From: Acanthochlamys bracteata
Lineage: Eukaryota > Streptophyta > Magnoliopsida > Pandanales > Velloziaceae
Direction: 5' to 3'
Length of the DNA: 64,000 nucleotides
Assembly: GCA_019914995.1 (NCBI GenBank)
Contig: CM034134.1
Location: forward strand, 1,258,145-1,322,144
Shown here: positions 1 through 64,000 of the stretch, piece by piece
How positions within the stretch are numbered: the first letter of the stretch is position 1
Layout: each line of letters opens with the position of its first letter
Notes under the pieces: model-generated
What the model was told of the DNA's origin: nothing
Seen by the model: only the letters and a program-made list of their open reading frames with translations
Database searches by the model: none
Position numbers and translations under genes: made by a program

Positions 1-14
1 GTTGATATATTTAC

Positions 15-3000
15 TTTTAAATGGGCTTCTGATTTTGCAGTTCTTTCAGCAACAGCAAGCTTGTCCCTCAGCTGCTGCGTTTCTCCCTGTACCAGACATT
101 GAAAGGCACAAACATATGAGGCAGAAGACTATAGTAGAAGGCATAACTACAAAAACAAAACCACTTATGAAGTAGAAACTAAGCACAACAGAGATACTTC
201 TAAAGGAATCTTGTAGGAGAAAATATATGTACATAACACAAGTCTGACAGAATCGTTTAAGAGCAAATTATATAATGGAAAGCAAAAGAACAGGGTTTTA
301 GGTCAGGGTGTGAAAGTCCTGGAGACTATGTTTTACTATATATGCCAACAAGCGGTATTAAAGTGAGCACTGACAAACTCAAACAAGAAAAGACAGTCTT
401 GGCAACTTCACTGACAAGGATAGTGACATGCAGATACACCAAGATCGGAGCCTGTAGAGATAGGCTTGCATGCCGATAGTCATAACATGGATACAGTGTG
501 GATTACCTGCATAAATCGTCGTTCTTCAAGCCACTGTCTTACAGGCATGACTTTATCATTGGCATCTTTCCACTCATTTGCGACAACCACCGCAACCCTG
601 TTGGCTGTAACTCTTGCACGGGCTAGCTCACGATCAAGGGTTTTTCTCTCATCCTACAGAAATTTACATGTAGATTAAGACATCACTATATACAGAGACT
701 GACAGCTCAAATTAGTAAGTGGAATCAGGAGTTACATTCATCTCCTGAACTTTCCTCTGGTAATCCCTCACAGCATTTGCAGCAGCACCACCAGCAAGAA
801 CAGCCTCCTCTAGTTCCCTTACAGTTTGACTAAGTTTTTCAACTTCAGCGACTTTTTGGCGATGCAGTTTGTCCAATATCTTATTCTCTTCCTACAAGTA
901 CGCCCAATAGTGAACACAACATTAGAATCAGCAGGGAAATACTTCTCCATCAACCATAAGAGCTAATCCCAATATCTGAAGAAGGGGGAGAGTCCATAAT
1001 TTCAGGAATCACATACCTGGCATATTTCTATCTGCTTCATTAACTCCTGATTCTTGTTTTGTAAATCATCTACCATTGCTGCTTTTGCCATGGCAATTTG
1101 AACAGTCCTTTCTGCATCAAGTAATGCAACCTCCTTTGATTTTGTAAGCCTGTCCAATGCTCTATTGTCATCTTGTAGCTTTGTTATCTACAGCAGAACA
1201 GCATTATTATAAATAAATCTGAATCATCAAGCTTAGTGCAAAAGACATTGGCTCTGCTCCTCTTTATCATGAGAGCTTGAAGCATCATTAAAGCTTCAGC
1301 CAAAGTTAGATATCAAGGTTCTAACATGCCTAGGACAAACCATATGAATTTCCCAAACAAAATTATCTTAAGCAATTACTGCCTCCCATCGATTATAAAA
1401 GAACAAGTAAAAGAACATGTAAACAATGCCGAAAGCTTGGAAGGAATCATCAAAGACAATGCTTAACGTGTTGTTAGAACAGAGAAGATCTTTCAAAAGG
1501 AAAAGTCTAGGCCACCTTCCTTGACACACAGATGCGTTGGATACTCTCAAAAGAACAAAAAGAAACACTTACAGTGGGTTCGATTATAAAAATAGTTGTG
1601 ACACTATCTTTTCTATGTGAAGATAACTAGCAAACTTCGCCACATGTACAAATTTGTGAAGAGAGCAAGCATTAAACAGTGGTTTCATTACCTCTTGACG
1701 AGCAAGCTTAAGCTCTGCCTCAAGCGGTGCAAGTATTGCTTCAATTGGGGGCATGTCATCATCCTTTTGAGCTGCATGCACTCTTCGTAGTGTAGCTTCT
1801 GCTGCAAATTGAGCAGCCATGGACGCTTTCTTTTCATCATTTAGCTTCTTAATTTCCAAATTCTGCATAAACAAGTCATCATCAGTTGCTGCCTCAACTA
1901 CCAAGGCTACTAATGGGACAGAACATGGTACTTGTTCCATACTTTACTTTCAAGAAGAGACTCGGTTAGTTTAAGCTTCTCTTCCACCTTGGTTAGCTCA
2001 TCGGTAAGCTGCAAAGAAGGTAATACAATCAGCAAAAAGAAAATTCAGTTACATACTACAAGAAACAATACAAACAAAAAATGAAAGTACTTCATGCAGC
2101 AGCATAGGATATTATGAAGTGCTTATCTTACAAAACTGAACCCATGGCGTGAAGTGAATTACTTAGTAAACACAACACTGCGATCTAAAATCAATAATAT
2201 CCTAGTTATATAGGCAATCACCTCTTACACAAACACAAAAATTCCAACAAACAAGGAAGTTTCTCTTTTTCCCCTTTTGCTTATGAAGAGGCAATATCTG
2301 ATATTTCCAGAGCCAACATGTATGATCTTGATCACATAACCAAAGATGAAAATTAAGAAAAGCAAAGATGTACCAAGTGTGGATGTTGAAAATAATTGAT
2401 GACCCAAGGAAAGCGAGTGCCAGACTAAACAATATGGCTACGACAGAGTTGAAGACGCAGCTTCAACCCTGACTGACCAATAGTATCGAAAACAAGGATT
2501 GATAGTAGACAAGCCCGTATTATATAGCGTACCATTATCAAACAGAGGTAAAACTGCTCAGGTCATGTCCAAAGCACAAAACATGAACTCAACAACTCCG
2601 CTACTTCCAAATAATCATCTATAGTATCTCATTGGCCTGCAGCACTATTGTTCTACACATCCAATACCCATATGTTACTCGTCAATCAATCCCTCTCCAA
2701 GACTAGTAAAATCCACCAACAAATACAAGGTAAAAACAGGACATAACTTCTCCTAGGCTAGAGTATCATGGCTAACTAGAGTTGAAATAAAGTACTATGT
2801 TTGAAAAGGTAGCAACTACAGAATACACTAATTGTAGATAGCATTTGCTCTAAACTACGCATTACTAATGTACAATAGATGACGCTACGAAGATAGTACA
2901 TCAAAGCGCAACTTCTTCCTTCGAATTTCAAAAAAGTTGTAATAATCTATGTTACAGAGATAAAGAAAGAACAAAAAACTGAAGGAAGATCAAGGAGAAT

Positions 3001-4292
3001 GCACTTTAGTTTTTGAAGAGATTGGACTATAAAAAGCACAAGTTCTCAACAAAGTAAAATGCATGCAGTAAATGTTTCATGCTAGTACATCTGCCATTTT
3101 CCATGAACATGAACCCTAAGTCTAAATCATGTGCTTAAATTATTTCAGAAAATTTTATGTTGAATGGTCAAAACTAATAAGCAGCTGATGTGTGACAAAA
3201 CTTGAAAGATAGTACAACAAACTAAAACTATAAACAATGATACACTACCTCTTCACATGCTTTCTCTCTGGCACGCTCAGATAGTCTTAGTGCTTTAATC
3301 TCCGCCTGTGTCTCTCCCAGTTCCCGATCCTTATCTACACCATCAAATTACACAGAAACAAAAAAAAAAAAAATGAGCGGACTGTCCAAATCCGATTACA
3401 CACTCAAAATAATAAAATTTTTTAAATAGAATAGATATATGCAGATCAGTGATTCATCATAACTAAGAGCAAAGAAACAAAAAAAAAAATCTCCCGTTTC
3501 TGAATTTTCAAGAATATCACAAGTAGCAGAAAAGTATGAACAGTACAAATATAAATCCATTAAAAAAAAGAACACAAATTACCACCAAACAAAAACAAGG
3601 AAAGAAAGTCGACCTACATTATTCCATCAATCCACATTCTTTACAGGAAAAACCCCAAAAAAGGAAAAAATAACCAAGATTAACTCAAATCTAAACTAAT
3701 CCAAACCCTATACACTGCATCCAAACCAAAAAATAAATAAATAAAAACATTAGAAATAGAAAACAATTACCAAAAAAGAGAAAAATAAAAAATTCGAGCT
3801 ACATTATTGAATCAATCCACATTCTCGACAGGAAATAAAACATAATAATAAAACTGAAACCATAAAAAATAGAAAACAAATTACCCTAAAAAAGGAAAAA
3901 AAAACAAATCATACTAAAACCATTGTTCTACCTAGCCATCTTCAAAAACCAAACCCCTCCAAACCCAAAACAACTACATCCAGGACCTCAAAAAGAATTC
4001 TAAAAAGAAATAAAAAAGAACAAACCCAAAAAGTAAAAAGAACACAAGCAACATTGTTACCTCTGACTTCATTCTCAAGCCTAGTAAGCTCAACTCTAAC
4101 TGGATCGGAACCATGGAGCAAATTAATGAACTCATCTGCATCCAAGCTTGGCCGGATCGAACTCCGCCTCCTCGAAGCATACTTGAATGATGCCGATGAC
4201 GTCAGTGAATGTCCTCCTCCTCGTACTACTCCTACACCGCCGCCTCTTGCCGGAGTATTCCCTTCTCCTCCGGTCTCCACCGGATCCGCCAT
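15..4292 (-). CDS. MAP70: MAP70 microtubule-associated protein, 5' part (8 exons, runs off window)
   Basis: Coding exons on the minus strand: 4292-4061, 3334-3249, 2008-1943, 1862-1692, 1187-1017, 891-736, 653-507 and 86-15. They join in frame at GT/AG sites to give 367 residues starting MADPVETGG; the C-terminal part lies beyond position 1. Family hallmarks are RRSSIRPSLDADEFINLLHG near residues 42-61, then almost continuous charged coiled coil that includes KKASMAAQFAAEATLRRVHA and DDDMPPIEAILAPLEAELKL. MAP70 proteins are plant-specific, bind cortical microtubules and shape cell walls and xylem thickenings; the N-terminal coiled coil seen here belongs to the microtubule-binding part. The ATG is chosen because MAD starts are usual in the family and an AT-rich non-coding region lies upstream. 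Synteny favours the MAP70-3/4 branch, but the number is not settled by sequence. Intron 2 (2009-3248) and intron 1 (3335-4060) are AT-rich and hold nothing recognisable. Confidence 0.96.
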
Positions 4293-4302
4293 GAATTTAT
4301 AG

Positions 4303-7300
4303 TTAGACAGAGAGAGTGTGTGGGAACTGAAACGAGCGGGGTTTTATAGTTAGAGAAATTTCTTTTGATTGTTTATCTGATGGACGATTAATTATTTAAT
4401 TAACTAAAGGTTTGAAAATAAACTTTTTAAAGCTTGGTTTAATGAGCATAATTAATTAATTATTTATTGTTATATTTATTGTAACATAGAAAATAATAAT
4501 ATATAACCTTACATGATTATAAGATTATTAGATAACAGAAAACCAAAATTATTTGCATGAGTGGTACCTTTCATTTGGCTTTTGGCAATTGATAACCTAT
4601 CTAACTTGAGAAATATTAATAATATTTCAAGTATCCGCTTTTTTGTGCTTGATTATATGTGGAGTATTTGTATGTCCTTATGCTTCAATTTTTTAAATAA
4701 TTTTTGTACCTTTTTAATAAAATTTTTATATATTTAACAAAAATTAAAAATTTTTTAAAATATAAATAAATAATATATTGTATATTTTTTATACATAAAT
4801 GTTTTGTTACAAAATTTGATATTATCTTTTAAAAAACTTTTTATTCAAAATTTTTTTTTATTTTAAACACTTCAAAACTTCCAAATAATTCTGATTCTGA
4901 ATATGTTCAAATTTTTTAAGTTTGTTCTTACAATTTGAGTAAAAGTTTTACAAATAATTTGCAAAACAGTAGCTCAATTTTGCAAAACTATAAAAAGAAA
5001 AATAAAATTATTAGTAGCTTTGCTGGTTGGAGAGTGGGGAGTGCTGCTGGCGGTCTGAGAACTCTCCACTTTCCAGTTTATTATAGAGAGAAATATTTAA
5101 AAATGTTTTTTAGATAGAATTTATTTAAAACTAAAAATATTTTTTTAATACGAATTTTATTTTTTTGACTTTAAAATAATATAATAAAAAGATTTTTTTA
5201 TAATTTTTAAATAAAATTTTTAAATAACTAAAAAATATATTATAAAACATAATTAAAATAAAAATTAATTTAAATAAATAATATCAAACGCTCTCTCTTT
5301 ATTGAGTGAGATTACCGCTGACCCGCTTTGCCGGTAAGATTACCGCTCGTTCAAAGAATACTACAGCTAGTTCCGAGGCAAACTCGATTGGATCTGTAGA
5401 TTGTCCGAGATTTATCAGCTGCAGATATCCGAACAGGAGATAGGTTTTTCAAGGAATATTAAGCTGCCACGTACCTGCAATGGCCACAAAACACGCTTTC
5501 ATGAGACCGTGTATTATTAAACAGTGATAATATATTGATATTTAGGAAAAACATATACACATGAATTCCTTGGGCTTTTCTCAAAAATTCTTATCAATTT
5601 TTTTAACTTGTATTTTTAATAAATTTTATATAATATTTTTTAAATATATTTTAAAATTCTAAAATATAGAATATTTTGAAGTAAAATTTTATTATTTATT
5701 TTTATTAATTTTTTAAAATAAAAATAAAACTTATTTTTTATTTTTAGAAAAGTATTTTTATAAGTACTCTTAAATACCACCAAATATTTTTCATCGAGAT
5801 AATTTAACTATTTTTAAGTTTACAAATTTAGTTTTGTATAATATAATAGATACAAGAAGTTATATTTATTATCTTAATATATTGAAAGATTTAGAAAATG
5901 TTTGGTGTTGTTTATTTTCTCTTATTTATTTCATTTTAATTTTTTATTTTATATATTTCAATTAATTTTCTAAAACAATCCACAAAATTATTTTAAATTT
6001 TAAAAAATATAAAACAATTCTATTTTATAAGATCTAATTTTTAAAATTTTTAAAAAGATTTTCGTTTCAGAAAATTCTTTTCAATAATCACTATTAAATA
6101 TTTCTTTTAGGTTGGATTAAAGTATCATTTAAAATTGTTTAAAATAAAAATTTTAGTAAGAGTTAAATAAGTAATTTTTTTTAAATTTAAAAAATTAAAC
6201 TTATAATATAATAGTTTATATAAATAATTTATCTATATTTTTTTAATTCTAAATATTGTAAAGAATTCTTGAAAACCAAAACTGAAATTAACATATGTAT
6301 CTGTAAAGGATCCCAAATAATGTCCTAAAAAGATAAACCAGCCTTTGAAAATATCTGTCAAGTAGAAGGGTATTCTAGGTATTTACATACATAAATAAAA
6401 GAGTAGTTCATAAACTGTAGATGTTTTTTTTTTTCACATTATAACTTATTTATTGTAATTAAAAAACAATTTCCAATTAAAAAGAATTAGACAATCCCCT
6501 TTTTTTTTTGAAAAGAAAGCGAACATTGAAACATGCGTGACATACATATTGTCAATCATTTTCATTTACTATAGTTTAACGACTTGAAAACGACCGTAAT
6601 ATAGTTTCCATTCATATATAAATTATTTATTAAACTTGTTATCAACTGAGTTTGTTTTAGAAGTCATTTGAAATTACTTAAAAGTAGATATCTAAAGAAA
6701 CTTTTTCTGAATTTTTTTTGTACTATAAAATATTTTTGAAAATTAAAAACATAAATTAAATAGAGAAGCAATTGAAAATCACTCTCAAACATGTTTAGAA
6801 TTGCTTTTCAACTCTATTTTATTCAAATTTTTATTTGATATTTTTTAATAAATTTTTTATAGCATTCTACAGAATTTTTTTGATAATTTGAAATGCACTG
6901 AATTATCAGTATTTTGCTAAATTTAATTTATAATCGAAAAAAATACAAAAAAATTTATATAGTCGATTTTACGTAAGTATAGTATGATATTGTTATTAAA
7001 ATGTACAGAATTATTCAACATTATAAAATTTTATTATTATTTATTTTTATTATATTTTGAGATAAAAAATATTACTTTTTTAAAATAAATTTTGTTTTGA
7101 AAAATTTACTTTATAAGCGGTTCCCCTTAATATAATCAAATCATCTAGAATTTCGCTTTATATCTAATTCCTTATAAATTAAACTAATCGCTCATTAAGA
7201 TTTAGATTAATATGTTTTCAAAGATAATATATATATATTTTTTTATGAAAAGGTACTGTCGGCAATATTAATATATAATTTTTAATTTATCTATAGGAAA

Positions 7301-7740
7301 ATAATTGCTTGGGCTCAAAGAGTTAATGATTTGAAATGTTTTTAATTCCTCCATCTTGTCTATCTATGCATTAATATTCTTCTTGAAAAGGACTTGTCAA
7401 TAGATGTATAACTTAAATTATGTTTCTAAAGATGAATTATAATAAATGAGTTATTAAAAAGTAGATATTAAAAATATTTAGAAGTAAATATTTGATAAAA
7501 AAAAGTTAAAGTGAAATTACATACATATTTTAATCGTTAAAAATTTTATTTTTCTTCAAAATTTTAAGTGTTTTTACTTTATATATTTTAATTATGATTT
7601 TGAATTCTATTTTACTTTCACATCATTCATTTCTACCAAATTTTAGCTTTAATTTTTATTTTATGTATTTTAGTTATAAATGTGAATTTTATTTCCATTA
7701 AGTTTCATTTCTGCCAAATAAAGCTTTTCAAAGAAGTTAA
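4303..7740. other. AT-rich intergenic DNA upstream of MAP70
   Basis: No coding potential was found. The sequence is dominated by A/T runs. One less AT-rich island at about 5290-5470 carries the direct repeat AGATTACCGCT (around 5310 and 5337); its origin is not recognised. The first few hundred bases probably contain the MAP70 promoter and 5'UTR, but no TATA box can be assigned with confidence. Confidence 0.5.
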
Positions 7741-7779
7741 GCATTTGTGAAGCCGGAGTAGAGATAAATAAGAAAGAAT

Positions 7780-8200
7780 AAGGTTGAAATAGATTTTCAT
7801 CATGCTAATCAAAGCAAAATTCTAAATCTATCGACTATTTTCGTGGAAGATAACGATTTCGATAGGTATATCATGACCAAATCCGTCGTCATTGTGGAAT
7901 ATGATAACATCAATAGTTAGATTTCGACCAGACTATTTCACTGCTATTGTGAAAATACGATTTCAACGATCAGAAACTCCGATTATATCAATTTGATAAA
8001 ATTTGGTAGTTTAATTATATTAGAACTACAAAAATAAAAGACAAACGCTACTTTCTTCTTGACGTCGCGGATTGCCACTCGCTGCTACCTATTGTGATCT
8101 ACACCACGACCCGCCTAGAATTGATCGGTTAGATCGAATCGGGTCAAACCGTGAAACCGACTCGGGTCGAATTCGATCACGCTCAGAATAGACCAGACTG
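7780..8200 (+). mobile_element. Decayed copia-type retrotransposon 5' region, copy A
   Basis: This stretch aligns by eye with 10070-10490 in the same orientation: a shared block of Cs, Gs and GTCGTC-rich text, then TTTCTTCTCGACG, GCCACT-GTTGCTG and GATCTA-CACC. At about 7792-7815 the text TTTTCATCATGCTAATCAAAGC looks like a mutated copia LTR end followed by the initiator-Met primer-binding site (consensus ATGGTATCAGAGC). That placement would make this the leader region just after a 5' LTR. No open gag follows. Confidence 0.5.
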
Positions 8201-8880
8201 AACTAAACTTGGTTCAGGACCGAACCAGACCAATCAAATCGAATTGAATGTAAACTAGACTCAATTCAAACTTATTTGACTGAACCAAATTAAATCATAC
8301 CAGATTCAACCAGACTAAGTTCACTATTATACCAGATCATACTCGATTTGAAACAAACCTAATCAGACTCTACAGACCCAACCTGAACAGGCCTGATATA
8401 TTAGCCCCGATTCGGACAAACAAATATGATCTGATCTAGATAGACAAATTCGACCCGACCCGACCTATATAAATAAGTTTGACTACAGATAGACCCGATG
8501 TGAACAGATGGACATGATCCGGATAGATAGATCGAACGTGATTCGGACAGACAAATCAGACCTGTCAGGAGAGAAAAGTTCGATCCGACCAGGACAGACA
8601 ATTCAGACCCAATCTATACAAACAAATTCGACCCGAACAAATAGACCCTACCCTGCTTGGACAGATAGATTTGATCCGAAACTCGAATAGAAAAATCTGA
8701 TCTGACGCAGCCAGAACATACAAATTCTATCCGATCCGGACAGATATGTCCGATCCAATCCAGAAAGATAGATACGGCTCAGATAGAAAAATTCGATCCA
8801 GCACGATCGATCTGATCGAACAGGTCTGAAGCAACAGACTCGACTCGAACCGGCCCGACAGATCAGATTATGGAAAGTTC
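8120..8880. repeat. Degenerate GATCC/GACAGATAG minisatellite-like tract
   Basis: About 750 bp built from loosely repeated words such as GACAGATAGAT, TTCGAC/TTCGAT, GATCCG and GACCCGAC with an irregular spacing of roughly 17-25 bases. It is clearly richer in GC than its surroundings and follows retroelement copy A without a visible break. The short ORFs in it on both strands follow from the repeat and show no protein family. Confidence 0.55.
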
Positions 8881-8939
8881 AAATAGAATATTTTATAACT
8901 CATTACGCAAGTTAAGCATCGATTATATCTTTGCACCAA

Positions 8940-9170
8940 TTTGAAAAAAAGTGCTGACGTGAGTCAAAATATATCTATTATTTTAGGTATTTTAAAATAT
9001 CACTTTTAAAAATCTTGTTTATTTATAACTCTCTTAGAATTCCTTTTTTTTTTTACGTAGAATTTTATTTGTTTAGTGTTATAAGAAACATATATAGATG
9101 TACTTATATTGGAGAATTAATGAATAAAATTGAATAAAATAGAAATAGTTTTTCATCACTTCTAACATCA
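8940..9170 (+). mobile_element. Decayed copia LTR fragment, copy B
   Basis: It aligns with 9885-10110: TGAGTCAA-ATATCTA-TATTTTAGGTAT near the start, TTTAGT(G/A)TTATAA in the middle and ATTGAATAAAATAGAA near the end. It carries only the LTR-like first half of the unit seen complete in copy C and lacks the leader region. Confidence 0.45.
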
Positions 9171-9879
9171 TAACTAAACTTAATCATAACAACTTAACGT
9201 ACATTTCAAAGTGCTTCTAACATCATAAAATTTTTATAAAATAAAACATATTTAAATTTTTTAAAATAAATTTAATTTTTTTAACCAAAAAAATAAAAAA
9301 TATATATTACAATATGTGATATTTAATATTTTTATTTTTTAAATAAATTATAAACTAAAATATTAATAATTTATTTAAAAATATGAAATACTTATTTAAA
9401 ATGATAAATATTTGAAAAAGCAATACTAAATGTCCTTACTTTCCAAAAGTTAATTATTTAAAAATTATTGTTTATAAAGTTATTTCAGGACAATCAAACA
9501 TGTTCTTAGGTGAAGTGCATGTTTCTGCAACCCATTGACTTATTCTTGAAGTGATTTGGGAATATATCCAAACCCTGTGCATCTTCTTTCTCCGGCTTTT
9601 GATTTGAGGATAAACTTAAAATGAATTAGAACGTTGGAGTGTTTAATTTATTTTAAAGTTTTTCAACAAAATAATAAAATAAAATATTATTAAAAAATAA
9701 TAAAATAAAATAAAATTTTGATAAACAGTGATAAGTACCGGAAAATAATTGATATATTTTTCACTAGCTTTCGCTTTCAGAAAACTTAAGATGCACTAAT
9801 AAATTATAGCAATGCACACATATAATATTTTTAGTGAAATGAGAGTTGAGTCGATACCTAAAATAATGCTTTCGTTACT

Positions 9880-10490
9880 AACTGAACTTACATGAGTCAA
9901 TAAATATCTAGTATTTTAGGTATATTAAAATATTTTTAATTAGAATTAAAGATTTTTCTTATTTATATTTTTTTTAGAATTAGATTTTTTTTTAGAACTC
10001 TTTTTATTTAGTATTATAAAAAGTATATATATATATATATATATATTGAATGATTGATGAATAAATTAGAATAAGAAAGAATAGAATTGACATAGATTTT
10101 TATGATATTATCGTAGCAAAATATTAAGTCTATCCACCATCGTCGTGTAATATAATAACTCCGACAGTTATACTCTATTAGATCTATTCGTCGTCGTCAT
10201 AGAAGTTGATTATTCCGACGGTTAGACTCCGACCAGACTATTTTGCTACTATCGTGGAGATATGATCTGCAATTATTAGAAACTGCGGTAATATCAATTT
10301 GATCAAATTCGGCGGTTTAATCATATTAGATCTATAAAGAAAAAAGAAAGCAACTGTCGCTTTCTTCTCGACGCCGTTGATCGCCACTTGTTGCTGCCGA
10401 TTGCGATCTAGATCACCGATCCAACTGGAACTAATCGGTTGGATCGAACTGGATCTGACCGGTGAGCTGACTCTGACTGAACTTAAAAAG
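9880..10490 (+). mobile_element. Decayed copia LTR end plus leader, copy C
   Basis: This is the longest member of a three-copy local family. Its first half matches copy B (8940-9170) and its second half matches copy A (7780-8200). At about 10105-10125 the text TTTTATGATATTATCGTAGC resembles a mutated LTR end and tRNA-Met primer-binding site. A (TA)n run lies at 10024-10046. No intact gag or pol follows. Confidence 0.5.
10024..10046. repeat. (TA)n microsatellite
   Basis: Perfect TA run inside retroelement copy C. Confidence 0.9.
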
Positions 10491-12340
10491 CCTAGACCAG
10501 ACCGAACTAAATCAACTAGACCTAACTAAATTGTGTTGTCCTTTGTTCCTATTGGATGAGCTATAGATGTTCACTGTTTTGTCTTTTGGATGTGTGCTTC
10601 TATTGCATTGCCCTAGTAGAGAAATCTTCTACAGCTTGTGACATGCTTCTGAGAAAAAACAATGCTTGATAATTTGATATGCTAATTACATCTATCAAGC
10701 AGCTTTCTCACAAACTGTTATGAAAGAAACATGCAACCTACATTTGTGACTTATTGCTTATTATGTTTTATGTAGAAGTGCTTAGAACATAGACAGCATG
10801 AAGACCTGCTTTTTTGTCTATTTTTTTTTTCATATTTTTTATTGCAATTCCTGAATTTTCCCCTTTGATTTTACATAAAATCTAACTTTAATATAGTTAT
10901 CTCTTATTTATAAGATGACAACAGCAAATAGCGATAGAAGATGTTAGAAGGAAAGTGAAGATCTTGAAAGGATTAGCTCGACCACCATATATGGACACTC
11001 TAACAAAGCGAAAATTTTTTGGAGGAAAAAGAGAAATCGATAGATAACAAATTGAATAACTAAAACAAACTTTCTTTTTTTTTAATTGTATCAAAATTGA
11101 AGAATTTATTCGAATTTTTTTTTCTAAGTTTTGATCTTTTCTTTTTAACTTCTCTCTAATAAATGTAGGGAAAATTGGAAAGGGAGAATTTTTTTGTTCA
11201 AGGGTTTTGTGTTTTTTTCTTTGTACACATGTATGTTATGTAGATTGTGTTATTGTGTAGTAGGGGATATGCAACGTTAGTATAATATAGTCAGATGTAT
11301 TTGTGATATATAGTATTATAATAGTATTTATAATATTACTGTATAAAAGTGTAATATATTTTGTAGCATGTAATATTATAATATATGAATTGTAATATTA
11401 GTGTAATATAAATACGATAAATTTTGTGCATGTCAAATTACAATGTCGATTGCAACGTTAGTGTAATATAAGTATAATGTATTTCGTGTCATAGAGTATT
11501 ACATGATATTATATAATATAAATTTGATATTTTTGTGGCATATAGTAATGTAATGATGGTTTTTATTTTTCATTATTATTGTGTTATAAATGTTAGATAT
11601 AAATTTATAATTTGTATTATTATTTTTCAAATATTATATTTTTTATATGACTAAGTTTATTATATGATATATAAATATTCTGTTAATTGAGTAGATTATA
11701 CAATTATGGATCTTATATATGAAGTATAATTGAATCTTAGATAAATACATACTTAGCAAAATTTATTATTTTTAATTTTTATATTTATAAATATTATTTA
11801 TCAATTTGAACTTACTTTAGTTTTTTATTTTCAAATGCAATTAAAATACAAAAACTGAATTATATATTTTCATACGAAAATATATAAAAAGCTTAAAATT
11901 TGTCCTTTTTGCTCTTAATTATAAGATTAATTAGGGAGTCTCTCAATTATGACAGCTTTTAATGGTTGCCTCCTGAACACCCTTCTTCATTATTATCATA
12001 GCTGTACCTTTTTTTGTTGGAATTTTGAGTTCAGAAATGAGATTAAGTTTTATATTTATTGTATTTAAAAAAGAATTGAAATTAACTTTTACATTTAATT
12101 GTATTTGGAAATAAATTTAAAAGTAAATTTTTGATAAAATAAAATTTGGGGAGAATGAGAAATTGGCTGTGGAGCTTTAACTTTAACTCTTCTATTTTCC
12201 TAACTTAATTGATGTTTAACTTAAATGGGATGAAAATCTTAAAACTTAATTATGGTAAATTAACTATGGTTTAAGAGCCCAATGGGCCACTAAATTGTCC
12301 ATCAATCTTTAATAATAATTTACAAGGAAAAACCATAGAA
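10491..12340. other. Intergenic DNA, no gene seen
   Basis: AT-rich sequence. Loose repeats of AATATTAGTGTAATATA-like words occur at about 11270-11570 (for example GCAACGTTAGTATAATATAG and GCAACGTTAGTGTAATATAA). No protein family was recognised in any frame. Confidence 0.5.
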
Positions 12341-13290
12341 GTGAGACCTAAAACGGTGTGAACTCGAAAAATCTATCAAGTCACCGGGTTACCCAGCAAG
12401 TCACCGAGTTGATGCAATCAGGTCAACTTCATTGGTGACCATCGGTTTACATCGAGCGGGTCTTAAAAACTTAATCTGAATCCGAGGTCAGCAGCACGCG
12501 ACAGCGACGATCAGATTTGTGATAAATTTGGAGAACATACGATTCGCAACCTTGAGCTGTCGAGAGCAGTGATGATCGACACTCTCGACAATGAAGAAGA
12601 ATCCACCGGTCTAGCAGTAGAAGCAGGAGCAACTGCCAAGCCAGCGTTAGTAACAACCGCCTAGCAACGCATGACAATGAAGGATCCTGTTGCTGGAACC
12701 TACATGCGTCGGGGACTTGGTTGCAAGACCACCAGTCTCAGTGATGATTCATGTAGCGACGATAAGCAACGACTTACTAGTGGTTACTCGATAAGTAAAT
12801 GACTTGGCTTGGAACGGTGGCCGGATTGCTAGTTTCGGTTAGACCCGGTCGATCCGGGCCAGGTTTGACAATAGTGGAAAACAACTTCATATTTGCTGAT
12901 AATTTTGAATTAATATCAATATTTAATTTGTAGTTTTTAATCTTTTTGAAACATGATTTTAAAAAAAAATCAATTTATAAGCCTCCTTAATATTTGTTCA
13001 TATTTAGATTGCATCTTGAATTCATATTTGAACTCACTGTTATTTTTTCTAATATCTTAAATGAATAACTTTTAGTATTGACGATCTTCATAAAAGGTAT
13101 AGTTGGTAGACCTATACCGGACCATTTGCATCAACCCGTAAATCGTCGATCCGGATATAAAATCGTCCGAGTCTACAAAAGAAACTACTGTGCGACTGAC
13201 CCGAAAACCCTGGTGCGACCTAAGCGGGTTCTGGATTGACTCAACGACCTGCCCGCCCGAATCGACCGGGGCTATTAAAGAAATAAAAGT
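12340..13290. other. GC-richer repeat-derived block, unclassified
   Basis: Stands out from AT-rich flanks by CCGGGT/ACCCGG words: around 12385-12400, 12840-12870 and 13090-13275. A similar motif recurs at 15060-15130 with the matching text GTTTTGGCAACTATGATAA against GTTTGACAATAGTGGAAAA. This looks like diverged copies of one transposable element end, but no terminal repeats or domains could be fixed. Confidence 0.3.
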
Positions 13291-13299
13291 TTGTAATTA

Positions 13300-14048
13300 T
13301 ACAGATAAAAAACAATGACCACTAGTCGGACTATACTATTCTAATTCATCAAGTATGGTGGGATGCACACATAGTTTGTTTACCAAGTGAAGTTCTAACG
13401 TCTACCTTAAAGATGATTCACAAGAGCGAAAGAAAGTGTACAAATTGTCACGCTAGGAACAAAAACCACTTACTCTCTTCGGTCTTCACTTTCTCCTTCA
13501 TTTCCTTATGTTCTTCCTCATCGACTGCTCACCCTTGAGTAGCAGTTTTGTTTTCTAAATAAAGCTAAAAAAAGGCAGATAATTACTAACGTTCATTTTC
13601 AGCTTCTCTCTGTGTCCACTAGCCAGCAGTAGCCACCGTCATCATATATGGATTTTTATTCATCCGGGCTCTGTCAGTTGCTGCTACACTATCAGAGTGA
13701 GATGAGAAACCATTCAGTTCGCCATATGAATCACCGTTGTCTGGCATTATCGCGGCACCGGAAGGTTCCGTTGTTGACATTGCGGCAGCACCGGAAGGTT
13801 CTGGTGCCGACGTTGTCGGAGCACGGAGCAACATAAAAACTCCACACCAGCTGGCTGTGTTGGTGATGTCGCCGCTTTCGTCGTTTGGTGTCTTTTCTGA
13901 GTCTTTCTGAATCTTGATGATCAAGTGAGGGGAATGAATTGGATTGATTGGTACCAATTTAATATTTTTTAAAAATTGGGACTTCGATTTGAAAAGAAAA
14001 ATCAACCTTCAAAATTTTTTTTGTTTATTGGTTAATCAATTCATTGAA
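13300..14048. other. Intergenic block with a 128-codon open frame of unknown nature
   Basis: On the minus strand 14005-13619 stays open. The middle of the frame contains a small repeat encoding EPSGAA twice (plus-strand GCACCGGAAGGTTC/GCACCGGAAGGTTCT). No family was recognised, there is no evident promoter, and the frame abuts a solo LTR. A relic is more likely than a gene. Confidence 0.25.
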
Positions 14049-14053
14049 GTACT
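14049..14053. repeat. 5-bp target-site duplication GTACT (left)
   Basis: GTACT directly precedes the TGTTGG end of the solo LTR and is repeated at 14628-14632 directly after its CCAACA end. Confidence 0.85.
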
Positions 14054-14627
14054 TGTTGGATATAAAGACACTTTGATGAGCTTCTAATCAAACAGTCCAC
14101 AAGTAGCTGTTGATAGTCCACCATTTAGTCCAATATAGCTCTTATGGTAGTTATGTCCAGATTCATTCATGAAGAAATTATGTCCAGATTTATGAGGAAG
14201 TTATGTCCAGATTCATCTAACTACCATAAGGAAGTTATGCCAACGAACTAATTCCAAAGAGTTGCTTTGTAGAGTTAGTTATTTAGTGGGCTAGCTATTA
14301 AAGAATTTTTTTGCATCCTATATATATGTCCCAAATGTGTGGAATTCGGGAGAAGGATAAGAAGCTTACAAAAAAACATGCAAAGAGAGAATGCAAGCAA
14401 GAAAGTAAAGTTGTAAGCATACATTGTAATCTCATCTTATAGTGATATCTCTTTTGGTGTGACCATATCACCATGTGGTTTTTCTCGTTTTTTCCCACGT
14501 ATATCTTGGTGTTGTGTGATTGCTTTATTCATTTTTTACAATCTCAACTTGGATTGCAAGAACCTAATGTGTGCTATATATTCCGCTGTGCTATTTTTCG
14601 TTCGTGCACACTACCGTATTCCCAACA
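14054..14627 (+). mobile_element. Solo LTR of a Ty1/copia-type retrotransposon
   Basis: 574 bp bounded by TGTTGG and CCAACA, a 6-bp terminal inverted repeat with canonical TG...CA ends, and flanked by the 5-bp duplication GTACT on both sides. The interior has the typical copia LTR 3' text: TTTTTCCCACGTATATCTTGG at about 14490 and ATTCCCAACA at the end. No primer-binding site, polypurine tract or internal region flanks it, so it is a single LTR left after LTR-LTR recombination. A TATATATAT stretch at about 14320 may be the old promoter. Orientation is plus, judged from the 3' signature. Confidence 0.85.
14150..14218. repeat. Triplicated TTATGTCCAGATT motif inside the solo LTR
   Basis: TTATGTCCAGATT-TAT starts at 14151, 14178 and 14201, with a fourth truncated copy at about 14235. 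CTTATGGTAG (14141-14150) and CTACCATAAG (14221-14230) form a perfect 10-bp inverted repeat around the array. Confidence 0.75.
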
Positions 14628-14632
14628 GTACT
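14628..14632. repeat. 5-bp target-site duplication GTACT (right)
   Basis: Matches the copy at 14049-14053. Confidence 0.85.
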
Positions 14633-15229
14633 GGAGTTGATTAAGCACTCTCCAAGCTTTGAATAAAATGTTTGTTGTATGTGTAAGAATTGTTCACCTG
14701 CTTTAATTTTGCTTATATTGTTGTGGAGGTTTCATAATGATGATGTCAAAGATTTGTGTTCATCAGTAATCAGCATCAGCATTCAAACTTTTTGAGAGTT
14801 TTGTATGGCCAGATTCTCCAATTACTCTCTTTATTCATTTTCTTTTCTTGTAATGAGAATTACATCAAGTAGTTGGTCTCGAGAGATGAAGATCCTACTC
14901 AGAGATGATAATGCTCAGAGATTAACACTCTTAGAAAATATTCGTCTAGATCTTGCCACGGGGTTCATCTCTGAACGAATCGTGCTCAGAAATGAACGAT
15001 CGTGCTCAGAGATGAAAGAAAATTGCAATATATTCATCGGTTGCCTCTTATAATAGTGATCCCGTGGGTTAACCGCGACCCGCCAATCCGGGTAAGTTTT
15101 CAGGTCGACATTCGGTCCAGTTTTGGCAACTATGATAAAAAGTGTTTGAGTTTTGCAAAGAGATTATATACAAAGTGAGTTTATTATAAATATTTTCTGC
15201 AAATAAATATATGAAAGCGAACTTAACTA

Positions 15230-17280
15230 TTGGAATTCCAAAGTTGATTTTGATGATAACAAATATTAAAAATTATAGTTTATGACTTAGGTGGACTAAT
15301 GGTTTAAACTAACCTTTGCAGAATTGAAAATACAAATTTTTCCTACTACATAGTCATACTCCAGGCAGCTGCTTTATAGAATTCTCTATCGAGCGCAAGA
15401 CGAAAATCGACTAAGTGTTGAGACAGCAGAACAGAAGGGTCTCGCAAGAACAACCGACTAGATTATTACTGATCCTGATCTATGAAAATGATTATTTTAC
15501 AGATTTCAAAAGCAGATTTGATCATAATGCAAATTCAGCTTGAGCATGATATTTTTTACCAGAAATAGAATAATATGCACATAACAATCTTGACTAAAGA
15601 GTTCATCAAATTATGATCTACATAATTTTAAAAAATTCTAGAAGGTTGGAAGAAATTCAGAGAACATGCATTGCAGATTATTAGACAACACTGAAGTCAA
15701 CTTTCAGATGAAGTTTGATCAAGATTTTTTCATCCGTTTGAAACCAAATTTTGAGGACTTACTAACATCATATCCACTACCAATTCACATCAATAACAAA
15801 AAAATATCTCAACAAATGATGGTCAAGAACACAGTGTTAAAATGTCATCAGAACTATTTTGTCAACATGATAGATTTAAGTTCATGAGTTGAATTTCGAT
15901 TTTCATTCAAAAAAAAGCCAAAGATCTAGTTAGAAGGAGTATACATACACTTAATCCACTATATTACTATGACGATATATCATAGTAACATATTATATGG
16001 AGTTACTACACAAAATGATCTAAATAATAAAGCTGATAGAAGAACATTCTATAATGATCTTTCATATAAGATTCACATGAAGAAATTCAAACATTATTTC
16101 ACTGCATATTAGAGTTGATTTTACTGGAACATTTAGATGATAATACACTTCAAATCACTAGCATTCTTTAATAAAAAATAAGTCTACATATTACAGCTCA
16201 CAGTAAACAAGTTGACACAAAGCCATCTTGAAACCAAAAAATATCCTATGGAAATCTCACATGGTTGATCTATGGACTCAGAACGAAACTTCAAATTTGA
16301 GCTTCATCTATTCCAGTCACCTGATTAGATCATCCTCTCCGTGATGGGAGCCATTAGAAAGAGCAAAAGAATTGACAACAGATAAAGAAAGACAGCACAC
16401 TTGGAAGAGTTTAAAAACCACCGACAATCTCATTTAATGCACTACAAAATAAAGATCTAATCAAGTCAGTATAAGCAATTAAGTTTTAAAGTGCTAGCTA
16501 GAAAATCTAGTGATACTCCTCCCTTGAGACTCAACCGTTGAAACCTACCTGATGGAACCCTAAACAGCAGTGGCATATAAGAACAAGTTGATAACACTAT
16601 AACATGCACACGAAGGGGACAACGAAAAGAATTTCTTACCGTTTGGAGATCCGAATCATTCGAGGCTGCGAAGAGAAGAAAAAATATAAAAAAGAGAATA
16701 AACAAAAGAAGAAAGTAGACAGTGAACTAGACAAGCAAAGAAAAATAAAAACTACTCACTTCAACTCACTGTAGAGTTTTACTTAAATACATCTTTGACA
16801 TTTCTTTTGATCATCTCTTTGCTTTATTAAACTTAAATTCAATCTTGTAAGAGAGATCCTATGCTTTAAAATTGCTTATAATAAACACATTTGGTGAGAA
16901 GAGTTTGGCTAAACATTCTCGGTTATGCTAGTCTTGTAAAAAACTATATATTTGCACAAAGCCTTGGCTAGGGCTTGTGCGATAGCAGCCAGAAAGGTTT
17001 GTGAGTTTAGTAGGCTATTGATGGTTCATCTCAAAGAGAGAATCGATTAAGGTAATGGTGTTTGGTTAAACACCTTATCTTGATATTGTAGCAACTTAAT
17101 AATAATTAGTAGAATTCACTCTTAACAAAGACAGATCGTAGACATAGGCAATTTATTTGCCGAACCACGTAAAATTCTACATATTTGTCTAGTGATAATT
17201 TTCTTATATTGTTTGCACTTGAGTTAAACATAAAAAATTAACTATTCTATGCGTAGGAATCTGTTCACGTCCTGTCAACT
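15230..17280 (+). mobile_element. Probable degenerate long copia (SIRE/Tork-like) LTR
   Basis: Begins with GGAATTCCAAAGTTGATTTT followed by GATGATAACAA, a phrase typical of long plant copia LTR starts. Near its end it has AGGCAATTTATTTGCCGAACCACG at about 17147-17170, followed by TTGTTTGCACTTGAG, which is the usual form of such LTR 3' regions. No target duplication was identified, and the 73-codon frame at 15666-15887 matches no family I know. The boundaries are approximate. It could be a truncated element rather than a solo LTR. Confidence 0.4.
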
Positions 17281-17765
17281 ATAATATTACTATTTTGTAG
17301 AAAATTAAGTTCTGTTTAGCTAAAAATACTACATTAAAATTTTTAAATATCAACTCAATTTGTTCTTTCTTTTGAGTTGGTTGTGCGGCTTTGATCAACA
17401 TTAAAGGAATCATTTTAGGTTATTCAAAAATAATTTCTTGTAAGAGAAAATCACTTTCCATGAAATAAGCACGCTCTTTACTAAACATGCTTTTTAGGTT
17501 GTTTACTTATTTTTATATTTATTTTATATTAAAAATAAGTTCATAACTAAAAAAATTTCAAAAATTTTAAATTTTAAAAGTAAAATTTTGGGAATAAAAT
17601 AGTTTAATATTGATTGTATTTTAAAAATCAGTTAGAATTAAAATTTTATTTGAACAAAGTAAATTTATATTTGAAGTAAACACGCACTTACACAAACTTC
17701 AAATTGATTAGCATTCAAATAATTTCCATTCCCTCCAAATTTTCCCTCACTCCATTCCAACAACA

Positions 17766-19532
17766 ATGATCATGAAACTTCTTCAAACAAGAAAACTCTC
17801 CTCCTCCTCCTCTTCTCCTTGGTTCTCTCCGCCACTACTTCTCGCCAACGACCACCTCCATCAAGACCCAATTCTCACCGACATTGCCGCCGCAATCCGA
17901 TCAACGCCACCACCTCAGACACCCCTTGAGTCATCCCTCAAACCATACCTCTCTTCTTTCAAACCAACACACTTACTCTCCCTTCTCTCCATCTCCAACA
18001 ACCTCCCTCCTCTTTCTCTCCTCTCTTTCTTCAATTCCCTCTCTTCTTCTTCTTCTTCTTTCCGCCATACTCCGGCCACTTACCTCGCCATGTCTTCCTT
18101 CCTCCTTAGTCACGGTCATCGCTTTACCTCCCATGCTTTCCAACTGCTTCAGTTTCTCATTACTCATCGTGGTCGACATTCTGCAGCCGCATTGCTTTCT
18201 GCCTATACCTTTGATTCTGCTCTTCTTGTCGCGGTCATGATTGTGTACGCTGATGTCGGGTTTTTCTCTGATGTTGTTCAGTGTATTCGCCTTTCAAGGT
18301 TTCATAGCTTGCCTTCACCGTCGCCTACTGATTGCAGTGAAATTATTTACCGTATTCTTCGATCGGGGACAGCTGTTGCTGCTAAAGTTGTTTGTTTGGA
18401 GCTTCTGCTATCTGGGTTTTTGCCTGATGTTCGTGCTTGTAATGTGGTGATGCATGCCTTTTGTAAGGAAGGGAAGATGAGCGATGCACGGATGATGTTC
18501 GATGAAATGCTTAAGGCTGGGATTCGTCCGACCGTTGTTAGTTTTAACACTTTGATTAATGGGTTTTGCAAAAGTGGTGATTTTGGTGCAAGTTTTGAGT
18601 TAAAACAGAGAATGGTGGAGGGTGCTGTGGAGCCTGATGTATTTACGTACAGTGTTCTGATTAAGGGATTGTCTGAGGCACAGAGATTGGATGATGCCAG
18701 TGAATTGTTCGATGAAATGTGCCGGAAGGGGCTATTGCCCAACACTGTGACATTTACGACATTGATTGATGGGTTCTGTAAAGCTGAAAATGTCAAAACC
18801 GGTATGGTGTTTTATCAGGAGATGCTGCGGAAAGGTGTTAAGCCAGATTTAGTTCTGTTCAATGCTCTTGTGAATGGTCTGTGCAAGGCTGGGAATCTAA
18901 AAGAAGCTAATAAGATGGTGCAGGAGATGAGCAAAAGAGGTTTTGTGCCCGATAAGGTGACCTATACTACTTTAGTTGACGGATGTTGTAGAGAGGGAGA
19001 TCTTGAGACAGCGTTAGAGATTAAGTGGAAGATGGCAACAGAAGGGATCAAACTTGATGCAGTGACTTATACTGCGCTTGTATCTGGTATGAGGAAAGAA
19101 GGTCGGGCTGAGGAGGCTGAGAGGACTTTGCATGAGATGATGAACATGGGGTTAGTCCCTGGTCAAGCAGTGTATACAATGGTGATTGATGCCTACTGTA
19201 AGAAAGGAGATGCGAAAGCCGGGTTCAGGTTGTTGAAGGAGATGCAGAACAGGGGTCATCCTCCTGGTATCATAACATACAATGTGATGTTAAATGGATT
19301 TTGCACACTTGGGCAGATGAAGAATGCAAATATGCTTCTGAATGCGATGCAAAATGTTGGTGTTGTCCCTGATGATGTAACCTATAACATTCTCCTGAAT
19401 GGACATTGCAAGCACGGGAAAGTTGAAGATGCGGATGGTTTTAGGGGTGAAATGGGAATGATATCAGATTTTGGGGCTTATTCTTCCTTGATTGATAATT
19501 CTAATAAGAAGCCGAAAGATAAATCTGGCTGA
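17766..19532 (+). CDS. P-class pentatricopeptide repeat (PPR) protein, intronless
   Basis: 588 residues in one exon. Ten PPR motifs of 35 residues run without gaps from residue 222 to 568 (the tenth is 32 long), with the usual G(F/L)CK and TYN(T/V)L words. Residues 569-579 start an eleventh motif that stops short. No E, DYW or SMR domain follows, so it is P class. These proteins bind single-stranded RNA in mitochondria or plastids and stabilise, process or help translate specific transcripts. The N-terminus (basic and Ser-rich, no acidic residue in the first 28) fits an organelle presequence. Residues 12-17 and 94-98 are serine runs encoded by TCC/TCT microsatellites. The start is the first ATG; a second lies two codons on. 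It resembles Arabidopsis At1g09680, or by position At2g01740; orthology is not resolved. Confidence 0.95.
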   Translation: MIMKLLQTRKLSSSSSSPWFSPPLLLANDHLHQDPILTDIAAAIRSTPPPQTPLESSLKPYLSSFKPTHLLSLLSISNNLPPLSLLSFFNSLSSSSSSFRHTPATYLAMSSFLLSHGHRFTSHAFQLLQFLITHRGRHSAAALLSAYTFDSALLVAVMIVYADVGFFSDVVQCIRLSRFHSLPSPSPTDCSEIIYRILRSGTAVAAKVVCLELLLSGFLPDVRACNVVMHAFCKEGKMSDARMMFDEMLKAGIRPTVVSFNTLINGFCKSGDFGASFELKQRMVEGAVEPDVFTYSVLIKGLSEAQRLDDASELFDEMCRKGLLPNTVTFTTLIDGFCKAENVKTGMVFYQEMLRKGVKPDLVLFNALVNGLCKAGNLKEANKMVQEMSKRGFVPDKVTYTTLVDGCCREGDLETALEIKWKMATEGIKLDAVTYTALVSGMRKEGRAEEAERTLHEMMNMGLVPGQAVYTMVIDAYCKKGDAKAGFRLLKEMQNRGHPPGIITYNVMLNGFCTLGQMKNANMLLNAMQNVGVVPDDVTYNILLNGHCKHGKVEDADGFRGEMGMISDFGAYSSLIDNSNKKPKDKSG

Positions 19533-20640
19533 GAGAATGTCTGTTTTCGGAGCCCAAGAGGGTGGGTTTCTTATGGTGCAGTCACGACTTGGTGTTTAAC
19601 TTGGCATCCTTCACAAGTCAGAAGCATTGGATTCAGTTGCAGTTCTGGAACCTTACACTTAACCAACAAACTTTCTGTTGACTGGTGATCAAACACATAC
19701 TACAGTGGTAGTAGAGGTTATATCAGCAGAAACAATTACCAAATGGTTCTGTTAGAAGGCAGATATGAGTTTGTTGTGATAATGAAAATCGTCTTTGAGG
19801 AGTGTCAAGGCGAATTTATTAGAAAATCCTGTATCAGAAATTCAAGAAAATTGCGCTAGATATCACTGGCGTAATGTATACTATCGTGCTTATGTATGAG
19901 AACAACATCAATGACTTGGAAGGATTTTGCTAAAGCACTATGTCAGGACCTGACTCTTGCTAGATGTAGAATAACTTTGATGATTAATTAGTTAGAGATT
20001 CGCTTTGACACCTAACATCTTGGAGATAGAACTCTGCATCTCTAGGTAAGAATGTATGCATGGGGTATTTCTGATAACTTGCACTTCCATTTCAAGATTA
20101 CTATATCTTTTCAATATAAAATTTTCTTTTATCTAACATGCTACTTAGAATGTCTTTAATATTATTGAAAAATTATAGCCAAGAATGGTGTACTTACCAC
20201 TACATTTTGGCCTGTAGTAATTGTGGAGCACATAAATCTCCAAAGAGTCGAGACAAGCTTATAACGCAATGCTTAACTGAAATCTTTTGAAAATCAATGA
20301 AGGTAAATATTCATATTCTTTGTTAATTTGCTTAGGAACTCTAAGATTGATGTTTTCCTCTAGTTGCCTTATCATATTGGTCACCTCAAACTGTGTGTAA
20401 CTTAGATTCATATTGACTGTATGACTTGTTTGGAGATGCTATCATATAAGCGTTGTGCCTTGTTGCTTGATTCTTGAGGCAAATAGTTCACCATTGATGT
20501 AAGCTGTCAAATAGAACAATACAGATGAGCAAATGACATTCGTTGAGAACGATTAAACTAGCAAAGTCTCTATAATATTTGTTTATTATTTTATCTAGAT
20601 GCACTCAATTCATTCATCTTATATTTACCCACTTCATAAA
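19533..20640. other. PPR 3' region and intergenic DNA
   Basis: Contains the presumed 3'UTR of the PPR gene. No clear coding region or RNA gene was seen. Confidence 0.5.
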
Positions 20641-20646
20641 CTAGCA

Positions 20647-21415
20647 TAGTCAAGGTTGTTAAGATCGAAATTTTATGTAGGATCGTTTCGCTTGCGTAGG
20701 ATCGTAAAATCAGAATTTTAAATAAAATTGTAAGATCTTAATTATTGGTAATTTTTTATAAAATTGTTTAATGTTATTAAAATTTTAGATACTACTTATT
20801 AAAATTGCTAAATTTTTAACACATAATTTTTCTTATATTTTATCTTATTGTAATAAATTAAACATGTGTATATTTGTGGTTTAGATGAAGTATATTATTA
20901 ACAATTTTTTATATTTTATTTAGTTCATTATCATAATCTCTTTACAGATTATGTTATTATTTTATAAATGCACACTTATATAACTATAGCTATATTTAGA
21001 AATAATTTTTTATCTAATCAATCAATTATGCGTCAAGCATTCGTCTTTATCACCTCATAATAAAGAGAAAAAAAATCATTCAAAACACCACCGTACATAA
21101 TAATTTTTTACTCTCATAATAAATCTCTCACAGAATAAACTAAACACCACCGCACCGCTGCAAACGAATGACGGATCTTCTCTAACTATTCCAGCTTCGC
21201 TCTAAATTCTGGAAACCCTGATTTACGAGATTTCTTATAAGCTGAAATAGTAATATCGCAGGTAAGATCGGAATCTTAAGGATTTTAGAATTAAAATCGG
21301 AATCTTACAGATTGGAAGTAAAGATCGAAATTTTGTGTTAAGTAGAATCGTTTTGTTGATGTAAAATCGTAAAATTATAATATTTTAATATTTAAATTGG
21401 AATTTTAACAACAAT
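20647..21415. mobile_element. Putative non-autonomous TIR DNA element
   Basis: The left end reads TTGTTAAGATCGAAATTTTA and the reverse complement of the right end reads TTGTTAAAATTCCAATTTAA, an imperfect terminal inverted repeat of about 20 bp. Sub-terminal GATCGNNATNTT and GTAAAATCGTAAAAT words recur on both sides (about 20665-20715 and 21270-21375). It encodes no transposase, and the target duplication is not clear. Confidence 0.45.
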
Positions 21416-21648
21416 GATTGCAGGAAAGTAACGAAGTTGTATCTAGATATTAGGAATTGTGCATAGTGGCATTTTAAAGCCAGGCAACTGTCAGTGAGAA
21501 ACTTCGTATAACTGGTAGAGCTGTTAAGCTTTGTGCTCGACTTTGCACTGTATGAGCCTAAGTTAGTAGAGAATCTGCAGCCCTTGTAAGTTTTAAAGAA
21601 GGATAGATTATTGAAAATAGCCCACTTTTTGTGAACAACTTTTAGATG

Positions 21649-21730
21649 TTAACTTTGCACCTAGGAATAACAAGCATGCTTTATACCAGAGATATTAACT
21701 TTGCACCTAGGAATAACAAGCATGCTTTAT
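21649..21730. repeat. 46-bp tandem duplication
   Basis: A 36-bp identical block beginning TTAACTTTGCACCTAGGAAT occurs at 21649-21684 and 21695-21730. The perfect match indicates a recent local duplication. Confidence 0.9.
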
Positions 21731-23148
21731 GCTCTGTTGTTGGTATTAAATAGGAGAACACTGATAGTCTGAAGTAAGTGAAGGTCGAATGGAGTTTTAG
21801 AAACTGATACCTTTTCTTTTGGTTACTTTTCTCTCCTATATATTGTTCTTACCAGATTCTTATGAATATCGTTGTTTTCTCTTTTACTCTTAGCATGTTT
21901 AAGGCATTTCTTATCAGGACATAGACACAAATAGATTTCACCACCTCTCTTTTTTGCTAGTGATGTTTGCCCTTTTTAACCTTGAAAAACTGACACTTAA
22001 TTGCATTATAAGTAGTAAGTTTGTTTTTCTCAGCTTGATCTGTTTTCTCTGGTAGCTCTCAATGTGTAACTTTGCAAATATTGCATTTATATAAATTATA
22101 TCAACATCCGTTGCCATACATCAGTTAATCTGAATGCCTTTCAACTTGATGCTAATGCAGGTTATGTCATCATCATTTTTGCATGATATACACTTGAAAG
22201 AAAAAGGAGTAAACAAAAACTTACAGAATGATTCTCGTCTCATGGCCTTTTACAAGAAAGTAAGTGGTTTTCTTATGTTTCAGATTCAAGAACTGGTTGA
22301 TATCTGTTCCTATTACTGCCAGTGATCCTATTGTGAGCAGGTAAAAATTCATGCCGACACTGTGACAATTTCTGGTAGAGTGGCATTTGAGAAAAGTACC
22401 CTGATTCCTCACACTGATAAAGAAATAAAGTTTGTGTATAGTGTTATTGTGGTTTTTGTATTTCTGTAGAATTTCATGCTCTGTTAAATTTTTCTTAACC
22501 TTTTTGTATAATTTTTTTTCTTTTAGAGTTGTAGCACAACAAGAAGCTCTATTTTTTTCAAATTGTTGTAGCTGAAGTCCATGTTTCAGTAATTCAAGCT
22601 AGAACAAAATAAGTTCCAGCTTTTTTCTTCTTTAGAATTGTAACACAACTTTTATAGTAGATGGCTGACATTGATAGTATTTTAAATCGTAAGTACAAAA
22701 TTCACTTCAGAAATCACTTACGGGAAACTAAACAAGCTTTTAACTACGGAGAACAGCGTTTACTTCATCCTCTGTCTCGTGCATTTGCGGGCTCAACTAA
22801 CCAAAATTCCCCTAATTTAAACGAGTCTGTGCTGCAAAAACTCAGAAAACTCAATTAGATCCAAACTCCATCTTCAAACATAGACGGCCTGTACTACAGA
22901 AATACATCTGACACTGAAGCAAAAAGCCTCTGTGGCAGTTAGTTGCTTGTACAAATCTCTAGTTATCAGATAGTTGTTTCTTCACGACGATGCATCAAAA
23001 TAGTCACAAGATAGAAAGTCCTTACAATCAAAGTATATACACAGTTTCATTTTGTCTTGCTTTTGTAGCGATTAGCCGAACTAGTTGGACGGGTGACATC
23101 AATAAGAGCAGCTTAGTAATATAAATAGTCAGTTGTGTCCCTTACGGT
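21731..23148. other. Intergenic DNA and probable RPB11 3'UTR
   Basis: The part next to 23149 is expected to be the 3'UTR of the minus-strand RPB11 gene. A 65-codon plus-strand frame at 22661-22858 (MADIDSILNRKYK...) matches no family I recognise and has little support. The remainder shows nothing. Confidence 0.4.
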
Positions 23149-26100
23149 TTAATAATCATCTCGCATCTTTCCTTCGTATCTCTTCACCTCTTCCTGTAAT
23201 GCATAAACAAGCATATTGGTGAGATTCAAAATCTACACTCAGGTTTACAATGAGCTGCTCTAAACAAAGAGGTGAATAGGAAAAAACCTTATAAGGTACA
23301 CATAAATAACTGTTAACATTCACATCGAATCATGTTACATATTAACTGAAGTGGCTCATCATAACCACTTCATTCTTTAAACCAACATATGGTACTAAAT
23401 CCTAGAGTTTTAATCCTTCCATAACCATGATTTGAAGATAGCAAACTATTTGCTGTAAGCAATGTGGAAAAGCACGTCCTCAAAACCTTATAATTTCATT
23501 GTTTCTCTGACACTGCATGAATAACCACTGGACGCCGCCAAAATTTAGTCTATGCTAGGTATAGAATTTTCTTTACCTTAATGCCACAGCAATTGCAGAT
23601 AACAAAGGAAGGCTTAACAATCAAAGCCTAATCTAGAGCCTAAATTACTGCTGAAAATAAAACATAAAGGAGAAATGAAAATGAAGACCACAAATGCACT
23701 CTTGAGATGCTCCAGTTCCTTATCAAGGTCATTGATGGCCTGACTATATGCTTGGCTTGGTGTAGACTGGTTTGTAGTCTGGATCTGCAGCTCAAAACAA
23801 ACAAAAACAAATCTACAAGAAACACTAAATCTGAGTGAAAAGGGAGAAAAATGAAACACAATTTGACTGACCCTTGTTATTATTTTGTACTGCAGAGGGT
23901 GAGGCAGCTTGTAGCCAGCAAATAACACATTTGGGTCCCTATGGAGCTGCCTGCCAAGAGAAACTGAAAATAATAAGTGCATAAATGACCCAAGAAAGTG
24001 AAAAGTTAAACAGAAAAGTAACAGAGACAGAGAAAAAGAAAAAAAGAGAACTACATAAAACTAGTGAACCTGAGACAAAGGGCAGAACTAGGTAAGAAAT
24101 AGTCAAAGACTACAGAAGCGCAATGTAGGACTATTTATATGATCAAAGCATTCAGAACAAAGCAACAAGTGTAGGAATCAATTTACACTACAAAACATAG
24201 GATAACATTTGTAAGATTATACACCCATTTCTAAAATTCCATGACAATAAATATTTGCAGTATTTTTTATGAATTTCATAGTATCGGTGCAAAAGTTACA
24301 CTACAACAGCAACCAGATCAAAGCACAAAACTGACAGCATAAAAGTTAAAAGGGATTAATAGGAACAATATCACATACAATTTACCCACACATACTGAAG
24401 CACATAAATAATGCCAAATGAACCAAAATCACGAGCATTAGAAGGGACGCGGAGAATATGGGCAAAGCTGCCCATCACAAGCATGACGATTTGTTAATAG
24501 GGATTTTACACTTCTTATCCCAACGAGGCCCTCTATATTAGAGAATAAATAAATTGGGAGCTGTCATTCACCTTAAACCGTAGGTGATGAGTAGGTTCTT
24601 ATGCATGACAACTCATGAGAGATCTGATACCTAGCAGTTCCCTAAAAAGTACATATTGGTAGATAAAAGAAGCAAGACCGAAGAAGGAAAATGGGTTATC
24701 CAGACTAAAGTAAACAAATGGCAAGCATTAGAATCTGATGCACCCAAACTTCAACTCTAATAATGGTGTTCTCTCTAAATGTAAAGATGTAGCAAGTTAT
24801 TTTCATAAGAGCAATTACTTTCGTTCTTAAAAGACAAACTTCATTACTAAAAACCTTTCATCTCTTACATATGTGGTTTATTAGCAGCACGTCCTGACTT
24901 ATTTAATTCATCAATAAGGTTACTTCGTGAGTCTAGAAACTGATTATTAAGTTTTGTTAATTTCGGTGTAAATTTTTAGTTACATATAACATTCTTCAGT
25001 AACAAAAACTAACACAAATAAGCATATCCTACTAATTACTTTGACACATCTCTACTATTCATTTAGAATTAGATGAGTATTCCTATTTAGATATACTAAA
25101 CCAGATAAAAGTTTTAATTCTAAGTAAAACCAAAAGTTTCATAGCACATCTTAACTAGTCCGTGTTCGGTAGAGTTTTTAAAATCAGATTCAAACTTTCA
25201 AATTCTTTCAGAAACTAAACAAGTTGTTCGGTACACCTTGTTCTGCTGATTCTAACTTCTAATTATAAAATCTAGCTAGAAAAATGTTTGATAGCATTTT
25301 TTTTATTACTAGCCATTAAGAATCTTAAAGAAATTAGAATCTAGAACTAGAAGTTAGGATACACAAGCTTCTAAAAATTCTAGCTTCAGATTTTACTGAT
25401 TCTTAATCGGCTAGCAACTCTACCAGACTTAGTTTGACAATAAAACCAAATCACAAACATACACAAGGACATAGAAACAAATTTAGGGTTTGGAATAGGG
25501 CCATCAATAACTTGAAGCTAAAGCTCATTCCTCCTAACTTCCAGTGCATTTCGCGTTCTTTACAGCTAGACATCATAATCGCAAGCAGTATCAAACATCT
25601 CTTTTACATTTGAAAAAGGTAGATGCTAGAAGCAACAAAACAAGGTTGAACCAAGCATAGTTTTGAGTTGTTAAGTTAGATGGAAGCTAGAATATGACTT
25701 CAAAAACTCCAACAAACATGCACTCAAATTCACAATATCCTCAGTCTACCCAATAAGTACATTTTTGCTTTGACCCTATTAAGTGAATTTGTTTGTTACA
25801 CCACTATTGTCTGAACTAAACTAAGAATTAATTTCGAGGAGGTATCCTACTTTGGAAATTTGAAGGTCTCAAATGCCATGTATAGTATAAATTAGACACA
25901 ATAAAGATATGTAGCAGACTAAAAACTATAACTGAAGCCATAAGTGGCACTACAATCTCCTCCAAGTAGAAAATATAATCAATAGAAAGTAAAACGAGTA
26001 AGAACCACAACCACAAGCATTGTTAAAGAAATAATATAAACAAAACAAAAGGCAAACAGGGTATTGAAGACCTAAATCAAAAGAAAGTCTAGCAAAAATC

Positions 26101-28316
26101 AAAGGTTGAATTCACATCAATTTTAGCTTCTAAATGAGGTTAGAAACTAAAATATGATTTTTAACAGCTGTCCCACATATGCAGTGGTTGAGGCAATTGC
26201 TGCACTGAAACTTTTGGTTAAAAGAATGAGTCAATAACTACATGACAATCAACTGTTTGGTTAAGTTCACAATATTCATATCGAAATTGTTCCCCCATAA
26301 GCAACTGTTCCTCTTCTAGCTTAGAAAAAGATTTCCAAAGCTCAATATGCACTCAACACAAAGACCTTTTTCTTATCCTATATGACATGACTAGACTTCT
26401 CCTCTTGTTCTGTTTGTTCTCTCTAGATGTAAAGATGTTGCAAGCCTCTTCATAAGATTGGTTACTTCCACTACTCAGAGATAAAGTTCATTACTAAAAA
26501 ACTTCCATCTATATGTGGTTTTCTCACTAATGAGTCATGTTTTACCTATTTTACTAAGAAAAACAAGTCTAGAAATGATTATTGAGTTCATTATTTGTTT
26601 CAACTTTAGCATAAATTTTTTCTCAAGACTAGACAACATTCATTAGCAGAAGTTAATGACAAATAAGAGTGCCCCAATGATTACTTTGAGAAATATCTAC
26701 TACTCCTAGAATTAGGATCACTATTATACTTGCATATACTGCACCAAACAGATTTTAATTCTAAGAAAAACCAAAATGTTCATACTCCAACTTAGTGCAT
26801 TTGGTAGAGCTTTTAAAATCATATTCTGACTTTCAGATTCTCTCAAAAAGATGTTTGTTGCACACTGTTTTGTTGATTCTAGCTTCTAATTACAGAGAGT
26901 TTTTAGCTAGAAAGATGTTTGATAACGCTTTCATTATAAATTCTAACGGTCAAGAATCTAAAAGAATTAGGAACTAAAAGTGAGGAGAACTAAGCTTTTA
27001 GATTCTAACTCTGATTCTAGATTCTTATTACTAACAGAATACAGTCTTAACGGGCATTCCCTTAGTTTGACAATAAAATCAAATCACAAAGCATACACAA
27101 GAACATAGAAACAAATACAAGACCCATGTAGGGCTGTGTAGAATTGGAATCTAACATTAGAAGTTAGAATTTGCGTTTAAGCTCAGAAGCCTTATGCCTT
27201 CTAATTCCAACTTCTAATGTTTTCAGCTCTTTAATAGCTAAAAGTTACAATAGAAAGACTATCAAACATGTTTATAACATTTGAAACAAGCTAGAAGTAA
27301 CAAATCAAGTACAACCAAACACAATAGTTAGCTTCTGAAAGAAGCTGCAAGCTAGAATATGGTTTTAGATGCTTTACCAAACTTGAAGTCATTTTTCCCA
27401 AATCCTTAGTGGACCCGTTAAATACATATTCAGCCCTCCAATAAGTGAATTTGTTTGTAACTCCACTTATTGTCAGAAACTAAAACAGCTATTAATTTTA
27501 ATGTGTTGTAAAATCATTATCTAGAAAGTTTAAGGAACTAGGGCATAGTACAAACAAAAAAGTGTACAATAATGTTGTAAACAAGGAACATACAGAAGGC
27601 ACAGGCAGGCACTACAATCCCCTCCAAACTGAAAGTACATAATCAATACTACTTGAGTTTTTGAAATAAACAAGGAAGAAGCACAAGCATTACCAAAAAA
27701 GTAATATCAAACTATAAACAAACACAAGGCAAAGAGATGATACATAAAACTAAACAAATATATCAAAAACAAAATCATGATCAGAAGAGTTTAAGGGTTT
27801 GCTACTGCATCACATCCTCAGATTGTTGATTTTGAAACATACTGAAAATTAAAACAAACGAGCCAAACAAAAACTTCAAAAATGTAAGTGAATCACATAA
27901 TTCCGGAAACTTAAAGGCAAAAACACAATAATTTGAAAGTAAACATTTTGACACAAACAAGCAAGAACCAGAACGATTGCCTGAAAATGAAACCACAAAC
28001 AAGAAATTCGAAAAAAGAAACAAAAATGAAATAAAATAAAATAAACAAATCATGAACGAAGAAGGGTTTAAGGGTCTGATACTGCTGATTACATTCGTAG
28101 AATGTTGCCAATTGTGTGATCTTCTCTCTCGATCGTGAACGAAGCAGCGTTAACCATCTTCGTGTCCCTCTCGTACGCCACCCTGTTTCAATCGATCAAC
28201 CAATGAACCCTAAATCAATCAATCCAATCCCTACATGAATCAGTTGCAGTACTGCTTGCTTACTTCTTGGTTCCTTCGGGCACGACGAAGCGCTCGTAGC
28301 GATCGGGAGCATTCAT
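23149..28316 (-). CDS. NRPB11: DNA-directed RNA polymerase II subunit RPB11 (NRPB11)
   Basis: Five exons on the minus strand: 28316-28264, 28182-28093, 23950-23872, 23784-23692 and 23193-23149. They join in frame to a 119-residue protein starting [18 protein letters not shown]. The family core is visible: [20 protein letters not shown], then [16 protein letters not shown], then the C-terminal helix [15 protein letters not shown]11 pairs with RPB3 as the alpha-like dimer that nucleates Pol II assembly in the nucleus; the length fits the 116-120 residues usual in plants. The C-terminus [14 protein letters not shown] is shorter on conserved sequence than the core. Intron 2 (23951-28092) is unusually long at 4.1 kb and contains repeats. 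Intron 3 has a less common donor, GTCAGT. The start has no in-frame competitor and matches known N-termini. Confidence 0.97.
24763..26100. repeat. RPB11 intron 2 duplication, unit 1
   Basis: Collinear by eye with 26410-27780. Both begin TTCTCTCTA-ATGTAAAGATGT and share TTCATTACTAAAAA, TCACAAA-CATACACAAG, GCTAGAATATG, AAGTGAATTTGTTTGT and GGCACTACAATC-CCTCCAA in the same order. Divergence is substantial, with many indels, so the duplication is old. Confidence 0.7.
25159..25442. mobile_element. hAT-like MITE within the duplicated intron unit
   Basis: The left end CGTGTTCGGTAGAGTT (25161-25176) faces the right end AACTCTACCAGACTTAG (25426-25442), giving an imperfect inverted repeat whose core is GGTAGAGTT. 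It has no coding capacity. A more decayed relative occupies the matching place in unit 2 (about 26795-27060, left end TTTGGTAGAGC), so it inserted before the duplication. Confidence 0.5.
26410..27780. repeat. RPB11 intron 2 duplication, unit 2
   Basis: Second copy of the unit at 24763-26100. Just past it, 27788-27830 resembles the exon 2/intron 2 junction at 28063-28110: TTTAAGGGT-TG-TACTGC followed by CAT...AGA-TGTTG in both. Confidence 0.65.
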
Positions 28317-28599
28317 GGCGGCGGCGACGAGAACAAATGTGGAGTGTGAATAGATATCTGTTTTAAAGAAATAGACCTAAGTTTGAAAAATAGTTATTAG
28401 AGGGATGAATTTGAAATTTGTAAGCGCAGTATATAAGAATCTGCTTTTCCCAAACAAAACGTTAATGTGGATTGTCAACCGAGACTTCCGTGCTTCGTAC
28501 TATTGTCATATTTTGTGTCGCCGGAAAGTAAGATTTACAAAACATCATTTTAAAAATATATATATACAGAAAAAAGGTATAGAATTATTTCATTCTTAA

Positions 28600-28760
28600 T
28601 GGTACTTTCACGCACTCCATAGCTATTTTTGGCTTATCTCTAAATTCAATATTTATTGTCAAATATGAAGAATTATAAGATCATAACAAATCGATAAAAT
28701 TTTAACTAAATCAAACCACAAATCGACCTCCATCCAATCATCTGATCAAAATAATATAAA
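28600..28760. mobile_element. Partial arm of a foldback element
   Basis: Matches the left arm of the complete element at 28881-29290: CACGCACTCCATAGC, AAATATGAAGAATTA and AAATCGACCTCCATCCAATC. Only one arm is present, and a TA-rich stretch follows. Confidence 0.6.
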
Positions 28761-28880
28761 TAAAAAAACTCATACATATATATACATATATTTTACAGTA
28801 CTTATAGCACTATTTTTTATTTCAAAAATTTATATTTGTATAATTTTTTAATTCATATATATATATAAAGAATATGAGCA

Positions 28881-29290
28881 CTCTAATTTTTATACACACT
28901 TTAGCACACTTCACAACCATTTGTGGCTGTGGAGACTTTCAAATATAATCTCTATCGTTAGATATGAAAAATCATGAATCGTTAACATGCTAACAAAATT
29001 TTATCAGAATCGGAATATAAATCGACCTCCATCTAGCCACTTGATCAAGATGACTAAAAAAGGAGATATATATATTTTGTTAATTTTTACTCTTTGTGTC
29101 ATCATTATCAAGTGACCAGATGAAGATCTATTCGTAGTCCGATCAAGATGAAATTTTGTCAATATGTTAACAAATCGTAATTCTTCATATCCAACGGTAG
29201 AGATTGGATTTGAAAGTCTCCACGGCCACAAACGGTCGTGAAGTGCGCTGGAGTGTGCATAAAAGTTAAAATATCACTATCCTCTCCATA
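28881..29290. mobile_element. Foldback (long inverted-repeat) MITE
   Basis: The left arm (about 28890-29055) and the right arm (about 29095-29270) are reverse complements with scattered mismatches. The left has TTTGTGGCTGTGGAGACTTT and the right reversed has TTTGTGGCCGTGGAGACTTT. The loop of about 40 bases includes a TA run. No coding capacity. It belongs to the same family as 52406-52820 and 54280-54640. Confidence 0.8.
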
Positions 29291-29434
29291 TATATATATA
29301 TATTGATAAAGTGGGCACGAATGGATGTCAAATTCAAATTCAACACTTTTCTCGTAGCTGTTATATTATATTTAAGGATAGAGATTAGATTTTAAAATCT
29401 GATGGATAAAAAAATTAAAGTAGAAAGTGCCTTT

Positions 29435-30871
29435 TTCTATATATATATATATAAAGGGAGGGATAGATGCACTCCTTCCTTATCAGGCAACTCCATTACG
29501 TGTGCGATTCAATTTACATCACACAACTGCTTATCTATCTTGCTCACTTTGTCGGTTAGTTGCATTCTTTTCATCCGAAATTTTTTCATCCGGCCGAAAT
29601 CTCACAGCCTCGGAATGTACTCATCTGACACATTTATGTAGTCTCTCTCATCCTTTTTCTAAAAGTTTCATTAACTCTTAATGAATCTTACTTATCTTAA
29701 TTAACTTCTTTTAATTAAATTTTCTAATATTTCTTCTAACTCATTCCTGTTTCTTACCTTCTCCTCTCTTCGTTTCTATGGCCGGCTTCTTTTTCATCTT
29801 CTCCTCGCCGTAATCTCTCCCGATCGCTCCTACCTTAGCAGCTACTCATGGCCACCTGCAGCTGAAATCTCTCCCGATCGGCTCTGAAGCTCCTCGCAGT
29901 CCATCTATGTTCGATTTCACCGTAGAATTTTGATTCGAGAGTAAACCGCATGCCATTCCAGCCGTCTCTCCGGTAATAGCAGTTGTCCTTCCTCATATGA
30001 AATAATTTCAGTAGTAAAAATCCCAATACACCATGAAGAAATAAAAAAATCAACACAACGCAGAGAAACCAATACATTGAAAAGCAATACACCACAAAAA
30101 AAAAGTTCAAATAAAACAAATCAACGAAATAAAAATAAATCAATAAGACCAAATGAAATTGACCGAGAGATGTGCGAGAAAACTACGAATCCAAATTTGC
30201 AAAAAATTTAATTCAAAAGGCCCTCCTACTGTCGGGAGAGAGAACAACTACAAAAAAATTTAATTTGATTAAACAGGCGGAGAGGGAGGACAACTACTAC
30301 TGCTGGAAGAGATGGCGCGAATGGCACGCGACTTTCTCTCGAATCAAAATTCTACAGTGAAACCCGAACGTAGATGGACAACGAGGAGCTTCAAAGCCAA
30401 TCGAGAGAGATTTTAGCTGCCGGCGGCTATGAGTGGCTTTAAGGGAGGAGTGATTGGGAGAGATTACGGTGAGGAGAAGATGAGAAAGAAGCCGGCCATG
30501 GGAATGAAGAGAGGAGAAAGTAAGAACTGGGAATGAAAGAAATATTAAAAGATTTTAATTAAAAAATTAATTAAAATAAGTAAGATTAATTAAAAGCTAA
30601 TGAAATTTTTAGAAAAGAGATGAGAGAGAATACGTAAATGAGTCAGATGTATTCCTGTGAGATTTCGGGAAAAATATAATAAACGAAAGAAAAAAATTTC
30701 AGCCATATAAAAAAATGGGAAGGGAGTGAGATTTCGGACAGATAAAAAAATTTCGAACGAAAAAGAAAATATAACGAACCAACGAAGTGAGTGAGATAGA
30801 TAAACAGTTGTGTGTGATGTAATTCTGAGCGCACACGTAAGGAAGTGACTGATAGAGTCGTGTATGTATCC

Positions 30872-30895
<24 letters not shown>
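29435..30895. mobile_element. Long-TIR element, about 1.45 kb
   Basis: Inverted arms of about 560-610 bp (29440-30000 and 30280-30890) surround a loop of about 280 bases. Diagnostic pairs are CTTACGTGTGCGCTCAGAAT in the reversed right arm against ATTACGTGTGCGATTCAATT on the left, and ATGGCCGGCTTCTTT in both. The outer left text GGGAGGGATAGATGCACTCC is shared with the small foldback elements in this window. TA runs flank both sides. Open frames inside are short and unrelated to transposases. Mutator-like long-TIR origin is inferred from the structure only. Confidence 0.75.

Positions 30896-30914
<19 letters not shown>
30876..30914. repeat. (TA)n microsatellite
   Basis: Perfect TA run of about 39 bases at the right end of the long-TIR element. 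Confidence 0.9.
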
Positions 30915-30916
<2 letters not shown>

Positions 30917-31019
30917 CTCAAAATTTTTGAAAACTTTTGTATGGTATTGTATATAAATTTTTTGGCTTGCAATGCCTAAAAAAAGCAAAATTATATATGG
31001 TAGAATTAAAATCTAAAAA

Positions 31020-31369
31020 AGGGCGTGTTTCAAATGCATAGTAAGTGAGTTTCGCGATGTGAAAGGTGTAGAATGTTTTTAAAATGAGTTGAAAGTGGAG
31101 TTTAGTTTTTTATTTTCAATTATTTTTTGAAATAGGTTGAAAAATAAGTTCAGATTTTGTGTTACAATATATTTTTAAAAGTGGATTACAAATAGAGTTC
31201 AGATTTATGTTTTTGGAGGTGGGTTAGAAGTGAAATTCAATTGCTTTTGGAAGTGGAGATCCTCATGAAAGTGAAGTTCTAAGTTCCTTATAGTACTAAA
31301 ATGCATGAACCGTCCGAACTCTAATGCTAGCGCGAGAAACTAGAGTTCTAAGTATTTGAAACACGCCCT
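31020..31369. mobile_element. 350-bp MITE with perfect 16-bp TIRs
   Basis: AGGGCGTGTTTCAAAT at 31020-31035 is the exact reverse complement of ATTTGAAACACGCCCT at 31354-31369. Internal text is non-coding with repeated GTGGA/GAAGTGGAGT words. A diverged relative lies in reverse orientation at 40973-41312. The target duplication is not obvious. Confidence 0.85.
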
Positions 31370-31970
31370 GAATCAAAATATACAATTCAACTATTAGTGT
31401 CTCTAGGATTATAATGTTTTATTACCAAAGATTTTTATATATAATCTACAATGAAAATATTGTCAACCAAAAGAATTAGTTGAACCATATATCTTTTACA
31501 ATTTAGGAATTATTTGAGAATGCATTTTTAAAAAACTTATTTTGAAGTTTTTCTTAATAGAAAACTGAACTTTTTTTATCTTAAAAGATATGTAACATGA
31601 ACTGGATTAGAAACCTATTCATAGTTTGTTGCCCAATTGAATTGATGCATAATAGTTTATGGTGTTTTGCTTGATGTTTTTCCAAATGTGCTTCTTATTC
31701 TTTCTTTCCGGCTATGTGCCTGGATGTAAACTGGGTAATCTTGTCTTATGCCTATTTGGATGACTGAAAAATCTTTATTGAAATTAGAAGCTTATTTTGA
31801 AATAAAAAATTCAAATTTATTTTATAAAAGTGTGTCTAAATAAAAAGAGTTTATTTTTAAAATAAACAAAAAGTGGTTTTTGGGTGAAAGAGACATTTAT
31901 AAGCTGAAGGAAAGAAAAGAGACTATATGCTCTTAAATATAATGTGTGATCTATATTAAATTTATAAATC
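31370..31970. other. Intergenic DNA, nothing recognised
   Basis: AT-rich, with no convincing frames or repeats. Confidence 0.5.
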
Positions 31971-31974
31971 CCTT

Positions 31975-34060
31975 AGGCAATACCTTTGAACATCTTCAGC
32001 ATACTTTAAAAAGAGGCACCTAATGGACCTGGCATCTAGTTTCGACTTTTTCTTACGGGTTATACATTACGTATACCAAACAATCAAAAGGGAGTCGAAA
32101 GTTGTCACTAGGGCAACCAGTCCCACTCCATTGGTGTCTAAAAGTCAAGAGCCAATGATGGCGTTCTGTTAATCACATAACAGGCTATCTTAGTTGCTTC
32201 CACCTAAAACGCATAGGAGAGTTTAGTATTCGAGAGCATAGTTGTTATCCTTTTAACAAAAGTTCTATTGAACCATTTTGCCACTCTATTTTACTAGGGA
32301 GTGTACGCCACTGTAAGCTAGTTCTTAATTCCTTCTTGAGTTAACTAATTAAGAAATTCCCTATCTATGCACTCTCTTTGGTTGTCCAACCTAGACATTT
32401 AATTCGGCTACCTAAACTAAATTCTACCTTGACTTTGTACCTCCTGGAAATCTCAAGGGACATCTTACTTGTTTCGCATAGGATAGACCCAACTGTGCCT
32501 AGAATAATCATCATGAATGACATTTAGTACTTAGCTCCATACAGCGATAGCAACAGCACTTCCACACATTTCATATGAACCAAATCTAAACTTCCGCTGA
32601 TAGAGAGCTTTTCTGAACTTTGTTTAGTGTTGCTTGCTTCCCTGTGATGCATGTCTCACAGTATGGTAGCTTAACTCCCTCAGTTCTAATAGGAATTCAT
32701 GACCACATAAGAACTTCAGACCGAATTCGAACTCCCATTACTCAAACAAACCGAACCATTCCCTATGGATCCAAGTCATTTAATCTCCAGTGTTTGTCTA
32801 TTCCCTATGTGCACCATGTATCTCACGACTTGTTCATAACTTGAACTCACTCCCTGCAGAAGATCATGGCATGACCTTCCCTAGTCTAACACCCATGCCT
32901 TGGCAAGTTTAGGCTATCCGTCAATAGTGAGAACTGCTTCACTGACAAATTCTTCATCTTGATCAGAGTCAAACGCCATGAGTGCCACACAACTTTAGAG
33001 CTGTCGGCATCCCTTTCTTTCTTTCCCGTCTCCTTACACTCTTTTTAGAAGTGTCCATACATCCCACAAGTAAAGTACCTAACTTTCGCTTGTTCTTCTT
33101 TTTTATAGAGCTTCCTGCATCCCTCTCACCGAGGCCAGGCCTGCAGCTCCTATTAAAGTCAAGCCTCCTGCTCCAACTAAGGTTCGTTTGTGCCGCAACA
33201 GAGCCAAAACTTGCTGGTTCACTGGCACAATCTTATTTGCAATGCTCTTGCGTTGAGCTTCCTTCTCTAGAACAATACTGGCAACTTCTTCAAAGTCGAC
33301 AGACTTTGTGTACTGGTCGCTAGCATCTCACTCATAAGGTTCTTGTAAGATTTTGGCAAATTATGAAGAAGACACGTTTAGAGGCGTCAATATTCTTTCC
33401 TAGTTCGGCCATTTGGGAGAACATAGACTTCAGAGTGCTAATATAAAATGCGACTAGAGTCGTCTCACTCATTCGAAGAGAGTATAGGCTTTTACATACA
33501 AAGACTGAATATTAGGACAACCTAAAGGCCTAAAGCCTCTTTAACTCTTCCCAAACCTCGCTAATGGTTAGGTTATCTAGAATGGATATGAGATTGCTAT
33601 TGGTAATACTAAAAGAATTACAACTCTTTGCAACGTCGTTCATTTCCTATTTTTCATCCATGATGTTGGCCGGCCTATCCTTCTTCACAATCACATGATT
33701 TTCCTGGTATTCGTTCCCTAAATTCTTCCTCCACGACGATAATTGGTCTCAGTTAGTTTCTCAATCTTATGGTTATTCTGCAGTTTAACTTGGGCAAGAT
33801 CTGATATCACTTGCCATGGATGAGATAATTTAACCGTACTTTAGATAGTACCATCTTTGGCAAGTGCGATTTGAAAAATGCCAAGCGTGCCTGAGATTAT
33901 GCAAACAAGTAAAGTCGTTTAAGACGACAATCTAATATATATAAACTCATTGCAATCCAAACCTTTTATATGGAAAAAGCTAATGTGAAAAACTCCACGT
34001 GTGACTAATGTGGAAATTAAATAAGTAGCCAAGATAGCAAAACACTTCAATGAAATCAAG
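31975..34060 (-). mobile_element. Ty1/copia retrotransposon relic (gag, protease region, integrase)
   Basis: Read on the minus strand, family landmarks appear in the expected order, broken by stops and shifts. The gag core SLYVKSLYSLRMSE lies near 33430-33510. A zinc knuckle at about 33035-33090 retains CGMYGHF and KEC, but its first cysteine is tyrosine and a stop follows GHF. The protease start AWVLDSG is near 32890, and the pre-integrase motif LPYCETCITGKQ is near 32640. The integrase C-part has WFNRTFVKRITTMLSN near 32250-32300 and INRTPSLAL just after. The post-integrase region LKYAEDVQRY is near 32000. Reverse transcriptase and RNase H are not seen, and no LTRs were identified, so the element is truncated and dead. 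Confidence 0.8.
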
Positions 34061-34786
34061 AATGTCTAAGTTTGCCAATATAAGCGACCGATCTCCCTTA
34101 AGGATAAACCTAAGATGGACCAACCTAAGATAAAAGAAAAGAAAAGTAGCTTGAACAAGTCTACTATAAAGCTAGTTGGACCAACCGATGTAACCATATG
34201 TTTTAATACTTATGCCTCATAGCTCTTACCTTATGTAAAGAGTTTATAAGTTTAGTAGACATGCTCTGCGTAGTTAAAAAGCAAGGTTAAAATAAAACAC
34301 AGAGTAAGTAGGCCACAAAATGAGCGCAAAACTTCATTTCATTCAATCAACTTTACAGTGTATTTTTAAGTGCTTATAAAATAAAACTCTTTTAAAACAA
34401 AGAATAATTTTATCCTATTTCAAAAAACAATTTTTATTTTTTATCTATAAAAATAATAAAAATAATAAAAATAAAATTTTATCATGTCAAATTTTAATAT
34501 TTTCTAAATATTTAAATATATAAAAATTTATTTAAAAATATGAAATAAAATAGAGTACTGAAAAGTATTTGAAACGCAACGCCAAACGCACCCTTAATAA
34601 CAAATTCAATAAAGAGAATATTTAGGAAAAGATATTAATCACATTTTCTAATCAATGCATCTTTTGGTATGTTCATTCAAAACTGACAACAAAAACTGAA
34701 GTGTGCCACTACAAACATTTATCAGTTTCTGTTCTATCCATTACTTTAGTCCACTAAACAATATGCATCTTCTCTGCAGGAAAATC
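34061..34786. other. Intergenic DNA and p24 3'UTR
   Basis: AT-rich DNA. The part adjacent to 34787 is expected to be the 3'UTR of the minus-strand p24 gene. No other feature was seen. Confidence 0.5.
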
Positions 34787-36875
34787 CTACACCCTAGAGG
34801 TACCAAGCTTCCGTTCAAAAAGGCGTTGTAGGAGGTACACCTGCAACACACTAGCTGCTATAAGGATCACAGACTCGAAAACAGCCTTCTGGATTGCCCT
34901 TCTGCTCATTGATTCATTCACTACCACAAGAGATGCATCACAATTAGCGTCATAAAATACCCAAAGGTTCAGCAAACGCTAAGGAGATAGAAAGATAGTC
35001 AACTCAAGAATGAGAAGGCAGTTTGACTGCTCAATATTACTAAAACTTGTTGCATTAGGAAATGAAAGTTCGGGAGTCGGGACTTTCACTGGAACTAAGT
35101 CAATTCTGGAATTTCATCCTTGCCTCTAGTCTAAAAGACATGGTTCTTGGTATAAGATCAATTTCCTTATTTTCGATGCTTGCTTTGCAATCTAAGTATT
35201 TAAAAACACAATATCGATCAATTGAAGTTCATTGCTGCAGATTATTTATGAACAGAGAGTGTAATGGAGTTAAAGACTTCAACATTCAGAAAAACAAGCC
35301 ATTATACATTTGAAAGATAAGTACATAGAGATTATTTTTGATTGATAAACACTTACCTAATGCTTGTCGATCAGTTTGAGCTTCCAACCAGTGCTGCTCA
35401 AATTGTATGTTGTAAAGAGCTTCTTCTAGCTTAGATATTTGTTCAAGAAGCGGTGAAAAGTGCTCTGCATATGTGCTGTACATTAATACAAAAGGCCAGA
35501 TTTGTAGTGACATTAGAAGATTGTTCAAGAATTACCATCTTTTGCATGTTGGTCATAGAACATAAAATGTCCAACATGTATATCAAAGTCTATAGTTTCA
35601 TGATATGGAGACTTGTTGGTGAAACAAAAGCGATGTAGCCCTTTCTTCTGCACGACAAACTCAAACTTCTCGCTTGTTTTGTCGCGTGAATCATGAATTT
35701 GCTCTCCACTCGGACCTTTCACCTATAGAAAATGACATACAAGGCATACGAATCAACAAATAATACACTAAGGCAGGACTGTCCAGTCTACATAGAGGAA
35801 CATAGCCGGAAAGAAAGGATAAGAAACACATGCAGAAAAATATCGAGCAAAACAACATGCACCTACAACAATCATGCATCAGTTCAATTGGCCAACAAAC
35901 TATGTATAGGTTTCTAATCCAGTTCATGTTACATATCAGAAGATGATATATGAACTTAACTTCATCTATTCCATGACAAAATATACTGACCAATAAACAA
36001 CAATATCTTAAATACACAAAATAAAAAAGTTCTCTCAGCTGTTATATAATCAAGCTGTGATTCTTAAGCAAATGTAAACTGAAAGCAGTTATCATCTACT
36101 TCAAAAATGCACCTTTGTAGCAGCTGAACGAGAGGTTGATAAATGTAAGTTGCTCACAGGAACTCTATAATATAAAATGCTATTCTGACCAACTACTTCG
36201 GCACAATCTTTACTGGATGCATTCAAACAGCACAGGTAAAATCCGCATTGCATACTGTAACAAATTGTCTCATGGGATTTGGACTGTTCACGTTAAATTT
36301 CACCATAATTATCAGTTTTTATGACAAATGTACAACAAATTAGCTAAAATTCTTTCTTAGATTTTGTTGAAACCCATTGTCACTTCTATTAATGGGATCC
36401 AACAATCCCGCACCCCAACCACACCAAACCATCAAATTCTAGCTTCTAAGTAACAAAAATTTAGTGATGCTACACATGCCAAGCATTTTTAATTTAATGA
36501 AAATTTACATTGACATGTAAACAATGGACTATTACTCCTTTTATAAGACTAACACAAGAACTCGTGCACATTTTCATTCTATCTTAGTCAAAAATGCATA
36601 AGACATGTCAACATGCACCAAATAAAATCACGAAAGCTCCTTCTAGGACAAATATCTTAGACACTTACTACAAGATCAACGCCCTCGTCACCAAAATGCC
36701 AAGGTGTGTCAGCCTTTATCACAACAAAAGAGACATGAACTGTGTCGCCTTCATATGGCACCGAATGAGAGAAACACTCCTCCCTGTCTATGACAAACCT
36801 CAACCCAGTTGACAGATGAACAGTCCACATCAAGCTTACAGCCACTAGCAAAGATTTCAACAACTGCCTACCCAT
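34787..36875 (-). CDS. p24-beta family cargo receptor (emp24/GP25L, GOLD domain)
   Basis: Four exons on the minus strand: 36875-36669, 35722-35536, 35464-35357 and 34920-34787. They join in frame to 211 residues. An N-terminal signal peptide (about 1-24) is followed by a GOLD domain starting LRFVIDREECFSH; C34 and C102 are the expected disulfide pair. A coiled coil spans about 132-167 (LEQISKLEEALYNIQFEQHW), then a transmembrane helix at about 181-200 and the short cytosolic tail QRLFERKLGTSRV. p24 proteins cycle between ER and Golgi in COPI/COPII vesicles and sort cargo such as GPI-anchored proteins. By sequence it matches plant p24 beta2/beta3; which one I cannot settle. The acceptor AG lies directly before the ATG, so a 5'UTR intron is expected. 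Confidence 0.96.
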
Positions 36876-39100
36876 CTGAAGAAAAATATGAAATGTAACT
36901 ATATTATTGAAATGTGAAAATCATTAAGATGACATCCTAAAGCAATAACTTATTGGAAAAACATACAGTTCAAATCTACACTAGTTAGAATATAGAGCCA
37001 TATAACCCAAATGCTAAAAGAGTTTTATAGACTTTACTCTTGCAAAATCTTTAAACCAGAGAAAATTAGTAAAGGAATAAGTAAAAGGGCACAAGAGCCA
37101 ATTTGGACCTTCTAGTTGCATTGAAAGATGAATTTGACCCATCCATTTTGGCCCTCTACGAACTCTATAAACACAGATTTAATCATCCAGGTACCTAAAT
37201 CACACCTAATGCTATCCGGAGGTTACTAGTTTAACCACTTTGCATCTTACTATCTACCATAGTAGTGAGTGTTTTGAGGTTGCTGACATGTGGGCAGTTG
37301 ATCATAACTCAACACTCATGTCGACAGTAGGGGGCTTCAGCTGAAGGAGGCATTGAGATAAGGGTACAAATACTCTGAGAAGGGAAATCATCAAGCCTGG
37401 CCTAATAGGACCAAGATATGTCCATGCTCTAACAACAGGAGTTAATAATAATTGCAAAATTTTAACAGTACACACCCATGATTTTGTATTTTGGATCAAT
37501 AAAGTTTTGATACAATAGTCACTTAAGTATTGATCTTTTGGTGCTTTTATTATTGAAAATCATCAACTGACAGCAACTTTAGAATCAAATTGTGCTTTAT
37601 TTTGCCATCGTTCCAAGCAAAATGGCAAAATGAACCTATTAGTGTTTCCTTACAAGACTAAGTGAGAGCTTGGGAGCTACTTGAGGAAAACAGAGAGAAT
37701 ACTGAATTGTAAATAATGAAAACTGTTTTATAAAAGCATTCGTGAAATTCTAATGATACTGTACAAAGAATGACCAAAACAAATAATCTAAGTAATTTAT
37801 GCACAACAAAACCCATCCTCAATTTAAACATCGGAAAGGAAAGTCCTAGACTACGGCCATACCACTTGAATGCCCGCCTCAAGAGTCAAGACATCAACCA
37901 AACATGTCTTCAGTTGTCACCAAAATATTCTTCCTTCATGAAGAGAAACCACAAGCTCCAAAGTCCGTACAAAGAGCAACACCAAACAATAAACCCCCCT
38001 TACCTTGGCATATTTACTGGGACATTCTTGTGGATATAATCCCATTTATAGGTAACTTGTTCCTCCTTTAGATGGATTTAAAGTTACATCCTGCCACATG
38101 GCTCAAATTACAGCTACGAAAACCTGAATCTATAAATTTGTATTAGCCCTAATGTAGAACTAATATAAAGGGATTAATATGCTCTTTTCTTGATGAAATG
38201 ATTTGGAACATAAACCATCCAAACCGAAGGAAGGTCTACTGTTCTCCAATAGAAAATTATCCTGTTCAGATCTAATTAAAACTAATAGAGAGTCGTGTAA
38301 AGCTTCGAAGATCGATGTGACTGTTAGTCCGAGCAATTTAAGTGATCACAGTAGACAAGAAAATTCACCAAGTACTATCTTTCGTAACCACCTTTTTCTA
38401 GACTATAGCTGAATGAAATCATCAAGTTCTAATTTCACCAAGTAAAACTGTAGCAAGCTGATGGCTAGCTTGTATGTCTCAACTGGCAGAAGAAGAAGAT
38501 CACCAAAAGTTATATCTTCATACCCTTTTTCATATTTTTCTCAAGTCTGATCCTACAATATTAAATTAAATCAACAACAAAAAATGCTGACTTCATTCAT
38601 ATTCATGATTCCCACTGGCTAGAATCACCAATTCCTACATTATAAATTTTTGCAGATTTGATTCGATTGCAATCCTTAATTCCAACTCAACCAGCGGGAA
38701 GATCCCATTTTTTCTTCTCAATAACTTTCCCCGGTGACTAGAAATCACCAACATAGATATCCAAACTTTCAGTAATCTCTTTCTAGATTACTTCAAGTCT
38801 AATTCCGGCAATTATAACTTGATCAACATAAAAATTCCAACTTTCTAGTTAATAATGATCCCCCACAAACAAATTCTCACACAAACCATCTCTGAAAATT
38901 CCAAATCAACCAAATAAAATTCCCAAGAAAATATTCTGAAGGAGGGGAACAAAAAAAAACCAATTCGAGCAAAATTCTATGAAGAAAACGATAATTCAGT
39001 TAAAAGGTCGTGAAATCAGAGAAAGCGGTACCTTGGAACAGACCAAAGCTGAAAATTAGGGTTTCTGAAGGAAAAAATCGCACGATCTCTGATCTTGATT
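36876..39100 (-). other. Probable 5'UTR intron and leader exon of the p24 gene
   Basis: On the minus strand TTTTCTTCAG ends exactly before the start codon, giving a splice acceptor at 36876. Upstream, TTCCAAG|GTACC at 39032/39031 is a good donor, preceded by TTAGGGTTTCTGAAGG-like text typical of a plant 5'UTR (about 39033-39100). The implied intron is 2.16 kb with no coding content. This is inferred from splice signals only. Confidence 0.55.
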
Positions 39101-40534
39101 AAAGAAAAACATAGAACGCTGCAGTTAAACGTTTGGAAAAAAAAAAAAAGAAGAAAAACAATTGAAAAATCAGATCGAATTAATTAAACCACACTGGTTT
39201 TATTTCGGGTTCAATTTTTTTATGAATTTAATTAAATTAATTTGCAAACACCGTCCCTCACAAATGTTTCCCAATACGTAGTACCGTTAGAAAATAATGG
39301 CACTTTCCGGCCCCTGGTCTTAAAATGTTGAAATATAAATGAGGCATATATTCCAATAAAATTATGTCAAATTATTACAGTGTTCGAGTGAGATTATTTG
39401 GACTTAATTAGTGTTTCATCCAAATATTATTCTCAACTTATTTAAATAAATTATTTTTATTTGAACTCATTTATAAGATAAATAATTTAAATTTATGTTA
39501 TCATAAACTATTTATTCAATAATTTTGTTATTTTTAACTCACTCAAACACTAAGAAAAGGAAATAATTATTCAACAAAATTTATTTTAAAACCATGAAAT
39601 CAAGCATATGGTATTAGCGTGAGAACTATATATTACTTTTAATAAATTGTACTTTGTGGAGTTTTAGGGGTTAATTCCATTTTATTTCAAATAAACACTT
39701 TTTCACATTTTTCTATAAATTATTTACAATATTGTTAGAATTTTTTATTAAATTAAAAATATATAAAAAATTGTATATCATAAGCTTTTTATATATATAT
39801 ATATATAATTTTTATGTATTTCCAAATGTTCCCTTAATAAGTTTTTGTTTTCAATCTCGTTGGACTTTTTGAACTAAAAATAGCACGTGATTTTTTATTT
39901 TTCCAAAATTATAATTTGCTAATAGTACTTTTTAATTTGTTTCAATTTACAAAGGGATTTTATGGTCATATTAAATTATTTAAATGTGAATAAATGTAAT
40001 TCCAAATTTAAGTTTTGCTTTACCAGAAATTGCTAAATAATTTGAAATTTACTTTAATTGACACAAAGAAAACCTAAACTAAATTTAAGAGTATTAATTT
40101 GATCTCATCAAATTAATAGCAAAATATTAACGCCTAGATGCATTATGCAAAAAGTGTTAGAAACAAAAAGAAAGTAATCTTTAAACAATTACCAATCTAG
40201 AAAATATCAAATATTGTAATGCACAAAATAAAAAGTCTTTCTAGAAATTTTGCACCACTCATATATACACAAAAGAGCTACTATCTAATGATGATTACCG
40301 GCGACTGTAAGAACTAGGCAACCAATGAGCTCCAACTATTGCCGTTGAATCCACCGACCTGCATATCTTTGCCGCATGCCTTGCCAACGATCCGACGCCA
40401 TCGTTTGCTCTCTTCTCCGGTGGAGGTGCAACTCTTCTCATGGTTGATGATAAGGAAAATCAACAGTTCAATATTTGTAGTAATCCTATCTCTTTCATAT
40501 TTGTCCAACAGTGAGCTAACCGGTACCGAACTTT
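39101..40534. other. AT-rich intergenic DNA
   Basis: Probable p24 promoter side, then AT-rich DNA with a TA run near 39792. The open frames around 40314-40560 have no recognisable family. Confidence 0.5.
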
Positions 40535-40690
40535 TCACTCAGCTTCTAGTTTGTATCTAGAAGGACAGGAATTAGTACCTCGTTTTCGGTTACCGGAGTT
40601 ATTGTCAATGATCACTGCATTGTTTATCCATTCGTGCCATGCCCGTGCTGCAGCTTTTGCCAACTCTCTCTTATTGCTGTACAGATTCAT
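40535..40690 (-). CDS. Hypothetical 51-residue protein
   Basis: ATG at 40690, stop TGA at 40537-40535. The sequence starts MNLYSNKRELAKAAARAWHE and is charged and helical in character. I do not recognise a family. The upstream minus-strand text (CT-rich leader with repeated CTT at about 40735-40755, then a short upstream ATG frame) looks like a plant 5'UTR, which is the main reason to list it. Directly downstream, another frame stays open for 74 codons (40538-40314), so a frameshifted or spliced longer product is possible: GAG|GTACTA would serve as a donor near 40575, but no good acceptor follows at normal distance. It may also be chance or a gene remnant. Confidence 0.3.
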   Translation of the reverse strand: MNLYSNKRELAKAAARAWHEWINNAVIIDNNSGNRKRGTNSCPSRYKLEAE

Positions 40691-40972
40691 GATTTTTGCA
40701 CAACATTGATCAAAATTTGTATTGAAGAATCGAAGAAGAAGAAGAAGAAGTTTATTGTAAACTTGGGAGTGTTAAATTGCTAGGAGAGAAGGATGTTGAT
40801 TTGTATTGAATTGTATATGAGATATTTAATTTGTAAAAATTAAAAAAAAATGTATTGAATAAGATAGAAGGATTGTGTGTTGTACTAATGATTTTAAAGT
40901 ATGTATCATTGAGTATTTAATTCAACAAAATGTTTCTTTCAAATACTTAAATCAAGCAACGATCTTACATTA

Positions 40973-41312
40973 GTGCGTGTTTTAATTCACCAGAAACTCC
41001 AATCATATTTAGAGTTCTGATAAGTTTTCGTATTTTAATTCTACAAAGAAACACAAAATTACGGTTCTTTATGGATCTCCACTTCCGTTTAAGTTTCACC
41101 TTCTCATTTTTACGCTCTCCGAGATAGAGTTTTTCCTATTCACTTCTAACTCATTTTTAAAAATAATTGAAACATAAAATATAAACTCTATTTCCAACAA
41201 GCTTCAAAAAATAATTAAAACATAAAAACCGAATTTTATTTTTAACTCAATTTTAAAAAAGCTCTATTTTTCATTTCTTTAAAACTTAGTTACGAATATT
41301 TGATATACGTCT
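40973..41312. mobile_element. Second copy of the 350-bp MITE, reversed and decayed
   Basis: In this orientation it matches the reverse complement of 31020-31369 along its whole length: GTGCGTGTTTTAAT at the left end, GGATCTCCACTTCC at about 41071-41084, AAAAAATAATTGAAA-like text in the middle and ATTTGATATACGTC at the right end. The TIRs are mutated relative to the first copy. Confidence 0.7.
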
Positions 41313-42039
41313 TTATAGACATGGATCTTTTCCATTTTCGCCAAAACAACATGAAAACAATTTACATAATTGAGACCAATTAATAAGATAATATTCAATT
41401 GTTATTATAATTGAAATAAGTCCTTCAAAAAAAATTTCCCGAATATGGTTATTGCACTATCTTTTATTATGGAAAAGCTTTTGCACTTTTCAATGAACTT
41501 TCTATAGCTTTATTAAAAAATAAAAAATAACAATAATTAATTATATATATATATATATATATGTACACATATATAATTATCATTATTTTAAATAAAAATT
41601 AAGCTTATTTTTGAAAAAAAATAAATATAAGCTTTGTTTCAAAAAGTTTCATTTTAAGCGGTCTCAAACATTTCAGATTCATTTGATACACATGTTAGCT
41701 TTAAAAATGTTCGACAGAGTCAAAAATACTGAGAGCAGAAATTGTTACCGATAATAGAAATCTAAGCAGAGATGTGTAAGCCTTCTAAAAGTTAAGCACG
41801 TTTAGGACTCTATTTTATTTTATTTTATTATTTATTTTAATTATTTATTGAATTTGTTATAGTATTTTATTTTTTTAGAATATAAAAAATAAATAATTAT
41901 ATATCATAAGCTATATATATATGATATAAAAAAATTAAATTTTGATAATATTAAAAATAAATCATAATCTTTAAAAACTTTTTATTTTAAGTACTTTAGA
42001 GATCTTAATTTCTATGGCAGCAATTGACACAAAACAATG
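41313..42039. other. AT-rich intergenic DNA
   Basis: Contains TA runs at about 41544-41563 and 41909-41922. Nothing else was seen. Confidence 0.5.
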
Positions 42040-42254
42040 ATTATACATGTACATAATTTTAAGAAAGCAATACCAATTTTCATATCCAGCTTCTGATTCA
42101 TCAGGTGGATTGTCTTGCCGTGTATATAAGAATGTTTTTCTTTTTTAGCAATATGTATCTCCATCAATTGAGACCAGACATTATAGTTGGGCTCATTAAG
42201 AATAATTTCTAAATTAAAAGCACCTTCAATCAGGAACACACTTAGAAGGAGCAT
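42040..42254 (-). mobile_element. Copia gag N-terminal fragment
   Basis: The minus-strand frame contains LNEPNYNVWSQLMEIHIAKK then YIHGKT, matching the conserved NY-x-WS...M...I...K...Y-x-x-G start of plant copia gag (DUF4219/UBN2 type). The frame degrades after about 30 residues. It has no neighbouring gag remainder in the same orientation. Confidence 0.55.
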
Positions 42255-42329
42255 CTATAAGAGTATACAAATAAGCAAATGCATTGCCTATAAAGAAACA
42301 TATCATGAATAAAAGGCATAGTTAGCTGA

Positions 42330-42690
42330 TAGGGAGTCCTACGTAGGAATTATGTTTCTTTAAGAGTCTAGCAATAAGAGTTTGAATAAGAATGCAGTAT
42401 TAGGAGTTAGATGTTAAGTGGAACTCTATTAGCAAGAGTTCTAATCGGTTTGGAGAAGTCCCAAGATATAAATAAGGATGGAGTATTAGGAGTTAGATGT
42501 TAAGTGGAACTCTAGTAGCAAGAGTTCTAATTGGCTTGGAGAAGTCCCAAGCTATAAATAAGGATGCAAGGCATCGATTGGAAGAGGAGAAAGTTTATTA
42601 ATTTTATCTTTTACTTTTGTTTTTCTTGCTTTTACACTTTGATTCTTGTGAGATCGACTTTCAAGTGATATCGTGCCATAACACCTTCAG
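42330..42690 (+). mobile_element. Short LTR relic with primer-binding-site-like end
   Basis: A TATA-containing block (GCTATAAATAAGG near 42551) is followed by a T/C-rich leader and then ACTTTCAAGTGATATCGTGCC at about 42668. This is close to the copia LTR end plus Met-tRNA primer site (CA-AGTGGTATCAGAGCC). The left boundary is probably near TGATAGGGAGTCC (42328). No internal coding region follows. Confidence 0.45.
42385..42556. repeat. 86-bp tandem duplication containing a TATA box
   Basis: Two nearly identical units (42385-42470 and 42471-42556), each with TATTAGGAGTTAGATGTTAA and ending in TATAAATAAGG. Only a handful of substitutions separate them. Confidence 0.85.
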
Positions 42691-42959
42691 ATTGAATAAT
42701 AACTGGAATAGTAAAAAAATCTTCAAAGAAATAAAAAACTAAGAAGAAAATAGAGATAAATTTTTGAACCTCTGTTCAATGAGTGCTTAGGATTGTTTAA
42801 AATAAGATGTTCTTTTCTTAAAAACATCTTTTGGTGAGCTTTTTGAAAAATGAGCTTATATTCTATTAGTTTAAGAAGATAATTATATGGCTCATAACTT
42901 ATTTTTACTTTCTAAATTTTAAAATATTTTCTACAATGCTATAAAAGGTTTCATAGAAA

Positions 42960-44010
42960 CACAAAGACAAATGACCCCTTGATCACTTTCATTCGACATT
43001 TCTCGAACGAAAATTTTAAATTGGACTTAGAGATTTTCAACCAAATCTCTATGGTTAGATATAAAAAACTATAATTAAAAATATGCCGATAAAATTTCAG
43101 TTCAATTAGATTATAAAAAGACCTCTATTCAATCTTTTTATCAAGATGACAATGCTAATAACAACGATAGGACTTTACTAAAAAATAATTCCAAGATGAC
43201 ATTATTCGAGAACAATTTGAACTGGACCATTCTTTGTCTCAGTTCGAATTCGGTTCAAATTGTTTTCAAATAAGGATCCATATTTGATACTTTCTTATAG
43301 AATATTTTAAAAAAGGAACGTGGAGAGCTCTAAATATAAACTCCACGTTATATATGAAAAATTATGAGTTAAAAATATGTTGTTAAAATTTTATCTCAAT
43401 TGGATTACAAATCGGTCTCCATTTGGCTCTTTATCAAGATAGAAGTAGGAAAATGATAATAGTTGAATAGTGTTCTTATTTGAAAAAAATAAAAAAATGG
43501 CCATTATCCGAAAATAATTAGAACTGGATCTTAACCGAGTTGAGGAATGATTTCAAATTATTTTAAAATAACTGCCATTTTTTGAACTGTTCTCGAATAA
43601 GGATAACTATTTAACTTTTGTTGTTTTATTACTATCATTTTGATCAAGGGTTGGATAAAGATCTATTTCGCGATCTCATTGAGTTAAAAATTTATCAACT
43701 TGTTCAACTTGTATTTTTTGATATTCAATGAGGTAAATTGAATTGGAGCTTTTAAGTTCTTTTTAAAGTTTAATTGGAAAGTGTTGTATATTGATCCTTA
43801 TTTGAAAAATTCGAAGAACGGTCCTTATGCGAAAACAAATTGATATAGATTTGAGCTAAGTCAAAGATAATTCGAATTAGATTTAAACTAAATGGACGTA
43901 ATATTCCAGTTTGAATTGCTTGTTTATAAGGACTACTATTTTTATTGATGTCAACTTGATTAAGAAGGCATATAGAGATTGATTCCTGATCCAAGAGTTG
44001 AAAAATTATG
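42960..44010. mobile_element. Decayed cluster of foldback-family arms
   Basis: Several degenerate arms in both orientations: ATGGTTAGATATAAAAAACT with AAAATTTCAGTTCAATTAGA at about 43050-43120, a second at 43340-43440 and inverted ones at about 43640-43730 and 43970. They share the family order (TTAGATATGAAAAATTATGA, AAATTTTA-CTCAATTGGATTA, CCATTTGG). Intervening text repeats TTCGAACTGG/TTCGAGAACAATTTGAACTGG motifs. Boundaries are uncertain. Confidence 0.5.
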
Positions 44011-44677
44011 TGTGTTTTAAACTTATTGTTCTTAATACCTAGAGATTAGTTGTGAAGCTCCCTCACTTTAAAATTTTCTATCATTAAGCGTCGAATAAAA
44101 GTGATCGAAGTGTAAATCTCTATTTTGCTTACTTTTTTATATCTTTTGGAGGATTTTTCGACGCTAGATCTTAAGTGATTTGGCATCAACTTTAAAATGA
44201 AGACGTAAATAGATAGCTGTTGTAGCTTTTTGTACTATTATTTTGTTGAAATCTTACACAAGCTTTAGGGACACGCTGAATTATTAGTTATTGTTGAGAA
44301 GGAGAAGAAGAAGACTAAGAGATTAAAGAGAAGAAAAAAACCAAAAAAAGAAAAATTGAGAAATTTTACAAATAATTTAGTCATTTAGATTAAAAGCTAA
44401 GTTAAAAAAATCTAACTCAAAAGGTCAAGTTAAATTTTTTTGTAAAGTTAAAAACTTATTTAAAAGATAATCCAACTCCCCATCATAAAACTAGGGAACA
44501 TGTATTTGAACTTTGAAGTAGACTCTTTTCTCCACAAATAAGTTAACAGGGTCCGTTTATGAAGAACGAAAATTATTACAGCCTGATATTACAAATATAT
44601 TCCAAAGTTTTATTTATTTCGAACTCTCGAGTTCAACGAAAGATAGAGAGAGAACAACGAGCGAGAGAAACAGAACA

Positions 44678-47600
44678 ATGGAGCGAGCTGAAGCGCTGAC
44701 ATCAGCACCTTCCGGTCCGGTCGAACCGTTACTCCGGCGATCATCCCAGTCCAATCGAACCAGAACGAACCGTTTCTCATCTCTCCTATCCCGTTTCAAT
44801 ACCGGTTCTGGTCGTGGTGGGGGGCCGCAAGCACTGGTCCGTGAAACGGCGGCGGCCCAACTTGAGCGTCGCCGTAACGACTGGGCGTACTCACGGCCGG
44901 TTGTCGCTTTAGATGTTGCTTGGAATCTCGCCTTCGTCGTAGCTGCCGTTGTGATCCTCGCCGCTTCGATTAATGAAAAGCCCGTGACGCCGTTGAGGTT
45001 TTGGATTGCTGGATATGGACTTCAGTGTTTGGTTCATGTCGGACTTGTTGCTGTTGAGTATCGACGGAGAAGGAGGAGGGTAAGGAGGAGTTCGGGCGTT
45101 GGGTCTGATGAGTCAGAGGAAGTTGAAGAGGCGGAGGAGGAAGAAGAAGATGTTAGTGAACAACAATCGAGGTAGAAAGATAGCTAGATAGTTTTAGTAA
45201 CAATTTCATTTGCTTGTAGTTATAGTTGGTTTATTAGGTTCAAATGGTTTATAATTAGGTTTTAATGTTGGCTTTTTTTTTTTCTTTTTTTTTAAAAGTT
45301 GGTGTTGACTTGGTTGACAATGTATGGGAAATTATGTTTCATTATGCTTCAATGAACCATGATCAAGGTGGCTAGCAAGCTAGTTAGTAGCAATTTGATT
45401 TCTATCGAGCTCTAATTCGTTTATTATTACTTTCGAATGGTTTATTATTAGGGTTCAAATTGTGTTTGAGTGATTGCTGGTAACATAATTTGATTATTGT
45501 GCTTTATTATGCATTAGATGAACAACAACTGAGTTATTGGTGACGAATTGATTCGCTGAGTGAGTGGAATCAATTGGTATTAAGCTAATTTGTTGTCGAG
45601 TCTTTGGGTTACAATTTATGTACTTGCCTACTATATGTGGCATTTATGTGTTCTTATTGTTGTACATGACGCATTGGATATTGCTGGTGGTATTACAATT
45701 TATGTACTTGCCTACTATAAGTCTTTTGCTGGTGGTATTACATTTCTGATTGACTATATTTGTATATTCATACTCAACAAATAATGTGATATTTGATTGA
45801 CTACTTAGTTATTGCTCATTAAAGACAACAAACATGTGTTAGTCTACTTGTGAACATTTGAGCATTGCATCTTGACAGTTATTAATTACTAAATTTGCAG
45901 CATTCTATACGGTTTGGTTGAAATCTAACCATAGCAGAGCTACCTTAAGTTGTATACTGTGTATAATCTGCATACCAATAACATTTGGAGTTTGTGATCT
46001 TGCTGTATAGGTATCCTGAGGTTTTTTGCTTAGTACTGCATTGTGCTGGTTGTTTTACATCTTATTTACTCCTCGCGTTTTGCAGCTAGTTTTCCATAAG
46101 TTTTAAGCATGTGAACTCCTTGTATTTAGCATGCTACTGATAGCCTTAAATGCAAAGATGCATCAATCTTTCAAATATATTTTGGCACTAACAAGATTAA
46201 ATTGCATTTATCAATTCTGCATCTCTGCCTGTATTGTTTGATTGGTAGTTTGAGAGAATTGATTCTTCTATTTTACCTTCTATTTCACATGTTGTCATAG
46301 TTCTTTAGAGCACTACATGTACTTCTATTATCTTCGTTTTCGCATTCCTTCCTAACTTGGTTGTGTTTGATTGTGATAGCATTGCTAAACGATGTGAATC
46401 TCTAAATACAATGGCATCCTTCATATGGTGGATAGTCGGATTTTATTGGGTGGTTTCCGGTGGAGATGTGCTTGTGCAAAATGCTCCTAAAATTTATTGG
46501 TAAGCATTCAAATTATCATAACCGTCAAGTGCATGCTACCTCTCCTCAATTGTAGTTATCCAACTAAGATGTTTTTTTAAGGAAAAGATTATTTATCATT
46601 GGTGATTGAGGATATTACCTCTCAAATAGCACAATACCTTGAAAAGATCCATGTAGCAAGCCACTTGGTGGTATGAGAATTGTTTCTTGTTGTTGAAGCT
46701 AGAACTGAAAATTGGTATTTATCCAAGTGCTCAAAGTATATAGGCCGCTTATACTGGTATACAATTTAAATTTTCTTAGAATACTAATAATTCATTGAAA
46801 GTTATGAGTTATCTCTAGTGTCAACTGTTAATTTCATAATACTCTGAAACTGAACGTGTAGATTCCTCCCGAGGATTGCGTCATCCTCTAGCACAACATT
46901 GAAGTATAAAAAAAGATACTAGATCCAATCCACAGATCTTAGAACTTGAGTGCTGTTAGAATGTTAACGTCTCTGAGTTATGTAGGAAGTTGGATTGCCC
47001 CTAGAAAGACAAAGGAGACTCTTCTAGGGTACATATCTGAGCATTATTGTTTTAATGGGCTAATAGTTACTTGAGAAACTTAGCATGATTAGAGTAACGA
47101 AAAAGCTAAATGGGATGGAGTGGTAATGCTTATGCACAGTGCAAGATATTAGCAAACCGGGACCATACAACTGATACAAGGTTGGGCGAAGTGAGTAGGA
47201 GTATGGAACCATTCAAGGGTTATGTATGGGTGTCCTTAAAGTTTCAGTAATCATTAATGCAAAATATTCTTACATTTGTGAGTTTAAATTTCTTGACGTT
47301 TTTTACATAATCTTAACCTTATTAATGAAAGTAGACCCCTTCCTGCAAGATGTGCTAATTTTGTCTCGTTATTACTTTGGGCAGGTTGACTGTGGTTTTT
47401 CTTGCATTTGATGTATTTTTTGCCATCTTTTGTGTTGCTTTGGCCTGTGTGATTGGCATTGCACTATGTTGCTGCCTGCCTTGTATAATTGCAATACTTT
47501 ATGCTATTGCGGGCCAGGTAATAGTGGAATTTCTAGAGCTTACAAAGAAACAGTTTCATATAAATCTATTATAAATTGAAGTGCCAAATGGTGTTGTTTG

Positions 47601-49347
47601 AATGGACAGGAAGGTGCATCAGATGCGGACATCAGCATTCTTGCAAGGTACAAATATTCTGAATCTTCTAACACTGGGGATAAAGATACAGGAATAATGA
47701 CCACAATTTCATCTAGTTCTGGAAATTCATCCAGTGAACGCGCCCTTTTACATGAAGACGCGGTATTTTTTTCTATGCTTATGAACGTTTATCTACATGC
47801 AAGTACTTTTTGAAAGCACCTCCTTTTCTTCATTTGTCTTTGTCATGCTCAGGCAAATTGCATATGTAGCTTTTTAACTATTCAGTCAAGTCATGTGGTC
47901 TTATGTTTCTCAAATAACTCAAATATCTTGGGGGAGAATTTACTTCAAGATTATGTTTGCTCTACTTATATATCTTAGAACTTCGCCACTCAGTAAGTGC
48001 ATGAATATATCGGTGAAGCTGAGAAGAGTTAAATAAATTAATACTTTTAAGGAATAACACTCTAATGCTTAAGCTTGATTGTGCTGTCGAAAAGCTTAAC
48101 ATATACATGAATGCCTTGTTTTAAATTTGGTTAAGTTTACAGTGTCTATAGAGGTGAAAAAGACTTGAAATTTACCCTCTTGAATACTTTCATGTTGTTC
48201 ACTTTTTCTTGACATCATTTACTAGAAAATTGTTGCAATGACAGATATAGTAAACAAAACTTTAACACAATCTGGATTACATGTCATCCATACACTTTCA
48301 TGCTCGCTTATTTACTTGTTCATGCTTTGTTGTCGTACTTCATTTCTTTATTTGAGGTACCATTGGTGGCAAACAGGATGAAACATATAAACATCATTCA
48401 TCACAAATACTTAAAAACCAATAGTATTCTTACCTGGTTATGTTTTATATATTGAAGATACATTTTCGTGTATTTGGTCCTTTTATTTAAAATTTTCGTG
48501 TATTTTTGTATGTGTACAGGACAGATTCGGGATTGGTGTTATACCTTTTAACGCAGTCGTAGTTGACATTTCTTAGAGAAGTTGATAAATTGGTAGAACT
48601 TATATCAAGTTCTTTATATTTCTTTGTAGAAGGAGAAGCTTTTATATTTATAACTAAGCATAGTCATCTCTCGAATCTATTAACTTGTTTGTGCTGTTAT
48701 ACAACTTAGATTCTGCCATAAGTGATTCCTACAATGCTAATCATGTGATGACCCGTAGCTCTAATTTAAAGAGGAAGCATTAAAGCATCTCAAGATATGT
48801 AACATGATTCAAGTGTGCTCTTCTTAGTTTTCTACATATCACAATGTACATCAGAAGTTGTTTGGTTGATATTCAATTCATTTTAAGGGTTTTAGGATTA
48901 TTTATGATGTCGTATAGCTTTTGGGATCATTTAATTTCTGAGGCATATTTGTTAATTTTGCTATTGTATCTTTTAATGACCTTTATATTTAGATATCTTA
49001 AGTTCTTTTTATTGAGAACCATTGCTATTGATAAATTAGCTTTGTTTTTACTGTTGCATGAATTTCGCTGACTATGTTTGTGCTTGAACAAAGGGTGGCT
49101 CTGATCTTTGTGCATTTGTAAATCCCAGAAGAACGGCCTCTGAAACTTTCTTTTTTAATTAAATTTTATTTTTCCTGCGGTATAGGAATGTTGTATATGC
49201 CTAACTCCATACGAAGATGGAACTGAGCTCCATGTGCTTCCATGCAACCATCACTTTCACTCTACGTGCATCATCAAGTGGCTACGCATCAATGCCACCT
49301 GCCCACTTTGCAAGTACAATATTCTCAAGGGCTGTGATGTTGTGTGA
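44678..49347 (+). CDS. RIE1: RIE1-like transmembrane RING-H2 E3 ubiquitin ligase
   Basis: Five exons: 44678-45171, 46380-46499, 47385-47517, 47610-47762 and 49186-49347, joined in frame to 353 residues. Family signature [20 protein letters not shown] (52-71) precedes about five hydrophobic segments: 76-97, 107-127, about 177-192, 206-229 and 230-246. An acidic stretch lies at 145-159. A C-terminal RING-H2 domain at 302-342 has all eight ligands in the order C-x2-C, C-x-H-x2-H-x2-C, C-x2-C (CCIC...[11 protein letters not shown]...CPLC). The end is [12 protein letters not shown]. Such ligases transfer ubiquitin from an E2 at a membrane; Arabidopsis RIE1 is needed for seed development. The symbol rests on overall similarity and on position beside PPR and MAP70 genes; paralogues such as At1g12760 are alternatives. 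Confidence 0.9.
45609..45719. repeat. Direct repeat in RIE1-like intron 1
   Basis: TTACAATTTATGTACTTGCC followed by TACTATA occurs at 45609-45635 and 45693-45719; TTGCTGGTGGTATTACA is also repeated nearby (45680 and 45727). This is a local duplication. Confidence 0.8.
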
Positions 49348-50240
49348 AACAGAATTGAATCTGTTCATTTGACATACTAAGGAACTGAGTTATTAAAGCT
49401 TCCATGACATCTGGTTGAGGCCTTGACACTGACTTTGCAATGAAAGAAGCGGCAAAGGATGGTTAGGTTTTTATCTTTGTACAGAATTTTGGCAGTGTGA
49501 AGAAATGTAATATATATAGTAGCATCGCAATGTCAGATATAATAACAAACTGGGGATTTGCTGATACGACATTGTTGATAATTTGAACTCAGCGTCTGTT
49601 GTGTAGATATTGATATTATGAGGAGTTGATATTGTTTTGTTCTGTATTTAAGATAAAAGTTTTTATTTTGTTTTGTTGGATAACTCTGTTAATTCTCTTA
49701 AATAGTTGTATGAATCTGCCAAGATTCTGCTGTTGTGTAGTACTTACGTAACAACAATATTTTAGGGTGCGCTTTGTCTTCTAGTTAGGATGTGTTTTAG
49801 TTTAGGGCGGGTTTATCTATAGATAAATTTAAATAAAAAATAAATTAAACATATATTTATTTTGTATCAAAAGTAATTTTGAATTTAAATTTGATAGGAT
49901 AGTTTATTTTAAATAATTTATTTTATTTATATTAAAAGTGAGTTTTAGAAAAGTGAATTTAAAAATTTTTATGTAAAATTGAGTTTAGAAAATTTGAATT
50001 TAGTAAAAATGAATTTCTATAAATTCGATGAATTAAAAATAAATTAAAATATAAAAATAATTTAAAATTTAGCAAGAAAAGTAAATTTAAGTGAATTTAG
50101 CTTTTCATATGAATACTTGATTAATTTTGAGATGATTTATAATATATTTTGTATTTGATTTATAACTTATATAAATGCCTAATGAGACATTAAAACTAAA
50201 AATAAGACTTTTAAAGTCCCGCCAAAGTAAGAAAATCAAA
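49348..50240. other. RIE1-like 3'UTR and intergenic spacer
   Basis: AT-rich spacer between two genes on the same strand. It holds the 3'UTR of the ligase gene and probably the NUP155 promoter. No TATA box was assigned. Confidence 0.5.
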
Positions 50241-50365
50241 ACCTCAAACAAAAACCTTTTCCCCCAAATCGAACGTACTACAAAATTAGGGTTTTCTTTT
50301 TTCTTCTCTCCCGCTCTCTTCCCGCGCTCGTTCTCTCGCGCAGAGATCGAGAGATTGAGAGAGAG

Positions 50366-50392
50366 GGTGTGTGTGTGTGTGTGTGTGTGTGT
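50366..50392. repeat. (GT)n microsatellite in the NUP155 5' leader
   Basis: About 13 GT units, preceded by a GA-rich stretch and followed by GTTGTTGTTCTTGTTGTTCG. It lies 40-67 bases before the start codon and is therefore probably transcribed. Confidence 0.9.
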
Positions 50393-50432
50393 TGTGTGTT
50401 GTTGTTCTTGTTGTTCGAATAGAAGGTAAGCA

Positions 50433-52820
50433 ATGGCGTGGGGAGAAGATGAAGTGGTTGGGCCGGACATCGCGACAGCGGGGATTCACGTCAGTGAAAG
50501 AATCGGGAAAGAAATTGCCGGGCAGCTTGATCTTGAAGAATCTCTTGAATCTGCTCGTTATGCTAGCCATCCTTACTCCTCCCATCCCAAAGAGGTAAGT
50601 TCTCATTGAATCGATTCAAAAAATTCCTTGAATTTGCCTTGATAAGATTCTCTAGTTGTGTTTTTGCTAGTCTGGATCAAATCAAACTCATAAGTTCTAT
50701 ATTATAGATATACTTTATGCAAAACCAATAGAGGAAGTTCATTGTCGATAGCAAATATGCACGGGCGTAATCAGGATGATTTGCGTCAACAGTTAACTTG
50801 CGTGGTACTTAAAAGAGACGCATTGAAAGGACCTTCATGTGGTCTGTGGCTACATGAGAAAATCACTTTTTTGTGAGGTTTGATTGTTGAAACATCCTAC
50901 GGGATTCTAGAATCGTAATACCATGTGTAAGATTTGGTTCGAAATAAAGCAAGAAGATTGAAAATTTGGGGTTTTTTTCAGTTTTTCATAATCTGTACTG
51001 ATAAGTATTACATCACTAACACTCACAATGATCAAGATTATAGTATCCAAAGCTTGTTGAAAAATGACGACATCCGATGCATGTTGGACTTGACCTGAGC
51101 CCCTCAGCATATGTGAATAAGTTTTGAGTCCATGGAATATATATCTCGTTGTTTTACCTTACTTCTTTACTGTAATATTGAGAATAAACTCTGATTCATG
51201 AAAATAATATCTAAAATATCTGAAAAACTTCGGAGTAATATGCGGATTGCTTCCTCATCTTGCATTACCTTATAATATGATATTTTGTCTTTCAATAGAA
51301 GTACAATACAAGAAGTTGATTTGGTACTTCTTTAACCTTTGATTTTTACCTTTATTTCATAGCTAATTATGAGCTTTCTTATAGTGGCCTGCTGCATTTG
51401 AAGTTGTTGAGACACGGGAGTTACCAGCAGTGCTGATTGAAAGATATAATGCAGCTGGAGGTGAAGGAACAGCATTATGCGGGATATTTCCCCAAATACG
51501 TAGAGCCTGGGCGTCAGTGGACAATACTTTATTTCTTTGGCGATCTGATAAATGGTAGGACTATAACCTGTAGGGTGTTGTTTCTGATTTCCTTTTATTT
51601 TTTGGATACCTTCAAGCATTGTTTTGGGCTACGTAATAAAATCTTGAGCTGGCTTATGGTGTAGAACTTTGGTTCCAAGTGATTAGCTGCTTTTACTCTA
51701 ATGGGCTTTATCTAAGGTGGTATTTGAGAGTGCTTTTCAACTCCTTTTCATTCCAACTTTTTATTTTACATTTTTCAATAAATTTTTAATAATATTTTAT
51801 AAAATTTTAAAAAATTTAGAAAGTACTATACAAAAATATTTTATATTGTAAGATCTTGTTATTATTTATGTTTTTATGTCAAAAAATAAAGCTCATTTAA
51901 AAAAAATTTCTAGATACCTTTTGTTTTAAAAATTTTCTTTTCGAAAAGTACTCTTAAGCATCCAGTAAATACTAAAAGTATTCTCTTTTGCACTTGATTT
52001 AGATGCATGAAATACTCAAGCATTGATTGCACAGGGATTGCCAATGCACTGAGTATAGCGGTGAGGATCAAGCAATTTGTGGTGTAGGACTTGTGAGAGC
52101 TAGGCCTGGAATTTTTGTTGAAGCAATCCAGTATCTTTTAGTGCTAGCCACTCCTATTGAGGTAAGAATTACCAATATTTATTATTATTATTATTATTAT
52201 TAGTATTATCTTAGAGCTTCATCATGGACTTGAATACTTTTTACCTGTTGCTTTAATTATAAACTATTCCTCAAATCAAATGCATTTACTATTCCTTTAT
52301 AGAATTGTGGCTCTTAACTTTTAAGAGAAAATGATGTCTGATTCTGTACTATATCTAGAAGTGTTCTTTCGAAGATTAAATAAACAAATAAAATATATAT
52401 ATGTAGGAGGGATAGGGTACTTTTTTGTTTAAAGGCACTCTTGCGCACTCCAGGCTATTTTTTGCCGTAGAGATTTTCAAATCTAATATTTACCGTTGGA
52501 TATGAAAGATTATGAGTCAGTAGTACGCAGTTAAAATTTTAGCTCAATTGGAACACGAATCGACAATCATTTGGTCACTTGATTAGATGACGCAAAATAG
52601 AAATATATATGTTTTGTCAAATTCTACTATTTGTATCATTATGATCAAATGAACAAATGAAGGTCGATTCGTATTCCGATTAAGTTAAAATTTTGTCAGC
52701 ATGCTACTGACTCATAAATGATCATATCCAACGGTATAGATTAAAGAGGTCTCCACGATCATTTTTGGCCGTAGAGTGCGCGGGAGTGCCTTTAGGAGAG
52801 GGAGTGCCCTTATCCATACC

Positions 52821-52877
<57 letters not shown>

Positions 52878-52915
52878 GTATATGTATATATGTATATACA
52901 TATATATATATGTAC

Positions 52916-52961
<46 letters not shown>

Positions 52962-52990
52962 GTATATATGTATATATATATATATATGTA

Positions 52991-53048
<58 letters not shown>

Positions 53049-53343
53049 TGTACATGTACATGTACATATGTACATGTATGTACATGTACATGTACATATG
53101 TACATGTACATGTACATATGTATGATGTACATGTATATGTACATGTACATATATACATGTACATGTACATGTCATTATGTACATGTACATGTACATATGT
53201 ACATGTACATGTACATATACATACATGTACATGTACATGTACATATGTACATGTACATATATGTACATATATGTATATGTATATATGTATATGTATATCT
53301 ATATATATGTACATGTACATATACATATATGTATATGTACATA

Positions 53344-53404
<61 letters not shown>

Positions 53405-54236
53405 ATAGATCCGAACAAATCGATTCAACCTCATATTCTGAGAAATTATTATTCTTAGAAATATCTTTTACGGTTCCAATGTGGATACCGTAGTGGTCGA
53501 TATCACAGCGTATTATGCTTTTGATCTGAGTGAGACATTCCCTTGCGAAGTGTTTTATCACTATACTATTACAATAATTGTTATAAAACAGAACGTCTAT
53601 CAAGCCACGTTCTCTGACAATAATTGCTATTTTATGTCTGTTACTGCTGTTTGTGATAAGAAGGAATCTCCCATCAGTTCTCTGATTTGATGTTTGGTTC
53701 TAAGGGGTTATTCTCAACCAAGGGGGAAGCCTCATTGACCATAAAATGAAAGACGCTGCCATAGCAAAGATCATTATGAATATACAGTTCATATTCCCAC
53801 AATCGTGAATGTCTCCACAGTATGGAGCTTCTCTTTTAGTAGCGTATCTCATAATACTCATCTTGGACAATGGCGTATTCTCAACTAAGAGGGAAAGCCA
53901 CATATGTATATATATACATAGAAGAAGATATGTGCACATTGCCATCTTAGGACCACATTGATCAATATAAGGTGCGTAGAAGCTCAAATTTGATCACCAC
54001 TGTTGGATATGAAAAATTATGAGTGGTTAACATGCCGACAAAATTTTAGCTCAATCGAATTTTAAGTCGATCTCCATCTGACTTCTTAATCAAGATGACA
54101 AAAAAAAAAAATGTTATGTTTTGCAAATTTTGTTAAATTTCTTAGACATGAGTTGAAATTTTATCAACATATTTTCAACTTATGGTTTTTTATATTCAAC
54201 GGTAAAAATTAGATTATATACGATGGCATGTGCTTC

Positions 54237-54277
<41 letters not shown>

Positions 54278-54638
54278 TAGGGGAGGGATAGGGGCACTCC
54301 CTTTCCGGTTTATGGTCGGGGTGACCTCCAAATCCAATCTTCACCGTTGGATATGAAGAACTATGAGTTAGAAACATATCCATAAAATTTCAGCTCAATC
54401 GGACTACGAATTCACGCCCATCCGGTCACTTGATCAAGATGACATAAAGTAAGAAAACTTAAAAATATATATATATATTGTATTATTTATGTCATCTTGA
54501 TCAAGTGACCGGATGGGCGTGAATTCGTAGTCCGATTGAGCTGAAAATTTTATGGATATGTTTCTAACTCATAGTTCTTCATATCCAACGGTGGAGATTG
54601 AATTTGGAGGTCACCCCGACCATAAATCGGGGAGGGAG

Positions 54639-54669
<31 letters not shown>

Positions 54670-57600
54670 ATACGTATGTGGATACATACGTGTCGATTGC
54701 GGTTCGCTTTAGGTAAAATTTATATAGGGATCTTGATCCATAATTCTTCATACTCAACGGTAGAGATTGAATTTTTGAAACATTTTATGTATAAGATGCT
54801 CCATAGGTTTCCCTAAGGGTAGGAGGTGTCTCCATATATCATCATCATCTTATATTATTATTGTTATTGTTATTGTTCAGGAGACAATGATGTTCATGTA
54901 CTATGATGAAATGCTTGTCTAATTCGTAGTTATGTGTTCTTACATGCATCAAATTGGCTGAATTCATGTACTGTCTTTGCTCGCGGTTTGTATAGTTTGA
55001 GAGCTACATAAACTTTTGACTATTTGTATTCTTTTGTTTCTTCACAACAATGGTTACATGAGGAATAGGATTATGTCTTATACTATTGGTTGTTTTGCGG
55101 CTTTCAAAGTCTTTTGGGACTTTGGAAAGCCCATAAGTTGTGAATCAATATCTAATTATGTCTTTCATCTCTGTCAATTTTGGTCTTAAAGGCTTTAGTT
55201 GTGGCCGTATTTGAAGGGGTATAAGTTCGTGACTAGCCGTCATTCTCTAGCAATATCTCTCTCATTTCCTGTCAGAACCTGAAGTCATTAGACATTGCCA
55301 ACTAAGTATGTCTTTCTTTTTTATCTGAATATCTGAATAGGCCAGGCCATGGATGATGTTGGTCTATACAAAGCCTGACGGTAGAACATTATACATAGCC
55401 TGACGGTAGAACATTATTAACTGGAGATGTGGACCTTTCATCTGGTTCTCGATGACTTAATGCAAATGATTGCTCTAGTTTGTGTCACCAGGTTCTTTGA
55501 TTATTTTGGCAGTACAATAGTTGAAAGAATCTGGAGGTTGCCTTGATAGCTGTATAGTGTAGCTTTAAACTCATCTGAATTTAGTTGAATGGAACATTTT
55601 CATTCATTTGGTTCCCGTTGATGGCATTTAAAAGTGATGTACTACACAGATGCTAAGATCACTCGATATTTCTCTGGCCGGTTGTGGACAGGTTTATATG
55701 GCATCATATAGCTCTTCACAAGTGTTGAAATTTTTCATATTTCTGGTCAAAAAGAATATAATATATAATTAATTTTTCTACGGTGGTAGCTAATTCTCAT
55801 AGGAGTATGCTGCAGCGGAAAAGGGGAAGGGCTAGATCCATATGAGGACATTTGTTTGCAACCCTTGCCAGAATATACTGTACCATCTGATAATGTGACT
55901 ATGACTTGCATTGCCTGTACTGATAAAGGCCGTATCTTCCTTTCTGGCCGTGATGGGCATGTATATGAACTTCAATACTCTAGTGGAGCAGGCTGGAATA
56001 AGCGTTGTCGCAAGGTGTGCCTTACGGCAGGTTTGAGCAGTCTTGTTTCGAGGTATATCACTAAAATATTTCATTCATCTCATTAATTAATGTCTTTTGC
56101 ATGGGTAGCTAACTCTCCTTGTATTCAGGTGGGTCCTTCCAACTGTCTTCAAGTTTGGATCTATTGACCCAATTGTTGACATGGTTGTTGACAATGAAAG
56201 GCACGTACTCTATGCGCGTACAGAAGGAATGAAGTTACAGGCATTTGACCTAGGAGCACAAGGTGATGGGCCCTTTAAAAAAACTGCTGAAGAAAGGAGC
56301 TTGATTGATCCACGGGAGGGACAAGGGGGTAGACGATCTGCTGCAGCTAGAGCAGTTGCTAGAACAACTAAGCCATTTATAGTCGCTATTGCACCATTGT
56401 CGTCTATTGAATCGAAATGGCTGCATCTTGTTGCTGTCCTCTCAGATGGAAGAAGACTGTACCTTTCTACATCACCGCCAAGTGGAAGTGGTTCTGTAGG
56501 GGGTATTAGTGGACTAGGTAATGGATGCCAAAGGCCTTCCTGCTTAAGAGTTGTAGCAACTAGACCTTCCCCTCCATTAGGTGTTGCTGGTGGACTTACT
56601 TTCGGTGCAGTGTCTGCTGTTGCCAGAACTCATCCTGAGGATCTTGCTCTGAAAGTGGAATCAGCTTTTTATTCTGCAGGGACTGTTGTGCTTTCAGATT
56701 GTACATCTCCTACAATGTCCTCCCTTCTATTAGCTAGCAAAGATCCAAGCATGCAACCATCTGTTACTGGTAACATTGCTTCTGCTGCAAGGAGTTCTCT
56801 TGCATTACGCGAATTATTATCATCTTTGCCTATTGAGGGTCGGATGCTCTGTGCTGCTGATGTTTTACCCCTTCCTGATACAGCCATTACTGTACAGTCA
56901 ATGTATGCAGATACAGGGGTTTGTGGTTTTATGTCCCTAATAGAATCATGTGAAAAGGCAACTGCAAGACTTTGGGCCAAAGGCGATTTGTCAATTCAGC
57001 ATATTTTACCTAGGAGAAGGCTTGTTGTCTTCAGTACCATGGGAATGATGGAGATAGCTTTTAATAGGCCTGTGGATATACTGAGAAAGCTTTTGGAATC
57101 AAATGCTCCCAGATCACATATTGAGGACTTCTTTAATCGCTATGGAGCTGGAGAATCTGCTGCTATGTGCTTATTGCTTGCAGCAAAGTTAGCATATGCC
57201 GAAGATGTTTTTATAAGCAATTCAATTGCTGAAAAAGCAGCAGAATTATATGAAGATCCAAGACTTGTTGGAGTGCCCCAACTTGATGGTGTTAGTGGCA
57301 TGCCAAGTACCAGAACTCCTACTGGAGGCTTCAGCATGGGTCAGGTGGTGCAAGAGGCCGAACCTACGTTTTCTGGTGCACATGAGGGTCTCTGTTTGTG
57401 CATGTCAAGGTTGCTATTACCTATATGGGAACTGCCCGTAATGGTTGTGCAGAAGGAGGGCATTTCAGATGCCAGATCTGATGGAGTAGTTACTTGTAGG
57501 CTTCCTCTAGGTGCGATTCATGTTCTTGAAGGAAAGATTCGTTCACTAGAGCAGTTTCTAAGGTCAAGAAGAAACCTAAGACGGGGCCTTTATGGATATG

Positions 57601-60600
57601 TTGCTGGACTTGGAGATGCTACTGGTTCAATTCTGTATAATAGCCAGAGTACAGGTATTCCATTATTCCACATGCAGTCTCCTATTGGAGATGGTGCAGC
57701 TCCCAATAAAAGACAACGACTTCCTTACAATTCTGCAGAATTGGCTGCTATGGAGGTAAGCAAAGTATGCTTTAATTAGCTTCTTAAATTCTAGAGGCAT
57801 TCTTCTAATTCTGCACGCATGACAGGTAAGGATGATGGAATGCCTTAGGCGCTTGCTAAGGAGGTCCTGTGAGGCACTATACTTGCTTCAGCTTATATCC
57901 CAACATCATGTAACTCGTTTGGTTCAACGTCTAGATAGTACTTTACGAAAAAAATTGGTGCAGTTGACTTTTCATCAGTTAGTATGTTCTGAAGAAGGCG
58001 ATCAGCTTACCATGCATCTAATTTCTGGGCTTATGGAGGTAAGTTCATTCATTCTATTATCTATAACCAGTTTCTTCTTGTTTGGTTGCGTGTAGACATG
58101 TATATTGTGTTTTTCCTTCTTGCTTGCACACTCATGGTTTTGAAAAATAAATGGCTTTCCTGTGTTATCATGGTTTTGAAAAATTAATGGCTTTCCTGTG
58201 TTACTTATAGGATCCACAATATCAATATTATCTGAATGTTTAATTTCTTATTCTTGCATCACTTATATATATTGTTGAATCTTGCAGTATTATGTAGGAC
58301 CTGAAGGCAGGGGTACGGTGGATGAGATAAGTGTGAAGTTAAGGGATGGTTGCCCTAGCTACTACGATGAGTTGGACTACAAATACTTTCTTGCAGTGGA
58401 ATGCCTTGAGAGAGCTGCTGCGACTACTAACCCCGTAGAGCGGGAAAATCTAGCTAGAGATGCCTATAACTTCCTGAACAAAGTCCCTGAGACTGCTGAT
58501 TTGAGCACTGTATGCAAGAGATTTGAAGATCTGAGGTCAGTTTTCAGTTCTGGAATCATACCATATGCTTGTCTGATCTATATATTTTTCTGGTTGTTCT
58601 GTATATTTAAGTTGTAGGAGTGCAACTGAGTGACTCCATTATTTCTTTCTAGATTCTATGAAGCTGTGGTTCGTTTGCCTCTACAAAAAGCTCAGGCTCT
58701 TGACCCCCAAGGTGATGCTGTCAATGAAAGAGCAGATCCTACCCCCCGAGACTATGCACTTATTCAACGTGCACAGTGCTATGAAATTATAACGAATGCC
58801 CTTAGAAGTCTGAAGGGTGAAGCTGGAGAAAGAGGAAGTGGAAGAAGTACCGTCCTTGATCAGGCTTCACGGGACAGATACATTAGACAGATCATTCAGT
58901 TGGGTGTTCAGTGGCCTGATATAGCCTTCCATGAGCATTTGTACAGGACATTAATTGACATAGGCCTTGAAAATGAGCTTTTGGAATATGGAAGTTCAGA
59001 TTTGGTTTCATTTCTTCAGACTGCAGGAAGGAAAGCAATCAATGAGGTTTTGTTTTGTTTTAAGGCAACAATAACTAATCTCGAATTGATTAATTGTTTG
59101 ATGATTATAGCTTACATGCAGCAGTTCTGTTACTTATTTATCTTGCCTAAACTGTCCTTGTGACATTTTACAGCCATTAATGTAAACACCTACATGTATA
59201 TGTTTCTAGAAAATATTACCACATATAGCTTTTATAAACCTGCCTCTGCATCATCTCCTTATAATGTTTTCATCTTATGAAATGTTGATGCTTTTATGTT
59301 CCCTTAAATATGTTGTTAGGGTAACTCTTTCATTGTTATTAGCAGTCATCTGTCCTTCTCGTTTTCTAGGTGTTGTATAGATTTGTACTTGCAGTCCTCA
59401 TATGTGTGGCTTTTGTTTGTCAACTTTGTACGTACTCCTATTATTTTTATTTTATTTGTTTTTTGTTCAATCCAGTAGTAGTACACCATCTGGAGATAAT
59501 ATATAGCACCTTAGTTACTTACTATGACTTGTTTACAAGGCTTTAATATGCATCAGTTAGAGGCTTCCAGCTCTTGAAACTTTGATTGGTACATCTTTTT
59601 GTTTCTTATTAGGCTTGTGCAAAGACATTAGTGAATTCTTCAGTGCCTGATACTGAGGCACCTAATGCTGGCAGTACCAAGTATCTTGACCTTTTGGCAA
59701 GGTATTATGTTATGAGAAGGCAACATCTTCTTGCCGCTCACGTATTTCTCAGATTAGCTGAAAGGCAGGGGAGGGATCCAGGAGAAGCACCTACACTAGA
59801 ACAGAGGTACTTAATGCTGTTTGTTGTAGTTGAAATCCACTAAATACTAGTAGATTTGATAGATGATTGCACCTTTCTTATATGTGTATGTGTTCTCGTG
59901 ATGCTTCAGGTGTCAATACCTCAGTAATGCAGTTTTGCAGGCAAAGACTGCTTCCACCACTTCTGGACTTGGGAATTCTAATAGACATGCAGTTGATGAG
60001 GAATTGCTGGCTGTTCTTGAAGCAAAGCTTGCTGTTCTTAGGTTTCAAATTAAAATTAAAGAAGAGCTGGAATTCTTAGCATCAAGATTGGAAACTTTTC
60101 CAAGCACGAGCATGTCAGTCCAAAATGAAGCTTTTCCTCCGAGTGACTTGGAGGCTAGTACCAGCATAGCAGAGTCTGCAAAAGAGAAAGTGAAAGAATT
60201 GGCAATTGAACTAAAGAGCATAACACAATTGTACAATGAGTATGCTGTTCCATTTGAACTTTGGGAGGTACCCCTCTTATCAACATGCTGCCTACAGAGA
60301 TGACCCTGGTCATAGAGCCCAATTGAGCAATCTCTAATAGATTCTAGGCGAATGCAAAAGAATGCTTTACTTGTTTTGAAATCATAACATGCTAGAATAT
60401 ACCAACATTGTATCACGTGGCAAACCTATTATTGGATTTATAATCAGAAATCCATCTTATATATTATGGAAATTTTAGCAAGACTCGTGCACTGATAGCC
60501 TTTTCTAGAAGAAATTAAGCTTTTTATTAAATTATTATTATTATAAAATTTGTTTTGAGAATCAGAACTAAGCTTTTTGTTAGGCCTGTATTTACTTGTA

Positions 60601-63533
60601 GGATTTTTTAATTTATCTACATTTCCCCATTGCAATTGTTGCTTGATGATCTATATTTGTTTGAAAATCTGATATATAGCTACAACTTCTTCACTTTTCA
60701 AGTTTGGTTATCTTAAATTTGAAAACTTTTGCGATTCTAAGTTAACCAAATGCATTAATGTGACTCTTTGTATCTAACATAGTAGTAATTATTTGCAGAT
60801 ATGCCTGGAAATTCTTAATTTTGCAAACTATTCGGGAGATGCTGACAGCAGAATTGTTAGAGAAACATGGGCAAGACTTCTTGATCAAGCACTTTCAAGA
60901 GGTGGTGTTGCCGAAGCTTGTTCTGTGCTGAAGAGAGTGGGTGCAAATCTTTATCCTGGTGATGGTGCTTTGTTGCCTCTTGATACATTGTGCCTTCATC
61001 TTGAGAAAGCTGCTACGGTAATTTTCTAAATCTCCTGCAATCAATAGTAAAGGCCTTTACTTTTGAAGTTCTATTATGAGCAATTCCTTTTGCATATTCT
61101 ATTGTGTAATATGTTGTATGTATTGATGTGGACGGCACCTATGACACTCTTACCATCACCCCCACCCATCATGTATCATTGGGTCAAAGTGGAAAACCAT
61201 TTCATGGTGCCAATGCATTTGCACATTCCATAATCTTTGTCCTAGACTTGCACGCTTCATTTTTAAGATAAGTTCTACATTACGAAATTGAGTGAGAGGT
61301 AAGTTGCATATAACCAGTCTGCACAACCATAACCTTTCTGTTGGGCTTACCTTTGTCACCTGAGTGTTTGTCTCTACCTTTGTGATGAAGTTAGGAAAAA
61401 ATATGTGCTTGATGTATGACCAATTTTTATGACCTTTTTAGCATATCCTAGGGACACGTTTGGATAGCTCTACAAGGATATCGATTATGAATCTAATTTT
61501 AGGCATATGACACATTCTCAATGGTTTTGACTTTTTTTTTTAACCTAGATATTTATTTGAAATGCTTGACTTCAGTTCAACTATAGGTTCTCTCTACCAG
61601 AATGGGGAACAAAACTGCTGCACTAAAGTCGTTTTTAAGATATATGATTATTACCCTAGACAAATCGCCTCACAAAATTCGCAGCCTGATTTGCGTGTAA
61701 TTTAGAATTGCGACTTTACAGCATATTACTCCGTAGCACATATTAATATTAGACATGGACTAGTTTGAGGGTATTAATGCTACATCTATTCATTTTTTTT
61801 GCCTTCTGTGTGAAAGTTACCTGAGCTGTAACTGCTAAGAAGTTTATGCAGTTGTCAAAAACTTTTGATAAATGTACAAGATAACAAGTTGTCATGGGAG
61901 ATTTTACCATCAAATTAAAATTCGTGATTGGTGATTTTCTTTCTTTCAGAGTACAAAATTTTTGTTAAAAACTGTCATTCAGTCTAACTTTAGGTTTGTC
62001 CAAGATGAATCCTCCTGTTCACAACTGGAGTAATGCATTAGTTTACCTCACGCTTTGAGCTGTTATGTACATGTTACTCATATACACCACGTGACGTGTT
62101 CACTGTAGAAGATGAAAGGTTTTGCTTTGTATCAGGGAAATATTTATCTTCCCATGGGGGCTTGAGTTTCAACTGTCTTTCCTCGTGCCATTTTGTATAT
62201 TTTAATTTTGGTGAAATGGGTCGTTTCAAATTAGTGGACAAGAACTGATGCCAAAAGAAAACAAGACACTTGTTGCCTCTTCCAGTGTCATGTATCGATA
62301 GTGTCTTAGTCTGAGATAAATGTGACCTTTGACAAGCTGTTGGTTCGTTTCTTGTAATCTGTCCCTTATATGGCAGGAGCGCTTAGTGTCTGGAGTGGAA
62401 CTGGTTGGAGACGAGGATGTTGCAAGAGCACTACTTGGAGCTTGTAAAGGTGCTCCTGAACCCGTTCTAAGCATCTATGACCACCTCCTGTCCAGTGGGG
62501 CTATTTTGTCTTCTGCATATCTGCGATTACGGCTTTTGCGGTCGGTCCTTGTGGTCCTTCGTGAATGGGCTATGTCGATATTCGCTCATAAAATGGACAT
62601 CACAGCTGCTTCATCTTTAATGTTTGGCTTGGGATTAGCTCGACCGCAAACAGCTGCTGTGAACCAGGGCGTTCGTGACAAAATTACTAATGCAGCAAAC
62701 AGGTAACTATGCCTTTGCTCAGGATTTTTTTATATGTTTTTCTTTTTTGAAGTTTTCGATGTGTACTCACTCTTTAATTTATTGAACTAGAATTTTTATT
62801 TGTCTGGATCAATATTTCACTTATACTTAGTATCAATAGTATGGGTTCTATCATGCATCTTACCACTTGTATCTCTCTATAATATACTTTATATGTACAA
62901 TTGTTAACCACTGATGGATTAAAACACAATAAGATTCAAATTTGTTATTCTTAACAACCATATGGTTCTTTCCCTGAATTGGGCCAGCGCTTGTGCGTGG
63001 TGGATGCCTAATTTTGTGCGTCAACCTGAGTTCACCCCAGATTATTCTATAATTTTGATCTTGATGCACCATGTCTTTCATTGAGTTATTTTCATCTTCC
63101 CACCATTCTTATTATATGTAGGGGATGAGGTCCTCATGAGCTTGTGCTGACTCATTTAAATAGCATAACAGTTAAATACAAGGTTGTATGTCCTTGTATT
63201 TAAATGATGCAAACGAATGAAGGATCCTTGAAAGCAAACGAATGAACATGATGCAATCAATCAGAAACTAATATAGTGAATCTTGAAAGCAGCTTGTTCT
63301 GTATTTTTCCATATGGTCCTTACTCTGATATTCCATTTGCCTTAAAAAGGATCTTTGAACACATTTGTGTAATTAGAATAAGTTGGTGAATGGTTCCTGA
63401 AGATCTCACTACCATTTTCTGGATTTCTAGGTATATGACTGAGGTTCGGCGGTTACCACTGCCACAAGCTCATACTGAGGCTGTCTACCAGGGTTTCCGT
63501 GAACTTGAAGAGAAGCTCTTGGCTCCATATTAG
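50433..63533 (+). CDS. NUP155: Nuclear pore complex protein NUP155
   Basis: Thirteen coding exons: 50433-50594, 51385-51554, 52035-52161, 55790-56052, 56129-57755, 57826-58038, 58288-58535, 58653-59046, 59613-59806, 59910-60267, 60799-61017, 62377-62702 and 63431-63533. All junctions keep the frame and give 1467 residues, close to the Arabidopsis protein. The N-terminus is [20 protein letters not shown] and the C-terminus EKLLAPY. The first third has the Nup133/Nup155-type beta-propeller ([40 protein letters not shown]), the rest the alpha-helical solenoid ([20 protein letters not shown]). NUP155 is a scaffold nucleoporin of the inner ring, linking pore membrane and transport channel. The exon 8 donor is a weak GTTTTG. 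Intron 3 (3.6 kb) is filled with repeats. No stop or missing exon was found, so the gene appears intact. Confidence 0.97.
52406..52820. mobile_element. Foldback MITE in NUP155 intron 3, copy 1
   Basis: Outer ends GGAGGGATAGGG and (reversed) GGATAAGGGCACTCCC. Inside, GGCACTCTTGCGCACTCC on the left faces GGGAGTGCC-GCGCACTC on the right in reverse complement. Both arms carry ACCGTTGGATATGA and TCATTTGGTCACTTGAT-like text. Arms are about 170 bp with moderate mismatch. Confidence 0.8.
52823..53402. repeat. TA / TACATG palindromic satellite, about 580 bp
   Basis: TA runs interrupted by TG and AC (52823-53050), then a central block of TACATG and ACATAT units (about 53050-53340), then pure TA to 53402. 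The unit TGTACA/ACATGT is self-complementary. Tyr/Met/Ile/His/Val-only frames arise on both strands as a by-product and are not genes. Confidence 0.95.
53965..54272. mobile_element. Partial foldback copy followed by (TA)n
   Basis: CACTGTTGGATATGAAAAAT, then TTTTAGCTCAATCGAATTTT and CGATCTCCATCTGACTTCTT match the family left arm. A decayed opposite arm ends at about 54230 (TTTTTTATATTCAACGGTAA). A perfect TA run fills 54239-54272. Confidence 0.65.
54280..54640. mobile_element. Near-perfect foldback hairpin in NUP155 intron 3
   Basis: The left arm (54296-54448) and right arm (54486-54639) are reverse complements over about 150 bp with only about seven differences, one of them a single-base indel. 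The loop of about 37 bases contains a TA run. Shared text includes GGTCGGGGTGACCTCCAAAT and ACTATGAGTTAGAAACATAT. It is the youngest-looking family member in the window. No coding capacity. Confidence 0.9.
54715..54790. mobile_element. Foldback-family fragment
   Basis: ATAATTCTTCATACTCAACG followed by GTAGAGATTGAATTT matches part of the family right arm; nothing else of the element remains. Confidence 0.5.
55367..55414. repeat. 25-bp tandem duplication in NUP155 intron 3
   Basis: AGCCTGACGGTAGAACATTA begins at 55372 and again at 55397. Confidence 0.85.
58132..58203. repeat. 36-bp tandem duplication in NUP155 intron 6
   Basis: TCATGGTTTTGAAAAAT(A/T)AA followed by TGGCTTTCCTGTGTTA is present at 58132-58167 and 58168-58203 with one mismatch. 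Confidence 0.9.
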
Positions 63534-64000
63534 TGTAGCAGCTTTAGCGTCCTGCGGAACTAGCATTGATTTCGTCGTTTCTTCATAAGTATGTGGTTTG
63601 TCTCACTACAAAATTCTATTCAATAGCGTGCTTTGGAGATGATCTTGTTCATTAGCACGAATGTATATTAGCGTCTATTGCAATACACAAATGGGAAGCT
63701 TTGGCATTGATGCCAATATTTGTTTGGTGAATGAATATTGATTCGTATCATCATTTCATGTAACGGCGTTGTGATTAAATTTAGTAAACGATTGCAATAT
63801 GATGGCTTTTTTTTTCTTAAAAAAAAAAGAAACAATCTCTGGTAGCAAAAAGAAAGTAGTATAATTTATTTTCTACCGAAGTTCAACAGAATAAAGACAA
63901 CAAAAGAATGCATGAGTTTTACATTTTCTGATGAATCTTTGTATGTAAACAGCTTTGAGACTACATGACTAATTGAGATGCAGACAAAGGCTTCAGCTAG
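63534..64000. other. NUP155 3'UTR and window edge
   Basis: The first few hundred bases are expected to be the NUP155 3'UTR. The last 150 bases, after an A/T tract near 63810-63830, may be the 3' end of another gene continuing beyond the window, but too little is present to decide. Confidence 0.4.

Follow-up and report, generated by a model that had tools for sequence, protein, structure and literature searches.

MuTAnT of Medicago truncatula is a 292-bp foldback with 144-bp terminal inverted repeats (TIRs), GGGG/CCCC ends and a 9-nt target-site duplication (TSD); it is flanked by TA microsatellites, counts introns among its insertion sites, is reported in 218 copies and has an autonomous Jittery-like partner (PMC4486113). 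Micron of rice and TAFT of maize are likewise described as targeting TA microsatellites (PMC4486113). The SaTar elements of guayule and rice are non-autonomous Mutator-like elements (MULEs) found in (TA)n, where they form end-to-end, non-nested arrays; the account of four guayule families gives lengths of 380-425 bp, TIRs of 150-180 bp and a 10-bp TSD (PMC5907723). Ac-mMITE of pineapple is described as Mutator-related and flanked by TA microsatellites, with a 9/10-bp TSD, clusters of adjacent insertions, 21,994 full-length copies and a partner that was not found (PMC8449440).

Here we analyse a near-perfect hairpin in a 64,000-nt stretch of the Acanthochlamys bracteata genome, hereafter the window, together with related copies elsewhere in that genome. 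We consider it very probable that the hairpin is a non-autonomous Mutator-like MITE which inserted into a TA microsatellite of intron 3 of NUP155.

Structure of the hairpin and its host gene

The gene that hosts the hairpin lies on the forward strand. Pfam Nucleoporin_N or Nucleoporin_C domains were found in four of the five exon translations tried, the fifth giving none, and within the nucleoporin family we take the gene to be NUP155, judging by the plant sequence. The hairpin lies in the intron that separates the third and fourth coding exons (Table 1), where an earlier note on this DNA, made by reading the sequence, had located it. That note had described a near-perfect hairpin of about 150 bp with a loop of about 37 bases, and the inverted-repeat search recovered just such a structure. 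Its stem merges two blocks of inverted arms, of 95 nt (95% complementary) and 65 nt (98%). The number of differences between the arms is indeed low, with five substitutions and one gap counted rather than the "about seven" positions given before. Folding of positions 54270-54660, a check of the kind proposed in the same note, yielded a minimum free energy of -286.5 kcal/mol; shuffled sequences averaged -97.7 (sd 5.75; z -32.83), and none of 100 shuffles folded as well.

Table 1. Positions in the window of the hairpin, its parts, its flanks and its relatives in the host intron.
Feature	Position	Strand	Basis
Palindromic MULE-type MITE (the transposon copy), truncated at its 3' outer end	54280..54639		family alignment
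Outer terminal block GGGGAGGGATAGGGGC, mirror copy absent at 3' side	54280..54295	+	aligned ends
5' arm of hairpin	54296..54448	+	inverted-repeat search
Loop, 37 nt, TA-rich, asymmetric, ordinary family type	54449..54485		loop comparison
3' arm of hairpin	54486..54639	-	inverted-repeat search
(TA)17 microsatellite on the left flank, probably belonging to the target	54240..54273		flank reading
Right flanking (TA)6, continuing into TG repeat	54639..54650		flank reading
Host intron of the element, NUP155 intron 3, with GT..AG borders	52162..55789	+	exon/intron reading
Older decayed hairpin of same family, arms 53985-54104 and 54149-54215	53985..54215		71% and 78% identity to query arm
Older family copy, 419 bp as measured from roughly placed ends	52403..52821		arms 76% and 71% vs query arm
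Arm fragment of family, 36 nt	54739..54774	-	83% identity

The hairpin is bordered at its 5' end by a 16-nt outer block that is lost at the 3' end, and the TSD of the window copy itself is unreadable because of this loss. Neither the outer block nor the older family relatives in the intron had been noticed in the earlier reading. Among these relatives, the copy at 52403-52821 has TA runs on both sides, while for the decayed hairpin at 53985-54215 no outer ends were located. A TA-rich repeat tract of about 580 bp (52824-53402) adjoins the former, and possibly grew from its TA flank. Other decayed arms of the hairpin family, with 71-79% identity, are also present in the window at 28638-29233 and 43054-43412.

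A multicopy family of palindromic elements

A comparison of the element with its own genome (195.5 Mb) returned at least 147 matches, counting the strands of the palindrome separately and with the best 40 of 1588 candidates scored. We retrieved 58 loci, 38 around the best matches and 20 around exact terminus motifs outside those (three further terminus sites were left out of the 20), and these loci and the window together hold 89 family arm pairs. Of the terminus loci, one (L055) has no family arm and three (L048, L058 and L064) have one arm each. Genome-wide, the terminus motif occurs with up to two mismatches at 429 sites (212 on the forward and 217 on the reverse strand), two being expected per complete copy, and a reversed-pattern control gave 0. 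With so many further copies elsewhere in the genome, the window hairpin is essentially ordinary.

For 69 of the 89 arm pairs a 3' outer end could be placed; the window copy belongs to the remainder. Copies with both ends located are foldbacks of 370-427 bp, typically with GGGG/CCCC ends; they comprise arms of about 153 nt plus outer blocks, and lack the length needed to encode a transposase. The left half of the family plan reads (TA)n, GGGGAGGGATAGGGGCACTCCC, an optional second module, the arm and a TA-rich loop of about 33 nt, and the right half mirrors it to end in CCCC-(TA)n; the family end is GGGGAGGGATAGGGGCACT. The designation "intronic foldback MITE" used in the earlier note therefore holds for a multicopy palindromic family, and can be refined to a Mutator-like element with a 9-bp TSD and a TA-microsatellite target.

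Target site and target-site duplication

TA runs, defined as at least three units, flank both sides of 47 of the 53 copies in which both ends were located, one side of 4 and neither side of 2; a comparable run is found in 2.25% of random 17-nt stretches, against a background taken from window positions 1-50000 alone. Most TSDs are unreadable inside TA repeats. Exact TSDs outside (TA) repeats are found in two of the 53 copies: L046, which lies in ordinary AT-rich non-repeat DNA, has an exact 9-bp TSD (TTTTATAAT), and L040 has another (ATATATGTA; flanks read by eye).

Eight copies retain GGGG/CCCC ends free of mutation; in these, the best of all lengths from 2 to 13 was 9 bp, with 69 of 72 bases identical and an exact duplication in five of the eight. 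The match covers 8 of 9 bases in L041, L043 and L062, and L010 has no match. Within TA repeats other odd lengths do nearly as well (7 bp, 51/56; 11 bp, 77/88), whereas even lengths fit badly in the eight clean-ended copies, which excludes duplications of 2, 8 or 10 bp. The target duplication is thus 9 bp wherever it is readable among the copies, and this is a Mutator signature: L046, L040 and the clean-ended copies taken together fall within the 8-11 bp, typically 9 bp, of a MULE MITE.

Clusters of copies

Copies of differing divergence lie in clusters. At 23 of 38 loci (30 of 76 sides) the central arms have a further family arm no more than 400 bp away. Family arms cover 16-24% of the nearest 400 bp and 2.5-7.7% of the sequence at 400-1600 bp, compared with 1.2% of window positions 1-50000. 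NUP155 intron 3 is itself an example, with the copy at 52403-52821, the hairpin at 53985-54215 and the fragment at 54739-54774 beside the young copy. Neighbours appear older partly because the central copies were picked as the best matches to the window copy. A loose motif of end, (TA)n and end is matched 14 times across L009-L068 and the window, in some cases doubtfully. Judged from neighbour arms and this motif, the clusters appear end-to-end and non-nested.

Age of the window copy and divergence between arms

Among 69 paired hairpins we distinguished 43 young and 24 old copies, and dropped two that were intermediate. In the young copies, with arms pooled unoriented, arm identity is 91.2% within a copy versus 90.7% between copies; in the old copies arms agree at 82.5% within versus 75.2% between copies. 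A reading of the unoriented pool in which the sources were symmetric was withdrawn, since orienting copies by their loop revealed arm-specific sites: A at site 121 in 5 left versus 35 right arms, T at site 123 in 2 versus 29, and T at site 85 in 0 versus 14. Several subfamilies therefore descend from sources with unequal arms. As these sources were already unequal, arm divergence overstates the time since insertion in such subfamilies, and arm identity alone is no valid clock in a family where copies of several subfamilies inherited their inequality.

The arms of the window copy carry the family majority state save for five one-arm changes and one both-arm change. Over all sites, its five one-arm changes are the joint fewest, with L034, among the 43 copies. 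When arm-diagnostic sites are omitted, four changes remain, equal to L021, L040 and L041, and there are fewer in L013 (two) and L031 (three). The window copy is thus among the younger copies, yet not uniquely young. The claim of a recent insertion made in the earlier note stands in this relative sense, as one of the least mutated of 43 copies, but not on the similarity of its arms alone.

Mutation pattern and silencing

In the young arms of 21 copies of two subfamilies, drawn from among L011-L046, the per-site frequency of C-to-T type changes is nine times that of A-to-G type changes. They show no excess at CG, the rates being 4.4% at CG, 4.7% at CHG and 5.2% at CHH. Arm pairs have a CG/non-CG ratio of 0.79 in young and 0.77 in old copies; two MULE TIR pairs have ratios of 1.5 and 1.9, on three CG changes each, a number too small for a conclusion. 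Two other counts were set aside: a 19-fold pooled C-to-T bias, highest at CHH and made with no subfamily correction, was inflated by arm-diagnostic columns, and a count of singletons only was biased in the opposite direction. In pineapple, microsatellite-associated mt-MITEs are described as having less 24-nt siRNA and less methylation than ml-MITEs, labels that we understand from their context (PMC8449440), and this description tempers the expectation of small RNAs from the hairpin.

Search for an autonomous partner

Of 494 candidate matches to the MULE domain, 150 were scored and listed, several of them in long open frames. No autonomous MULE bounded on both sides by family ends was found among these 150 candidates and the 100 of 429 terminus sites listed, and neither of two retrieved MULE loci near family termini (L067 and L068) is so bounded. 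In L067, TIRs of about 1.43 kb that are 94.6% identical enclose the coding sequence of a protein with FAR1 and MULE domains. The right end of L067 includes a 111-bp piece of the family end (6795-6905 of the locus), and its left end is of another type; the junction falls at a short shared ACAT, and its pattern has a single mismatch-free occurrence in the genome. A relative on C4, judged from pattern positions and the MULE match between them, is bounded on either side by the other end type (GGAGAACG; 7612486, forward; 7618863, reverse). Because the left end of L067 and both C4 ends are of this other type, the family-like right end looks like a local one-sided fusion. As for L068, it was rejected as a partner: its hairpin is a complete neighbour copy beside the MULE.

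Alternative explanations

One alternative is a Stowaway (Tc1/mariner) MITE, which would have duplicated TA. Stowaway elements have a characteristic end motif, which an arm starting CTCCCT near TA resembles; here ACTCCCTCC stands at the inner edge of the TIR, GGGAG/TA are the last bases of the window copy, and TA flanks are present. However, the family ends lie further out (GGGGAGGGATAGGGG) than this Stowaway-like inner edge, L046 has a 9-bp duplication, and a 2-bp TA duplication is exact in none of the eight clean copies, making a Stowaway origin most unlikely. A functional MIRNA or siRNA hairpin gene, kept near-perfect by selection, would account for a near-perfect 153-bp stem in the intron of a gene, but it would have to be reconciled with the same structure in many copies elsewhere, with arm states that follow the family majority outside the changes counted above, and with 102 Rfam matches in NUP155 intron 3 that all score below the gathering scores of their families; we judge it very unlikely. 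Perfect-looking palindromes can also arise in assembly, as a general outcome of false inverted duplication. We give practically no credence to such an artefact here, since palindromic copies occur by the dozen in differing flanks, with defined ends and with each arm bearing mutations of its own.

A further question is whether the window arms are alike through one arm having been copied over the other, by gene conversion or fold-back repair. At eight arm-diagnostic sites the two arms of the window copy never disagree, and L034 alone matches it in this among the 43 copies. Both-arm identical changes are in slight excess, 82 against 65.4 +/- 7.0 in arm shuffles (16 of 1000, arms unoriented), but the excess drops to 60 of 1000 shuffles without L034, and relatedness is uncontrolled. 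The loop of the window copy, on the other hand, is of the ordinary asymmetric type, and at sites 121-123 the majority state is present in both arms of six of the 43 copies, the window copy included, so that a plain source lineage suffices. We therefore regard arm copying as an unlikely origin for the similarity of the window arms. The gene conversion proposed in the earlier note is not needed, the window differences being one-arm changes and the sole both-arm change being common to two other copies.

Two of the 43 young copies, L034 and L019, have symmetric palindromic loops overwritten by the opposite half, a state hardly achievable by point mutation, and arm copying has thus left its mark in these loops. 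L034 also has three both-arm changes that are found in both arms of no other copy among the 43. Based on these overwritten loops and on the higher agreement of arms within old copies than between them, we tentatively suggest that the palindrome of the source elements may occasionally be renewed by arm copying through fold-back repair, letting subfamilies drift yet keep matching arms; we hold this as a possibility rather than a probability.

Relation to known TA-microsatellite MULEs

The reading that we favour for the window hairpin remains a non-autonomous MULE MITE. The element consists almost wholly of two long TIRs; it would be mobilised in trans by a MULE transposase, and repeated insertion into TA runs next to older copies would give rise to the clusters. 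On this reading, the RNA hairpin of the NUP155 pre-mRNA would be a by-product of the insertion.

The family is a further member of the TA-microsatellite-targeting MULE kind represented by MuTAnT, SaTar and Ac-mMITE. It resembles MuTAnT as published in being a foldback of long, near-identical TIRs with GGGG/CCCC ends, TA flanks, a 9-nt TSD and an intron insertion. It is not part of the MuTAnT sequence family, because its terminal sequence departs from the MuTAnT mask after GGGG: the tirMask given in that paper is GGGGTTTGCTAGAACA, with which the family end does not begin. MuTAnT also has its autonomous Jittery-like partner, whereas in Acanthochlamys none with matching ends was found among the MULE candidates and terminus sites listed. 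The SaTar elements, as described, share the (TA)n target, the end-to-end linkage and the size range. They differ in the 10-bp TSD of the guayule families, compared with 9 bp here, and in arrays that join unrelated families, whereas the neighbours searched for here belong to one family (with one hairpin beside a MULE, in L068). Ac-mMITE is alike in target, TSD, clustering and missing partner, and Micron and TAFT in TA-microsatellite targeting, all three likened by description and not by sequence.

Overall, a further sequence family joins the published MULE-derived elements that land in TA microsatellites. Given that its sources carried arm-specific differences, arm identity in such palindromes should not alone be used to date insertions.
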